Positions 1 to 47,704 of a stretch of DNA of 47,704 nucleotides are shown piece by piece. Position numbers and translations under genes: made by a program. Origin of the DNA: Bacteroidaceae bacterium (GTDB taxonomy: Bacteria; Bacteroidota; Bacteroidia; Bacteroidales; Bacteroidaceae); assembly GCA_017541025.1 (NCBI GenBank), contig JAFXZY010000084.1, forward strand, positions 1-47,704. The letters run 5' to 3'. The notes beneath the pieces are model-generated. The model was not told the origin of the DNA. It saw only the letters and a program-made list of their open reading frames with translations, and searched no databases. Position 1 is the first letter of the stretch, and each line of letters begins with the position of its first letter.

Positions 1-42
1 AATATAATATAATAATAAAAATTTTTCTCCCACTAAACCAAA

Positions 43-65
43 ACTGTATACTGTATACTGTATAC
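43..65. repeat. Short tandem repeat, 7-bp unit ACTGTAT x3
   Basis: Three perfect copies of ACTGTAT sit in AT-rich sequence at the left edge of the window. It resembles the other short tandem repeats scattered between genes here. No coding function is seen. Confidence 0.8.
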
Positions 66-112
66 CATGAAAAATATTTAATAAAAATTTAGAAAATTAT
101 TTCTAAAATATT

Positions 113-142
113 TTGTCATTCTAAAAAATTGTTGTACCTTCG
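113..142 (+). promoter_or_regulatory. Bacteroidetes-type promoter
   Basis: TTG at 113-115, 19 nt, then TACCTTCG at 135-142, one base off the TAnnTTTG consensus. It points at the broken reading frame that starts at 161. Confidence 0.45.
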
Positions 143-160
143 CAGTGCCAAAGGAAAGGG

Positions 161-277
161 ATGAAAAATTACCCCCACACGAGGCGGTAAAAATTCTTAC
201 GTGCACTAAAGAATAATCCCCAACTTGGCCTTCCCAGCGGGGAAGAAAACACATTCAAAAAATTATTGACATATTGA
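161..277 (+). pseudogene. Short reading frame interrupted by one TAA codon
   Basis: An ATG at 161 opens MKNYPHTRR and stops at TAA 188-190. The same frame then continues for 28 sense codons with protein-like composition (NNPQLGLPSGEE) to a TGA at 275-277. A promoter-like element lies just upstream. It could be a small gene broken by a nonsense mutation, or a 9-residue leader peptide followed by chance coding. I do not recognise the family. It ends 6 bp before the convergent GH78 gene. Confidence 0.3.
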
Positions 278-283
278 TACAAC

Positions 284-2494
284 CTACCCTTTGAGCACAT
301 GCTGTCCGCTCTTCAGCGTCTGCCTTTTCCCATTGGGGAAGACGATTTCTGCCGAGGTGCCCTGAGGTACACTGACATTGAGTTCCAGCCTCCTGCCCTT
401 CCTCTGGATGCTCACCTTTATCCTGCCGCTCGAGCTCTCCACCGTACAAGCCGCACGATTCAGGTATCCCAGCTGAGGACAGATGCGGAACGTACGGAAT
501 CCTGGCGAAGTGGGCTCTACCCCGCAAACCTTCTGACTCAGGATAGTCAGGGGCCCGCCACTCCAGCCGTGATTATACGTGCCCCAGCAAGCGTTCACCA
601 TAGGCTCGCCCGGCTTAGGCTTTGCCCCCTCAGGCAACCAGTTTTCCGGCAGTGTGGTCAGTCCGGGGAAATCCAGCATAGGCTTGTAGCGCTTGCGGAT
701 ACGGTCGAGTCCCGCGTCGGGAGCCTTCATCTGGAACAGAGCCTCCAGAACGTATTTCTCCATGTAGGGGCTTGCGTGACACTCCTTGGTCAGACAGGCC
801 GTAAGGGACGGATATTTATCCGCAGATGCCAGACCCGACACAACAGCCAGCGCATTTCCCCGGTCGTCGGTCTCCCCGGCATAGTCAGGCGAACGGTACA
901 CGCCGTCTTTCCAGAACCTCCGGTCGAAGTTCTCCTCCATCTTCGTCATCATGCTGCTTATCTGAGCCACATCGGCAGTCTTGCCCAGCATCTTTGCCAA
1001 CTCCAGTTCACCCTTCAGGGCAAGATAGTACCAGCAATTCTGCAGGAGCAGTTGGTCGATGTTCTCGCCCCAGTCGCCCCAGAACCAGTCTCCGTAACGC
1101 AGGACAGCCAGTCCGTCGGCATCCGTCTGCCAGACATCATGAAGATAGCGGTGCAGGCGAGGATAATGCGTCCTGACGACAGAGAAATCGTTGCCGTAAT
1201 AGCATTGAGTATAGATGCCATACCAGCCGCAGGTAGCCAGAATCTGACTGGGCAGTTCCTTGTTCCAGTTTCCCGCAGGACAAGGCGAGTAGAGCACACC
1301 ATCGGCACGCTGCCAGTTGAAAAGCTCGTTCAGGCCCTTGAAGCCCAGCTGTGCTCCCTCCGGACTCAACGAATAATACGCCTCGCCCAACTCGTTGACA
1401 GCATCGCCCCACCACTGACCGCGTTCACGGTCCGGGCAGTCCATGTAGTTGTCCCGCATCGTGATGTAGAGCGTCCGCTGGGCACGCTTCCACAACTCGT
1501 TGAAGAACGTATCGTCGCACTGGAAAGGCTCCACGAAGTCGCATCCGTATCCCGTCTCGCGGAACTTCACCTCCTCCATCTCCACGCCTTCGGGCAGGAT
1601 ATACCACACCTCGTGCCCGTTGAACCATCCGAAGTTCTCGTACTCCTGCTCCCCCTTACGGGTGATGAACTCACATCGGGGAGTTGGCGATCCGCCTATC
1701 ATGTGAACGTCCGTCTGTATCCTGATGAGCAGCCCTTCTTCGGCAGATTTCAGCTTCATGTAAGGCGTACACTGGCAGTTGTACGGAAGCCGGCACACCA
1801 ACGTGTCGCCGTGTCGCTCCGTACTCACATAATCCTTCAGTCCGTAATCCTTCCACTGGGGAATAGGCCGCTTGACGAGCCGGCCCAGGGTGCAGTTCCC
1901 GACATCGACAGGCAAGACTTCTTCCAGACCGTATGTGTAGCTGTTCTTGTACCAGCCTTGCTCCTCTTTCCTGGCATCGAAGCGAATGTTGCTTTCCGAG
2001 ATGCGGTAGTTCGGCTTCGGCTCGCCTGTCTCGCCGTATGCGCCATAGACAGCACCTCGCCACGTCTTGTCGGAACAGATGTCCACCCCGTCGGCCCTGG
2101 CCTCGAAGAGAAGGCCTGCCGTTCCGCTGCTGACATGACTGAAGCCGTTCAAGCCGAAATACCACGTCAGCACAGCTATCAGATTCTCGCCGGGCTTCAG
2201 GTAAGGTGCTATCTCCACCTCATCGTAATAGCTTGCATTGGGTGCCGGTCCCCGTTTCAGCCCTCCCTCGAAAACGACGAGCTGCTCATTGATGTAAAGC
2301 CAATACTTGGAATCTGTTGCAATCTTTGCCTTCACAGAGGCAGGCACCTTCTCCACGTTCGCCTTTTTGCGCCAAAGCATCCACGTATTGGGGCGACTCT
2401 GATGATGCTCCAGTGTCAGGAACTGTCCCTTCCAGTCATCAGCCTGCCCCAGAAGAGGAAATGCCACGAGAAGTGTTAACAGGAAATATCTCAT
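284..2494 (-). CDS. GH78-type alpha-L-rhamnosidase-like glycoside hydrolase, secreted
   Basis: The product is 736 residues and is predicted to cleave terminal alpha-L-rhamnose or a related sugar from plant or microbial glycans in the periplasm or at the surface. The start at MRYFLLTLLVAFPLLGQADD is chosen because it gives a clean signal peptide; an upstream in-frame ATG would only add a tail encoded by a GC-rich palindromic repeat. An N-terminal beta-sandwich region (YWLYINEQL) is followed by an (alpha/alpha)6 barrel with DCPDRERGQWWGDA at residues 352-365, the counterpart of the GH78 acid-residue motif DCPxRxERxGW. A C-terminal beta domain ends the protein. The motif differs somewhat from canonical GH78, so the exact substrate is open. 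It lies downstream of the GH97 gene on the same strand and may be co-transcribed. Confidence 0.8.
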   Translation of the reverse strand: MRYFLLTLLVAFPLLGQADDWKGQFLTLEHHQSRPNTWMLWRKKANVEKVPASVKAKIATDSKYWLYINEQLVVFEGGLKRGPAPNASYYDEVEIAPYLKPGENLIAVLTWYFGLNGFSHVSSGTAGLLFEARADGVDICSDKTWRGAVYGAYGETGEPKPNYRISESNIRFDARKEEQGWYKNSYTYGLEEVLPVDVGNCTLGRLVKRPIPQWKDYGLKDYVSTERHGDTLVCRLPYNCQCTPYMKLKSAEEGLLIRIQTDVHMIGGSPTPRCEFITRKGEQEYENFGWFNGHEVWYILPEGVEMEEVKFRETGYGCDFVEPFQCDDTFFNELWKRAQRTLYITMRDNYMDCPDRERGQWWGDAVNELGEAYYSLSPEGAQLGFKGLNELFNWQRADGVLYSPCPAGNWNKELPSQILATCGWYGIYTQCYYGNDFSVVRTHYPRLHRYLHDVWQTDADGLAVLRYGDWFWGDWGENIDQLLLQNCWYYLALKGELELAKMLGKTADVAQISSMMTKMEENFDRRFWKDGVYRSPDYAGETDDRGNALAVVSGLASADKYPSLTACLTKECHASPYMEKYVLEALFQMKAPDAGLDRIRKRYKPMLDFPGLTTLPENWLPEGAKPKPGEPMVNACWGTYNHGWSGGPLTILSQKVCGVEPTSPGFRTFRICPQLGYLNRAACTVESSSGRIKVSIQRKGRRLELNVSVPQGTSAEIVFPNGKRQTLKSGQHVLKG

Positions 2495-2512
2495 AATACG
2501 GTTTGCGGTTTC

Positions 2513-2550
2513 AGCCTCTCCCCCCCGCCCTCTCCGAGGAGAGGGAGCCA
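2513..2550. repeat. GC-rich palindromic interspersed repeat, copy 1
   Basis: A C-rich arm followed by CCCTCTCCGAGGAGAGGG at 2528-2545, just upstream of the GH78 start. It belongs to the repeat family also found at 3952, 21631, 38531, 41841, 46641 and 47247. Confidence 0.65.
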
Positions 2551-2600
2551 AGATTAGGGATTGGCGTTTTAGTTTTTGACCTTCGGTCTTTCGTCTTTCG

Positions 2601-4631
2601 TTAATAAATCACCGCACCGCCATTGGGCTGGACAGTCAGCTTTACGTTTCCCTTCTTATCTGCCTTTATGGGCAGGACGGCCGAACCTGTTATGTTGCCT
2701 TTCTTGTCAGCCTGATCCGCAAGGAGGTTCTTTACACCAAACTCGCTGAGGTTAAGCGTCAGGATAAGCGGCTCCTTCTTGGCATTCAGGGCTGCGATAT
2801 ACCAGCGGTCGGCATGGCGGCGAGCCAGCACGACAAACTTGCCAGGATAGCCGTCGATGAAACGTGTTTCGTCCCAAGTGGTGGGAATGGTCTTCAGGAA
2901 ATCCAACTCATGCCGGGGAAGTTCCTGCAAGTTGTTGGGCTGGATGGCAATACACTGAACGGCAGCCTGATTGGTAAAGGCAGTTGCTATCTCGAACACA
3001 TCGGTTGTCTTACGCGAATGACGCCCCTTGTTGTCCTTCGAGAGGTACTTGTTCATGATTACCCCACCCCAATCCATGGTACCTACGGCATTACGGCAGA
3101 AGGGATGCAGGGTCAGATCGAAAGGCTCCTGAATGGCGGCATTCTCGCCGAAGAAGACATTCTCGCTAGCCAAGACAGCCTCGCTGGCGATATAGTTGGG
3201 GTACATACGTTCCCAGCCGCGGGGAATGGTACAGCCGTGGAAGATACACTGGATGCCGTAGCGGTTGGCATCGAAGAGGATATCCTCGTAAAGCTTCATC
3301 GTTTCCTGCTTGTCGCCGGCAAAGAAATCCACCTTGATGCCCTTCACGCCTATGCGCTGCAGCCAGGCCATCTCGCGGTCGCGGGCGATGCTGTTATTCA
3401 TGATGTTGCGTGGTGTCTGCGGCGCATCGTTCCAGGCTCCGTTCGAGTTGTACCACAGCATCAGCGAAACGCCCTTCTGCCGGGCATACTTAGAAAGCTC
3501 CTCTATGCGTTCACGACCTATACGCTCGTCCCACCAGTTGTCCACCAGACAGAACTCGTAGCCCATGGCAGCGGCGAGGTCGATGAACTTCACCTGATCG
3601 TCATAATTAATGCTGTTATCCTGCCAGATGAGCCAGCTCCAGGTGTACCTTGCGGATGAGTGGAGAGTGGAGAGTGTAGAGTTTAGAGGATATCGGGGTC
3701 CTACCACATCATAGGGGATGGTAGTCTCTACGATAGGTTTCAATGTCTCTCCTACCGTAATGGTTCGCCAGGGAGTAGCACCGGGAAGGGCTATCTGCGC
3801 CCCTGTAGAGCCGAAGCCGTTATTCTCGCCCTCCTGCGGATAGGCAATGGTGTAGCCTGCTCCCGAATGGTAATCGGAAAGGTGAGAGCCGCAATATTGA
3901 CCGTCAACGCCTGTCTCGCTAATCAGCATCCAACCGTCGGTTGAGAGTTGAAGCCCCCTCCCAGCCTCCCCCGAGGAGGAGGAGATATAAGAGAGTTGAG
4001 AGGCTGCGGGAAGATGGAAGAGGCAGGGGAAGGTGTAGCCCTGACCGAAAGTCGAACGGGTATTCATGGGTGCATCCGCACGATAGCCTTCCTCGTAGCT
4101 GGGCTTGGTACGCTCCCACCCTTTCATGGCATCAATCTGGGGACAGAGGAAGGTGGTGGTGCCTTCGGTCGGACAGAAAGAAGTTACCTCTTCTGTAATG
4201 ACGGCACACTTGGGGTTGTCTTTCTTAGGACGCGGAATGGTGTAACGGAATGCAATATCGTTGTCCTTCACAACAAGCTCGACCGTCATCTGCAACTTCT
4301 GTGCATTCTCGAAGGTAACATCGAGCGTATTAGCCTTGAAACTGATATTTGACTGCTTTACCTGCCACATACGGTAATCGCCGCTATAGGAACCCGGATG
4401 GTCCTCTGTGATGGCAAGGCCCTGCGTGAAGTCGGCAAAATCGGCCTTGAATCCTAACCTGGAAGGCAACAGGACAGGCTGTCCGTTCAGGGTTACGCTG
4501 TACGTGGCGAGGCCGCCATTGTCCTTGACAGTTACTTCGAGCTTGCCGTTGGGCGAAGCGATTTTCACATCTTTTGCCGTCATACCGAGGGGCAGCAGAA
4601 GAAGAGCGGATAAAAACAAGTGTTTCTTCAT
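2601..4631 (-). CDS. GH97 family alpha-glycosidase, secreted
   Basis: The product is 676 residues, a normal length for GH97 (SusB family). The signal peptide is MKKHLFLSALLLLPLGMTA. The N-terminal beta-super-sandwich (ASPNGKLEVTVKDNGG) is followed by a TIM barrel (YTWSWLIWQDNSINYDDQ; EFCLVDNWWDE) with GIKVDFFAGD, where Asp435 occupies the position of the nucleophile in retaining GH97 enzymes. Inverting SusB-type members are known to lack this Asp. ASEAVLASENVFFGE supplies candidate acid/base glutamates. Two in-frame segments look foreign: residues about 211-228 (SSSSGEAGRG), encoded by a GC-rich palindromic repeat, and about 313-325 (STLSTLHSS), encoded by GAGAGTG-type simple repeats. A TATCTTTG -7 element lies upstream on the minus strand at 4662-4669. 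Probably an alpha-glucosidase or alpha-galactosidase. Confidence 0.9.
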   Translation of the reverse strand: MKKHLFLSALLLLPLGMTAKDVKIASPNGKLEVTVKDNGGLATYSVTLNGQPVLLPSRLGFKADFADFTQGLAITEDHPGSYSGDYRMWQVKQSNISFKANTLDVTFENAQKLQMTVELVVKDNDIAFRYTIPRPKKDNPKCAVITEEVTSFCPTEGTTTFLCPQIDAMKGWERTKPSYEEGYRADAPMNTRSTFGQGYTFPCLFHLPAASQLSYISSSSGEAGRGLQLSTDGWMLISETGVDGQYCGSHLSDYHSGAGYTIAYPQEGENNGFGSTGAQIALPGATPWRTITVGETLKPIVETTIPYDVVGPRYPLNSTLSTLHSSARYTWSWLIWQDNSINYDDQVKFIDLAAAMGYEFCLVDNWWDERIGRERIEELSKYARQKGVSLMLWYNSNGAWNDAPQTPRNIMNNSIARDREMAWLQRIGVKGIKVDFFAGDKQETMKLYEDILFDANRYGIQCIFHGCTIPRGWERMYPNYIASEAVLASENVFFGENAAIQEPFDLTLHPFCRNAVGTMDWGGVIMNKYLSKDNKGRHSRKTTDVFEIATAFTNQAAVQCIAIQPNNLQELPRHELDFLKTIPTTWDETRFIDGYPGKFVVLARRHADRWYIAALNAKKEPLILTLNLSEFGVKNLLADQADKKGNITGSAVLPIKADKKGNVKLTVQPNGGAVIY
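3952..3993. repeat. GC-rich palindromic repeat inserted in frame in the GH97 gene, copy 2
   Basis: AAGCCCCCTCCCAGCC followed by CCCGAGGAGGAGGAG inside the GH97 coding region, flanked on both sides by gagagttga-type simple repeats. The reading frame stays open. Confidence 0.7.
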
Positions 4632-4760
4632 TGCGTTTCTATTTTAAAGTCATTTGGGCAACAAAGATAAAAATAAATCTTCATTCTTCGCTCTTCATTC
4701 TTCAGTTTTTTGTAATTTTGCCACACATTGCTTTTTAACATCCACGAATAATGAAAATTG

Positions 4761-7121
4761 TTACTCCTGATAGTAAATGCGCTTTACGCGGGGGCTGATG
4801 CCTGTAAGAATCTCGTAGGGAATGGTGTCGATGATTTCTGAAAGAACGGATGGGGAGAGTTCCTCGCCAAAGATGAGCACAGAATCGCCCTCCTGACAGG
4901 GGATATCCGTTACATCAATCATGCAGACATCCATACAGATGTTTCCCACATAGCGGGCTTTCTGTCCGTTTACCAGACAGTAGCCGTTGCCACGTCCCAA
5001 GAGTCGGTCCAATCCGTCAGCATAACCGATGGGAATGCTGGCAATACGACTGTCGCGCTCCATAAACGTGCGTCGGCTATACCCTACACTATCGCCAGCA
5101 GGCACGTCGTGAATCTGAAGGATAGTTGTGCGCAGGGTACATACATTATTTATAAGTTGGTTGTTGCGACTGTTGATACCATAAAGACCAAGGCCCAGGC
5201 GCACCATCTCCATCTGACGCTCTGGGAAATGCTCTATGCCGGCGCTGTTGCACATGTGACGCAGTATCTGGTGATGGAAAGCTGCCTGCAACTGCTGACT
5301 GCCCTTCAGGAAAAGTTCGTACTGCCGGGCAGAGAAACTATCGAAATCGTCGTTGTCGCTTCCTACAAAATGAGAGAATACAGAGCGTGGGATAACAGCG
5401 TTCTGCTGTTTCAGACGTTCTACAAGCGTAGGCGTATCCTTCAGAGGGTCGAAACCCATGCGGTGCATTCCAGTATCCAGCTTAATGTGTATGGGGAAGT
5501 TTGTTACACACTCCTTCTTGGCAGCATGAACCAGCGCATCCAGCAAACGGAAGCTATAAACCTCTGGTTCCAGGTTATACTCGAAGAGTGTGTGGAAAGT
5601 ACTCATTTCGGGGTTCATGATTATTATATTTGCCGTGATGCCAGCATTGCGAAGTGCCACACCTTCATCGGCAACGGCAACAGCCAGATAATCCACACGG
5701 TGATCCTGCAAAATCTTTGCCACTTCGATAGCACCGGCTCCGTAGCCATCGGCCTTAACCATGCAGACCATCTTGGTCTCGGGCTTCAGGAAAGAACGGT
5801 AATAGTTCAGATTCTGCTCTATCGCACTTAGGTTCACCTCCAAGATAGTCTCGTGCACCTTCTGCTCCAACAAATCCGAGATCTGCTCGAAACAGAAAGA
5901 GCGGGCACCCTTTATCAGAATCAGTTGGTTGCGCAGAGAGCCAAAGAGCGGGCTCTGCAGGAACGACTCTGTGTTGGGGAAGAAACTGCATCGTGCCTGC
6001 AGGTTCTCGAAACAATGAGCGTGGGCAGAAATTACGGGACCTATTGCCACCAGTTGCTCTACGCCTTGCTGCTCAATCATCTGTGCCAGATGCGTGTAGA
6101 ACATCATGGGCGGAACACCCGTCTGCTGAATATCGCTCAGGATTAGGGTCTTGGATTTACCCTCACGCTCGGGTCGGCGGTTCATAAAATGCAGGGCAAT
6201 ATCCAAACTGTTCAGGTCGCTGTTATAAGAGTCGTTGATGAGTGTACAGTCACGTATGCCAGCCTTCACCTCAAGACGCATGGCCACAGGCTCAAGGTTT
6301 TTCAGGCGTTTCTCTATCACCTCGTCTTTCATGCCCAGATACTGGCAAACAACCCGACAGACGGCCTTATCATCGTCGATAGCATTGCCTGTGCTGTGCC
6401 AGGGAATGAGTTTGCACTTTAAGTTCAACTGCCGGATGCACTGGGTTACGATGGCGTCATCGGCAGGATAAATCAGGGTTTCTGCATCTTTGAAGAGTTG
6501 GAGTTTCTCCAAACATTTCTGCTCCAACGACTCGAAATTCTCCTGATGGGCAGCGCCTAAGCAGGTGAAGATTCCCAACGTGGGCTGTACAATGCGCTTC
6601 AGGGCTGCCATTTCGCCCGGCTGAGAGATAGCGGCCTCGAAAATACCTATCTGACTCTTCTCCCACAAGCCCCAAATGGAAAGAGGAACACCTATTTGGG
6701 AGTTATAGCTGCGAGGGCTGCGTGTAACCGTAAAATCGGGCGAAAGCATCTGATAGAGCCATTCCTTGACAACAGTCTTACCATTGCTGCCGGTAATGCC
6801 GAAGATGGGAATGGAGAACGAATCGCGATGCCGTTCGGCCAGTCGTTGCAATGCCTGCAAGGTATTGGGCACAAGCAGGAAGTTGGCATCGGGGAAATCG
6901 CCCTCAGGAACCACTTCCACCACAAACGCACGCACTCCCCTATCGTACAAATCGCGAATGTAGGCATGCCCGTCGCCCTTTCCGGTTCGGATGGCAAAAA
7001 AAAGTGTGCTTTCGGGAAAACTGAGGCTCCGGCTGTCGGTCAACAGCCAATCTATCTGCTGCTCATAGGTGCCTATCCTGTGAGCACCTATCAATATGGA
7101 GATATCACTTATCGAATACAT
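4761..7121 (-). CDS. Bifunctional MurF (UDP-MurNAc-tripeptide:D-Ala-D-Ala ligase) / alanine racemase fusion
   Basis: The product is 786 residues. The N-terminal half is MurF-like, with the ATP loop GITGSNGKT at residues 108-116; it would add D-Ala-D-Ala to the cytoplasmic peptidoglycan precursor. The C-terminal half is a fold-type III PLP alanine racemase: Lys456 in MVKADGYGAG is the expected Schiff-base lysine, and Tyr681 in VGYSRRTF the partner base. The fusion couples D-alanine supply with its use and is typical of Bacteroidetes. The start lies 2 bp after the stop of the GSCFA gene, so the two are likely one transcript. No signal peptide, as expected for a cytoplasmic enzyme. Confidence 0.95.
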   Translation of the reverse strand: MYSISDISILIGAHRIGTYEQQIDWLLTDSRSLSFPESTLFFAIRTGKGDGHAYIRDLYDRGVRAFVVEVVPEGDFPDANFLLVPNTLQALQRLAERHRDSFSIPIFGITGSNGKTVVKEWLYQMLSPDFTVTRSPRSYNSQIGVPLSIWGLWEKSQIGIFEAAISQPGEMAALKRIVQPTLGIFTCLGAAHQENFESLEQKCLEKLQLFKDAETLIYPADDAIVTQCIRQLNLKCKLIPWHSTGNAIDDDKAVCRVVCQYLGMKDEVIEKRLKNLEPVAMRLEVKAGIRDCTLINDSYNSDLNSLDIALHFMNRRPEREGKSKTLILSDIQQTGVPPMMFYTHLAQMIEQQGVEQLVAIGPVISAHAHCFENLQARCSFFPNTESFLQSPLFGSLRNQLILIKGARSFCFEQISDLLEQKVHETILEVNLSAIEQNLNYYRSFLKPETKMVCMVKADGYGAGAIEVAKILQDHRVDYLAVAVADEGVALRNAGITANIIIMNPEMSTFHTLFEYNLEPEVYSFRLLDALVHAAKKECVTNFPIHIKLDTGMHRMGFDPLKDTPTLVERLKQQNAVIPRSVFSHFVGSDNDDFDSFSARQYELFLKGSQQLQAAFHHQILRHMCNSAGIEHFPERQMEMVRLGLGLYGINSRNNQLINNVCTLRTTILQIHDVPAGDSVGYSRRTFMERDSRIASIPIGYADGLDRLLGRGNGYCLVNGQKARYVGNICMDVCMIDVTDIPCQEGDSVLIFGEELSPSVLSEIIDTIPYEILTGISPRVKRIYYQE

Positions 7122-7123
7122 TA

Positions 7124-8077
7124 TTATATATTATATTTTGCTTTTAGCATTTTTGCTTTTTTGTCCAATGAATCACGGAACATCTTATAACTGGCAGATT
7201 CGGGGTTGTTGGGCGTATGAAGCAAGCCGCTGCGAATGGGAGCATACTCTTGCAGATATTCCTGCATAGTGTCGCTCATTGCTGTTTTCACCAGACAATC
7301 CCAGATATAATCCACAGCCACACCTGAGGGGTGAAGCATATCCTCGGTGTAGAACCTGTAGTCGCGCAATTCGTCCATCATAATCTCGTAGGCAGGAAAA
7401 TAGGACACCTGAACGGGATACGTCTTACGCACCTCCTCAACAGCCAGCATCAAGGTTGATTTTGCTAACTGATTACCATGATACCCATATTTAGCGTAAC
7501 GGAACGGACTGATGGTAAAGACTATCTTCAAATTCGGGTTCTGCTCATACACATCATCCACCAGGGCCATCAGGGATTTTATACAATCAGGGAGCGACAG
7601 CCATTCCTCGCTGAAAAGCTTACAGGGTGCCTTATGGCAGTTGGCTACCACCATACCGTTGGCTTTCAGCTGATAGCACACATTGGTGCCAAGGGTGATG
7701 AACAGATAGTCGGCAGAGAGGATGGAGAGCCGTAACATCTGCAACGCTCCTTCTACAACATCTTTACATTCCTTCTCGGAGCTACCACTTATTTGTGTGC
7801 CCGCCCACCAACATCGCCATTCATCATCTATACGGAACAGAGGAATATTCATTTCATCGCAATGCAGAGCTGCATGCACCTGTAGCCGGACACTCTCGGG
7901 GTTATACAACACACCTAAAGGGTTACAGAGAGCTTGCAAACCATAGCTTTGGAATCGCTCTCCCATATATTGGGCAAAACACGAGCCGAGGAAGACCACG
8001 TGACCAGAAACAGACATGGGTTTTTCCCATTTGGGTACATCAATCTTCGTCCTAAAAAGATGCTCTTGGTTATTCAT
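7124..8077 (-). CDS. GSCFA domain protein
   Basis: The product is 317 residues starting at MNNQEHLFRTKID; an upstream in-frame ATG would lie at or ahead of the likely transcription start. The motif that names the family, GSCFA, is seen in VVFLGSCFAQYMGERF near residue 30, and the C-terminal half has MLHPSGVAVDYIW, reminiscent of a SGNH/GDSL-type Asp-x-x-His site (inference). The family is common in Bacteroidetes and alpha-proteobacteria and its biochemical role is not settled. It sits directly upstream of murF-alr, which suggests an envelope-related job, perhaps hydrolysis or transfer of acyl groups on a glycan. Confidence 0.85.
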   Translation of the reverse strand: MNNQEHLFRTKIDVPKWEKPMSVSGHVVFLGSCFAQYMGERFQSYGLQALCNPLGVLYNPESVRLQVHAALHCDEMNIPLFRIDDEWRCWWAGTQISGSSEKECKDVVEGALQMLRLSILSADYLFITLGTNVCYQLKANGMVVANCHKAPCKLFSEEWLSLPDCIKSLMALVDDVYEQNPNLKIVFTISPFRYAKYGYHGNQLAKSTLMLAVEEVRKTYPVQVSYFPAYEIMMDELRDYRFYTEDMLHPSGVAVDYIWDCLVKTAMSDTMQEYLQEYAPIRSGLLHTPNNPESASYKMFRDSLDKKAKMLKAKYNI

Positions 8078-8104
8078 TGACCAAAGATTATAATTTTTCT
8101 TGTA

Positions 8105-8141
8105 CAAAATTACGCAACTTCATCGAAAATATGTAATTTTG
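8105..8141. promoter_or_regulatory. Divergent -7 elements for the GSCFA operon (minus) and dxs (plus)
   Basis: TAATTTTG is present on the minus strand at 8105-8112, pointing at the GSCFA gene, and on the plus strand at 8134-8141, pointing at dxs. Both fit TAnnTTTG exactly. Neither has a clear TTG at the ideal distance, so strength is uncertain. Confidence 0.5.
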
Positions 8142-8163
8142 CATTATCAAAAAATGAATAATT

Positions 8164-10050
8164 GTGGAAAAAGAGCCCAAAGAACTACTGGCAAACATAC
8201 AATTCCCTTCTGATTTAAGGCAATTGCCGATATCAGAACTTCCGAGTGTCTGCGAAGAACTCAGGCAAACTATTATACAAGAGTTGGCTGACAATCCTGG
8301 TCATTTTGCCAGCAGTTTAGGCGTGGTGGAACTGACCGTTGCCTTGCATTATGTGTTCAACACCCCTTACGACCGTATAGTTTGGGATGTAGGACATCAG
8401 GCCGCCGGCCATAAGATTCTGACTGGGCGCAAAGATAAATTCAATACCTACAGAAAACTGCATGGCCTACGCCCCTTCCCCTCTCCACAGGAGAGTGAGT
8501 ACGACACCTTTGCCTGCGGACATGCTTCCAACAGCATCTCTGCAGCATTAGGAATGGCTGTTGCCGCTCAGGAAAAAGGTGAGACAGACAGACAGGTGGT
8601 AGCCGTGATAGGTGACGGCAGCATGAGCGGCGGACTGGCATACGAAGGTCTTAACAACGTATCAAGTACCCAAAACAATCTGCTGATTATTCTGAACGAC
8701 AATAATATGAGCATTGACCATAGTGTAGGAGGCATGAAACATTATTTGCACCAGATGCACACCAGCAAGCTCTACAATTACCTAAGGTTTAGAACATCCC
8801 AGCACTTGTTCAAGTGGGGAATACTTAACGAAAACCGCAGACAGAAGATTATCCGATTCAACAACTCCCTGAAATCGCTGCTGACCAACCAGCAGAATAT
8901 CTTCGACGGCATGAACATCCGCTATTTCGGACCCAGCGACGGACACAATGTGATAGAACTGGTAGCAACACTGCGTCAGATCAAGGACATGAAAGGCCCT
9001 AAGTTGCTACATATTCATACCATAAAAGGCAAAGGATTCCAGGCAGCCGAGGAAGACCCCGTAGTTTTCCATGCACCCGGGAGATACGACCCCGAAACAG
9101 GAGAACGGATAAAATCAGAGGCCAAAAACCTGCCTCCTAAATATCAGGATGTCTTTGGAAATACGTTACTCGAGTTAGCCAAGGAAAACCAGAAGATTGT
9201 GGGTGTCACACCTGCTATGGCAACAGGCTGCAGCATGACCATCATGATGAAAGAGATACCAGAACGCACCTTCGACGTAGGTATTGCTGAAGGACACGCC
9301 GTAACCTTCTCCGGCGGAATGGCCAAGGAAGGACTGCTTCCTTTCTGTAATATCTACTCCAGCTTTTCACAACGTGCTTTTGATAATATCATTCACGATG
9401 TGGCACTCAACAGGCAGAATGTAGTTTTCTGCTTCGACCGCGCAGGACTGGTAGGGCAAGACGGTCCGACACATCACGGAGCATTCGATTTAGCAGCCCT
9501 GCGCCCTATCCCCAACCTGATTATCTCTTCACCGATGAACGAGCATGAGTTGCGCCATCTTATGTACACAGCTCAGCTGCCAGACAAGGGGCCGTTTGTC
9601 ATTCGCTACCCACGCGGAAGAGGGGTTATAGTAGATTGGAGATGCCCAATGCAAGAGATTCCGATAGGAAAAGGCAGATGCCTAAAGGAAGGAACGGATG
9701 TAGCCGTACTGAGCATTGGCCCCATTGGCAACATCGTAACACAGGCCATCAGCGAACTGGCATCACAAGAGATTAGCATAGCACATTACGACATGAGGTT
9801 CCTCAAGCCCATAGACGAGGACATCCTCGCATACGTAGGAAAGAATTTCAGTCGTATCATTACCATAGAGGACGGAGTAAAGAACGGAGGGTTGGGATCT
9901 GCCGTTCTGGAATATATGTCAGACCACAATCTGCATCCCGACATCATCCGCCTGGGACTCCCCGACCATTTCGTGGAGCATGGAACACCAGAAGAACTCT
10001 ATCAGATAGTCGGATTAGACGTTGAATCAATAAAAAAGGCCATTTTATGA
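8164..10050 (+). CDS. dxs: 1-deoxy-D-xylulose-5-phosphate synthase
   Basis: The product is 628 residues, normal length. It condenses pyruvate and glyceraldehyde-3-phosphate with thiamine diphosphate, the first step of the MEP isoprenoid pathway, and also feeds thiamine and pyridoxal synthesis. Visible landmarks are [15 protein letters not shown] (residues about 75-90), the ThDP/Mg site [16 protein letters not shown], the catalytic-glutamate motif VGIAEGHAV, and the transketolase-type pyrimidine-binding stretch [16 protein letters not shown]. The start is a GTG: nearby ATG codons are out of frame, and family N-termini begin a few residues before PSDLR as here. The stop overlaps the trkA start (ATGA), so the two are translationally coupled. 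Confidence 0.97.
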
Positions 10051-11441
10051 AGATAGTAATATGTGGCGCAGGCGCCGTAGGAACGCATTTGGCGGAGTTG
10101 CTCTCCCGTGAAGACCAAGACATCATCCTCATCGACGAGAACCCCGAGAAGACAGCTCGCCTTACCCAAGCAGGCGAGTATGACCTTATGACACTGAACG
10201 TCTCCCCAACCAGCATCAGCGGACTAAAAGAAGCAGGAGTGCCCAAAGCTGACCTTGTTATTGCTGTCACACCCGAGGAGACACGCAACATCACTTGCTG
10301 TATGCTGGCTCATGCACTGGGAGCCGCCAAGACTGTGGCGCGTGTTGACAATGCCGAATATACCCGATCTCATTACAAAGACCTTTTCCGGAAAATGGGC
10401 ATCGACTCCATCATCTACCCCGAAGCTCTTGCAGCGAAGGAAATTCTGGATGGCCTGAAACGTTCATGGGTCAGACAGTACTGGGAAGTGCATGAAGGCG
10501 CATTGGTCATGCTGGGAATAAAACTCCGCGAAACAGCACATGTTATCAACATAAAACTCAAGGATCTCTGTAATCACGATACACCATATCATGTGGTAGC
10601 AATCAAGCGCGGTGATGATACCATAATCCCAGGCGGTAACGATATGCTCTTAGTCGGTGATATAGCCTATTTCATGACCACGAAGAAACACATTCAGTAC
10701 ATCCGCGAGATTGTCGGGAAGGAAGATTATGCCGACGTAAAAGATGTGATGATTATGGGAGGCGGAAGAACCACCGTACATGTGGCAGAAGGAATGCCCG
10801 ACTTTTACTCCCTGAAAATCATCGAGCAGAACGAGGAACGCTGCATGCAGCTAAACGAGATACTGGATGACAGCGATATACGTATCATACAAGGCGACGG
10901 ACGGGACACCAGTCTTCTGCTTGACGAAGGACTGAAAGAGGTACAGGCTTTTGCCGCACTTACACCTGAAACAGAAACCAACATATTGGCTTGTCTGGCA
11001 GCAAAACGCATGGGAGTGCGGAAAACCGTTGCGCTGGTAGAAAACATGGACTATGTTTCTATGGCCGAGAAATTGGATATCGGAACCATTATCAATAAGA
11101 AAATGATTGCTGCAAGCCATATCTATCAGATGATGCTGGATACTGATGTGTCAAACGTAAAATGCCTTACCATTGCAAATGCAGATGTTGCAGAGTTTAA
11201 TGCCAACGAAGATAGTCTTATTACAAAAACGGAAGTCAAGGATCTGCGTTTACCTTCAGGTGTTACGTTAGGAGGTTTGGTTCGTGACGGAGTTGGTAAG
11301 CCTATCTACGGAAACACACAAATCATGCCAGGCGATACCGTTGTGCTTTTCTGTAAGAGCGGTTTAATAAAGAAGATAGACCGTTACTTCTCTAAGCCAA
11401 CATCTGCCATCAGCCGCATCAAGTCAGCTTTCAACAACTGA
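10047..11441 (+). CDS. trkA: Trk potassium uptake regulatory subunit TrkA
   Basis: The product is 464 residues with the duplicated RCK layout of TrkA. The first Rossmann domain begins [19 protein letters not shown] and carries the acidic residue at [10 protein letters not shown]; the second begins [17 protein letters not shown] near residue 235, with a degenerate glycine loop. Each is followed by a TrkA_C-type domain. It binds NAD(H)/ATP at the inner face of the membrane and gates the TrkH channel. In many Bacteroidetes trkH follows directly; here it does not. The next gene is convergent and its 3' end overlaps the last 58 bp of trkA. Confidence 0.95.
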
Positions 11442-12391
11442 TACTGAGGACTATTCTTGAACCCGATGGATCTTTTTAACATAACATCCACAGGCATCTG
11501 GCTATGTCTGTAGCTTGACAGTTCGTTCTGTTTCTGCGTTTCGTGAACAGCCAAGTCGTTAATCTCCCTTTCACGTTCTCTACGCAAGATATTACAAATA
11601 GGTGTAAGCAGCGTCATCACCACATTTTCGAAAAGTGTGTGGCCGTGCATATATAAATAGGTGTTCTCGGGTTTGATGCCCATACGCTGCAATTCAGCCT
11701 TTACCTGCGGATAAGTCTTGTGACCCTCGGGAAAAGTCCGCTGCAACCAGCCGATACACTTGTTAACCCGTCGGCGTACCTTATCCAATGTGGGTTCTAC
11801 ATTGCGGGGGTTGATATCGTGGATCGAAACAATATCACAGAAATTACTCATAGTAAACTCCTTATAATGGCCATACCGGTATGCCCAGATGTTCCATACA
11901 AAAAGAGGCCATATAATAAGGCTGTAGTCAGTAAAGAAAACCTCAAAATCTATTAAGAGATGGTCGTTCAGCGTGCTCATCACACATGTCGAGTGAAGAC
12001 TGGGTGCATAGCACTGGTAATTCTCTATGGCATAGACATAGGTGTGCATTACATAAGGATTCTCACAGAGGTATTTGCTGATTTCCGTTCGCCCTTGCAA
12101 CAACCAGTCGTAGTCGGCATCAACACAAGCAATCATGTATTGCCCGAGCCCCTTCCCCAGTTGGTTCATCAAGACGGTTCTCTTTCCCTTCCCTAAGGTT
12201 GTCCTACTGGGAAGCATCACCTCAAAGAAAAATTTATCCGTCTCGAAATCCTGCAAGACAGAACGCCAGAAAAATATGTCATCATAGCTTTCTACGTATG
12301 CGACAATTCTCTTTCGGGCATCCTTGGGTCTCAGTTTATTGGCAGATGCTATATACTGAGAATTTATATTGTCTTGCAAGCGTTTTCCCAT
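11384..12391 (-). CDS. DUF4435 (TOPRIM-like) protein, AriB-like; last gene of a candidate defence operon
   Basis: The product is 335 residues from MGKRLQDNINSQYIASANK; this start lies 11 bp after the ATPase stop, while longer starts would run deep into that gene. Features typical of DUF4435 proteins are visible: a TOPRIM-type glutamate (E34 in AYVESYDDIFFW), an acidic DxD pair (D91 and D93 in CVDADYDWLL) and the family motif YAIENYQ (residues 120-126). DUF4435 is the effector family of PARIS (AriB), a metal-dependent nuclease released by its ATPase partner; by analogy this would be the toxic effector. The gene overlaps the 3' end of trkA by 58 bp on the opposite strand. Confidence 0.8.
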   Translation of the reverse strand: MGKRLQDNINSQYIASANKLRPKDARKRIVAYVESYDDIFFWRSVLQDFETDKFFFEVMLPSRTTLGKGKRTVLMNQLGKGLGQYMIACVDADYDWLLQGRTEISKYLCENPYVMHTYVYAIENYQCYAPSLHSTCVMSTLNDHLLIDFEVFFTDYSLIIWPLFVWNIWAYRYGHYKEFTMSNFCDIVSIHDINPRNVEPTLDKVRRRVNKCIGWLQRTFPEGHKTYPQVKAELQRMGIKPENTYLYMHGHTLFENVVMTLLTPICNILRREREREINDLAVHETQKQNELSSYRHSQMPVDVMLKRSIGFKNSPQYQLLKADLMRLMADVGLEK

Positions 12392-12402
12392 ATCTCTGTG
12401 CT

Positions 12403-13218
12403 CTAAGATACAATGTCTTCGACATCCGTCACACAATCTGCCCATCCGTTCATAATAACGGCAGGACTGTGCGTAGTAAGAATAATCTGAGTATTGGGAT
12501 TCAAGTCGCGTATCAGAGAAATCAACTGCTGCTGCCATTCCACATGCAGACTTATCTCCGGCTCATCCATAAATAAAGTATAATGACGTTTATTCTGAAC
12601 AAGCACAGAAAGCAAGATAATCAGCATCTGTTTTTCGCCGCTCGAAAGCTTATAAGGTGATAAGGTTTCACCAAAAGATGTAAAGTACAGCTCGTTCTTC
12701 TCCCGTTGGATGGTTTTGCCCGTATCGCGAAAAAGTCTGTCCACTAAATCCTGAAAATGCGTTTTTACCTGGGCCAGCTCCTGTGCCTTCTCCTGTGCAT
12801 TTGGATCCTGCGAAGTAAAAAGCTCTACCATACGATTACTCAAGCTAACCTGGAAATCCAGATAACGGCGTTGCAACACGTACAGATGGAAATCCAATTC
12901 TGTCTGCATCTGGGTATCTGTAACCTTATTCAGGATATCACCGCTCAGTATAGGACGGTCAAAGGAACGTATGACATCGAAATCCACACAATGTGCCCCT
13001 TCCACATCATAAGTAAGCTTAACACCGTCGGCTTGCCTGTCCAATTTGTCTATATTCAACAAATGCATGATAACCCTGTTAAGGATGGTGCTCTTGCCTA
13101 CACCGTTTACACCACTCAGGATGTTAACGGTAGGACTCAGTTCCCACTTAACATGTTTTTTCCCACTCCAGAGCGATTCTATCTCAATGCTCTTGATATA
13201 ATTAGCCGGCTGTTTCAT
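12403..13218 (-). CDS. Compact ABC-type AAA ATPase (OLD/AriA-like); middle gene of a candidate defence operon
   Basis: The product is 271 residues and has all nucleotide-binding motifs: Walker A GVNGVGKST (36-44), signature LSSGEKQ (191-197), Walker B TLFMDEPE with the catalytic glutamate (near 217-221), a D-loop-like SLHVEWQQQL and the switch histidine in LTTHSP (near 248). It lacks the long coiled-coil or dimerisation insert of SMC and OLD proteins, so it is smaller than typical AriA. The gene begins 3 bp after the TIR-like stop and ends 11 bp before the DUF4435 start. The likely role is a sensor/scaffold ATPase holding or triggering the neighbouring effector (inference from PARIS and Septu-like pairs). 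Confidence 0.85.
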   Translation of the reverse strand: MKQPANYIKSIEIESLWSGKKHVKWELSPTVNILSGVNGVGKSTILNRVIMHLLNIDKLDRQADGVKLTYDVEGAHCVDFDVIRSFDRPILSGDILNKVTDTQMQTELDFHLYVLQRRYLDFQVSLSNRMVELFTSQDPNAQEKAQELAQVKTHFQDLVDRLFRDTGKTIQREKNELYFTSFGETLSPYKLSSGEKQMLIILLSVLVQNKRHYTLFMDEPEISLHVEWQQQLISLIRDLNPNTQIILTTHSPAVIMNGWADCVTDVEDIVS

Positions 13219-13221
13219 ACG

Positions 13222-13749
13222 TCAGAAAATTGTGGTTGAGTTCCATGAATACAATTCTTTTCTTGCCGAGAAGAACCCCAGTGCTCTTTCCAGTTTGTCC
13301 TTTGTCAGAGGGATATGCGCCATGTTAGCGCTATCGCGACCTATGTATTTCCTTATCTTGTTGGGCAGATTATTCCATTCCTTTTTTATGGTATTATCAT
13401 CAACTCTGTCCAGACCTACGTAAGCCACTATCACAGGCAGCCGGAAACGATTGACAGCACGGCTTATCTGCCAATTCAGCATTGGACTTTCCACATCCAT
13501 TTTAGAGCTGGAAAGAACCAACAGATTGTCTGCAGATTCCATCAAATGAAGAAAACGGTTCTTCAGCGTGCTGTCAACCAAATCTTCATGTTCCGACAGG
13601 AACTCTATTTCTTCCATGTTCAGAAAATGGAATCTGTCAGGATTCTGCCTTTCCCATTCACGTATCTGACGGAAAGAGGAAAGATTGCTGTTCACGTGAT
13701 CAGCCACCCCAACAGTGTCAAAAGCTACATACGTCTTATTACTATTCAT
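13222..13749 (-). CDS. TIR-like (DUF1863/ThsB-type) domain protein; first gene of a candidate defence operon
   Basis: The product is 175 residues, a single domain. The first strand TYVAFDTVGVADHVN, the later strand NLLVLSSS and the helix-strand segment SPMLNWQISRAVNRFRLPVI (89-108) followed by VAYVG resemble TIR-like proteins such as ThsB of Thoeris, in which a W-x-x-E-I segment holds the NAD-cleaving glutamate. Here the matching position appears to be Gln94, so it may bind a nucleotide without cleaving it, or the true glutamate may lie elsewhere. It is transcribed first from a well-formed promoter at 13779-13809, then the ATPase and DUF4435 genes follow with almost no gaps. Family assignment rests on motif pattern only. 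Confidence 0.6.
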   Translation of the reverse strand: MNSNKTYVAFDTVGVADHVNSNLSSFRQIREWERQNPDRFHFLNMEEIEFLSEHEDLVDSTLKNRFLHLMESADNLLVLSSSKMDVESPMLNWQISRAVNRFRLPVIVAYVGLDRVDDNTIKKEWNNLPNKIRKYIGRDSANMAHIPLTKDKLERALGFFSARKELYSWNSTTIF

Positions 13750-13778
13750 AAAACATGTAAATAATGCGTTTTCTATAG

Positions 13779-13809
13779 CAAAGATACGGATTCTGTTTCA
13801 AATATGCAA
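13779..13809 (-). promoter_or_regulatory. Promoter of the TIR-like/AAA/DUF4435 operon
   Basis: On the minus strand TTG (13807-13809), exactly 20 nt, then TATCTTTG (13779-13786), a full match to the Bacteroidetes housekeeping promoter. It lies about 30 bp upstream of the TIR-like start and is the only promoter-like element seen for the three genes. Confidence 0.75.
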
Positions 13810-13840
13810 GGATATTTTTTTCTATCTCAAAAATAATCGT

Positions 13841-13848
13841 TATTTTTG
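13841..13848 (+). promoter_or_regulatory. -7 element upstream of the Tat-exported TIM-barrel gene
   Basis: TATTTTTG fits TAnnTTTG and lies 75 bp before the start at 13924. At the ideal -33 distance there is TTT rather than TTG. Confidence 0.4.
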
Positions 13849-13923
13849 TCCCCGAACAAGCAGAATTTAGGGACAAGGAACAAGAGTATAGCAACCAACT
13901 TGTCAACTCGTCAACTTAAAATA

Positions 13924-14787
13924 ATGAAAAGAAGAGCATTTATCAAAACAGGATTAGCCAGTGCTGCTGCAATTGCATTTTTTGGCACTGGAAGTCAGGC
14001 AAAAGCTGCCGAGACTGTCAAGAAAAACTCCACCCTGAAAACCCCACATGCCGAAGATTCTTTCCATCTGGGGATGGCAGGCTGGACATTTCATAAATTC
14101 GACCTCCAGAAAACCCTCGAGACCATGAAGCAACTGGATGTCCATTACCTTTGCATCAAGGACTTCCACCTGCCCCTCGACAGTACCGACGAGCAGATAG
14201 CCGCCTTCCACCAGAAACTGGCAGAATACGGTGTAACCGGCTATGGTGTAGGGCCTATCTATATGAAAAGCGAAGCCGAGGCAGACCGAGCCTTTGCATA
14301 CGCCCAGCGTGTGGGAGTAAAAGTGCTTGTAGGCGTTCCCAACTATGAGCTTCTGGATTATGTAGAACAAAAAGTCAAGCAGTACGACATCAAGTTAGCC
14401 ATCCATCTGCATGGCCCCGATATGCCTATGTACCCGAATGCCGAAGACATCTGGAACCACGTAAAGGACCGCGATGCCCGCATGGGAATGTGCTTGGATA
14501 TAGGGCACAACCTCCGCTATGGAAGCGATTCCCTCTCCGACCTCAAAAAATACCACACCCGTGTCTTCGACATCCATCTGAAAGATGTTACAGGAACCAC
14601 CAAGGCAGACAAGAGTGTTGAGTTGGGCCGCGGACGCATCGACTTCCCCTTGTTTGTAAAACTTCTTCGCAAATACAACTACACAGGCAGCGTAAGTCTG
14701 GAATACGAGAAGGATATGAGCAACCCCTTCATGGGCATTGCCGAAAGCGTTGGCTACTTCCGTGGTGTCTGCTACGCCACCAGATAA
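13924..14787 (+). CDS. Tat-exported sugar phosphate isomerase/epimerase-like TIM-barrel protein
   Basis: The product is 287 residues, starting at MKRRAFIKTG; the in-frame sequence further upstream contains no better signal. RRAFIK followed by a hydrophobic alanine-rich segment is a twin-arginine signal, so the protein folds in the cytoplasm and is exported. The body is a xylose-isomerase-like (AP endonuclease 2) TIM barrel: GMAGWTFHKFDL, LAIHLHGPDMP, MGMCLDIGHNLRYG, FDIHLKDVTG and SLEYEKDM supply the metal-binding His, Glu and Asp residues of the fold. Such proteins accompany Gfo/Idh/MocA oxidoreductases and DUF1080 hydrolases in 3-keto-sugar pathways of Bacteroides; this window has both at 39-41 kb. 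The substrate is not evident. Confidence 0.85.
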   Translation: MKRRAFIKTGLASAAAIAFFGTGSQAKAAETVKKNSTLKTPHAEDSFHLGMAGWTFHKFDLQKTLETMKQLDVHYLCIKDFHLPLDSTDEQIAAFHQKLAEYGVTGYGVGPIYMKSEAEADRAFAYAQRVGVKVLVGVPNYELLDYVEQKVKQYDIKLAIHLHGPDMPMYPNAEDIWNHVKDRDARMGMCLDIGHNLRYGSDSLSDLKKYHTRVFDIHLKDVTGTTKADKSVELGRGRIDFPLFVKLLRKYNYTGSVSLEYEKDMSNPFMGIAESVGYFRGVCYATR

Positions 14788-14859
14788 CCCTCAAAACGTG
14801 AGGCGTCTCAACTAAGAAAATACCTTTCCGAATGTAATCTAACAAAATTCTGTTTTTGT

Positions 14860-14890
14860 TTGGCAGTTATGTATGAAAAGTGTACTTTTG
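14860..14890 (+). promoter_or_regulatory. Promoter of the MNT antitoxin gene
   Basis: TTG (14860-14862), exactly 20 nt, then TACTTTTG (14883-14890). The ATG of the MNT gene is at 14895, only 4 nt after the element, so the transcript is probably leaderless or nearly so. Confidence 0.7.
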
Positions 14891-14894
14891 CAGT

Positions 14895-15209
14895 ATGAAA
14901 CGTACAGAAGTTGTAGAAAGAATCAGAAAAGCTGCTCACAAGATGAAGCCCTTGGTTCAGACCATTCTATATGGCTCTGAAGCACGTGGTGATGCTCGTC
15001 CGGATTCCGATATAGACCTTCTTGTATTGGTTGATAAAGATAATCTTTCCTATTCTGACAAGGATCGAATCATAGCTCCATTCTATGATATAGAACTTGA
15101 CACAGGCGTTAATATCAGCACCCTTATTATGCCTCGTAAAGAATGGGAGAATCGACCGTTCCTTACTCCTTTCCAAAACAACATAAACAAAGAAGGAATC
15201 ACACTATGA
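14895..15209 (+). CDS. MNT-type minimal nucleotidyltransferase (antitoxin of a HEPN-MNT pair)
   Basis: The product is 104 residues from MKRTEVVERIRK. The nucleotidyltransferase signature ILYGSEARGDARPDSDIDLL contains G-S-x-A-R-G and the D-x-D metal pair. In HEPN-MNT toxin-antitoxin modules such a protein modifies (AMPylates) and silences the HEPN RNase. The stop overlaps an ATG (ATGA) that opens the partner gene, but that partner ends after 12 codons, leaving this gene an orphan. The start 15 bp downstream of the longest frame is preferred because the promoter -7 element ends at 14890. Confidence 0.85.
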   Translation: MKRTEVVERIRKAAHKMKPLVQTILYGSEARGDARPDSDIDLLVLVDKDNLSYSDKDRIIAPFYDIELDTGVNISTLIMPRKEWENRPFLTPFQNNINKEGITL

Positions 15210-15244
15210 ATACAGAACTGACTGACGAAAACTATCAGGCATGA
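15206..15244 (+). pseudogene. Stub of a HEPN-domain toxin gene, 12 codons
   Basis: ATG AAT ACA GAA reads MNTELTDENYQA and then stops at TGA 15242-15244. The overlap with the MNT stop and the N-terminal sequence look like the start of HEPN-domain partners of MNT proteins. No continuation of a HEPN protein is visible in any frame downstream; hairpin-rich sequence begins about 8 bp later. The toxin has therefore been deleted, not just frameshifted. Confidence 0.6.
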
Positions 15245-15251
15245 TCCTTCA

Positions 15252-15440
15252 TTTTAGTCAAACTGCTTTGACTAAAAAAGTAAGTTGATTGTGGGCTGAA
15301 ATCAACTTAGAAAAAAAATTATTCAACTTGATTGTTGGTCAAAATCAAGTTGAATAATGGTTGTAATCAAGCCAAAAAGAATTCAGGCTTAATTCAGGGA
15401 GTTTGAAGCCTGAATTCTCCCAGTTTGCAGGCTTCAAACT
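15252..15440. repeat. Cluster of five perfect hairpins, two of them mutually exclusive
   Basis: Perfect stems: 15252-15262 with 15267-15277 (11 bp); 15281-15290 with 15300-15309 (10 bp); 15318-15333 with 15343-15358 (16 bp); 15378-15390 with 15406-15418 (13 bp); 15400-15412 with 15428-15440 (13 bp). The last two share their middle arm, so only one can form at a time. No gene is seen in 15245-15517. This lies downstream of the MNT gene and just beyond the 3' end of the convergent GT-C gene. Confidence 0.85.
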
Positions 15441-15470
15441 ATTGGAATTAAATATGCGTAAGCAGGGCAC

Positions 15471-15510
15471 GGCTGAAGAGAGAAGCCAAAAACGTCCTGG
15501 CTAAGGGGTC
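15471..15510 (+). repeat. Solo copy of the end of a dispersed MITE-like element
   Basis: GGCTGAAGAG and then AAGCCAAAAACGTCCTGGCT closely match the minus strand of 20835-20868 (GGCCGAAGAGCAAGCC and AAAAACGTCCTGGCT) and more loosely 20692-20735. It abuts the stop of the GT-C gene. Confidence 0.6.
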
Positions 15511-15517
15511 GGCATTG

Positions 15518-17041
15518 TTATGGTTCCCTTTCGTACAGGAACATCTGGCGCGGCTCTGTTTCGGGATTCATCACGAAGCCAAGTATGGGCCGCAGGTATT
15601 CAAGGTTCCACAGGTACTTATGGAGAAGCGTATAGAAACGATACCGGAAATTCTCTTCTCCCTTATAAACAAGATGATAATTGTAAGGTATAGGCATATC
15701 ATAATAGTCATGTGAGGTCTTTACCGGGATTACCTCGCGGGCCAGATATTTGATGTCACCAGAATTTACGAGCACGCGCTGTTCTTCACGGATTGATTCA
15801 TCCTCAATATTGCTTATAAAGAAATGCCTTCCTGGAGGCAACTGACAACTCTTCAGATAAATACCCGTATCATAGGAAGAAAAATTGATTACCTTACTGT
15901 CTTCTGTTTCATTACGGTTAACAATATCAGTAATGTCAAGCGTCAGGTGAGAGAATGACCCATTCAGCAATGAAACAATATTCCAGTTAAGGGCCGATGC
16001 AACAATAGCTACAGCAACCATAAGACCATATATTTTAGCATCAGGCTTCATACGGCGAAAGAACACAATAAACAGCGGTCCATAAACATATAGTAATAGA
16101 ATATAATAGAACTGAACGGTAAGGAAGGTAAACGAAAGCAATATAGTTCCATAACTGCCCAAGATCAGCAGCTTTACGTTCTTTTGCGCCTTTGTAAGGA
16201 AAACAGGTAACAACAGAATACACAGAATGGCCAACTTGACAAAGATAAACCACCACACATCAGGCTCTCCATTGGATGATGTACCAGAGTATTTGAACAG
16301 GTTCGTATAGAAATAAACATCAATGAGATCATTTAAGGCATGATGTATAGCAAAATATGCAAGAACAGCCCCCGACACAATTACCATTCCTACGATTACC
16401 CATCCTAAGATTTTTCCAAATTGTTGTAAAAGCCCTTTAGAATATGCAATGTAAATCAATGCCAAGAGCGAACCTCCCCAAAAGAATACACAGATATTGA
16501 ATTTAATCCAGAAAACAATTCCCGCAAAAAAACCAATTAAGAAAGACTTACGACAACCAGGCAACTCGCCAGTCTTAACAAAACGCAACATCTGATACAA
16601 TGTATATGCGATGAATGGAAGACAGAATTCCTCTGCGCTATCACCATAATAGAAGGCATCGGATGTTACGGTAAGCAGGGATAGCAGACATATTAATGGA
16701 ATGTTTATTGAAGAGGCAGAAAACAGACGCATTGTTTTCAGACCATACCAGGAAAAACACCAGAAGCTTAGAATCTCCAGCAAATAAACACCGAAGAAAC
16801 TGCTATAAGATATTGCTGCGGCAAGCTCATGAAGAAAGAACAATATCGGGCCCTTTTGATCAAATATTTCTTTATACAGTATTTTTCCATTTAGCATAGA
16901 CTTGCCAATTGTCATAAATACATGTGCGTCATCCCAGGGATTTATCGGATATATGGGAGAGCAAGTACTAAAGAGTGTAACTAACGCCGCAGATAGCAGG
17001 AAAAGGAGTATTAATTCCCCAGTTGTTTTTTTATAAATCAT
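15518..17041 (-). CDS. Multi-pass membrane GT-C-type glycosyltransferase, paralogue of the next gene
   Basis: The product is 507 residues with about ten hydrophobic segments. The first extracytoplasmic loop SPIYPINPWDDAHVFMTIGK carries an acidic pair (DD) near residue 37, as in GT-C enzymes that use polyprenyl-phosphate sugars, followed by YKEIFDQKGPILFFLHE. A soluble tail follows the last membrane segment. It is the last gene of a GT2 / small protein / GtrA-GT-C / GT-C operon and starts 26 bp after the upstream paralogue. It probably transfers a sugar from a lipid carrier to a surface glycan. Substrate unknown. Confidence 0.75.
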   Translation of the reverse strand: MIYKKTTGELILLFLLSAALVTLFSTCSPIYPINPWDDAHVFMTIGKSMLNGKILYKEIFDQKGPILFFLHELAAAISYSSFFGVYLLEILSFWCFSWYGLKTMRLFSASSINIPLICLLSLLTVTSDAFYYGDSAEEFCLPFIAYTLYQMLRFVKTGELPGCRKSFLIGFFAGIVFWIKFNICVFFWGGSLLALIYIAYSKGLLQQFGKILGWVIVGMVIVSGAVLAYFAIHHALNDLIDVYFYTNLFKYSGTSSNGEPDVWWFIFVKLAILCILLLPVFLTKAQKNVKLLILGSYGTILLSFTFLTVQFYYILLLYVYGPLFIVFFRRMKPDAKIYGLMVAVAIVASALNWNIVSLLNGSFSHLTLDITDIVNRNETEDSKVINFSSYDTGIYLKSCQLPPGRHFFISNIEDESIREEQRVLVNSGDIKYLAREVIPVKTSHDYYDMPIPYNYHLVYKGEENFRYRFYTLLHKYLWNLEYLRPILGFVMNPETEPRQMFLYEREP

Positions 17042-17067
17042 ATATATATTACTTTTTTAAGTCTGGT

Positions 17068-18951
17068 TTATACTTTTTTATACAGACGTAGAAACGTAGG
17101 TCTAGTCTGAGGTGCCTTTACAGAAAAATATAACAGGATTCTTGAATAACCTAACTTGCTTAAATATTTTAATGGGGATGCAAAGAAAACTCTATCTAAG
17201 TCATCTTGACCCTCATAAATCTGTTTATAGCCCAAAGTATCAGGAACAAAATCCATCGTAACCACATACTTGGATTTCCCTGATTCCAGGTAAGCTGCCT
17301 GAGTTGTTTCTTCATCTGGTATATAGACAACGCCAACTGAGAAGAAATGCTTTATAACAGGCAGACAATCTGTGAGCACATAAATACCTCTATCTTTGCA
17401 CCTATACAACATCACATCATCCTTTTCATGATTATCCTTATTAATAATATGAGCAACTTCAAGTATACGTGGGATAAAAGATCCATTCAGTAATGTCATA
17501 AAATTATAGTTGAAAAGTGTTGCGACAATAGCTATTAAAGCAAATGCGGAAACACTTTTGAAAGAAACTCTGAAGTTGCGAATATACCGTATAAATAAAG
17601 GCAGAAAAACTGATAGTATTAGATAGTAGTAGATATTGCAAAGTGGTATCTTTACTAAAACCAGGACACAAGCAGCACCAGCAAAAGAAAAGAAGACAAA
17701 AATCTTGATATCCTTTCTAACTCTGACAAGAGAGATTGTACCAAGCAAAATGAGATATCCTATGATTGGGAACACCTTCTCCTCCCAACTCATTTCTCCG
17801 CGAGTTTTTAATCCGTGATATCGGAAAATATTTGAATAAAAGTATACATCTAAAAAGTCATAGAGGATGCCATGATAAAAGGCATATGCCAATACAGGTA
17901 AAGAAACAATCAGAACACCAATGGCTATATGAATTATCGTCATACCAACAACGGGAATCACTTTACGTTTATATGCAAGATAGAGAACCGCCAGCAAAGC
18001 ACCAAAATAAAATGTAAGAATACTGTATTTCATCCATAGAATAATACCAACTCCTAATCCAATAATTATTCCGGTTATACGGGATGGAGCCTTGCCGTCT
18101 CTTACAAAGAGAAGGAAGTGATACATACTGTGAGCCATAATCGGAAGGCTGAATTCCTCTACACTATCCCCAAAATAATAAAAATCAGATGTAATTGTGA
18201 GTAGTGCGACAAGACATGTGAAGGGTAGCGTAATACTAGAATTGCAAAACAGACACATCGTCTTGTAAGAATAAACAATAAAACCAAAAAGACACCCAAT
18301 CTGCAAGAAATAGATGCCAAGGAAACTATGCGGGAAAAAGAATGCAGCCCATTCATGTACCATAAACAGCAGAATTCCTTTCAGATCAAATAAATCTCTA
18401 TACGGCATCATCCCATGAAGCATAGACTTGCCAATTGTCATGAAAACATTTGCATCATCCCAGGGATTAATCGGATATATAGGAGAGCAAGTACTAAAAA
18501 GTGTAACTAACGCCGCAGATAGCAAAAGAAAAAACACATGAAGCTGAACTGTCTTTCTTTGCAAGAGGACCTTGATAATGAAAAAATTCGTCAAAGTGCT
18601 AATACAGAGAGTGGGTAGAAATGCCAGTTTATCATTAATCTGAAAAACATTAACCAACAAAGCCATCAGTCCGAATCTGACAATAAAGAGATTGAATAAA
18701 TGAGCTGCTATAATGCTACTGGCATTCTGTACATTTATAGTTGAATTAAAAGTCCACAAGAGAGTGAAAACCATGTTGAGACAGAGGCATATAGCATACG
18801 AAATCATCATTGATGACTGATACGGCAACCATAACCTGAGGAGATAGAAAAGAGCCGCATCAGCAACTGTAGCTATACCTCCGACTATACAGAACCTTAC
18901 AAACTGCCGGATTCTGTCATTGTATAACAGATATTCTATTTGATTCTTCAT
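17068..18951 (-). CDS. GtrA flippase domain fused to a GT-C-type membrane glycosyltransferase
   Basis: The product is 627 residues. Residues about 12-140 are a four-helix GtrA domain (FVRFCIVGGIATVADAALFY), which in Gtr systems flips undecaprenyl-phosphate-glucose. From about 145 a GT-C protein begins with SPIYPINPWDDANVFMTIGK, homologous over its length to the 507-residue neighbour. GtrA and the terminal transferase are usually separate genes, so the fusion puts flipping and use of the lipid-linked sugar on one chain (inference). A 104-bp stretch is about 93 percent identical to the paralogue. Confidence 0.85.
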   Translation of the reverse strand: MKNQIEYLLYNDRIRQFVRFCIVGGIATVADAALFYLLRLWLPYQSSMMISYAICLCLNMVFTLLWTFNSTINVQNASSIIAAHLFNLFIVRFGLMALLVNVFQINDKLAFLPTLCISTLTNFFIIKVLLQRKTVQLHVFFLLLSAALVTLFSTCSPIYPINPWDDANVFMTIGKSMLHGMMPYRDLFDLKGILLFMVHEWAAFFFPHSFLGIYFLQIGCLFGFIVYSYKTMCLFCNSSITLPFTCLVALLTITSDFYYFGDSVEEFSLPIMAHSMYHFLLFVRDGKAPSRITGIIIGLGVGIILWMKYSILTFYFGALLAVLYLAYKRKVIPVVGMTIIHIAIGVLIVSLPVLAYAFYHGILYDFLDVYFYSNIFRYHGLKTRGEMSWEEKVFPIIGYLILLGTISLVRVRKDIKIFVFFSFAGAACVLVLVKIPLCNIYYYLILSVFLPLFIRYIRNFRVSFKSVSAFALIAIVATLFNYNFMTLLNGSFIPRILEVAHIINKDNHEKDDVMLYRCKDRGIYVLTDCLPVIKHFFSVGVVYIPDEETTQAAYLESGKSKYVVTMDFVPDTLGYKQIYEGQDDLDRVFFASPLKYLSKLGYSRILLYFSVKAPQTRPTFLRLYKKV

Positions 18952-18986
18952 TTTATTATCATTACAGGATAAAAGTACATCTTTCC

Positions 18987-19142
18987 TTAAAGTTTAGGTT
19001 TGGGCAATTCGTCCTGCATAGGGAATCCGACTTTATCATTCATGGCAAAAAACATCGCAATCCCGTATAGCAAGAATTTCAAAGTTTTTTTAATGATATT
19101 TTTTATTATTGCTATAAAAACCAAACGATTGTTCTTTTCCAT
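18987..19142 (-). CDS. 51-residue small protein within the gtr operon
   Basis: The product is 51 residues, opening MEKNNRLVFIAIIKNIIKKT and ending PMQDELPKPKL. It has a basic amphipathic or membrane-like centre (LKFLLYGIAMFFAM). The frame fills most of the otherwise empty gap between the GT2 and GtrA-GT-C genes, with 54 and 35 bp to its neighbours on the same strand. It could be a small subunit or anchor of the transferase complex. I recognise no family. The main alternative is a chance frame in an intergenic gap. Confidence 0.5.
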   Translation of the reverse strand: MEKNNRLVFIAIIKNIIKKTLKFLLYGIAMFFAMNDKVGFPMQDELPKPKL

Positions 19143-19196
19143 AATAATTTATATATGATACATTTTCTTTTTTAAATAAATTCAAATCCAATGGAT

Positions 19197-20147
19197 CTAC
19201 AACCGTTCATCCTTTATGTTGTAACGGGGACGATGTTTAGTTTCCATATATATTTTACCTATATATTCACCAACTATTCCCAGGCTTATTAGAATACAAC
19301 CACTACAGAACCAAATAGACAGAATCAGAGAGGTCCACCCAGTTATCGCTTTTTGTTGTATTATACATATTATGACCCATATAGTAATGCCTGTGGCAAT
19401 CAACAAGAAGAGGGCTCCTAACCAAAGAACCATATGAACCAGCCCCATAGAGAAACTTGTGATACCATCAAACGCAAAGCTCAGCATCTTTGTGAGGGGA
19501 TATTTACTCTCTCCTGCCTGACGTTCCTTACGAGCATATTCAACTTGAGCTGTACGGTATCCTAACAAGGGGACTAAACCGCGTAAGAAAAGATTACGCT
19601 CTTCATATCGGAGTAATGCTTCAACTGACCTTCGTGACATAAGACGATAGTCTGCATGGTTGTACACAGTCTTTACACCCATTCTTGACATCAAACGATA
19701 AAACGTCTGAGCAGTGGTTCTCTTGAACCATGTGTCAGTGGCGCGTGAACTGCGTACACCATATACAATATCATGTCCCTCTTGAGCTAAATGAACCATA
19801 TCATTAATAACCGTCTCATCATCTTGCAAATCAGCATCAATAGTCACCATATAATCTGCGAAACGTAATGCTGTTGACAGACCGGCAATTAATGCATTCT
19901 GATGACCGCAATTGCCAGAAAGATTAATCCCCGCTATTCGTTTATTCACTGCATGAAGTCGTTCTATAATATCCCATGTGGAATCTGCACTTCCGTCATT
20001 AACGTAGAGTATGCGACTACCCGAACTGATGACAGAATTCATATTATCAAGTACGGCAATCAGATGTTCTGTGGTTTGCTCAAGCACCAATTCCTCATTA
20101 TAGCATGGCACAACGATTGCCAGACAAGGCTTGTCTTTTATCTCCAT
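19197..20147 (-). CDS. GT2 polyprenyl-phosphate glycosyltransferase (GtrB/DPM1-like)
   Basis: The product is 316 residues. The start MEIKDKPCLAIVVPCYNEE is chosen because any longer form would translate the structured RNA region upstream; an ATG two codons earlier (20153) is also possible. The GT-A fold motifs are VVPCYNEE, LYVNDGSADSTW and the metal-binding TIDADLQDDE, with two C-terminal membrane segments (HMVLWLGALFLLIATGITIW; WFCSGCILISLGIVGEYIGK). It would load a sugar (probably glucose) from a nucleotide donor onto undecaprenyl phosphate at the inner leaflet. It is the first gene of the operon with GtrA-GT-C and GT-C. Confidence 0.9.
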   Translation of the reverse strand: MEIKDKPCLAIVVPCYNEELVLEQTTEHLIAVLDNMNSVISSGSRILYVNDGSADSTWDIIERLHAVNKRIAGINLSGNCGHQNALIAGLSTALRFADYMVTIDADLQDDETVINDMVHLAQEGHDIVYGVRSSRATDTWFKRTTAQTFYRLMSRMGVKTVYNHADYRLMSRRSVEALLRYEERNLFLRGLVPLLGYRTAQVEYARKERQAGESKYPLTKMLSFAFDGITSFSMGLVHMVLWLGALFLLIATGITIWVIICIIQQKAITGWTSLILSIWFCSGCILISLGIVGEYIGKIYMETKHRPRYNIKDERL

Positions 20148-20221
20148 CAGCATATTACTAACAGAATGACTATGACCTATAGTTCCAGATTCGGTCAGAT
20201 TATTAATAATGTATATGGTTG

Positions 20222-20530
20222 AAAAAACAAAAAAGCGTGGAACCGTCTTCGTTGCTTGTTCTACGCCAGGAGGCCTTCGCATTGCCCGAGATTGTTGAAC
20301 GAAGCAACGCGAAGCCCACGCCGATATGAATATTACCCTCTTATATACAATAAGAGAGCATATATACTCACACCTGGAAGGCATTCATTGTTGCAATGTC
20401 CCGACAATCTCATGAAAGTTGCGAAGTTTCCTGACGTCAGAAACAAAGCGCCTTATGAACGCTTTCTTATTAATTCTGTCCCCTACGTCTTATTCTCCAA
20501 TACCCTCTGATATCAGAATTGACGTGGTTC
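20222..20530 (-). ncRNA. Structured non-coding RNA, probable 6S / Bacteroidales-1-like RNA
   Basis: On the minus strand a perfect promoter at 20537-20567 starts a transcript that ends at a terminator: GCGTGG (complement of 20316-20321) pairs with CCACGC (complement of 20235-20240), and the arm GTTGCTTCGTTC pairs imperfectly with GAACAAGCAAC, followed by an A-run on the plus strand (T-run in the RNA) at 20222-20234. The interior holds further stems, for example CTCTTAT with ATAAGAG in the 20338-20358 area. A long rod-like fold of about 300 nt without a conserved reading frame matches the Bacteroidales-1 motif, proposed elsewhere to be the Bacteroidetes 6S RNA, a regulator of RNA polymerase. 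The identification is from memory of the family. Confidence 0.6.
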
Positions 20531-20536
20531 ACAGTG

Positions 20537-20567
20537 CAAAATTACATTATTTTCTAATAAGCACCAA
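20537..20567 (-). promoter_or_regulatory. Promoter of the structured RNA
   Basis: Minus strand TTG (20565-20567), exactly 20 nt, then TAATTTTG (20537-20544). It fits the Bacteroidetes consensus fully and fixes the 5' end of the RNA near 20530. Confidence 0.75.
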
Positions 20568-21331
20568 GTAAATTGAAGAAAATTTGAAAGAGGCCAAAAA
20601 GCGCAAATAGCAACATGCCGTTTCTCGGGGAGCGAAACGACGTTTCACTGATGGCAGACCCTATTAGAATATCAAATCAAGCCTAAATCAAGACGGGCCG
20701 GGGAGCGAAGCCAAAAACATTCCGCACGAGGGGGTCTTTAGAGGCAAGATGCTTCTTGGAAGAAAAGATGAATGGATGTCTGAGCGACAGCGAGTTTCCG
20801 TTCAGCCTTCCAAGAAGTAGCCTGCCGCCCCCCCCCGAGCCAGGACGTTTTTGGCTTGCTCTTCGGCCCACCGCATCGCTGACACTAACATGCCGTTTCT
20901 CGGGGAAAGAAATGCCGTTTCGCTGACAGCAACAGGCCGTATCGCTCTTAGAGAAAGCGCTGCGGGATTAAAGCCTGAAAAAGAGACTTTCGTAAAAAAC
21001 ACCTAACACCTAACCCAATTAAGTACGATAACCATCGGCTCTGAGAGCCTATCGGGTGATATGGTGACATATAAGAATAAAAAAAAATGAAAACAATGAT
21101 AATCGTAAACGAAAAATCAACTAAGCTATTAAGCCACTAAGCTAACAAAATCGATAACCAAAATACGTTAGGCGAGGTTGCAGAAACCATATCACCGGAT
21201 TAAAAAACGTATGCCTATAGATGGTTCTGAAATTCTCTAGAGAATTTTCTGCTATGCAGGAAGGGGGAAAATTGCAATCGCGTTATTTGATTCTTGTTAC
21301 TACGCCGGTTAGCGGTTAACGTAACCGTCAA
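20568..21331. other. Gene-free, repeat-rich stretch
   Basis: No convincing gene is seen. It holds a 20-bp perfect direct repeat (AACATGCCGTTTCTCGGGGA at 20612-20631 and 20887-20906), the MITE-like element at 20695-20869, an imperfect inverted repeat (21051-21065 with 21186-21200, 13 of 15 positions), the perfect 18-bp palindrome AAATTCTCTAGAGAATTT at 21230-21247, and a small hairpin CGGTTAACGTAACCG at 21312-21326 close to the cysQ stop. Confidence 0.6.
20695..20869. mobile_element. MITE-like element with imperfect terminal inverted repeats
   Basis: The left end GGGCCGGGGAGCGAAGCC AAAAACATTCC and the complement of the right end, GGGCCGAAGAGCAAGCC AAAAACGTCC, match at most positions. Inside is a second inverted repeat, CTTCTTGGAAG (20752-20762) with CTTCCAAGAAG (20807-20817). 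About 175 bp, no transposase. A related solo end lies at 15471-15510. No target-site duplication is evident. Confidence 0.5.
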
Positions 21332-22123
21332 CTACTCCACCAGGAACCAGGGGTTGTGCAGGTCTTCCTTGTTATAGATAAGGGGCTGGCCGGTTTGCAC
21401 ATTCAGAACTTTCCGCCCGGCAGCACGGGCGATGGCATCACCGGCTGCGGTGTCCCACTCCATAGTGGGAGCGAAGCGGGGATAGGCATCAGCTACTCCT
21501 TCTGCCACCAGACAAATCTTGATGCTGCTGCCGCTGCTGATAAGCTGAATTTTATCGTGATTTTTTCTTAGCTGATTGATATATTCTTCTGTCTCTGCAT
21601 TCATGTGCGAACGGCTGGCCACGACAACAAAAGCCCCTCTCCCAACCTCCTCTTCTTTGGGGAGGTTTTCTTTTATCCTCCCCATAGAGGGGGAGTTAGA
21701 GAGGGCTCCCTCCTTCCATGCTCCTTCTCCTATAATACCATAATACAGCACATCTGTGGCAGGAATATAAATAACGCCCAAAATTGGTTCGCCATTATCT
21801 ACGAGAGCGATATTTACGGTAAACTCTCCATTCATCTTGATAAACTCCTTGGTGCCGTCAAGGGGATCGACTACCCATAAACGAGACCATTCCTTACGCT
21901 GCTCATACGGCAAATGCAAACCCTCCTCGCTTAGGACAGGAATACCTGTTTCCCCGAGGTATCGCATAATACACAGATGTGCCGCCTTATCTGCCAACGT
22001 AAGGGGACTGTTGTCTGCTTTTTTCTCTATACCGAAATCCTGACGGGGGTCGGTATATATCTTCATTATCTCTGCTCCAGCTTCCAAAGCAGCATGTTTG
22101 GCTATCTCCAGAAGTTCATTCAT
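21332..22123 (-). CDS. cysQ: 3'(2'),5'-bisphosphate nucleotidase, CysQ family, with a repeat-encoded insertion
   Basis: The product is 263 residues, of the inositol monophosphatase superfamily. It hydrolyses 3'-phosphoadenosine 5'-phosphate left by sulfate assimilation. The metal-binding motifs are SEEG (65-68), VVDPLDGTKEF (84-94) and WDTAAGDAI near the C-terminus. Between GEGAWKEGA and FVVVASRSH the chain carries about 24 extra residues (141-164, SNSPSMGRIKENLPKEEEVG), encoded by two inverted units of the GC-rich palindromic repeat at 21631-21707. The insertion is in frame and near a surface loop before a conserved strand, so the enzyme may still work. It starts 2 bp after ruvA stops, so they share a transcript. 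Confidence 0.92.
   Translation of the reverse strand: MNELLEIAKHAALEAGAEIMKIYTDPRQDFGIEKKADNSPLTLADKAAHLCIMRYLGETGIPVLSEEGLHLPYEQRKEWSRLWVVDPLDGTKEFIKMNGEFTVNIALVDNGEPILGVIYIPATDVLYYGIIGEGAWKEGALSNSPSMGRIKENLPKEEEVGRGAFVVVASRSHMNAETEEYINQLRKNHDKIQLISSGSSIKICLVAEGVADAYPRFAPTMEWDTAAGDAIARAAGRKVLNVQTGQPLIYNKEDLHNPWFLVE
21631..21707. repeat. Double GC-rich palindromic repeat inserted in frame in cysQ, copy 3
   Basis: Two units in inverted orientation: AAGCCCCTCTCCCAACCTCC with GGGGAGGTT, then ATCCTCCCC with GGGGGAGTT and GAGGGCT. The whole block is a multiple of three and contains no stop in the cysQ frame. Confidence 0.75.
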
Positions 22124-22125
22124 GG

Positions 22126-22731
22126 CTACAACATCTTTAGTGCCAGCTTGATAACCTTCTCGACAGGAGCGTCGGGTTCGTCCTTAAGAATTTGCTGGAC
22201 AACTTTATGGGTAGGAGCAGGACTGAAGCCTAACATGGTAAGAGCAGACACAGCCTCATCCTGTACCTCCTTGTTAATCACCGAAGACTGGGCATTTAGC
22301 ATTGAGCCGCCAGCAGCTGCATCAACACCCAGAGCTCCAATTTTATCCTTTAAATCTACGATGATGCGTTGGGCTGCCTTAGGTCCGATGCCCTTTACCT
22401 GCTTCAGCATCTTGTCGTTGCCCTCGCTGATGATGTTACAGAGTTCAACAGGAGTCATCGCAGAAAGAATCATGCGAGCCATAGCGGCACCAATGCCGCT
22501 GACGCTGGTGAGGAGCAGGAACAATTCACGTTCTACCCGAGTGGAGAAACCCCACAACTGGTAGGCATCCTCGCGGATGGACTCTGTTATCCACAACTTT
22601 ACGCTTTCCTTTCCCTGAATGCCGGAAAAGGTATTAAGACTTATGTTCACGCCATACCCTACCCCGTTGCAGTCAATAACAGCCAGAGCAGGAGTAAGAT
22701 CGGCAAGTGTACCTTTAAGATATTCTATCAT
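22126..22731 (-). CDS. ruvA: Holliday junction branch-migration protein RuvA
   Basis: The product is 201 residues, normal length. The start is [14 protein letters not shown], the conserved RuvA N-terminus; upstream in-frame codons come from an AATTGAAA simple repeat. Domain I (OB fold: [14 protein letters not shown]) is followed by the two helix-hairpin-helix motifs [12 protein letters not shown] and [19 protein letters not shown], which bind the junction, then the flexible link and C-terminal domain III that contacts RuvB. A TACCTTTG -7 element is on the minus strand at 22763-22770. It lies divergent from sprA, an arrangement seen in other Bacteroidetes. Confidence 0.97.
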
Positions 22732-22848
22732 TCTAAATTGAAAATTGAAAATTATCACATGGCAAAGGTAGTGAAAAAATGCCGAAAAGAGAAAAAAGAT
22801 GAAGAAAAACCTTCCTCAGAATAATAAATCGATGTACATATACGTTAT

Positions 22849-25800
22849 ATGTTTAACGTGAGCGCGCGAAAATTCATATCAGTTCTACTTGTTTTGGTAA
22901 GCATAAATATGCTTGCCCAAGTTCCTGCTGACACTATACAGAAACGCAAACCCAGATTTAGCGTACGTAAAACGGGAGCAGAAAATCAAGATAATCTGAA
23001 GACCAAAACAGCCGACCTTAAGGAGCCTGATAACCTGAAGACGGACGTTATCTATGACGAAAAAGATAACACATACACCGTAGGAACAACATTGGATAAA
23101 TTATCTTCAGGCCAAGGTTCTACCTCCAGCAATACGTCTGGCAACAAGACCACCTCTCCCTCCATGACTCTCGGTCAGGCAACAAGCTACCTGAATGCAC
23201 CGTTACTGATGTCTCCCGAGGAATACCAGAAGTGGTCATTGAAAAATAGCATGCAGGCATATTGGCGCAAGAAGAATGCAGATGCCTTCGAATCCGAAGG
23301 CAAAAACAAATTCGATTTCACCGATATGCATTTCGACTTGGGGCCTGCAGAAAAGATTTTTGGCCCTGGTGGTGTACAGATTAAGACACAGGGAAGTGCC
23401 GAACTGAAACTGGGTATTAACGCCAAGAAGGTTAACAACCCTGCTTTGGCAGCTTCACGTCGTAAAACCATTGGATTCGATTTCGACCAGAAGATTAACC
23501 TTACCCTCAATGGTAAGGTGGGAGACAAGATCAATATGAACCTGAACTACAACACTGAAGCAACATTTGATTATGACTCCCAAATGATGAAGCTGAAGTA
23601 CGACGGTAAGGAAGATGAAATCATTAAACTCATTGAGGCGGGTAACGTATCCTTCCCCAGTAACATGAATCTGGTCTCCGGTATAAGTAGTTTGTTTGGT
23701 TTACGAACAGATGTCCAATTTGGAAAATTAAAACTTCAGACCGTTGTCAGTCAGAAGAAAAGTGCCAGTGCAAGCGCTACAAGTAAGGGCGGCAAGCAGA
23801 CAACGCCTTTTGAGTTCAGCGCCACAAATTACGAGGAGAACCGCCATTTCTTCCTTTCTCACTTCTTCCGTGAGCGTTACGATGACAACATGAAAACCTT
23901 GCCCACAATAAGTAGCGGCATCACCATCAAGCGAATAGAAATCTGGGTAACCAATAAAAGTGCTACCACCGAGAACAACAGAAACATCATTGCTCTCGCC
24001 GACCTTGGCGAGCCCTCATACATCAGCAATCACTTGTGGAATGCTACCGGCAACGTCCCAGCCAACCGTACCAATACCGAGTATGAGACGATTGTCAACA
24101 ATTACCCAGAAGCCAGAGATATTTCCCAGACAACAGCTATTCTGGACGGTATAGGTGGAGGTGATGAATTCGAAGGCAGCCGCGATTACGAGAAATTGCA
24201 GTCAGCACGCAAACTAAATACCAACGAATATACCCTGAACGCTGCACTGGGTTATATCAACTTGAGTAACAATCTGCAAACTGACGATGTGTTGGCGGTA
24301 GCATACGAATATACCTACAATGGAGCTACTTTTCAGGTAGGCGAATTTGCATCCGACATTACCGACAACTCACAAGCCCTTATTGTAAAGTTGCTGAAAA
24401 GCACCACGGGAAATCCCAAGTTCCCAACATGGAAACTGATGATGAAAAATGTCTATAACCTGGGAGGTTCAACCACTCAGGGAGTCACATCCGTCCAGAA
24501 AGAGAATTTCCGTCTGGATGTAAAATACCTCAGTGACTCAACGGGCGTATACTTATCTTATTTACCTAACGAACGCCTAAAGAGCACACCCATTATTAAG
24601 GCCTTGAATGCCGACCGTCTAGACGACAAGAACAATGCACACAGCAATGGTTTCTTTGATTATGTAGAAGGGTACACCATCCTGAAGGGCGGACGTGTAG
24701 TATTCCCCGTTGCAGAGCCTTTTGGTTCACACCTTCGAAACTGGATTGCAGATGACGAGTTGGCGGATAAATTCTGTTTCCAAGAACTTTACGACAGCAC
24801 CAAGACTGTTGCCAAGCAGATAGCAGAACACGACAAGTTCCTAATCACAGGTAAATTCAAAGGCAACATAGCAGGAGAGATTGACTTGGGTGTCACCAAT
24901 GTCGCACCAGGTTCTGTCAGAGTAACTGCAGGAGGTGTAACTCTTACAGAGAACACCGATTATACGGTTGATTACAACATGGGCCGCGTAACCATTATTA
25001 ATCAAAGCATCATAGATGCTAAAACTGACATCCAAGCCAGCGTTGAGAGCAACGACACTTACGGCATGCAACGTAAAACCATGTTAGGTTTCAATGCAGA
25101 CTATGAGTTCAACAAGAACCTAACCGTGGGCGGTACGCTGATGTTTCTGAACGAACAACCTCTTACCACAAAAGTCAATATGGGTAGCGAGCCCCTCAAA
25201 AACACACTTTGGGGTGCTCATATCAGTTGGAAGAAGGAAAGCCAGTGGCTGACTAACATGATAGACAAGCTACCTCTAATACAATGTACACAGCCAAGTC
25301 TTATCACCTTCAACGGCGAGTTTGCACAACTTGTTGCAGGACAGAATCACAGCGTACAGGGCAGGGCGTCTTATCTTGATGATTTCGAGCAAAGCAGTAT
25401 TAAAAACAGCCTGACTCAGCCCACTTACTGGACTCTTTGCAGTACACCCAGTATGTTCCCCGAGAGCAAGCTCTCAAACAACCTGGCCTACGGATATAAC
25501 CGTGCATTGTTGGCTTGGTACTATGTTGACCCCATCTTCACCCGCCGAAGCAGTACCCTTACACCAAGTCATATCAAAAGCGACCTTGACCAGCTGTCCA
25601 ACCATTATGTACGCGAAGTGCATGAGCGCGAACTTTATCCATTAAAAGCCCAGAACAGTTACAATAGTGCTAGTAGCCTTAATGTATTGAACCTGGCATA
25701 CTATCCTAACGAACGAGGAGCTTATAACCTTACCACAGAGATCGACCAGGACGGTCATCTGTTAAATCCTCAATCAAAATGGGGAGGCATGATGCGTAAG

Positions 25801-28800
25801 ATTGACAATACCGACTTTGAGGCTCAGAACATTCAGTATATTGAGTTCTGGATGATGGATCCCTTTATTTATAATACCACAGGAAACAATCGCGGTGGTG
25901 ATTTCTACATCAATCTGGGAGAAGTTAGCGAGGATATTCTTAAAGATGGAAAGAAATTCTTTGAGAGCGGAATGCCCGTTGATGGTAGCAGCCAATACTA
26001 TACAGAAGAGCTATGGGGACATATACCAAACACCATCAGTGTCACCTACGCCTTTAATAATGAAAGTGGCTCACGCATTCGTCAGGATGTGGGTCTGAAT
26101 GGTTTGAACGACGAAGAAGAACGGCAGTACGAAACCTATCAGCAATACCTGCAGCAGATTCAGCACATTGTACGCCCCGAGGTTTATGACAGCATCTTTG
26201 CCGATCCCGCCAATGACAACTACCATTATTACCGAGGAACCGACTTTGACCAACTCAAGACCTCTATTCTTGACCGTTATAAGCGTATCAATATGCCACA
26301 GGGTAATAGTGCGGACAGCGATACTAGCCCTGAAAGTTATGAAACATCTTGGAAGAGCACTCCTGATATTGAGGATATCAATCAGGACTTTACCCTCAAT
26401 GAGTATGAGAAATACTACCAGTACCACATTAGTATCCGTCCAGAGGATATGGTAGTAGGTCGCAACCATATTGCTGATATGCGTACAGCCAGCGTTAAAC
26501 TACGAAATGGTAATACCGAAGATTGTAAGTGGTATCTTTTCCGCGTGCCATTGTCGGCATATGAATCAAAAGAAGGAAACATCAACGACTTCACCAGTAT
26601 CCGTTTTATGCGAATGTTCCTTACTAACTTCCAGCAGGATGTAATAATTCGTCTGGCCACCCTTGATATGGTTCAGGGAAATTGGCGCCCTTACGAGCGA
26701 CCACTCTACACGGGCCAGGCTCCCAGCAGCAACGGTACATTGGAAGTCAGCAACGTAAGTATTGAGGAGAATAGTGACAAAAAGCCTGTCAATTATGTAC
26801 TGCCTCCAGGCATTAGTCGAATTACAGACCCTTCACAGTCACAATTGGTCGAAAATAACGAGCAGGCAATGTGTTTGATAACCCGCAATTTGAGTCCCGG
26901 CGATGCACGTGCAGTATACAAGAACTGTACATACAATATGCGACAGTATAAACATCTGCAACTCTACCTGCACGCCAACGCATTAGCCGAAAATATCACA
27001 GAAACAACCGATGGTGAGTGCAGCGTGTTCCTCCGTCTGGGTTCCGACTATAAGAGCAACTACTACGAATACGAGGTTCCTATGCAACTAACCCCCGAAG
27101 GCACTTATGACACCTATAGTGCTGCTGGCTGTCGTGCTGTCTGGCCCGAGGAGAATATGATGGATATTAATCTGGAACTCTTCACTACCCTGAAGAAAAA
27201 ACGCAATGCACAGGTAAGTGCCAACATAACCAGTATCAACCAGCTTTTCTATGAATACGACGAGAACCATCCCAGCAACCGTATCTCTATCATGGGTAAC
27301 CCCACATTGGCCGAGGTAAAAACTATCATGATTGGCATTCGCAACAATGGTCGTACCGTTAAGAGCATTGAGGTTTGGGCCAACGAACTCCGTCTGCAGG
27401 AATTTACAAACAGCGGTGGATGGGCTGCACAAGGTAACCTGAACGTACAGTTGAGTGATATTGGTTCTGTAAACGTAACCGCCAAATACATAAAGGCGGG
27501 ATTCGGTGGTATCGAACAAACCGTAGCACAACGTACCGACGAGGACAATCTCGACTACGCCATTACCACCAACGTAGAGCTGGGTCGGTTGCTGCCCGAA
27601 AAAGCCAAGGTTAACTTCCCCTTGTACTATTCTTACAGAAAGGAGACAATAAAGCCCAAGTACAACCCCTTCGATACGGATATGTTGCTCTCTGACGCCC
27701 TGGATGCTATGGCCACCCAGCAAGAAAGAGATTCGTTAAGTAGCCTTACCAATCACGTGGAAGTCAGCAAGAACATCTCGTTCAGCGGCGTCAAGATAAA
27801 CATTGCCACTCGTAAGCATCCCATGCCCTACGACCCAGCCAACTTCACCTTCAATTACAGCCACTCACAGCAAATAACCGAGGGGCAAACCATTGTCTAT
27901 GAACACGAGTATAACTGGAGGGGAGGCTTGAACTACGCTTGGAGTCCCAACTGGAAAGCCTGGGAACCATTTAAGAATCTGAAGGGCAAGAGCAAGTGGC
28001 TGGATATTATTAAAGCACAGAATCTGGCCTATGCCCCACAGAGTATTACATTTAATACGGATATCACGCGTAACTACTACGAGTTGCAAGAGCGTGATTT
28101 AGAGAGTCTTGGCACCCCCAACTCCATTCCTGCCACCTGGAGCCAGAGTTTTTTCTGGAACCGCAACTTCCAACTCCGCTGGGATATTTTCAAGGCGTTG
28201 CATTTCACCTTCCAAAGTGGCACCAGGGCCGAAATTGAAGAGCCCTACATGCAGGTTAACAAAGACCTCTATCCCGATCAGTATTCTGCTTGGAAAGACT
28301 CCATCAAGCATAGCCTCCTGCACTTTGGCCGCCCGCTGGATTACAACCAAAACGTACAGATAAGTTATAAGGTGCCCTTTGACAAGATTCCTGTTACAGA
28401 CTGGCTTTCTGCCGATGTTTCTTATAACAGTAACTATTCTTGGCGTCGAGGCAGTACGCGTGAAGACGGAACCAGCCTAGGAAACACCATTAATACACAA
28501 CGAAACATCAATGCAAACGGTAGGATAGACCTGGAAAAGCTATACAACCACAGCAAATTCCTGCAGGAGGTCAACAAACGCTTCTCTGCCTCAAGCGCTA
28601 AAACAGAAGCCAGCAAGAAGAAGCAGGAAAAGCAACGCCAGAAGGATGCCAAAAAGAAAGAACAGGCGAAGCAGGACAATGCTCGCGTACAAGCTGAGGA
28701 AGAGGCTATGAAGACTGGTGAGCCCGTAGATTCTATCCTTGCACGTCAAAAGGCTATTCAAGCAGGTCGTCAAACCAACAAGAATGGTATCAGCCAGAAA

Positions 28801-30597
28801 AAGGAACCAGAAAAGAAAGGTTTTGCTCAGGAAATAACACTGTTACCCGACAGCAATATCACCATTAACCACGGTCAGAAGAGCAAACGCCTTCGTATCA
28901 CAGCCCTCGATACAGCCGGCCACGCCTTTAAGATTTATTATAAGAAGAAGGACGAGAACACGCTGGTACTTCGTAAAACTCCCGTTGACACCACCCAGAT
29001 TCGTCTGAACGTTGTGGCATTACCCGAACTCTCTGAGAAGAAGTGGTTCGACTGGGCTCAGGCCGGCGCACGCTTCCTCATGTCGTTGCGCAACATCAGC
29101 ATATCATACCGCAACACATACAACCTGGCACTGCCCGGCTTCCGTCCCGAGATTGGCGATTTGTTGGGTCAGGGAAAGGATAACGGCTTCCTGTCGCCGG
29201 GTATCGACTTCGGTCTGGGCTTTATTAACGACAGCTACATCGAAAGGGCACAGGAGCGTGGATGGCTGTTGGGCAGCGAGGACGGGGTATCCTCACCAGC
29301 CAGTTCTGCCACAACCGAGGATGTACAGGTTAAGATGGCAGTGGAGCCGTTTACGGATTTCAAGATAGACTTGAACATGAGCCGTACTCATAACCGCAAC
29401 CGCAGCATCCAATACATGTATCGCGATGCCGACGGTCTCTTCCCCGCTACTCACAGCGGCTCGTTCAATATTACCACCATCTCTCTTAAGACTGCTTTTG
29501 CCAGCAGTGGTTCGGCTGCCAACGGATACCATAGCACTCCGTTCGAGAATTTTGTCAAGAAGCTAGATGCCTACCAACAGCGTGTCACAGAGCGTTATGC
29601 AGGCGTTAAGTATCCTGCCAGATCGGGTAAGACGGGCTATTATAATCCAGAAACCGACCTTCCAGTTAACAAGTTCGGTCCCGACGTGATGATACCCGCC
29701 TTCCTGGATGCATACACAGGCTCCAGTTCTTTGGATATCTTCCCCACCATAACCCGCATGCTCCCCAACTGGACTTTTACTTATAAGGGGTTGAGCAATC
29801 TGCCATGGGTTCGTGACCACTTGAAGAGCGTTACCCTCACACACGCCTATAAGAGCATCTATGCTGTTGGTTCTTATAACTCGTACAGCTCTTGGCTGGA
29901 GTGTATGGGAGCAGGTAACGGAATGGGCTTTGTACAAAACACCACCACAGGTGAGTATCAGCCATCATCCATGTACGACATCAGCACCGTCAGCATTAAC
30001 GAAAGTTTTGCTCCGCTGATGGGTTTGAACATGACGTTCAACAACAACATGACCCTGAAGGTGGAATACCGCACCACCCGCGTGCTGAACCTCAGCCTCA
30101 CCAGTGCCCAGCTGAACGAAACCGGCTCTCAGGACTTTGTCATCGGTTGGGGGTACAAAATTAACGACTTCAAGATTTCTGAACTCTTCCGTTCCAAGAG
30201 ATCAGCTGCACGTCAGGAAACCAGAAATAAACTCAGAAACAAGAACGGCAACAATGCCAACAGGAACAATTCTGCTAACCAGAATAACAATAATAACAAT
30301 TCCAATAACAGCAGGAGCAGCAAGAGCAACTTTGCTCACAGCTTGTCAATGCGCTTCGATTTTAGCATCCGTAACCAGGATGCCATCAAACGAGACATTC
30401 AGACGGGCCTTTGCGAGGCTACCAGCGGTCAGAAGGCGTTCAAAACCAGTGCACAGTTGGATTACTCAATAAGCCGTTTGACCACCCTCAGTGTTTATTA
30501 CGATCGCCAACGCTCACAGCCATTGCTCTCCAGCACTAGCTACCCCACCGTTACCCAAGACTTTGGTATAACTATGAAGTTCTCACTGACAAGATAA
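22849..30597 (+). CDS. sprA: T9SS outer-membrane translocon protein SprA (Sov)
   Basis: The product is 2582 residues, one of the largest proteins in Bacteroidetes and the right size for SprA, the 36-strand barrel through which type IX secretion cargo crosses the outer membrane. A hydrophobic N-terminal export signal (FISVLLVLVSINMLAQ) is followed by repeated SprA-type modules, including NGKVGDKINMNLNYNTEATF and the stretch LLAWYYVDPIFTRRSS near residue 900. Two low-complexity segments stand out: a K/E/Q-rich charged stretch at about 1915-1990 and an asparagine-rich stretch at about 2457-2495. Three other proteins in this window carry T9SS-type C-terminal tails and are candidate clients. A strong bidirectional terminator follows 9 bp after the stop. 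Confidence 0.95.
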   Translation: MFNVSARKFISVLLVLVSINMLAQVPADTIQKRKPRFSVRKTGAENQDNLKTKTADLKEPDNLKTDVIYDEKDNTYTVGTTLDKLSSGQGSTSSNTSGNKTTSPSMTLGQATSYLNAPLLMSPEEYQKWSLKNSMQAYWRKKNADAFESEGKNKFDFTDMHFDLGPAEKIFGPGGVQIKTQGSAELKLGINAKKVNNPALAASRRKTIGFDFDQKINLTLNGKVGDKINMNLNYNTEATFDYDSQMMKLKYDGKEDEIIKLIEAGNVSFPSNMNLVSGISSLFGLRTDVQFGKLKLQTVVSQKKSASASATSKGGKQTTPFEFSATNYEENRHFFLSHFFRERYDDNMKTLPTISSGITIKRIEIWVTNKSATTENNRNIIALADLGEPSYISNHLWNATGNVPANRTNTEYETIVNNYPEARDISQTTAILDGIGGGDEFEGSRDYEKLQSARKLNTNEYTLNAALGYINLSNNLQTDDVLAVAYEYTYNGATFQVGEFASDITDNSQALIVKLLKSTTGNPKFPTWKLMMKNVYNLGGSTTQGVTSVQKENFRLDVKYLSDSTGVYLSYLPNERLKSTPIIKALNADRLDDKNNAHSNGFFDYVEGYTILKGGRVVFPVAEPFGSHLRNWIADDELADKFCFQELYDSTKTVAKQIAEHDKFLITGKFKGNIAGEIDLGVTNVAPGSVRVTAGGVTLTENTDYTVDYNMGRVTIINQSIIDAKTDIQASVESNDTYGMQRKTMLGFNADYEFNKNLTVGGTLMFLNEQPLTTKVNMGSEPLKNTLWGAHISWKKESQWLTNMIDKLPLIQCTQPSLITFNGEFAQLVAGQNHSVQGRASYLDDFEQSSIKNSLTQPTYWTLCSTPSMFPESKLSNNLAYGYNRALLAWYYVDPIFTRRSSTLTPSHIKSDLDQLSNHYVREVHERELYPLKAQNSYNSASSLNVLNLAYYPNERGAYNLTTEIDQDGHLLNPQSKWGGMMRKIDNTDFEAQNIQYIEFWMMDPFIYNTTGNNRGGDFYINLGEVSEDILKDGKKFFESGMPVDGSSQYYTEELWGHIPNTISVTYAFNNESGSRIRQDVGLNGLNDEEERQYETYQQYLQQIQHIVRPEVYDSIFADPANDNYHYYRGTDFDQLKTSILDRYKRINMPQGNSADSDTSPESYETSWKSTPDIEDINQDFTLNEYEKYYQYHISIRPEDMVVGRNHIADMRTASVKLRNGNTEDCKWYLFRVPLSAYESKEGNINDFTSIRFMRMFLTNFQQDVIIRLATLDMVQGNWRPYERPLYTGQAPSSNGTLEVSNVSIEENSDKKPVNYVLPPGISRITDPSQSQLVENNEQAMCLITRNLSPGDARAVYKNCTYNMRQYKHLQLYLHANALAENITETTDGECSVFLRLGSDYKSNYYEYEVPMQLTPEGTYDTYSAAGCRAVWPEENMMDINLELFTTLKKKRNAQVSANITSINQLFYEYDENHPSNRISIMGNPTLAEVKTIMIGIRNNGRTVKSIEVWANELRLQEFTNSGGWAAQGNLNVQLSDIGSVNVTAKYIKAGFGGIEQTVAQRTDEDNLDYAITTNVELGRLLPEKAKVNFPLYYSYRKETIKPKYNPFDTDMLLSDALDAMATQQERDSLSSLTNHVEVSKNISFSGVKINIATRKHPMPYDPANFTFNYSHSQQITEGQTIVYEHEYNWRGGLNYAWSPNWKAWEPFKNLKGKSKWLDIIKAQNLAYAPQSITFNTDITRNYYELQERDLESLGTPNSIPATWSQSFFWNRNFQLRWDIFKALHFTFQSGTRAEIEEPYMQVNKDLYPDQYSAWKDSIKHSLLHFGRPLDYNQNVQISYKVPFDKIPVTDWLSADVSYNSNYSWRRGSTREDGTSLGNTINTQRNINANGRIDLEKLYNHSKFLQEVNKRFSASSAKTEASKKKQEKQRQKDAKKKEQAKQDNARVQAEEEAMKTGEPVDSILARQKAIQAGRQTNKNGISQKKEPEKKGFAQEITLLPDSNITINHGQKSKRLRITALDTAGHAFKIYYKKKDENTLVLRKTPVDTTQIRLNVVALPELSEKKWFDWAQAGARFLMSLRNISISYRNTYNLALPGFRPEIGDLLGQGKDNGFLSPGIDFGLGFINDSYIERAQERGWLLGSEDGVSSPASSATTEDVQVKMAVEPFTDFKIDLNMSRTHNRNRSIQYMYRDADGLFPATHSGSFNITTISLKTAFASSGSAANGYHSTPFENFVKKLDAYQQRVTERYAGVKYPARSGKTGYYNPETDLPVNKFGPDVMIPAFLDAYTGSSSLDIFPTITRMLPNWTFTYKGLSNLPWVRDHLKSVTLTHAYKSIYAVGSYNSYSSWLECMGAGNGMGFVQNTTTGEYQPSSMYDISTVSINESFAPLMGLNMTFNNNMTLKVEYRTTRVLNLSLTSAQLNETGSQDFVIGWGYKINDFKISELFRSKRSAARQETRNKLRNKNGNNANRNNSANQNNNNNNSNNSRSSKSNFAHSLSMRFDFSIRNQDAIKRDIQTGLCEATSGQKAFKTSAQLDYSISRLTTLSVYYDRQRSQPLLSSTSYPTVTQDFGITMKFSLTR

Positions 30598-30605
30598 TTG
30601 ACAAC

Positions 30606-30645
30606 AAAGAAGAGGGTGTGCCAAAATAGGCACACCCTCTTCTTT
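30606..30645. terminator. Bidirectional intrinsic terminator between sprA and the GH78 gene
   Basis: AAAGAAGAGGGTGTGCC, loop AAAATA, then GGCACACCCTCTTCTTT: a 17-bp stem with A- and T-runs on the two sides, serving the convergent sprA and rhamnosidase genes. The complement of the terminator at 34058-34091 differs from its core by one base. Confidence 0.9.
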
Positions 30646-30665
30646 ATAATTATGTATAGCCAATG

Positions 30666-33245
30666 TCAATTCTCAATTAAGGTATAGCTTCCGGCAGCGT
30701 ATTCCTTTGATGATGTCTCGCCTGGCAAGATAACAGTTGCTGTAGCCCCCTCGGGAATGGTAAACTTCCATATCCATTTGTCGCCCTGATACTTCCAGGA
30801 ACTCTTGATGGTGCCGGCAGAACTCTTATATTCGGCATTCAGGAATCCCAAACGCTTGTCAGGAACAGGACGCATGATGATGTGCTTGAAACCTGGTTGC
30901 TTAGGATCAGCTGCAATACCTGCAACCGTCTCCCAAATCCACTCGCAGACACAGCCATAGGCATAGTGGTTGAAGCTGTTCATGCCGCGGGGACCCATTC
31001 CGCTGTCCTTCATATAGCTGTTCCAACGCTCCCAAATAGTGGTAGCTCCATTATCAATAGAATACAGCCAACTAGGATTCTTACGCTGGAAGAGCAGTTC
31101 GTAGGCGATGTCGCTCATACCGTTCTCGGTCAGGGTCTGCATCAGTATGCTGGTGCCCAGGAACCCCGTCTGCAGGCAGTTGCCATGGTCAGCGAAATTC
31201 TGACGCAAGCGAGCCAGCATAGCATCTTTAGCTGCTCCACTCACCAGCTGATTCTTGAGGGCGAAAAGAGCGGGTGTCTGCATAGTGTTAAGGATCTCTG
31301 TCTTGAAGGTTCCGTCAGTATTCAGGAACTTTCCCCTGATATAATCCTTTGCCTCTGAAAGCATTTTCTCGTAAGGGGCAGCATCACGCTCAGTGGCACG
31401 CGCCATGTCGCACATCATCCCTGCATCAATGGCCCAATAGGAAGCACTAAGGTAATTCCAATAATCAATAGTCTCGGGCTTGGGCTGTCCGTTCTCGTGG
31501 CTGCGACCGCTACAACTCTCCAACGGCTCATAGCTCAGCCAGTCGGCCCACTGATAGTTACCATTCTCGGAGGTCATGGCCGTATGCTCATACTTCGTCT
31601 CATAGATGTGATTCATGAAGCGGTTCATCGACTCCCAATTCTCCTCGACGATACTACGGTCGCCAAACTGCTTCCATACAGTCCAAGGCACAATGATACC
31701 GGCATCGGCCCAACCTAAACGCATCATATCGCCGTTTCCTTTACCATCACCCGCACCATACTGAGCCAGAGGTGCTACACCTGGGAAGGCACCTGTAGGT
31801 GACTGGGTATCCCTCATGTCTTGCATCCATTTGTGGAAGAAATGGTCAGTATTGGCAAAGAAGGTTCCCGTCTCAGTGAACACCTGCGTGTCGGCCGTCC
31901 ATCCAAGGCGCTCGTTGCGCTGCGGGCAGTCGGTAGGAACACTTAGGTAGTTGGATCGCTGCCCCCAAAGGGTGTTGGAAATGAGTTTATTAACCAGTTC
32001 ATTGCCCGTGGTGATGGTTCCTATTTCCATTTCCTTACTAATAGAGGTCACAGGCACACTGGTAATGCTCTTAAAAATGACATCATCGGTTGCCGTAATG
32101 GAAATAAGGCGGTAGCCAAAGAATGTATTCTGCGGGCGGAAGGTGGCAGGCTTCTTATCACCGCTAAAAGTGTATTCCAACTGCATGCCTGTGTCAGGAA
32201 TTCGCAAATTCAAGCGATGTACACTACCTTCGGGACCATCCATACCACGCTTCTTGGAACCATTACCATCGTTCAGCAACTCAGAAGGCAGGATCATCAG
32301 TTGGGTTCCCTCCTTGGCACTGAAAACAAAACTGGGTACAGCAGAGCAGTTCTGACCGAAGTCCACTACCAGCGTTTCACCCTTCCGGAGCATTACGGGC
32401 TCGCCCTTCTTGTATTCCTTTTTTATAATAACCTTTCCGAAGGCATTATTGCTTGCACCTTCCACACCTTCCCAAATATATGTCCGAACAGGCTGAAGGG
32501 TAAGGTCCTCTCGCATGTAGATTTCTGCTCCGTTGGTGGGGAAAATCTGTCCCCGGAACTCATTATTCTCCTCAGGAGTACTCAAAAGTTCAGGCGTTTC
32601 ATATCCCTGCTTCACACGAGCATCATAAACCTCGCCGTCGAAGATGGCCGCATGCTTTACAGGACCGGCAATACCTGCCTTCCACGTCTTGGTGTCAGTT
32701 CCGTAAAGCTTTTTGCTGCCGTCGGTGTATGTCAGCTCCAACACGCCACGGAAGGCACACTTAGTTCCAAACATTCCCCTGGTAGCGCCAGGTGTTACAA
32801 TCTTGTCACCCCACCAGCCCGGCGTAACCTGTACAGAGAGTTGGTTCTCGGCTCCTGCCTTGGTAACCATAAGTTTAGTAACATCATAGGTAAAGGAACG
32901 CTTAGTCTTAAACGGATGCGTAAAACCTGGCTTCAACACCTCCTGTCCCACCAGTTTACCATTTATATATAGGTCATAAACGCCCAGACCTGCAGTCATC
33001 CATTTGGCACTGACCACCTTTTTTTCGTTCTTCACATCCGACACGAACCAGTTGGCTCCGTCGGCAGCTCTGGTTCCATCGTTCACCACTCCCTTCACAA
33101 CTGGGGCATCAACAACAGAAATCCATACCGAGCAGTCCCATGCTTCGTCCTTCAGTGGTTCTGTTAGTTTAGCCACATCATTTCCGGCTGACATGTTAAG
33201 TGCAAATAGCAAACTGGCAGCAAAAGCAATCGTTTTCATATTCAT
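30666..33245 (-). CDS. GH78 alpha-L-rhamnosidase, secreted
   Basis: The product is 859 residues with signal peptide MNMKTIAFAASLLFALNMSA. The N-terminal beta-sandwich domains (YDLYINGKLVGQEVLKPGFT) and a concanavalin-like rhamnosidase domain precede the (alpha/alpha)6 catalytic barrel. SVPTDCPQRNERLGWTAD (Asp439 in DCPQRNERLGW) is the canonical GH78 motif with the general-acid residue, more typical than that of the 284-2494 gene. A C-terminal beta domain (GFKHIIMRPVPDKRLGF) completes the usual architecture. It releases alpha-L-rhamnose from plant pectin (RG-I/II), arabinogalactan or flavonoid glycosides. A TATTTTTG -7 element lies on the minus strand at 33273-33280. No SusC/D pair is nearby. 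Confidence 0.93.
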   Translation of the reverse strand: MNMKTIAFAASLLFALNMSAGNDVAKLTEPLKDEAWDCSVWISVVDAPVVKGVVNDGTRAADGANWFVSDVKNEKKVVSAKWMTAGLGVYDLYINGKLVGQEVLKPGFTHPFKTKRSFTYDVTKLMVTKAGAENQLSVQVTPGWWGDKIVTPGATRGMFGTKCAFRGVLELTYTDGSKKLYGTDTKTWKAGIAGPVKHAAIFDGEVYDARVKQGYETPELLSTPEENNEFRGQIFPTNGAEIYMREDLTLQPVRTYIWEGVEGASNNAFGKVIIKKEYKKGEPVMLRKGETLVVDFGQNCSAVPSFVFSAKEGTQLMILPSELLNDGNGSKKRGMDGPEGSVHRLNLRIPDTGMQLEYTFSGDKKPATFRPQNTFFGYRLISITATDDVIFKSITSVPVTSISKEMEIGTITTGNELVNKLISNTLWGQRSNYLSVPTDCPQRNERLGWTADTQVFTETGTFFANTDHFFHKWMQDMRDTQSPTGAFPGVAPLAQYGAGDGKGNGDMMRLGWADAGIIVPWTVWKQFGDRSIVEENWESMNRFMNHIYETKYEHTAMTSENGNYQWADWLSYEPLESCSGRSHENGQPKPETIDYWNYLSASYWAIDAGMMCDMARATERDAAPYEKMLSEAKDYIRGKFLNTDGTFKTEILNTMQTPALFALKNQLVSGAAKDAMLARLRQNFADHGNCLQTGFLGTSILMQTLTENGMSDIAYELLFQRKNPSWLYSIDNGATTIWERWNSYMKDSGMGPRGMNSFNHYAYGCVCEWIWETVAGIAADPKQPGFKHIIMRPVPDKRLGFLNAEYKSSAGTIKSSWKYQGDKWIWKFTIPEGATATVILPGETSSKEYAAGSYTLIEN

Positions 33246-33404
33246 TTTAATGTTAGAATTAGTTTTCTACTGCAAAAATATAATCAATTCTGTTTTTTAA
33301 CCTTTAAAACTTGACATAAAACCCTAAAAAATTGATTTATGTAAGAAAAATAAGCATAATTTGTATTTTTTTTGCAAAAATGCTTGTTTTCATTGATTTA
33401 TTTG

Positions 33405-33412
33405 TATCTTTG
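33405..33412 (+). promoter_or_regulatory. -7 element upstream of the lipoprotein gene
   Basis: TATCTTTG fits TAnnTTTG. A TTG at 33384-33386 gives an 18-nt spacing, slightly short of the usual 19-20. Confidence 0.5.
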
Positions 33413-33452
33413 CGTTGCATTTTATGAAAAAAGCATTCCATTTAGGTATTAT

Positions 33453-34049
33453 ATGAAAAAGATTCTCCTTCTTGCTGCCCTTGTGTGCTGCATCTTTACG
33501 ACTCTCGTCACCACGGGATGTAAACAGAAACCAGATGACGATTTCGTCATGGATACTACCACGGTGATTATTGATTTAGATTCCATAGTTTTGTATCCAT
33601 TCCTTCCATGGGATGCAATGCTTGCCGACCTAAAGGTTCACTTGGATGAAAAATATGCCGATTGGACAATTGAGAACCAGGATTCTCTGATATACGATGA
33701 AGGAACAAAAAGGTGGAAGATGAACCTCGTACGGGGTAATATCCAAAATCTATATTACTTTGCAGACAAAGATGGTAATTACCTGAAATATGTTTCATTC
33801 TTGTACAAAGGCTCCATGCCACTAAAAGCTCTGAAAGACGAGGTATTACGCAACGGCTTCATCTTTAAGGGCGAGATGGATTTCCCTGGCAATGATTCCA
33901 AGGAATGTGACCTCTATCTTTCTCCGTCGGGTGCATTGGAAGTTCAGGTAGCAGGATGGGAAGACGGTAGTTGGATTCTTACTTTCCAGCCCACGGATGA
34001 AACAGACCTCCAGTATCTGGTCAAGAAAAAGAAGAAAGCAAAGAAATAA
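33453..34049 (+). CDS. Predicted lipoprotein of unknown function
   Basis: The product is 198 residues starting at MKKILLLAALVCC; the start is placed after the -7 element at 33405-33412. The hydrophobic signal ends in TTGC, so Cys23 is a probable lipidation site, followed by KQKPDDDF. The mature part repeats a pattern of strands with acidic turns (VHLDEKYADWTIENQDSLIY; GALEVQVAGWEDGSWILTFQ) and ends in a lysine-rich tail. I do not recognise a family. It is monocistronic between the divergent rhamnosidase and the terminator at 34058. Confidence 0.7.
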   Translation: MKKILLLAALVCCIFTTLVTTGCKQKPDDDFVMDTTTVIIDLDSIVLYPFLPWDAMLADLKVHLDEKYADWTIENQDSLIYDEGTKRWKMNLVRGNIQNLYYFADKDGNYLKYVSFLYKGSMPLKALKDEVLRNGFIFKGEMDFPGNDSKECDLYLSPSGALEVQVAGWEDGSWILTFQPTDETDLQYLVKKKKKAKK

Positions 34050-34057
34050 CAAACAAG

Positions 34058-34091
34058 GAAGAGGGTGTGCCTATTTTGACACACCCTCTTC
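34058..34091. terminator. Bidirectional intrinsic terminator, inverted near-copy of the one at 30606
   Basis: GAAGAGGGTGTG and CACACCCTCTTC form a 12-bp stem around CCTATTTTGA. It serves the convergent lipoprotein and Omp28-type genes. Read on the opposite strand it matches 30609-30642 at 33 of 34 positions. Confidence 0.85.
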
Positions 34092-34110
34092 TACTTTATA
34101 TTGTCATTTC

Positions 34111-35394
34111 TTATCTTTTGATAACCTTCCTGCCGTTAACAATATATAACCCCTTTTTCGTTAGAGAATTAACCTTGCGACCAGAGAGGTCATAGATAAT
34201 CTCTTGACCCCCTTGAACTCCTTGAATCCCCATTATTCCTGTTGGGTTATAGTCATCAATGGTAGTCTGGGCCGTATTGACAATGGCACCCGTAGAGCGG
34301 TCTATAAGCAAAGCAATGACATTCAGTTTGTTTTTGTTCTGAATAAGAGTTTTGCCCGCAATGCTGGCATTGTAGCTGTATTGCAGTTCCTCGCAAGCCT
34401 GGAAGACGGGAGAAACAGAGCCTTTCATGCCATTTTCAAGCCCCCAAGCTGCAACGCCTACATGGTTGAATTCTACGCCAGTAACCTTTGAAGGAGCGTT
34501 ATACCAGAATGGAATAGAAGCATAACTGCCGTTGCCACTGAGATTGTTAGCCTGTGCCCAGCTAGAACCCGAACCTTTCATTCCGTCTTGTGTCAGCACA
34601 AAACCTATGCCATAGTTGGCGTTATCATCAGAATAAACAAAACTGGTCTTAGTGTCTATCATTATGGTGCTTTTAGCTGCATTGGCCCACGAAGCACTTA
34701 CCTGGATGGTTCCTGCGGCAATCTTGTTGTTAATATCGTTATTAATCTGTTTCTTCAACTCGCCAGCCGAGGGATAGATATCTTCATCCCCTCTATCGAT
34801 GAATGCACTGGGGTAACCTCCTACTCTTTTTATCAGATTCTGAAATTCATTTGACTCCATAACATCGCCGCTATGAATAGCAATCAAGGACACCTTCTCG
34901 CCATAAGTCTCGTGGGCGCGCTCCATACCATCAAAACCTACAGGGCACCATCCGCACCAAGTTCCGGTGTACTCCTCAATTAATGGAGTAACAACAGGTT
35001 TCTCCAATATGGTAACAATAGTTCCTGTAGTGCTTTTCTGCTCTGAGGCATTGGCCACGCTGTTCAGACGAGTAATGGTAAATACCTTTTCGCTCTTACG
35101 GCATTCTTCATCAGCCTTGAAGGTAAGCGTTACCCGTCCTTTTTCACCCGACTTGATGGCAGGGTCAAATTTTACCAGTTTCTTCTCCAAATTTCCCCCA
35201 TCAGAAGTCAGTTCGTACATCAGATTGTTAATGACATTGGTACCTGTGTTTGTAATGGTAATGGGTACTTTTACCGTTTTCCCCTTCAGAACGATGGTTG
35301 TTCCGAAATTGGAGGGTCTTGCACTGTTTTTGTCCTGCGCATAACCGCAGAATGCTGCTAATAAGGCAACAAAGAGAGTAATTGTTTTTTTCAT
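34111..35394 (-). CDS. Omp28-like secreted protein with thioredoxin-type CxxC and T9SS sorting tail
   Basis: The product is 427 residues with signal peptide MKKTITLFVALLAAFCGYAQ. An immunoglobulin-like domain (VKVPITITNTGTNVINNLMY) is followed by a thioredoxin-fold region with EYTGTWCGWCPVG (Cys147 and Cys150) and the family motif GGYPSAFIDR, then a beta domain. The C-terminus IIYDLSGRKVNSLTKKGLYI followed by VNGRKVIKR is a T9SS-type sorting signal, so the protein is predicted to be exported by SprA and anchored at or released from the surface. It is the last gene of the 39.0-34.1 kb minus-strand operon, whose other members include a TlpA-like protein and an Omp28-like lipoprotein. Confidence 0.85.
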   Translation of the reverse strand: MKKTITLFVALLAAFCGYAQDKNSARPSNFGTTIVLKGKTVKVPITITNTGTNVINNLMYELTSDGGNLEKKLVKFDPAIKSGEKGRVTLTFKADEECRKSEKVFTITRLNSVANASEQKSTTGTIVTILEKPVVTPLIEEYTGTWCGWCPVGFDGMERAHETYGEKVSLIAIHSGDVMESNEFQNLIKRVGGYPSAFIDRGDEDIYPSAGELKKQINNDINNKIAAGTIQVSASWANAAKSTIMIDTKTSFVYSDDNANYGIGFVLTQDGMKGSGSSWAQANNLSGNGSYASIPFWYNAPSKVTGVEFNHVGVAAWGLENGMKGSVSPVFQACEELQYSYNASIAGKTLIQNKNKLNVIALLIDRSTGAIVNTAQTTIDDYNPTGIMGIQGVQGGQEIIYDLSGRKVNSLTKKGLYIVNGRKVIKR

Positions 35395-35407
35395 AATGTG
35401 TGAGTGT

Positions 35408-36022
35408 TTATTTTAGTATTTTTTTCCCGTTTATTATATAGAGATTCTTCCTTCGGGCATTGAACCTTGAACCTTGAGAATTTGTTTTTCGTCCGTTCAG
35501 ATCAAAAACATCTACGCTATGAATTAAAGTTTTTGTATTTCGAATGGACGTCTCAACTTCTCCGTTTACAAATTGGATGAAGACTGTTCTGGTGCTACTA
35601 TTAAACTGCACAGTAAGCCTGGCAATAAGCAAGCCATCTCCGGTTATATTAGTAGCATCAAACAGGACCTGAACATTCGGCCCGGGACTAAAGGTTTTAG
35701 TCAGCAAATCCCTACGAACCAATGTACATTCTCCCCCCATACACCACTGAATGGCAGATGCGTTTAGCGTATTGGACATAATTTGCAAATTTGCCGTAAC
35801 AACTCTTTCTAAGGCAGTAGGACAAATTAACACTAACCCTTCTTGAGAGGCTATACTGGGATTGGTCTCACAAGACATCTCACCAAAGAAATCCTCCTCG
35901 GCCATAATGGTTACAATAGCACTATCCGTTAAACTCTCACCTTTATACTTAAACACAAGGTCCTTAGCTTTAATCGCTACATTAGCGAGTAAAAACGTCG
36001 TTAAAAGTAATATTTTTCTCAT
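35408..36022 (-). CDS. Small secreted protein with T9SS-type C-terminal tail
   Basis: The product is 204 residues from MRKILLLTTFLLANVAIKAK, a clear signal peptide; a GTG two codons earlier is possible but less likely. The middle is a beta-rich domain of unknown family with cysteines at CETN, ICPT and WCMGGEC. The end reads FDLNGRKTNSQG and then RKNLYIINGKKILK, the same LSGRK/KGLYIINGKK pattern as the T9SS tails of the 427- and 406-residue proteins here. It ends 13 bp before the start of the 427-residue Omp28-like gene. Probable surface or secreted protein; function unknown. Confidence 0.7.
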   Translation of the reverse strand: MRKILLLTTFLLANVAIKAKDLVFKYKGESLTDSAIVTIMAEEDFFGEMSCETNPSIASQEGLVLICPTALERVVTANLQIMSNTLNASAIQWCMGGECTLVRRDLLTKTFSPGPNVQVLFDATNITGDGLLIARLTVQFNSSTRTVFIQFVNGEVETSIRNTKTLIHSVDVFDLNGRKTNSQGSRFNARRKNLYIINGKKILK

Positions 36023-36077
36023 AATCACAATTTTAATTCATAATTCACGGTTAGCGAGCACAGCGGTAGCAAATGCT

Positions 36078-36872
36078 TCATTCTTCATTCTTCACTCTTA
36101 ACTTCCCCTTCGCCGCTTGCAGCACCCCTTCATTATTATATACAAATGCTACTATGCCTAAATTATCCGTTTCCCATTCATCTTTAAGTTCATAAGTAAA
36201 CGGCGTATCTTTCCATTCGCCCTCATTAACGGTGAAGTCATCGCCCCAGAGACCATTCACAACAGCTCGTAGCACATGATTATGTACATATTCGATGTTG
36301 ACTTTACCGTCTGGCATCATCTGCATAGCTGTAATACTATCTTCTACCAGCCACACCTGCAATTTACCCTCAACTTGCCCGTCTGTTCCGTGTGAACTAA
36401 CATTAATAAAAATTTGTCCGTCATTCAATGTAGCATCTACGAACAGTTGCAAAGGAGCGGCCTTTGCCATCTCCTCACGGACCTTCGCGGACCAGTCTGT
36501 ATATTTGACAGCACCATGACGATTCACCAAACCAACGGGTTGATATTCCAGCCCCCAATGGGTAAAGTAATCATCGCCAGCCTTAGTGGCCAACCCCACA
36601 AACTTGGCATTTCCGGCAAAACCTAACGGACCTCCGTGAATGCCCACAGCAATGAAGGCAGTATCTCCGTAAGTCTTCTGCAGTTCTTCTATCACCTCAG
36701 TACCTAACGGGCAGTTCACACAGCGCTGACCAGTAAAATCCTCCAGTAGCACTACCCGCTTAGCCGGATCAGGCTTTACATAGATAAGGCGTTCTTCCTC
36801 ACCGATGTATTTGCAAGACATCAGCAAGGAAAGTAAAAGAGATACTTGAATAGTGAATAATTTACTGCTCAT
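36078..36872 (-). CDS. Omp28-like lipoprotein with thioredoxin-type CxxC
   Basis: The product is 264 residues. The signal ends in LLMSC, so Cys20 is the lipid site. VVLLEDFTGQRCVNCPLG carries Cys51 and Cys54 of a thioredoxin-like fold, as in the Omp28 family. The C-terminal half is a beta domain (LQVWLVEDSITAMQMMPDGK). No T9SS tail is present, so it should stay anchored, probably on the periplasmic or outer-membrane face. The last residues (RVKNEE) and the stop come from an ATGAAGAATGAAG-type simple repeat at 36072-36104, so the native C-terminus may have been altered. Third gene of the operon that starts with the TlpA-like gene. Confidence 0.8.
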   Translation of the reverse strand: MSSKLFTIQVSLLLSLLMSCKYIGEEERLIYVKPDPAKRVVLLEDFTGQRCVNCPLGTEVIEELQKTYGDTAFIAVGIHGGPLGFAGNAKFVGLATKAGDDYFTHWGLEYQPVGLVNRHGAVKYTDWSAKVREEMAKAAPLQLFVDATLNDGQIFINVSSHGTDGQVEGKLQVWLVEDSITAMQMMPDGKVNIEYVHNHVLRAVVNGLWGDDFTVNEGEWKDTPFTYELKDEWETDNLGIVAFVYNNEGVLQAAKGKLRVKNEE

Positions 36873-36892
36873 AACCTTAAAACCTCATAACC

Positions 36893-38494
36893 TTAAAAGT
36901 TATAGTTATAAGAAAGCGTGAAGCCTGTTGTAGCAGGAACATACCTGCACACACCGCCCGAACAGTTGTAACCGGCACGTGTACGCCCATATCCAGCTTG
37001 TATGCGGTGTGATTTAATATTAAACGTCACCAGTCCCTGATAGTAATGCGTCTTCGTTGAGCCGTTGTTCCACATATCGCTGACAGTAAACATCCAATGG
37101 GGAGCCAACGAAAGTTCCAAAAGGCCGAACAACCAGTCGCCCTGATCGTCTGCCGTCTGCAGATACTGCAACTCGGAGCGCAGTTTCACCTTAGGAGCCA
37201 ACTGGAAAAGTCCGTCGGCAATGAAGATGTTGGAGCGTATCATTCCGCCCGACCCTTCTATCACTGTCTTGTTGTATCGTTGGTTCATATACATCAGGTT
37301 CAGTTTGATGCTTTTGCTTAACTTACGCGAGAGCTGCACGTCTATGTCCTGATAATAGGTAACTCCCTGCCAACGAACGTGCGAGAAGTTGGCCTTAATG
37401 TTCATGCCGTACTTTCCGCCAAGGGCTGTTTTACGCTTAAAATTATAGCCTGCTTCAGCTTGCCAAGCCCATTCTCCATCAGCCAGTTGTGTTGCATAGG
37501 GATAAAGGGCTGCCAATGCGTAGGCCTGGTCTTGCGTAAAGGCAGGCAGATGATTGATGAATGATGACGTTCCCAATTGGGAGCGCTTACTGCGGAACGA
37601 CATATTCTCACTCCTTTTAACTTGCAGCAGCACGCTCAGTCCCTTCTTAGAATAGGAGCCAGAAGCCATTGCCGCAGAACCGCGGTCATAGTTGTAGCCA
37701 TTGTCAAACGAGGGGTCCTGGCCTTTTTGTGCATATTCCAGCAACAAATTCCACGGTCCCTTGTTCAAATTGGCTCTTATATCCCATGCATTCACAAATT
37801 CGGGAAGGTTGTACATGTGGGTTGGATCGGCATAGATTTCTTCTTTTTTTTCATATTTATTAACCCAAGAACCACCCAGCATCAGTCTGGTATCTGTCAG
37901 CTGTAAGCGAGGAATCCATTCATCCAGATGTAATTCCACATCCGCCCCACTGACTACCGATTTGTTCCATTCCCAATAACGGCGCTGCATTCCACAGAGT
38001 GCCTTCACACTGATGCCTTTATACGGCTTTACCACTACCCTACCTCCCAGCAGCGCATTGTCTATGCCCAAGGAGCGTTCCTCGTATGTACGGAGTGTAA
38101 AACCCGAGCCAAACTGCTCGTAAAACGTTCCGCCTGTAAGTTCCACACATCCCAAACGTCCTTTCAGCCAAAAGTTAGGCACACCCCAACCCTTAAAGTC
38201 ATTCTCGAATCCAGGGAGCGGATGCTCCAAATATTCGAATCTGGCACCAGCATCTACTTTGCTGCCCTGTAACAGAATGTCGGCATACACGTTAGCCTGG
38301 AAAGCCTCTTCCTTCAATGCGCCTGTCCGTTCATCATTTTGTGGAACCAGCATATCCGTCTGAACACTCCCGCTCACGGTAATATTCTTTTGCTCCTGAG
38401 CACAGAGTGTCCCTATTGAACATTCAACATTCAACATTGAACATTGGCCAGCAAAAGGCAGGAAGAGAGATAACAGAATACGACCGTATTTCAT
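36893..38494 (-). CDS. Outer-membrane beta-barrel protein, DUF6029-like, with repeat-altered signal peptide
   Basis: The product is 533 residues. After the leader the sequence is a regular alternation of amphipathic strands with aromatic girdles (KVDAGARFEYLEHPLPGFEN; GGTFYEQFGSGFTLRTYEER) and ends in GFTLSYNYNF, with a terminal Phe typical of outer-membrane barrels. The leader MKYGRILLSLFLPFAGQ is followed by CSMLNVECSI, encoded by TTGAATGTTGAATG-type tandem repeats (38414-38446), before LCAQ, the probable cleavage site. It lies between a TlpA-like thioredoxin and an Omp28-like lipoprotein in one operon. DUF6029 assignment is from memory. Confidence 0.75.
   Translation of the reverse strand: MKYGRILLSLFLPFAGQCSMLNVECSIGTLCAQEQKNITVSGSVQTDMLVPQNDERTGALKEEAFQANVYADILLQGSKVDAGARFEYLEHPLPGFENDFKGWGVPNFWLKGRLGCVELTGGTFYEQFGSGFTLRTYEERSLGIDNALLGGRVVVKPYKGISVKALCGMQRRYWEWNKSVVSGADVELHLDEWIPRLQLTDTRLMLGGSWVNKYEKKEEIYADPTHMYNLPEFVNAWDIRANLNKGPWNLLLEYAQKGQDPSFDNGYNYDRGSAAMASGSYSKKGLSVLLQVKRSENMSFRSKRSQLGTSSFINHLPAFTQDQAYALAALYPYATQLADGEWAWQAEAGYNFKRKTALGGKYGMNIKANFSHVRWQGVTYYQDIDVQLSRKLSKSIKLNLMYMNQRYNKTVIEGSGGMIRSNIFIADGLFQLAPKVKLRSELQYLQTADDQGDWLFGLLELSLAPHWMFTVSDMWNNGSTKTHYYQGLVTFNIKSHRIQAGYGRTRAGYNCSGGVCRYVPATTGFTLSYNYNF
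38414..38446. repeat. Tandem TTGAATGTTGAATG-type repeat inside a signal peptide
   Basis: ATTGAACATT CAACATTCAA CATTGAACATT is a run of 8-9 bp near-repeats in direct and inverted order, located in frame in the signal peptide region of the 533-residue barrel gene. Confidence 0.75.
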
Positions 38495-38524
38495 AATAGA
38501 AAAGGATTACCCACGATGCAAAGC

Positions 38525-39037
38525 TTATTTCTTCTCTCCTCCTTTGGGGGAGTTGGAGGGGGCTAATTCTCTCACTTTCTCAATCAGTTCCTCCTCGGCA
38601 CCATCCGTATATCCATTATGCTTATAAACAATGTTTCCTTTGCCATCCACAATCAGCACGTAAGGAATCATCTGAATCCCAAAAGCACGCTTCAAGTCTC
38701 CATTAGGGTCCAGCAGCACCTCATACTCCCAACCGTGATTATCCACCAGGGGCTTTACCTTATTTATATTTTGTGCCTGGTCTATGCTCACGGTAATGAT
38801 TTTCACACCAGTCTCCTCCCGCCAGTCGGCATAGACCTCATGAATGGCATCCAACTCCCGATTACAGGGTTTACACCAAGTAGCAAAAAAATCAATGATA
38901 AAAGGTTTACCTCCGTTAGACAGCGTATCCGTCTGCACCGTCTTGCCGTTAATATCCTTCAAGGAAACTTTAGGCAACTGGGCCTGAACGGCTTGTGCGC
39001 CCAAAAAAATTAAAAATAGTACCAATACCTTTTTCAT
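38525..39037 (-). CDS. TlpA/ResA-like periplasmic thioredoxin
   Basis: The product is 170 residues from MKKVLVLFLIFLGAQAVQAQ, a signal peptide; upstream in-frame codons are rejected because a TAAATTTG -7 element lies at 39065-39072 on the minus strand. The AhpC/TSA-Redoxin fold shows FFATWCKPCNRELDAI (Cys55, Cys58) and the cis-proline region IQMIPYVLIVDGKGNI. It would reduce or shuffle thiols of exported proteins. The last residues PSNSPKGGEKK are encoded by a GC-rich palindromic repeat (38531-38565), so the native C-terminus appears to have been replaced or extended. First gene of the operon running to 34111. Confidence 0.88.
   Translation of the reverse strand: MKKVLVLFLIFLGAQAVQAQLPKVSLKDINGKTVQTDTLSNGGKPFIIDFFATWCKPCNRELDAIHEVYADWREETGVKIITVSIDQAQNINKVKPLVDNHGWEYEVLLDPNGDLKRAFGIQMIPYVLIVDGKGNIVYKHNGYTDGAEEELIEKVRELAPSNSPKGGEKK
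38531..38565. repeat. GC-rich palindromic repeat at the 3' end of the TlpA-like gene, copy 4
   Basis: Minus strand: AGCCCCCTCCAACTCCC followed by CCAAAGGAGGAGAG. Same family as copies at 3952 and 21631; here it codes the last residues and lies next to the stop codon. Confidence 0.7.
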
Positions 39038-39114
39038 ACTGTGTGCTTTCTTTATTTTGCGATGCAAATTTATGATTATTTTTCGGGAAAAACGAAATAA
39101 AAATCTGATTATTT

Positions 39115-39144
39115 TTGTTCTTCTCACACTTATTCGTATTTTTG
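39115..39144 (+). promoter_or_regulatory. Promoter of the DUF1080/oxidoreductase operon
   Basis: TTG (39115-39117), 19 nt, TATTTTTG (39137-39144), about 40 bp upstream of the DUF1080 start at 39185. Confidence 0.65.
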
Positions 39145-39184
39145 AGACCAGAATATTAACTGTTGAATTAAAATCAGAACAACC

Positions 39185-39955
39185 ATGAAGCGATTATTTA
39201 CATTAGCGATAACCATCGCCGTATGCTGTGCATCACAGGCACAGGAGAAAAAAGAGTACCCCAAGCCAGAACCCATGCGTCCAGGAATGTCGGAATACTG
39301 GACACCTCAGCCCAAAGTAGTTACGCCTGGCGACATCAAGACCAATACCGCTCCCAACGATGCCATTGTGCTTTTCGATGGGAAAGACCTCTCTGCCTGG
39401 ATGAATTCCGATGGTGGGAAAGCCGAATGGACCGTTAAGAACGGCGTAATGACAGTCGACAAGTCGAAGGGTGACATTCTTACCCGCCAGAAGTTCGGCA
39501 GTTTCCAACTGCATCTGGAGTGGTGTGTACCACAGGGCATTACAGGCGAAAGTCAGGCAAGAGGCAACAGCGGCGTCTTCCTGCAGGATATGTACGAGGT
39601 GCAGATTCTCGACTGTTACCAGAACGAGACCTACGTGAACGGTATGACGGGAAGCATCTATAAGCAGACACCCCCATTGGTGAACGCCATGCGTAAGCCG
39701 GGCGAATGGAACGTATATGACATTATCTATACAGCTCCCATCTTCAAGGAAGACGGCACATATCTCTATCACCCATTCGTGACGGTAATTCAGAACGGAA
39801 TTGTCTTGCAGAACCATACCGAGATACAGGGCACCACAGAGTACATCGGCTTCCCACGTACCGTTAAGCACGCCGATGGGCCCATCCGTCTGCAATCTCA
39901 TGGCGACCCCAGTCAGCCCATCAGTTTCCGTAACATTTGGATTAGACCTTTATGA
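39185..39955 (+). CDS. DUF1080 3-keto-glycoside (3-keto-disaccharide) hydrolase, secreted
   Basis: The product is 256 residues with signal peptide MKRLFTLAITIAVCCASQAQ. The single DUF1080 jelly-roll domain shows IVLFDGKDLSAWMNSDGG, FGSFQLHLEWCVP, RGNSGVFLQDMYEVQILD and DGPIRLQSHGDP, all hallmark stretches of the family. Characterised members cleave 3-keto-glucosides by a lyase-like route after a sugar has been oxidised at C3. The stop overlaps the next ATG (ATGA), so it is translationally coupled to a Gfo/Idh/MocA oxidoreductase, the type of enzyme that makes the 3-keto sugar. Together they form a minimal oxidise-and-cleave module. Confidence 0.92.
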   Translation: MKRLFTLAITIAVCCASQAQEKKEYPKPEPMRPGMSEYWTPQPKVVTPGDIKTNTAPNDAIVLFDGKDLSAWMNSDGGKAEWTVKNGVMTVDKSKGDILTRQKFGSFQLHLEWCVPQGITGESQARGNSGVFLQDMYEVQILDCYQNETYVNGMTGSIYKQTPPLVNAMRKPGEWNVYDIIYTAPIFKEDGTYLYHPFVTVIQNGIVLQNHTEIQGTTEYIGFPRTVKHADGPIRLQSHGDPSQPISFRNIWIRPL

Positions 39956-41259
39956 ATTATGAATTAACCCGAAGGGCCTTCCTGCGTCAGTCGGCTACAG
40001 CGCTGGCCGCAGGCATCCTTCTACCCAATACGCTATATGCAGTAACGGGGTCTCCCCGACCAGTTGCTGCCAGCGACCGTTTGAATGTCGCCCTTGTGGG
40101 CTGTCGTTCCATGGGATGGTATGACCTTTCAGACATCATGAAATACCCAGGTACCAGTTGCGTTGCCCTATGTGATATAGATAGCGGTATCTTGTCCAAT
40201 CGGGCTGCCGAGGCCGAGAAGAACTGGGGCAAACGTCCTGCCTGTTATGGCGATTACCGAAGGATTCTGGAACGAGACGATGTAGATATCATCATCATAG
40301 GAACACCCGACCATTGGCATTGCAAAATAGCCGTTGATGCCTGTTCAGCGGGGAAAGATGTATATGTGGAGAAGCCTTTGGCCAACAGCATTGCCGAATG
40401 CGATGCTATGGTAGCCGCGGCCCAGCGGTACGGTCGTGTGGTACAAGTAGGCCAACAACAGCGAAGTGCTAATCTCTGGCACAGCATGAAGGAGTACATC
40501 GATAGCGGAGCCTTGGGGCATATCGGTCGTGTTAATGTATGGGCCAACTTCACCTATGCTGCCATCCTGAACCCCGCTATGGACGGCCCTGTACCCAAAG
40601 GTGTCGACTTCGACATGTGGCTTGGCCCAGCACCAAAGCGAAGCTTCAATGCATCACGTTTTCATGGTTCCTGGCGTATGTTCTGGGACTATGGCGGAGG
40701 CTTGCTCACCGACTGGGGCGTGCATCTGCTGGATATGGCTTTGTGGGGAATGAATGTCAAGGATATGCCTCAACGTGTAATGGCTGCCGGAGGAAATTAT
40801 GTATATCCAAATAATTTTGCCGAGACGTTCGACACTCTCAGCGTCACCTATCAGTTCCCCCAATTCCTTATTCAGTGGTCAAATATGACTATAGAATCAG
40901 GTCCTTATGGTCGGAACTACGGCCTTGAGTTCAAGGGAACCAACGGCACCCTCATTGCCAATCGCGAGAGCTGGGAGGTGATTCCGGAAGCAGGCAAACT
41001 GGAGGCAAAACTTGTAAAGCCGTCCAACAACGACCATCTGGATCATACCAATAATTTCATGGAGTGCGTGAAGCGTCGCGATATGCAGACCGCCTGCCCC
41101 ATTACCAACGGCAGTTTTTGTGCCAAGTATGCCCATATCGGCAACATTGCAGCCCGTACCCATGAGATGCTGACCTACGACGATGCCAAGCATACTTTCC
41201 ACAACAAGGCGGCAGACCATTTCATCACCCCCAGCTACCGCAATCCATGGAAGTTATAA
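39952..41259 (+). CDS. Tat-exported Gfo/Idh/MocA family oxidoreductase
   Basis: The product is 435 residues. TRRAFLRQSATALAAGILLP is a classical twin-arginine signal, so the protein is exported folded with its NAD(P) cofactor. The Rossmann part follows (RLNVALVGCRSMGWYDL, in place of the usual GxGxxG, then VDIIIIGTPDHWH and VYVEKPLANS, with the Lys of the EKP motif). The C-terminal substrate domain has GGGLLTDWGVHLLDMALWG with the conserved Asp and His. It probably oxidises the C3 hydroxyl of a glycoside, or reduces a 3-keto sugar, beside the DUF1080 hydrolase. The stop is at 41259, after which fragmented repeats begin. Confidence 0.92.
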   Translation: MNYELTRRAFLRQSATALAAGILLPNTLYAVTGSPRPVAASDRLNVALVGCRSMGWYDLSDIMKYPGTSCVALCDIDSGILSNRAAEAEKNWGKRPACYGDYRRILERDDVDIIIIGTPDHWHCKIAVDACSAGKDVYVEKPLANSIAECDAMVAAAQRYGRVVQVGQQQRSANLWHSMKEYIDSGALGHIGRVNVWANFTYAAILNPAMDGPVPKGVDFDMWLGPAPKRSFNASRFHGSWRMFWDYGGGLLTDWGVHLLDMALWGMNVKDMPQRVMAAGGNYVYPNNFAETFDTLSVTYQFPQFLIQWSNMTIESGPYGRNYGLEFKGTNGTLIANRESWEVIPEAGKLEAKLVKPSNNDHLDHTNNFMECVKRRDMQTACPITNGSFCAKYAHIGNIAARTHEMLTYDDAKHTFHNKAADHFITPSYRNPWKL

Positions 41260-41390
41260 AACATAGCGGGTATCGCATTTTCTGCACTATCCGCTTTTCT
41301 TTACTAACAGAACAATTAGATGGAACAAAAATTTGGGAAATAGTATTGACCTTCAGGTGCTGCGTGAGTTCTGCGAGCCTCTTTTCTCTG
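41256..41390 (+). repeat. Diverged direct repeat, copy A (other copy 42803-42930)
   Basis: The shared sequence includes a CTATCCG-containing hairpin, TACTAACAGAACAATTWGATG, GAACAAA, TTTGG and AGTATTGACCTTCAG followed by a GCTGCGTGAGTT-like segment. It starts at the end of the oxidoreductase gene. The copies have drifted. Confidence 0.7.
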
Positions 41391-41451
41391 CGTCACGCCC
41401 AATTACCTGAGCACCATCCGCAAGGATATCACGTTCGAAGCGAAAAAATAG
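41320..41451 (+). pseudogene. Frameshifted gene fragment starting MEQKFG..NSIDLQVLREFC
   Basis: ATG at 41320 opens MEQKFGK and stops. Reading the +1 frame gives NSIDLQVLREFCEPLFSASR and the original frame then resumes with NYLSTIRKDITFEAKK before TAG 41449-41451. The same N-terminus (MEQRFGNNSIDLQTLREFC) occurs intact but truncated at 42860. It looks like the remains of a duplicated gene of unknown family. Confidence 0.5.
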
Positions 41452-41586
41452 CGCCACTTTCTTTAAGTAGTTTAAGACTTTCACCCTCGGCATCCGATTT
41501 CCAGGCTTTGCCGAGTTTTTTTGTGATTTTATTTTGTAACTTTACGGGTGAAAATGAGGGGGTTAATGAAAAAAGTTGCGTTATTC

Positions 41587-41730
41587 TTAAACATCTTCCA
41601 TTTCCAGTACCCAATCGTAATTTTTCACCCAGCGCCAGACGGTGGCGCGGGAAAGGTTTGTCATGTTGTGGATTTGCGAATTGGTCAGGCCGCCGTTGTT
41701 ATGGGCGAAGCGTCCGACCTGTGCGAGTCA
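41587..41730 (-). pseudogene. C-terminal remnant of a helix-turn-helix DNA-binding protein
   Basis: The minus strand reads GLTNSQIHNMTNLSRATVWR followed by WVKNYDWVLEMEDV and a stop (41587-41589). The TNSQIHNMTNLSRATVWRWV segment has the spacing of a homeodomain-like HTH as in recombinases or small terminase subunits. A TGA interrupts the frame at 41728-41730 and no start is available; possible further N-terminal residues are in another frame. Degraded gene. Confidence 0.55.
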
Positions 41731-41840
41731 AAACGCGCTGAGAATATCTGATTGCGTTCAACGACAAATGAAAACAAGGGCGGGCAAAGGCAAAATAAAT
41801 AAAACACAATGCCCCACCATCAAGACATACAGAAACAATC

Positions 41841-41870
41841 ATCCCTCTCGACCCAGAAGGGGAGAGGGAT
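41841..41870. repeat. GC-rich palindromic repeat, copy 5
   Basis: ATCCCTCTC, spacer GACCCAGAAGG, GGAGAGGGAT. It is intergenic, 7 bp from the stop of the MazF-like fragment. Confidence 0.6.
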
Positions 41871-41877
41871 GAGTATG

Positions 41878-42024
41878 TCATTCGCAGAACATCTGACGGA
41901 GCACATCTTGCAACTCAGCTTGCTCGTTGGGCGTAAGTGTTGTAATCCTCTTTTTCAACCGACTCTTGTCAACCGTCCTTATCTGGTCGGTAACAATCTC
42001 ACCATCGCGCCCGTCTATTTGGCA
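41878..42024 (-). pseudogene. C-terminal fragment of a MazF/PemK-type toxin
   Basis: The minus strand reads CQIDGRDGEIVTDQIRTVDK, then SRLKKRITTLTPNEQAELQD and VLRQMFCE with stop at 41878-41880. DQIRTVDKSRL is the well-known MazF/PemK segment carrying residues of the RNase site region. Codons before it run into a TGA with no start, so the N-terminal half (about 60 residues) is missing. It overlaps the 3' end of the antitoxin-like gene at 42015. The toxin cannot be functional as it stands. Confidence 0.65.
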
Positions 42025-42230
42025 ACCAATTGGTCATCTCCTTGCTTGTGTGCTTTGCGCGCCGCAGCAGACCAACCTTTCCGTACGGCAGACTTGCTTA
42101 CGGGAACTTCGGGAAATACAGCCCGACGGATATCACGAAGAGCGGTGAGTGTCTTCTGCATCGCCACCTCGCTGTCGAAGATTGGATTAAGTTCGCGGAG
42201 TAGTTCCGCACGTAAACGTAATGTTGTCAT
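42015..42230 (-). CDS. Antitoxin-like protein, apparent chimera with a MazE-type C-terminus
   Basis: The product is 71 residues. The first half (MTTLRLRAELLRELNPIFDS EVAMQKTL) resembles small RelB-like Bacteroidetes antitoxins. The second half (VRKGWSAAARKAHKQGDDQL) resembles the toxin-binding end of AbrB/MazE antitoxins (RKGW...GDDxL pattern). It stops just after GDDQLVAK, shorter than MazE proteins normally run, and a MazF fragment follows. A TACCTTTG -7 element is on the minus strand at 42259-42266. A deletion joining two antitoxin genes would explain this; the assignment is from pattern memory. Confidence 0.5.
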   Translation of the reverse strand: MTTLRLRAELLRELNPIFDSEVAMQKTLTALRDIRRAVFPEVPVSKSAVRKGWSAAARKAHKQGDDQLVAK

Positions 42231-42338
42231 AATGCACTTGTTTTATGGTTTCTGACAGCAAAGGTACGAAGAAAAGTTGAAAAGTTAAAAAGTTTAAGAG
42301 TTAAAACATCATAATGGACAAGAAATAAATAACATAAC

Positions 42339-42402
42339 GTCGAACCCTCAAACGAAGAAAAGTGTCATGAGTCCATAAAAGAAATATCCATAATTATTTG
42401 GG
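42339..42402 (+). repeat. 64-bp perfect direct repeat, copy A (other copy 46716-46779)
   Basis: It starts GTCGAACCCTCAAACGAAG and ends CCATAATTATTTGGG, with no mismatch to 46716-46779; similarity continues for about 25 bp into a promoter. Here the TTG (42398-42400) and TAACTTTG (42418-42425) are 17 nt apart and drive the antitoxin gene at 42455. Confidence 0.9.
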
Positions 42403-42454
42403 TGTCATAGAGAATAATAACTTTGCAGCCATAAATGTTTCAATTTTTATTATT

Positions 42455-42664
42455 ATGACAAATAGTGCAACTATGCAAGGCGTTTATGTAAATGTTCCAG
42501 CCGTAGATTGGTCGCTTTTCCGCGAACTCATTCGCAAGTTTGGTTGGAAGATTGAGACCCGTGAGCAGATGTTGGACCGCTTCATTAGCAGTCGTCCCGC
42601 CGAACCAACGCTCAGCGAAGAGGAAATCATGGAAGAAGTGAAAGCCGTAAGATACGACAAGTAG
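42455..42664 (+). CDS. Small antitoxin-like protein partnering a deleted PIN toxin
   Basis: The product is 69 residues from MTNSATMQGVYVNVPAVDWS; a downstream ATG at 42473 is also possible. The segment VDWSLFRELIRKFGWKIETR and the acidic tail LSEEEIMEEVKAVRYDK look like the Bacteroidetes antitoxins placed upstream of PIN-domain VapC-type RNases. Its stop is 3 bp before the ATG of a collapsed PIN gene. The -7 element TAACTTTG at 42418-42425 lies 30 bp upstream. It may persist as an anti-addiction antitoxin or be decaying. Confidence 0.6.
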   Translation: MTNSATMQGVYVNVPAVDWSLFRELIRKFGWKIETREQMLDRFISSRPAEPTLSEEEIMEEVKAVRYDK

Positions 42665-42667
42665 AGT

Positions 42668-42790
42668 ATGAAGGTCATCATTGATGCCGACTATATTGTC
42701 AGCGGAGATGCAGACCTTACAGACCTCAATCAGCACGGCCATACAAAAATCCTAAAACTTGCTGACTTCAAAGCCACGATGCTTAAATAA
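42668..42790 (+). pseudogene. PIN-domain toxin with a large internal deletion
   Basis: The remaining frame is 40 codons: MKVIIDADYIVSGDADLTDL and then NQHGHTKILKLADFKATMLK. MKVIID is the start of PIN/VapC toxins (strand 1 with the first metal Asp), and DADYIVSGDADLTDL is their C-terminal metal site. They are joined directly, so about 80-90 central residues have been lost in frame, possibly by recombination at ATTGATGC-like sequence. The toxin should be inactive. Confidence 0.7.
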
Positions 42791-42802
42791 TAATAATAAG
42801 GT

Positions 42803-42930
42803 AAAAGCATATAGCGGATAGGTAACACTATCCGTTTTTTGTACTAACAGAACAATTTGATGGAACAAAGGTTTGGCAATAACAGTATTGACCTTCAGAC
42901 GCTGCGGGAGTTTTGTGCCTCTGACATTCT
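42803..42930 (+). repeat. Diverged direct repeat, copy B (other copy 41256-41390)
   Basis: It includes a terminator hairpin (42814-42840), TACTAACAGAACAATTTGATG and a 29-codon frame (42860-42946, MEQRFGNNSIDLQTLREFC) that ends prematurely in ILFFLG. See copy A for the comparison. Confidence 0.7.
42814..42840 (+). terminator. Intrinsic terminator after the antitoxin/PIN remnant
   Basis: CGGATAG (42815-42821), loop GTAACA, CTATCCG (42828-42834), then six T residues. Confidence 0.7.
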
Positions 42931-42946
42931 ATTCTTTCTGGGTTGA
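42860..42946 (+). pseudogene. Truncated gene start MEQRFGNNSIDLQTLREFC
   Basis: 29 codons ending at TGA. It is homologous to the frameshifted fragment at 41320-41451 but diverges after FCASD. Probably the 5' end of a gene cut off when the 43 kb cassette came to lie next to it. Confidence 0.4.
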
Positions 42947-43000
42947 TTTATAGGTTGATATGGCATGTTTCCGTTTTGCCAGAAATGTTACCTCTGTTTC

Positions 43001-43031
43001 TTGCATGTTTGGGTAATATGTCGTATTTTTG
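43001..43031 (+). promoter_or_regulatory. Promoter of the TPR regulator gene
   Basis: TTG (43001-43003), exactly 20 nt, TATTTTTG (43024-43031). It excludes the in-frame codon at 43029 as a start and supports the ATG at 43050. Confidence 0.75.
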
Positions 43032-43049
43032 CGGCTAAACTTAGCTATA

Positions 43050-44711
43050 ATGAAACACGGGATAAGGATATGTTTGTTTTTGTTGACTGTCTTTGCCATT
43101 ATGGCATGTACAGATAGTCGTAAAGTGGAGATTATCCGTCAGGCAGAGTCTTTGATGCAGGATCAGCCTGATAGTGCGCTGCATCTGTTGCAGACGATAG
43201 ACCGTCATACACTCCGTGGGGAGACGCTGGCCCGCTATGCCCTTATCTATTCCATAGCACAGGATAAGAGCGGGCTGGATGTCAGCAGTGATTCCCTGCT
43301 CCGCATAGCGTATGAGTTCTATTGCCAGCACCCAGAAGATTCCCTTTATGCCCTCAGCCAGTATTATATGGGAAAGTATTTACATCTTACAGCACAGACT
43401 GATAGTGCCTATGCATGTTTGTTAAAGGCAAAAAATACTTCCGAGGAAGAAGAAGACTATTATACTGCTTATTTGGCAACAGACAGAATGCGCAGGATTG
43501 CAGAGGTTTCGGATACGGCTTTGTGTCTTAACTTTGCAAAAGAAGCTTATCGGCTATATCAAAAGCAAGGTGCCAATAATCCTGTCAATGAGGCATATCT
43601 TTTAATTGGTATTGGTGACACTTATTGCAGACGTGGTGACGGTGATTCCGCTCTACATTATTATAATATAGCACTTGATAAAGCAAAATCGGTTTGCGAC
43701 TCTGTCGCAATCTCTATTGTTTTCCAGAATATCTCTTGTTGTTATTGGGAAAATAAGCAATATAATATTGCTCTGGACTATGCCCAGCAAGCTAATAATT
43801 ATCGGGGGTACTTAGACGAGTCACTTGCAATGCTATTTGCGCAATGTTATATAGAGGAAGGTGAGTATAATATAGCAAAGCAGTATATGAATGCACAACC
43901 TCTCTCAGATTCTAAAGAAAACCAACTTGTAAGATTAAGAATACAACATAGGTTTAGTGCAAAAACTGAAGATATTGATGCTACTCAGGAGTATTTCGAT
44001 TCTGCCATTGATGTTGCTGCAGACATGTATCTAAATACCCAGAAAGACAAGCTTGAACTTCAACGTAGGAAATTGCATGAGGAAATGGAGCGTCAGCGGG
44101 CAGAATTGCGTGAGAAGATATTTGCATTATGCTTATGTTTCTCAGTTGTCCTTCTAGCACTCATCGTATGGCTCTTTATTAAATATCATCGTGCAAGGAA
44201 AATTGAAAAGGAACTTTTTGGTGCAGAGAAAGAACGACTTCTTGCTGAGGAAACGATGCTTCGTAAGGAGAAAGCACATAAAGAGCAAATAATGGAACAA
44301 ACCCGTTTTTATGTAAAAAAGATGGTTGGTGTTCTGCGCAAGTTAGAAGAGTACAGACGAGAAAAGGCTTTACAGGAACAAAAGGACAAAGAAAACAGTC
44401 CCAAAAGTAAGGGTGGCAAGAAAGACAAAATCCAAATGAAGATAGACGAAAAAGACTGGACTGAGTTACAGGCTTATCTTGAGGCATGTGATGATTCTTT
44501 TGTTACTCGTTTCAAAGAGCAGTTTCCTGATATTTCTAAAGATGATTATCGGCTTTGCCTATTATTGCGTTGCGGTTTTACCAATTCAGACCTTGAAATG
44601 GTTTATTTAAATGGTATGCAGGTTATAAAGAACAGGCAGAACTTGGCAAAGGAAAGATTAGGTATAACTGGAAATAATTTCTCTCTAAGGCAGTATATCA
44701 TGCAATTTTAA
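43050..44711 (+). CDS. TPR-containing membrane lipoprotein regulator with cytoplasmic coiled coil and HTH-like end
   Basis: The product is 553 residues. The leader ends in AIMAC (Cys20, probable lipid site). Residues about 25-340 are tetratricopeptide-like repeats (AYLLIGIGDTYCRRGDGDSA; IALDYAQQANNYRG). A transmembrane helix at about 356-378 (ALCLCFSVVLLALIVWLFIK) leads to a coiled coil (EKELFGAEKERLLAEE; REKALQEQKDKEN) and a C-terminal domain DDYRLCLLLRCGFTNSDLEM followed by VIKNRQNLAKERLGI, which resembles the LuxR-like HTH end of Bacteroidetes TPR regulators. It may sense a periplasmic signal and act on nearby genes for secreted proteins (inference). Confidence 0.75.
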   Translation: MKHGIRICLFLLTVFAIMACTDSRKVEIIRQAESLMQDQPDSALHLLQTIDRHTLRGETLARYALIYSIAQDKSGLDVSSDSLLRIAYEFYCQHPEDSLYALSQYYMGKYLHLTAQTDSAYACLLKAKNTSEEEEDYYTAYLATDRMRRIAEVSDTALCLNFAKEAYRLYQKQGANNPVNEAYLLIGIGDTYCRRGDGDSALHYYNIALDKAKSVCDSVAISIVFQNISCCYWENKQYNIALDYAQQANNYRGYLDESLAMLFAQCYIEEGEYNIAKQYMNAQPLSDSKENQLVRLRIQHRFSAKTEDIDATQEYFDSAIDVAADMYLNTQKDKLELQRRKLHEEMERQRAELREKIFALCLCFSVVLLALIVWLFIKYHRARKIEKELFGAEKERLLAEETMLRKEKAHKEQIMEQTRFYVKKMVGVLRKLEEYRREKALQEQKDKENSPKSKGGKKDKIQMKIDEKDWTELQAYLEACDDSFVTRFKEQFPDISKDDYRLCLLLRCGFTNSDLEMVYLNGMQVIKNRQNLAKERLGITGNNFSLRQYIMQF

Positions 44712-44846
44712 ACCCTATTTTCTCTTGTTTTAGCATCAGAAAATGAAAATTGTTACTCCTTCTCGCAGGGAGATGTAATTTTAATACCCTGTGTATTAGT
44801 ATTTTATATAGAGATTTTATTAATAAATTGTTGTTACCGTTTTTCC

Positions 44847-44877
44847 TTGGTTCGTATTTGATAAGCCCATAACTTTG
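44847..44877 (+). promoter_or_regulatory. Promoter of the 80-residue secreted protein gene
   Basis: TTG (44847-44849), exactly 20 nt, TAACTTTG (44870-44877), 39 bp before the start codon at 44917. Confidence 0.75.
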
Positions 44878-44916
44878 CGGCGTATTTATCAAAATAATTA
44901 ATAAAAACAAGGAAAA

Positions 44917-45159
44917 ATGAAAATCAAAATTTTCTTATTCGCTCTTTTCGTGAGCATGAGTTCAGTTCTTCCATCCTATTCAATAGGAACAAGAGTTATT
45001 TCTGCCGACAGTATCTGGGTGGGAAAAGATGTTACTAATACAAAAGAATATGGAAATGTGATTTTTGGTCCAGGTAAGATCTCGCTAAAAGCAAAGTCTG
45101 TGATAATCAAGAATTCCACAAATGTGTCATTAGCTACGAAACTAAATGTGGGAAAATAG
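44917..45159 (+). CDS. Small secreted protein of unknown function
   Basis: The product is 80 residues with signal peptide MKIKIFLFALFVSMSSVLPS and a predicted cleavage after PSYS. The mature part of about 57 residues has short beta-type stretches (GKISLKAKSVIIKNSTNVSL) and no cysteine. No T9SS tail. It has its own full promoter and sits between the TPR regulator and the BNR-propeller gene. No family recognised; it might be a small surface or signalling peptide under control of the regulator. Confidence 0.65.
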   Translation: MKIKIFLFALFVSMSSVLPSYSIGTRVISADSIWVGKDVTNTKEYGNVIFGPGKISLKAKSVIIKNSTNVSLATKLNVGK

Positions 45160-45231
45160 TTAGAAATTATACAAAGAGAATAAATTATGTTTAATATTCA
45201 GAAGTTTCTATATGATTTTCTTTCATAATAG

Positions 45232-45262
45232 TTGTGTATATATTTTTTTCCTCGTATCTTTG
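45232..45262 (+). promoter_or_regulatory. Promoter of the BNR-propeller gene
   Basis: TTG (45232-45234), exactly 20 nt, TATCTTTG (45255-45262), 24 bp before the start codon. Confidence 0.75.
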
Positions 45263-45286
45263 GTGAATACTTAAAAAAAGAGCCAA

Positions 45287-46507
45287 ATGAGATCACAAAG
45301 AAAAGCCGTTCTTTTTTTTACAGCCCTTGTTTCTTTAGTCACATATGGGCAACTATTCCATTCCCTTGAATTGAAACCAGAAATAGGCGAGCGACAGGGC
45401 GAATTTTCGCAACCCAGAATGCATATTGAAGGCGACAGACTATACGTCTGCACGAACAGGGGACTTTACACTAGAGATTTATCCAACAACGATGGTTCGT
45501 GGCTGCTTGCGGGTTTCGAGAATATACCGTTACAGGACTATGTTCGCAGGGACAACGACATTTTAGCACTGCGTTATAATAAGGGCGGCGGTTTCCTACT
45601 CCTTTCGCAAGATGATGGGCTGACTTATAAAGATGTAACGCCTGAGATCTTCTGTGACGAGAAGTGCGAAATCCTACCCTGTCTTGTCCAGCACCCCACA
45701 GACCCAAACACGTTACTTACTTCATCACTCTACTGGGGCATATTCCGTTCTACAGACTTCAGCCAAACATGGGAGAATCTGACAGAATCCTTCTACACAA
45801 ATCGTAGTGCATCGTTCATCGGTTTTCATCCGAAAAGCCCGTCTGTCATTTACAATAGCGGAGAAGGAGAGACGTTTAAAGGTCATATCAACATCAGCTA
45901 CGATGCAGGTCAGACTTGGAACGACCATGGTGAATCACTTGGTTTCCATGGTGACAACTGTGTGCACCGTCCCGCATTTCACCCTACAAATCCCAATTAT
46001 TGGGTAGTGGGAGGGGAAGGTGTTATATACACAACTACTGACAATGGACATACTTGGAACTGTCAGAATTTCTGGGACGATGCTAAACGCTCAGCCTATT
46101 GGTACTTCTCAGCTTTCGACGAAGAGCACCCGGATACTATATATATGGTAGGAAATACAACAGGTAATTTGGGTGCTATTAAAGTTATGTATTCTACAGA
46201 TGGTGGCATATCGTGGAGTATTCCACAAACAGAGCCCAGAAAGAAGGCTTCAATAGAACGTATAAATGATCTGCTTCAATATGGTGATAAGCTCCTGATT
46301 TATACAGAGAGTGATGTATATGCGTTATCCAAGGCCGACTTAATTGAGCAAACCACTTCTATCAATGAAATGAAAAATGAAGGAGTGAAAAGTGAAAAAT
46401 ATAATGATGCAATCTACGACCTCAGTGGGCGCAAAATAGCCAATGGCCAAAAGCCAATGTCCAAGGGTTTATATATAGTGAATGGGAAAAAGGTTGCGGT
46501 GAAATAA
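45287..46507 (+). CDS. Secreted BNR/Asp-box beta-propeller protein with T9SS sorting tail
   Basis: The product is 406 residues with signal peptide MRSQRKAVLFFTALVSLVTY ending GQ. At least five Asp-box (BNR) turns are visible: SQDDGLTY, STDFSQTW, SYDAGQTW, TTDNGHTW and STDGGISW, as in sialidase-type or other propellers. No sialidase Arg triad or FRIP motif is recognised, so it may be a binding protein rather than an enzyme. A linker NEMKNEGVKSEKYND, coded by an ATGAAAAATGAAGG-type simple repeat, leads to the T9SS tail IYDLSGRKIANGQ ... KGLYIVNGKKVAVK. Predicted surface-exposed cargo of the SprA system. Confidence 0.8.
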   Translation: MRSQRKAVLFFTALVSLVTYGQLFHSLELKPEIGERQGEFSQPRMHIEGDRLYVCTNRGLYTRDLSNNDGSWLLAGFENIPLQDYVRRDNDILALRYNKGGGFLLLSQDDGLTYKDVTPEIFCDEKCEILPCLVQHPTDPNTLLTSSLYWGIFRSTDFSQTWENLTESFYTNRSASFIGFHPKSPSVIYNSGEGETFKGHINISYDAGQTWNDHGESLGFHGDNCVHRPAFHPTNPNYWVVGGEGVIYTTTDNGHTWNCQNFWDDAKRSAYWYFSAFDEEHPDTIYMVGNTTGNLGAIKVMYSTDGGISWSIPQTEPRKKASIERINDLLQYGDKLLIYTESDVYALSKADLIEQTTSINEMKNEGVKSEKYNDAIYDLSGRKIANGQKPMSKGLYIVNGKKVAVK

Positions 46508-46715
46508 GCTGATGTATGATGTATGATGGAAGATGGAAGATGTGAAATATACCTTAGGCGTTTGACTGTCCTCGCTGCTCGCCCTCTCATAAAATTACTG
46601 AAATGAAACATCTGACACCATATCGCCAAAACGAAATATTCCTCTCGCCGGTGAGGGGGAGAGGGATGGTATATGGGGGTGGAATAAACAAATAATTTGC
46701 ATATAATAACATGAT
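46508..46715. repeat. Gene-free stretch with short tandem repeats and palindromic repeat copy 6
   Basis: It contains the GATGTATGATGTATGATGG / AAGATGGAAGATG run (46511-46542) and a GC-rich palindromic repeat at about 46641-46667 (CCTCTCGCCGGTGAGG followed by GGGAGAGGGAT). No gene seen. Confidence 0.65.
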
Positions 46716-46805
46716 GTCGAACCCTCAAACGAAGAAAAGTGTCATGAGTCCATAAAAGAAATATCCATAATTATTTGGGCATCTTAGAGAATAATAGTAC
46801 CTTTG
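46716..46805 (+). repeat. 64-bp perfect direct repeat, copy B, running into an intact promoter
   Basis: 46716-46779 equals 42339-42402. It is followed by a promoter with TTG (46775-46777), exactly 20 nt, and TACCTTTG (46798-46805). Downstream, ATG GAG CTA stops at once (TGA), so the gene this promoter once served is gone. Confidence 0.85.
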
Positions 46806-46830
46806 CGCCCAGATTTTTGTGATTATGGAG

Positions 46831-47031
46831 CTATGACAGCTTTCTTGTAAACTTCCGAACAACGCCAAAATTTAGTTTCAAAAAGTAACACAAAGGAAGA
46901 TTGTCTGCCTGCTCACACCATATGGTGTGGGCATTGGCGGTATAGGCATCTTTGTGTTGGCTGATTGGCGTTGGCCAGGAAGTTTTGTCGTTATTGTACC
47001 AATAATGCCCCACTTTTTTTCCAGAAATCAC
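46831..47031 (-). other. Possible small gene or conserved remnant of 66 codons
   Basis: The minus-strand frame reads MISGKKVGHYWYNNDKTSWP and ends FGVVRKFTRKLS. The stretch TIWCEQADNLPLCYFLKLNF looks protein-like and seems familiar from small hypothetical frames in related genomes, but it could be a repeated non-coding element. I see no promoter for it. The inverted repeat CACACCATATGGTGTG (46914-46929) lies inside. Confidence 0.3.
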
Positions 47032-47084
47032 AGAATGTACATTATCGATAAGTTTTGTATAATTGGTAAAAAGAACACATAAAT

Positions 47085-47579
47085 ATGAATTACAATAACG
47101 ACGAGGATAGCATCGATGAATTGAATCGCCTGCTTGAAGGGCTGCATCAAGCGGGCTATGACCAACATTTCAGCCACCTACAAATAGTATATGTATCGTC
47201 AGGTGCACAGCACGTGGATAAGATTGAAACGCAAAGAATCGAGGTCTGTCCCCCAACCCATCTCCAAAGGGCGAGGGGAGAAGATAACTCTGAAAAAGCC
47301 AATAGCCTACCTAACGAACTCTGTACCGAGGCGGCAATGGTACTATGGAGGAAGGCGCAGGAGGCGGGGTATGTCGACGAGAACTTTCAGCCTACAATCT
47401 CCCGAACGCTATCAGCTATTCTGGCCTTCGAGATGGCTGTTCGGCTGGATATAACAGAGAAGTGGAAGACTTTTGAAGGACTATGGAATCGGCGAAATAT
47501 GTATCGCGACTATTACAAGGCTCTCAACATGCAACAGGCGTTGACGTTTCAGGATGAAATAAAGCGTATTTTCCGATAA
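47085..47579 (+). CDS. Small hypothetical protein with a repeat-encoded insertion
   Basis: The product is 164 residues, no signal peptide or membrane segment. The N-terminal part (LNRLLEGLHQAGYDQHFSHL) and C-terminal part (NELCTEAAMVLWRKAQEAGY VDENFQPTISRT; EKWKTFEGLWNRRNMYRDYY KALN) look like a small helical protein seen in Bacteroidetes accessory regions; I cannot name it. Residues about 54-67 (VCPPTHLQRARGED) are encoded by a GC-rich palindromic repeat inserted in frame at 47247-47283. Followed by a strong terminator. Confidence 0.65.
   Translation: MNYNNDEDSIDELNRLLEGLHQAGYDQHFSHLQIVYVSSGAQHVDKIETQRIEVCPPTHLQRARGEDNSEKANSLPNELCTEAAMVLWRKAQEAGYVDENFQPTISRTLSAILAFEMAVRLDITEKWKTFEGLWNRRNMYRDYYKALNMQQALTFQDEIKRIFR
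47247..47283. repeat. GC-rich palindromic repeat inserted in frame in the 164-residue gene, copy 7
   Basis: CCCCCAACCCATCTCC followed by AAAGGGCGAGGGGAGAAG. The arrangement (CCCCAACCC, spacer, GGGGAG) matches the family seen in cysQ. Confidence 0.65.
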
Positions 47580-47606
47580 AAACAACACATTTAGGGGGTG
47601 GGTTGT

Positions 47607-47640
47607 ACCCGCTACATGTAGCAGCCATGTAGCGGGTTTT
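47607..47640 (+). terminator. Intrinsic terminator
   Basis: ACCCGCTACATG (47607-47618), loop TAGCAGC, CATGTAGCGGGT (47626-47637), then TTTTAT: a perfect 12-bp stem after the hypothetical gene. Confidence 0.9.
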
Positions 47641-47656
47641 TATTTCTGCCTATCCG

Positions 47657-47664
47657 TACCTTTG
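47657..47664 (+). promoter_or_regulatory. -7 element at the window edge
   Basis: TACCTTTG fits TAnnTTTG and points to a gene beyond the right edge. No TTG at the ideal spacing is seen. Confidence 0.35.
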
Positions 47665-47704
47665 CATCGTTGATCAACATAAGAGTTAATGAGGCGATAA
47701 CGGA

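Follow-up and report, generated by a model that had tools for sequence, protein, structure and literature searches.

A PARIS-type ariA-ariB gene pair carried across the Bacteroidaceae and its association with a ThsB-like TIR gene in part of one genus

In PARIS, a class 4 system of the OLD family, AriB is kept sequestered by a hexamer of the AriA ATPase until a phage trigger sets it free. The released AriB cleaves tRNA, and the pair protects against phage. Thoeris offers a different point of comparison in ThsB, a TIR protein of the DUF1863 type, while a further one is Cran1, a class 5 OLD-family ATPase-nuclease that is described as conserved by vertical descent in the Sulfolobales, as essential and as having, apparently, no antiviral role (PMC12796447). 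In the survey of Rousset et al. (2022) ariAB is given for 5.2% of genomes, and the main text makes no mention of Bacteroid- or Prevotella. No publication on a core PARIS in Bacteroidaceae was found by title, no paper combining 'ThsB' and 'DUF4435' was found in the literature searched, and the literature covering both AriB and ThsB describes, as far as its accessible text goes, no TIR-PARIS operon.

The locus considered here lies in the window, the whole stretch of 47,704 nucleotides of Bacteroidaceae DNA that was analysed, and its features are collected in Table 1. The window sequence bears out the arrangement first described for it, namely one promoter followed by three genes on the minus strand, with 11 bp separating ariA from ariB. 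At its far end ariB runs into trkA. Of 51 loci with trkA as the following gene, 30 show an overlap of 58 or 61 bp. A box, TAnnTTTG, is present within 120 bp upstream of the TIR-like gene in 52 of 55 TIR-adjacent loci (mean of 4.6 after letter shuffling) and upstream of ariA in 43 of 68 loci without the TIR-like gene (shuffled, 3.5). It is found upstream of ariA in 0 of 56 TIR-adjacent loci (shuffled, 1.5), a lack that is partly expected since this stretch is often TIR coding sequence.

Table 1. Features of the TIR-ariA-ariB locus in the window.
Feature	Position	Strand	Details
Putative promoter	13779..13809	-	TTG (-33) 13807-13809, 20 nt, TATCTTTG (-7) 13779-13786
TIR-like protein	13222..13749	-	ThsB fold, 175 aa, Gln94 replacing the catalytic Glu
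AriA-type short ABC ATPase	12403..13218	-	271 aa
AriB-type DUF4435 Toprim protein	11384..12391	-	335 aa, E34/D91/D93
ariB/trkA tail-to-tail overlap	11384..11441		58 bp; trkA = 10047-11441, + strand

The published PARIS rule combines AAA_15 at 32 bits or more, or AAA_21 at 27 bits or more, with a neighbouring DUF4435 at 27 bits or more (Rousset et al. 2022). With 68.5 and 69.1 bits for AAA_15 and AAA_21, respectively, and 162.8 bits for DUF4435 in the neighbouring gene, ariAB counts as PARIS, on its sequence scores, both by this rule and by the PADLOC models. The second gene had been rightly recognised as an ABC-type ATPase, of the AriA kind, and its catalytic residues are intact. Its small size, which was thought to be distinctive, is not so: the best PADLOC match is a 253-position AriA model (PDLC04164), a short form already catalogued, and five relatives looked at from other Bacteroidaceae genera align over about 270-282 residues. 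It does differ from the AriA of 8ux9 (271 against 464 aa), and some 180 residues found in E. coli AriA between Walker A and the signature are missing from it, so that sensing may differ. For the third gene the assignment to DUF4435, with TOPRIM-type E34, D91 and D93, holds good; the three residues are unchanged in 128/128 AriB proteins of the genus and align with the E and DxD in a DUF4435 protein from a Klebsiella plasmid, and E34 presumably corresponds to E26 of E. coli AriB. This identity is drawn from Pfam, PADLOC and profile comparison, and searches of PDB sequences with the AriB sequence and alignment as queries returned no related chain and no solved AriB. The catalytic site of AriB is reported to resemble that of RNase M5, an rRNA-maturation nuclease (PMC12409363). 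Against eight close relatives, dN/dS of the TIR-like protein, AriA and AriB is 0-0.105 where defined, the ratio being undefined in 1/8, 4/8 and 2/8 comparisons, respectively, with dS often above 1.

The ariAB pair is core in the family by presence. AriB was found with a single-sequence search in 128 of the 139 genomes of the window's genus, where housekeeping dxs was found in 131, and with a profile, as used at family, order and class level, in 285 of 301 family genomes, most of the genomes counted being incomplete MAGs. Among 247 genomes at class level there were six matches, all inside the family. Of the 285 family matches all except seven fall below 1e-110 (table read by eye); those from five genomes of genus g200 are weaker, at 1e-51 to 1e-61, and their orthology is uncertain. 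The profile gave no match in 16 of the 301, including 99%-complete genomes in genera g2 and g3. Within the genus, to which the test of descent was confined, the pair is vertically inherited: AriB divergence tracks dxs (Mantel r 0.79; Spearman lower, 0.54), and over the same 71 genomes the correlation with dxs is 0.77 for AriB against 0.85 for trkA, where dxs and trkA are not fully independent controls because they neighbour ariB in 55 of 128 loci. The divergence of AriB is some 1.7 times that of DXS. The internal order is constant: on the same strand, ariA immediately precedes ariB in 125 of 128 genus loci, while three are cut off by a contig edge, and it does so in 31/31 further stretches, these coming from only three genera. 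The pair is not tied to one particular housekeeping gene, its address changing at least 17 times on the tree. A patchy, horizontally spread distribution, which is typical of defence systems such as PARIS though no formal criterion for them, is not that of ariAB, and the sporadic occurrence foreseen for the trio does not hold for the pair.

The surroundings of the pair are ordinary, with trkA and dxs as neighbours or, in B. finegoldii, meaB and a gene for a mechanosensitive channel. A PADLOC scan of 20 window neighbours left 19 with no matching model, so that this is not a defence island, and none of the 20 matched a ThsA model. Searches of the window's own genome for ThsA_Macro and STALD were uninformative, with no match there and 14 control genomes equally silent. 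Viral or mobile carriage of ariAB was considered and set aside, no relative being found in viral_contigs (two scans) or phages. Plasmid matches came to four records, two distant ones from Klebsiella (22%) and one each from Bacteroides and Phocaeicola, the annotated record of the latter pair carrying chromosomal-looking genes.

What of the TIR-like protein? The original prediction of a TIR-like protein is right, and it has the ThsB-type TIR fold and matches the PADLOC ThsB model. Where it departs from ThsB is at the catalytic glutamate, a position occupied in 63 aligned homologues by Gln in 62, Met in one and Glu in none, and E85Q is reported as a dead mutant of ThsB (PMC10022894). The glutamate is kept in a relative at 33% identity (L087) and also in a true ThsA_Macro/ThsB locus from the same family, Bacteroidaceae (L088). 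Because the residue is replaced in 63/63, the protein is probably a catalytically dead pseudoenzyme and unlikely to make a signal, contrary to the role of signal-maker once proposed for it. A 972-aa ORF with the TIR at its end (L024) was not accepted as a fusion, since the portion ahead of the TIR has, by eye, the look of chance translation and the other aligned solitary copies are about 175 aa.

Unlike the near-universal pair, the TIR-like gene is patchy. In the genus, where a single sequence was the query as it was for AriB, it is present in 77 of 139 genomes, 57 of which have it immediately ahead of ariA; in the family it was found in 19 of 301 by a single-sequence search, a count not strictly comparable with that of the AriB profile. 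All 57 linked loci (from 79 found) have it before ariA on the same strand, the 139 genomes and the 79 named loci overlapping and so not being independent. As an addition behind the same promoter it is unusual indeed, as predicted. The dxs tree covers 110 of the 128 ariB genomes (TIR adjacent in 46, elsewhere in 16, without it in 48), one genome (G505) being scored as adjacent despite a contig break that separates TIR from ariA. The TIR-like protein follows dxs closely (Mantel r 0.92, n=46), and adjacency to ariA changes state only four times on the tree, so the 57 linked loci represent few independent events. The TIR-like gene is on another contig than ariAB in 19 genus genomes, and in 51 ariAB is kept and TIR not found; ariAB thus does not need it. 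Every one of the 77 genus genomes with TIR also has ariB, weak as evidence because ariB is nearly universal. At 17 of 21 TIR-only loci in named genomes the TIR-like gene is preceded by a GH92 gene, followed by an M18 aminopeptidase gene or, in six, flanked by both, and the TIR locus fetched from sister genus g196 has no ariAB inside although that genome has ariB. A partner effector for the solitary TIR was sought among its neighbours (M18 aminopeptidase, GH92 or PSP1 protein), and none is claimed.

The explanation that we hold, at slightly better than even confidence, is of a resident PARIS-type nuclease module accompanied in part of one genus by a pseudoenzyme TIR regulator. The short ABC ATPase AriA would be expected to hold AriB inactive, probably by sequestering it, and on sensing a trigger, which may be infection or a comparable stress, would release it. 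The released AriB, a predicted two-metal Toprim RNase, would then cut tRNA or other structured RNA, bringing translation to a stop. In part of the genus the TIR-like protein would be made from the same transcript as ariAB; because the NADase glutamate is lost it is expected to be a regulatory pseudoenzyme, which would make no signal and may instead bind a nucleotide-like ligand or a trigger protein and tune AriA. Counted against a resident module are the 16 family genomes without a match and the independence of ariAB from TIR. Moreover, presence in nearly all genomes is not typical of defence systems and is compatible with housekeeping too. The pair may be domesticated, AriA-AriB having ceased to serve immunity and acting as a housekeeping RNA-processing or translation-control module of the family with TIR as a lineage-specific regulator, a reading that deserves serious thought while falling short of probable. 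Its strengths are an ariB frequency close to that of dxs, descent nearly like that of trkA, the ordinary neighbours and lack of a viral relative, the RNase M5 likeness, and the precedent of Cran1, likewise an ABC ATPase with a Toprim nuclease kept vertically across a lineage against the habit of defence genes, although Cran1 is a single fused archaeal protein, essential and linked to the cell cycle, where here there are two bacterial genes. It is weakened by the shifting address, by the faster divergence of AriB and by the 16 unmatched family genomes, near-complete ones of g2 and g3 among them, where the pair looks dispensable.

The original prediction was of a hybrid, a sporadic defence operon in which Thoeris signalling, with TIR making a cADPR-like signal, is joined to a PARIS effector. 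The protein identities behind this idea stand, as does the shared promoter placement, whereas sporadic spread and signal-making do not: the glutamate is lost here and kept in the relatives named above, the TIR-like gene sits beside ariA-ariB or unrelated genes with no ThsA among the neighbours scanned, and the pair is core. The hybrid is accordingly very improbable. Compatible with either the resident or the domesticated reading, and rather unlikely, is that TIR works on its own and, in part of the genus, has only its promoter in common with ariAB. Its separate contigs, its second stable address beside GH92 and M18 genes and the g196 locus would suit such independence, against which stand the uniform order and strand of the linked loci, the placement of the box, with the reservation already given, and, weakly, the presence of ariB in every TIR-bearing genus genome.

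By its named members the family is the Bacteroidaceae, including Bacteroides and Phocaeicola. These gut Bacteroidota would either share an inherited, universal immune layer of PARIS-like type or have domesticated a defence-type nuclease. Tractable Bacteroides allow both readings to be tested, and with either one the PARIS counts from gut genomes would have to be read differently. As a tentative and doubtful proposal, the family may have turned a PARIS-type pair into core physiology that cleaves RNA in a regulated way or shuts down translation for purposes other than phage defence; one genus, known chiefly through MAGs from the ruminant gut, may have added a dead TIR as a ligand-sensing regulator. 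The Glu-to-Gln TIR linked to ariAB offers itself as a candidate TIR pseudoenzyme, one that would regulate a nuclease and make no nucleotide signal.

The ariA-ariB pair is called as PARIS under the rule that Rousset et al. 2022 use to detect the system (PMC9122126), with AriA at 68.5/69.1 bits and AriB at 162.8 bits. In profile comparisons AriA matches a Klebsiella plasmid ATP-binding protein (E 1.4e-32) and AriB a Klebsiella plasmid DUF4435 protein (E 3.2e-13), with which its catalytic E and DxD line up. The AriA profile matches residues 5-49 and 360-439 of the solved PARIS AriA (464 aa); the roughly 310 residues between these blocks have a counterpart of roughly 130 in the window's AriA.

How widely is this pair held? 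By single-sequence search ariB is present in 128 of 139 genus genomes, including all 18 of the most complete. The housekeeping gene dxs, identified by Pfam, is found in 131 of the 139, a limited control given that the two genes are often neighbours. Seven of the 11 genomes without ariB have no dxs either, in line with incomplete assembly. A profile search of the family finds ariB in 285 of 301 genomes (a few matches scoring much weaker), in 161 of the 168 most complete and in 28 of 30 genera. At order level the profile matches 16 of 198 genomes, three inside the family and 13 from other families; these 13 are weaker (1e-18 to 1e-83), and 11 have an AriA relative in the examined stretch. At class level it matches 6 of 247 genomes, all belonging to the family, and a single-sequence search of the phylum gives 6 of 395, five of them family members. 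No relative was found in phages or in two scans of viral_contigs.

The ariA gene lies immediately upstream of ariB at 125 of 128 genus loci, the other three having ariB at a contig edge, and beside ariB in all 31 best-scoring stretches from the search of the family and its kin, which come from three genera. Bacteroides finegoldii, for instance, carries the pair (AriA 55%, AriB 48% identical) near meaB, DMT transporter and mechanosensitive channel genes, and Phocaeicola massiliensis carries a relative (51% identical). Together with the titles of the named TIR records, these species suggest that the family is Bacteroidaceae. Records from these two species, NZ_OY725943.1 (L422) and OY726067.1 (L423), are labelled as plasmids; L422 carries meaB and other housekeeping genes and could be part of a chromosome under the wrong label.

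Within the genus, pairwise distances of AriB follow those of DXS (Mantel r 0.79, Spearman 0.54, n=110; reached by 0 of 999 permutations), as do those of AriA (0.76, 0.52, n=108) and of the TIR-like protein (0.92, 0.89, n=46). For a common set of 71 genomes the distance correlations are 0.85 for DXS-TrkA, 0.77 for DXS-AriB and 0.84 for TrkA-AriB. The pair has few addresses: of 128 loci, 55 lie at trkA/dxs, 27 at a second site, 17 at a third and 29 elsewhere, with 17 address changes on the dxs tree vs 51 with shuffled labels. At 51 loci the next gene is trkA, and 30 of these, the window among them, show a tail-to-tail overlap of 58 or 61 bp between it and ariB. Comparison of the trio with eight close relatives gives dN/dS values of 0-0.105 wherever the ratio is defined, dS often being above 1 or saturated.

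Other forms also occur. A second, divergent DUF4435 (23-30% identity) was found by single-sequence search in 8 of 139 genus genomes (G504, G482, G457, G528, G517, G473, G478 and G480); this patchy pattern is that expected of ordinary PARIS, which it probably is. A short AriA of 223-225 aa (41-43% identical) is seen at L127, L129 and L130, in genus genomes G424, G534 and G425; it is without the stretch around residues 109-148 present in others and adjoins an ordinary AriB.

Of the 139 genus genomes, 77 have the TIR gene: in 57 it immediately precedes ariA, in 19 it lies on a different contig, and in one (G505) a contig break falls between the two. Each of these 77 genomes carries ariB as well, and no TIR gene is seen in the 11 that lack ariB. 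Among 79 TIR loci in named genomes, which largely repeat the genus genomes, 57 have a same-strand ariA next (55 with ariB in the stretch too) and 22 do not; their titles give Bacteroidaceae, Prevotellaceae, Bacteroidales and once Bacteroides sp., many with a ruminant gut source. TIR-ariA adjacency changes state four times on the tree vs 35 with shuffled labels, so that gains and losses of the link number only a handful. Solitary copies recur at a second site: of 21 examined named loci, 17 have GH92 upstream of the TIR gene and/or an M18 aminopeptidase gene on its downstream side, and six have both.

In linked loci the 120 bp preceding TIR contain the box TAnnTTTG in 52 of 55 cases, and the stretch before ariA, often TIR coding sequence, contains it in 0 of 56 (1.5 expected); in loci without TIR the box precedes ariA in 43 of 68. 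Counts for the extended form that also has TTG at -33 are 21, 0 and 28, respectively. On the simplest reading of these sequences, the TIR gene would be set between the promoter and ariA in a single transcript.

Residue 94 of the TIR-like protein aligns with a Glu of the solved ThsB-type proteins 9uv0, 3hyn and 8v6t, and would thus occupy the ThsB catalytic position; ThsB requires its catalytic Glu, E85, and E85Q is the dead mutant (PMC10022894). Of 63 aligned homologues, among them five solitary copies and a sister-genus sequence, 62 have Gln at residue 94 and one has Met; in the named set the figures are 44 Gln and one Met of 45. Glu is kept in the distant relative L087 (33% identity) and in L088, the ThsA_Macro/ThsB_TIR pair of another genus in the family, which is an ordinary Thoeris locus. 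Since the remaining helix (LNWQIS) ranks with the most conserved regions, the protein may retain the pocket though catalysis is probably lost.

Features with coordinates or locus ranges
Feature	Location	Strand	Remarks
Nucleotidyltransferase, 109 aa	14880-15209	+	PADLOC candidate PDC-S09 (5.6e-22), Pfam NTP_transf_2
Open reading frame, 2582 aa	22849-30597	+	adjoins ruvA
ThsB_TIR gene, then ThsA_Macro gene	L088:569-2007	-	ThsB_TIR with intact Glu
Solitary TIR copies	L261-L297 (several)		mostly beside GH92 and/or M18 aminopeptidase genes

The nucleotidyltransferase near the trio is a possible toxin-antitoxin or defence candidate.

The pair may serve these bacteria as a universal immune layer or may have been domesticated; domestication has a precedent in Cran1 (PMC12796447). 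E. coli AriB cuts tRNA and has a catalytic site similar to that of RNase M5 (PMC12409363; PMC11455837). For the window's pair we infer a PARIS-like biochemistry, as we do the TIR role, and the best-supported model is one of PARIS logic, in which AriA would hold and gate the AriB RNase and the TIR-like protein would act as a regulatory pseudoenzyme.
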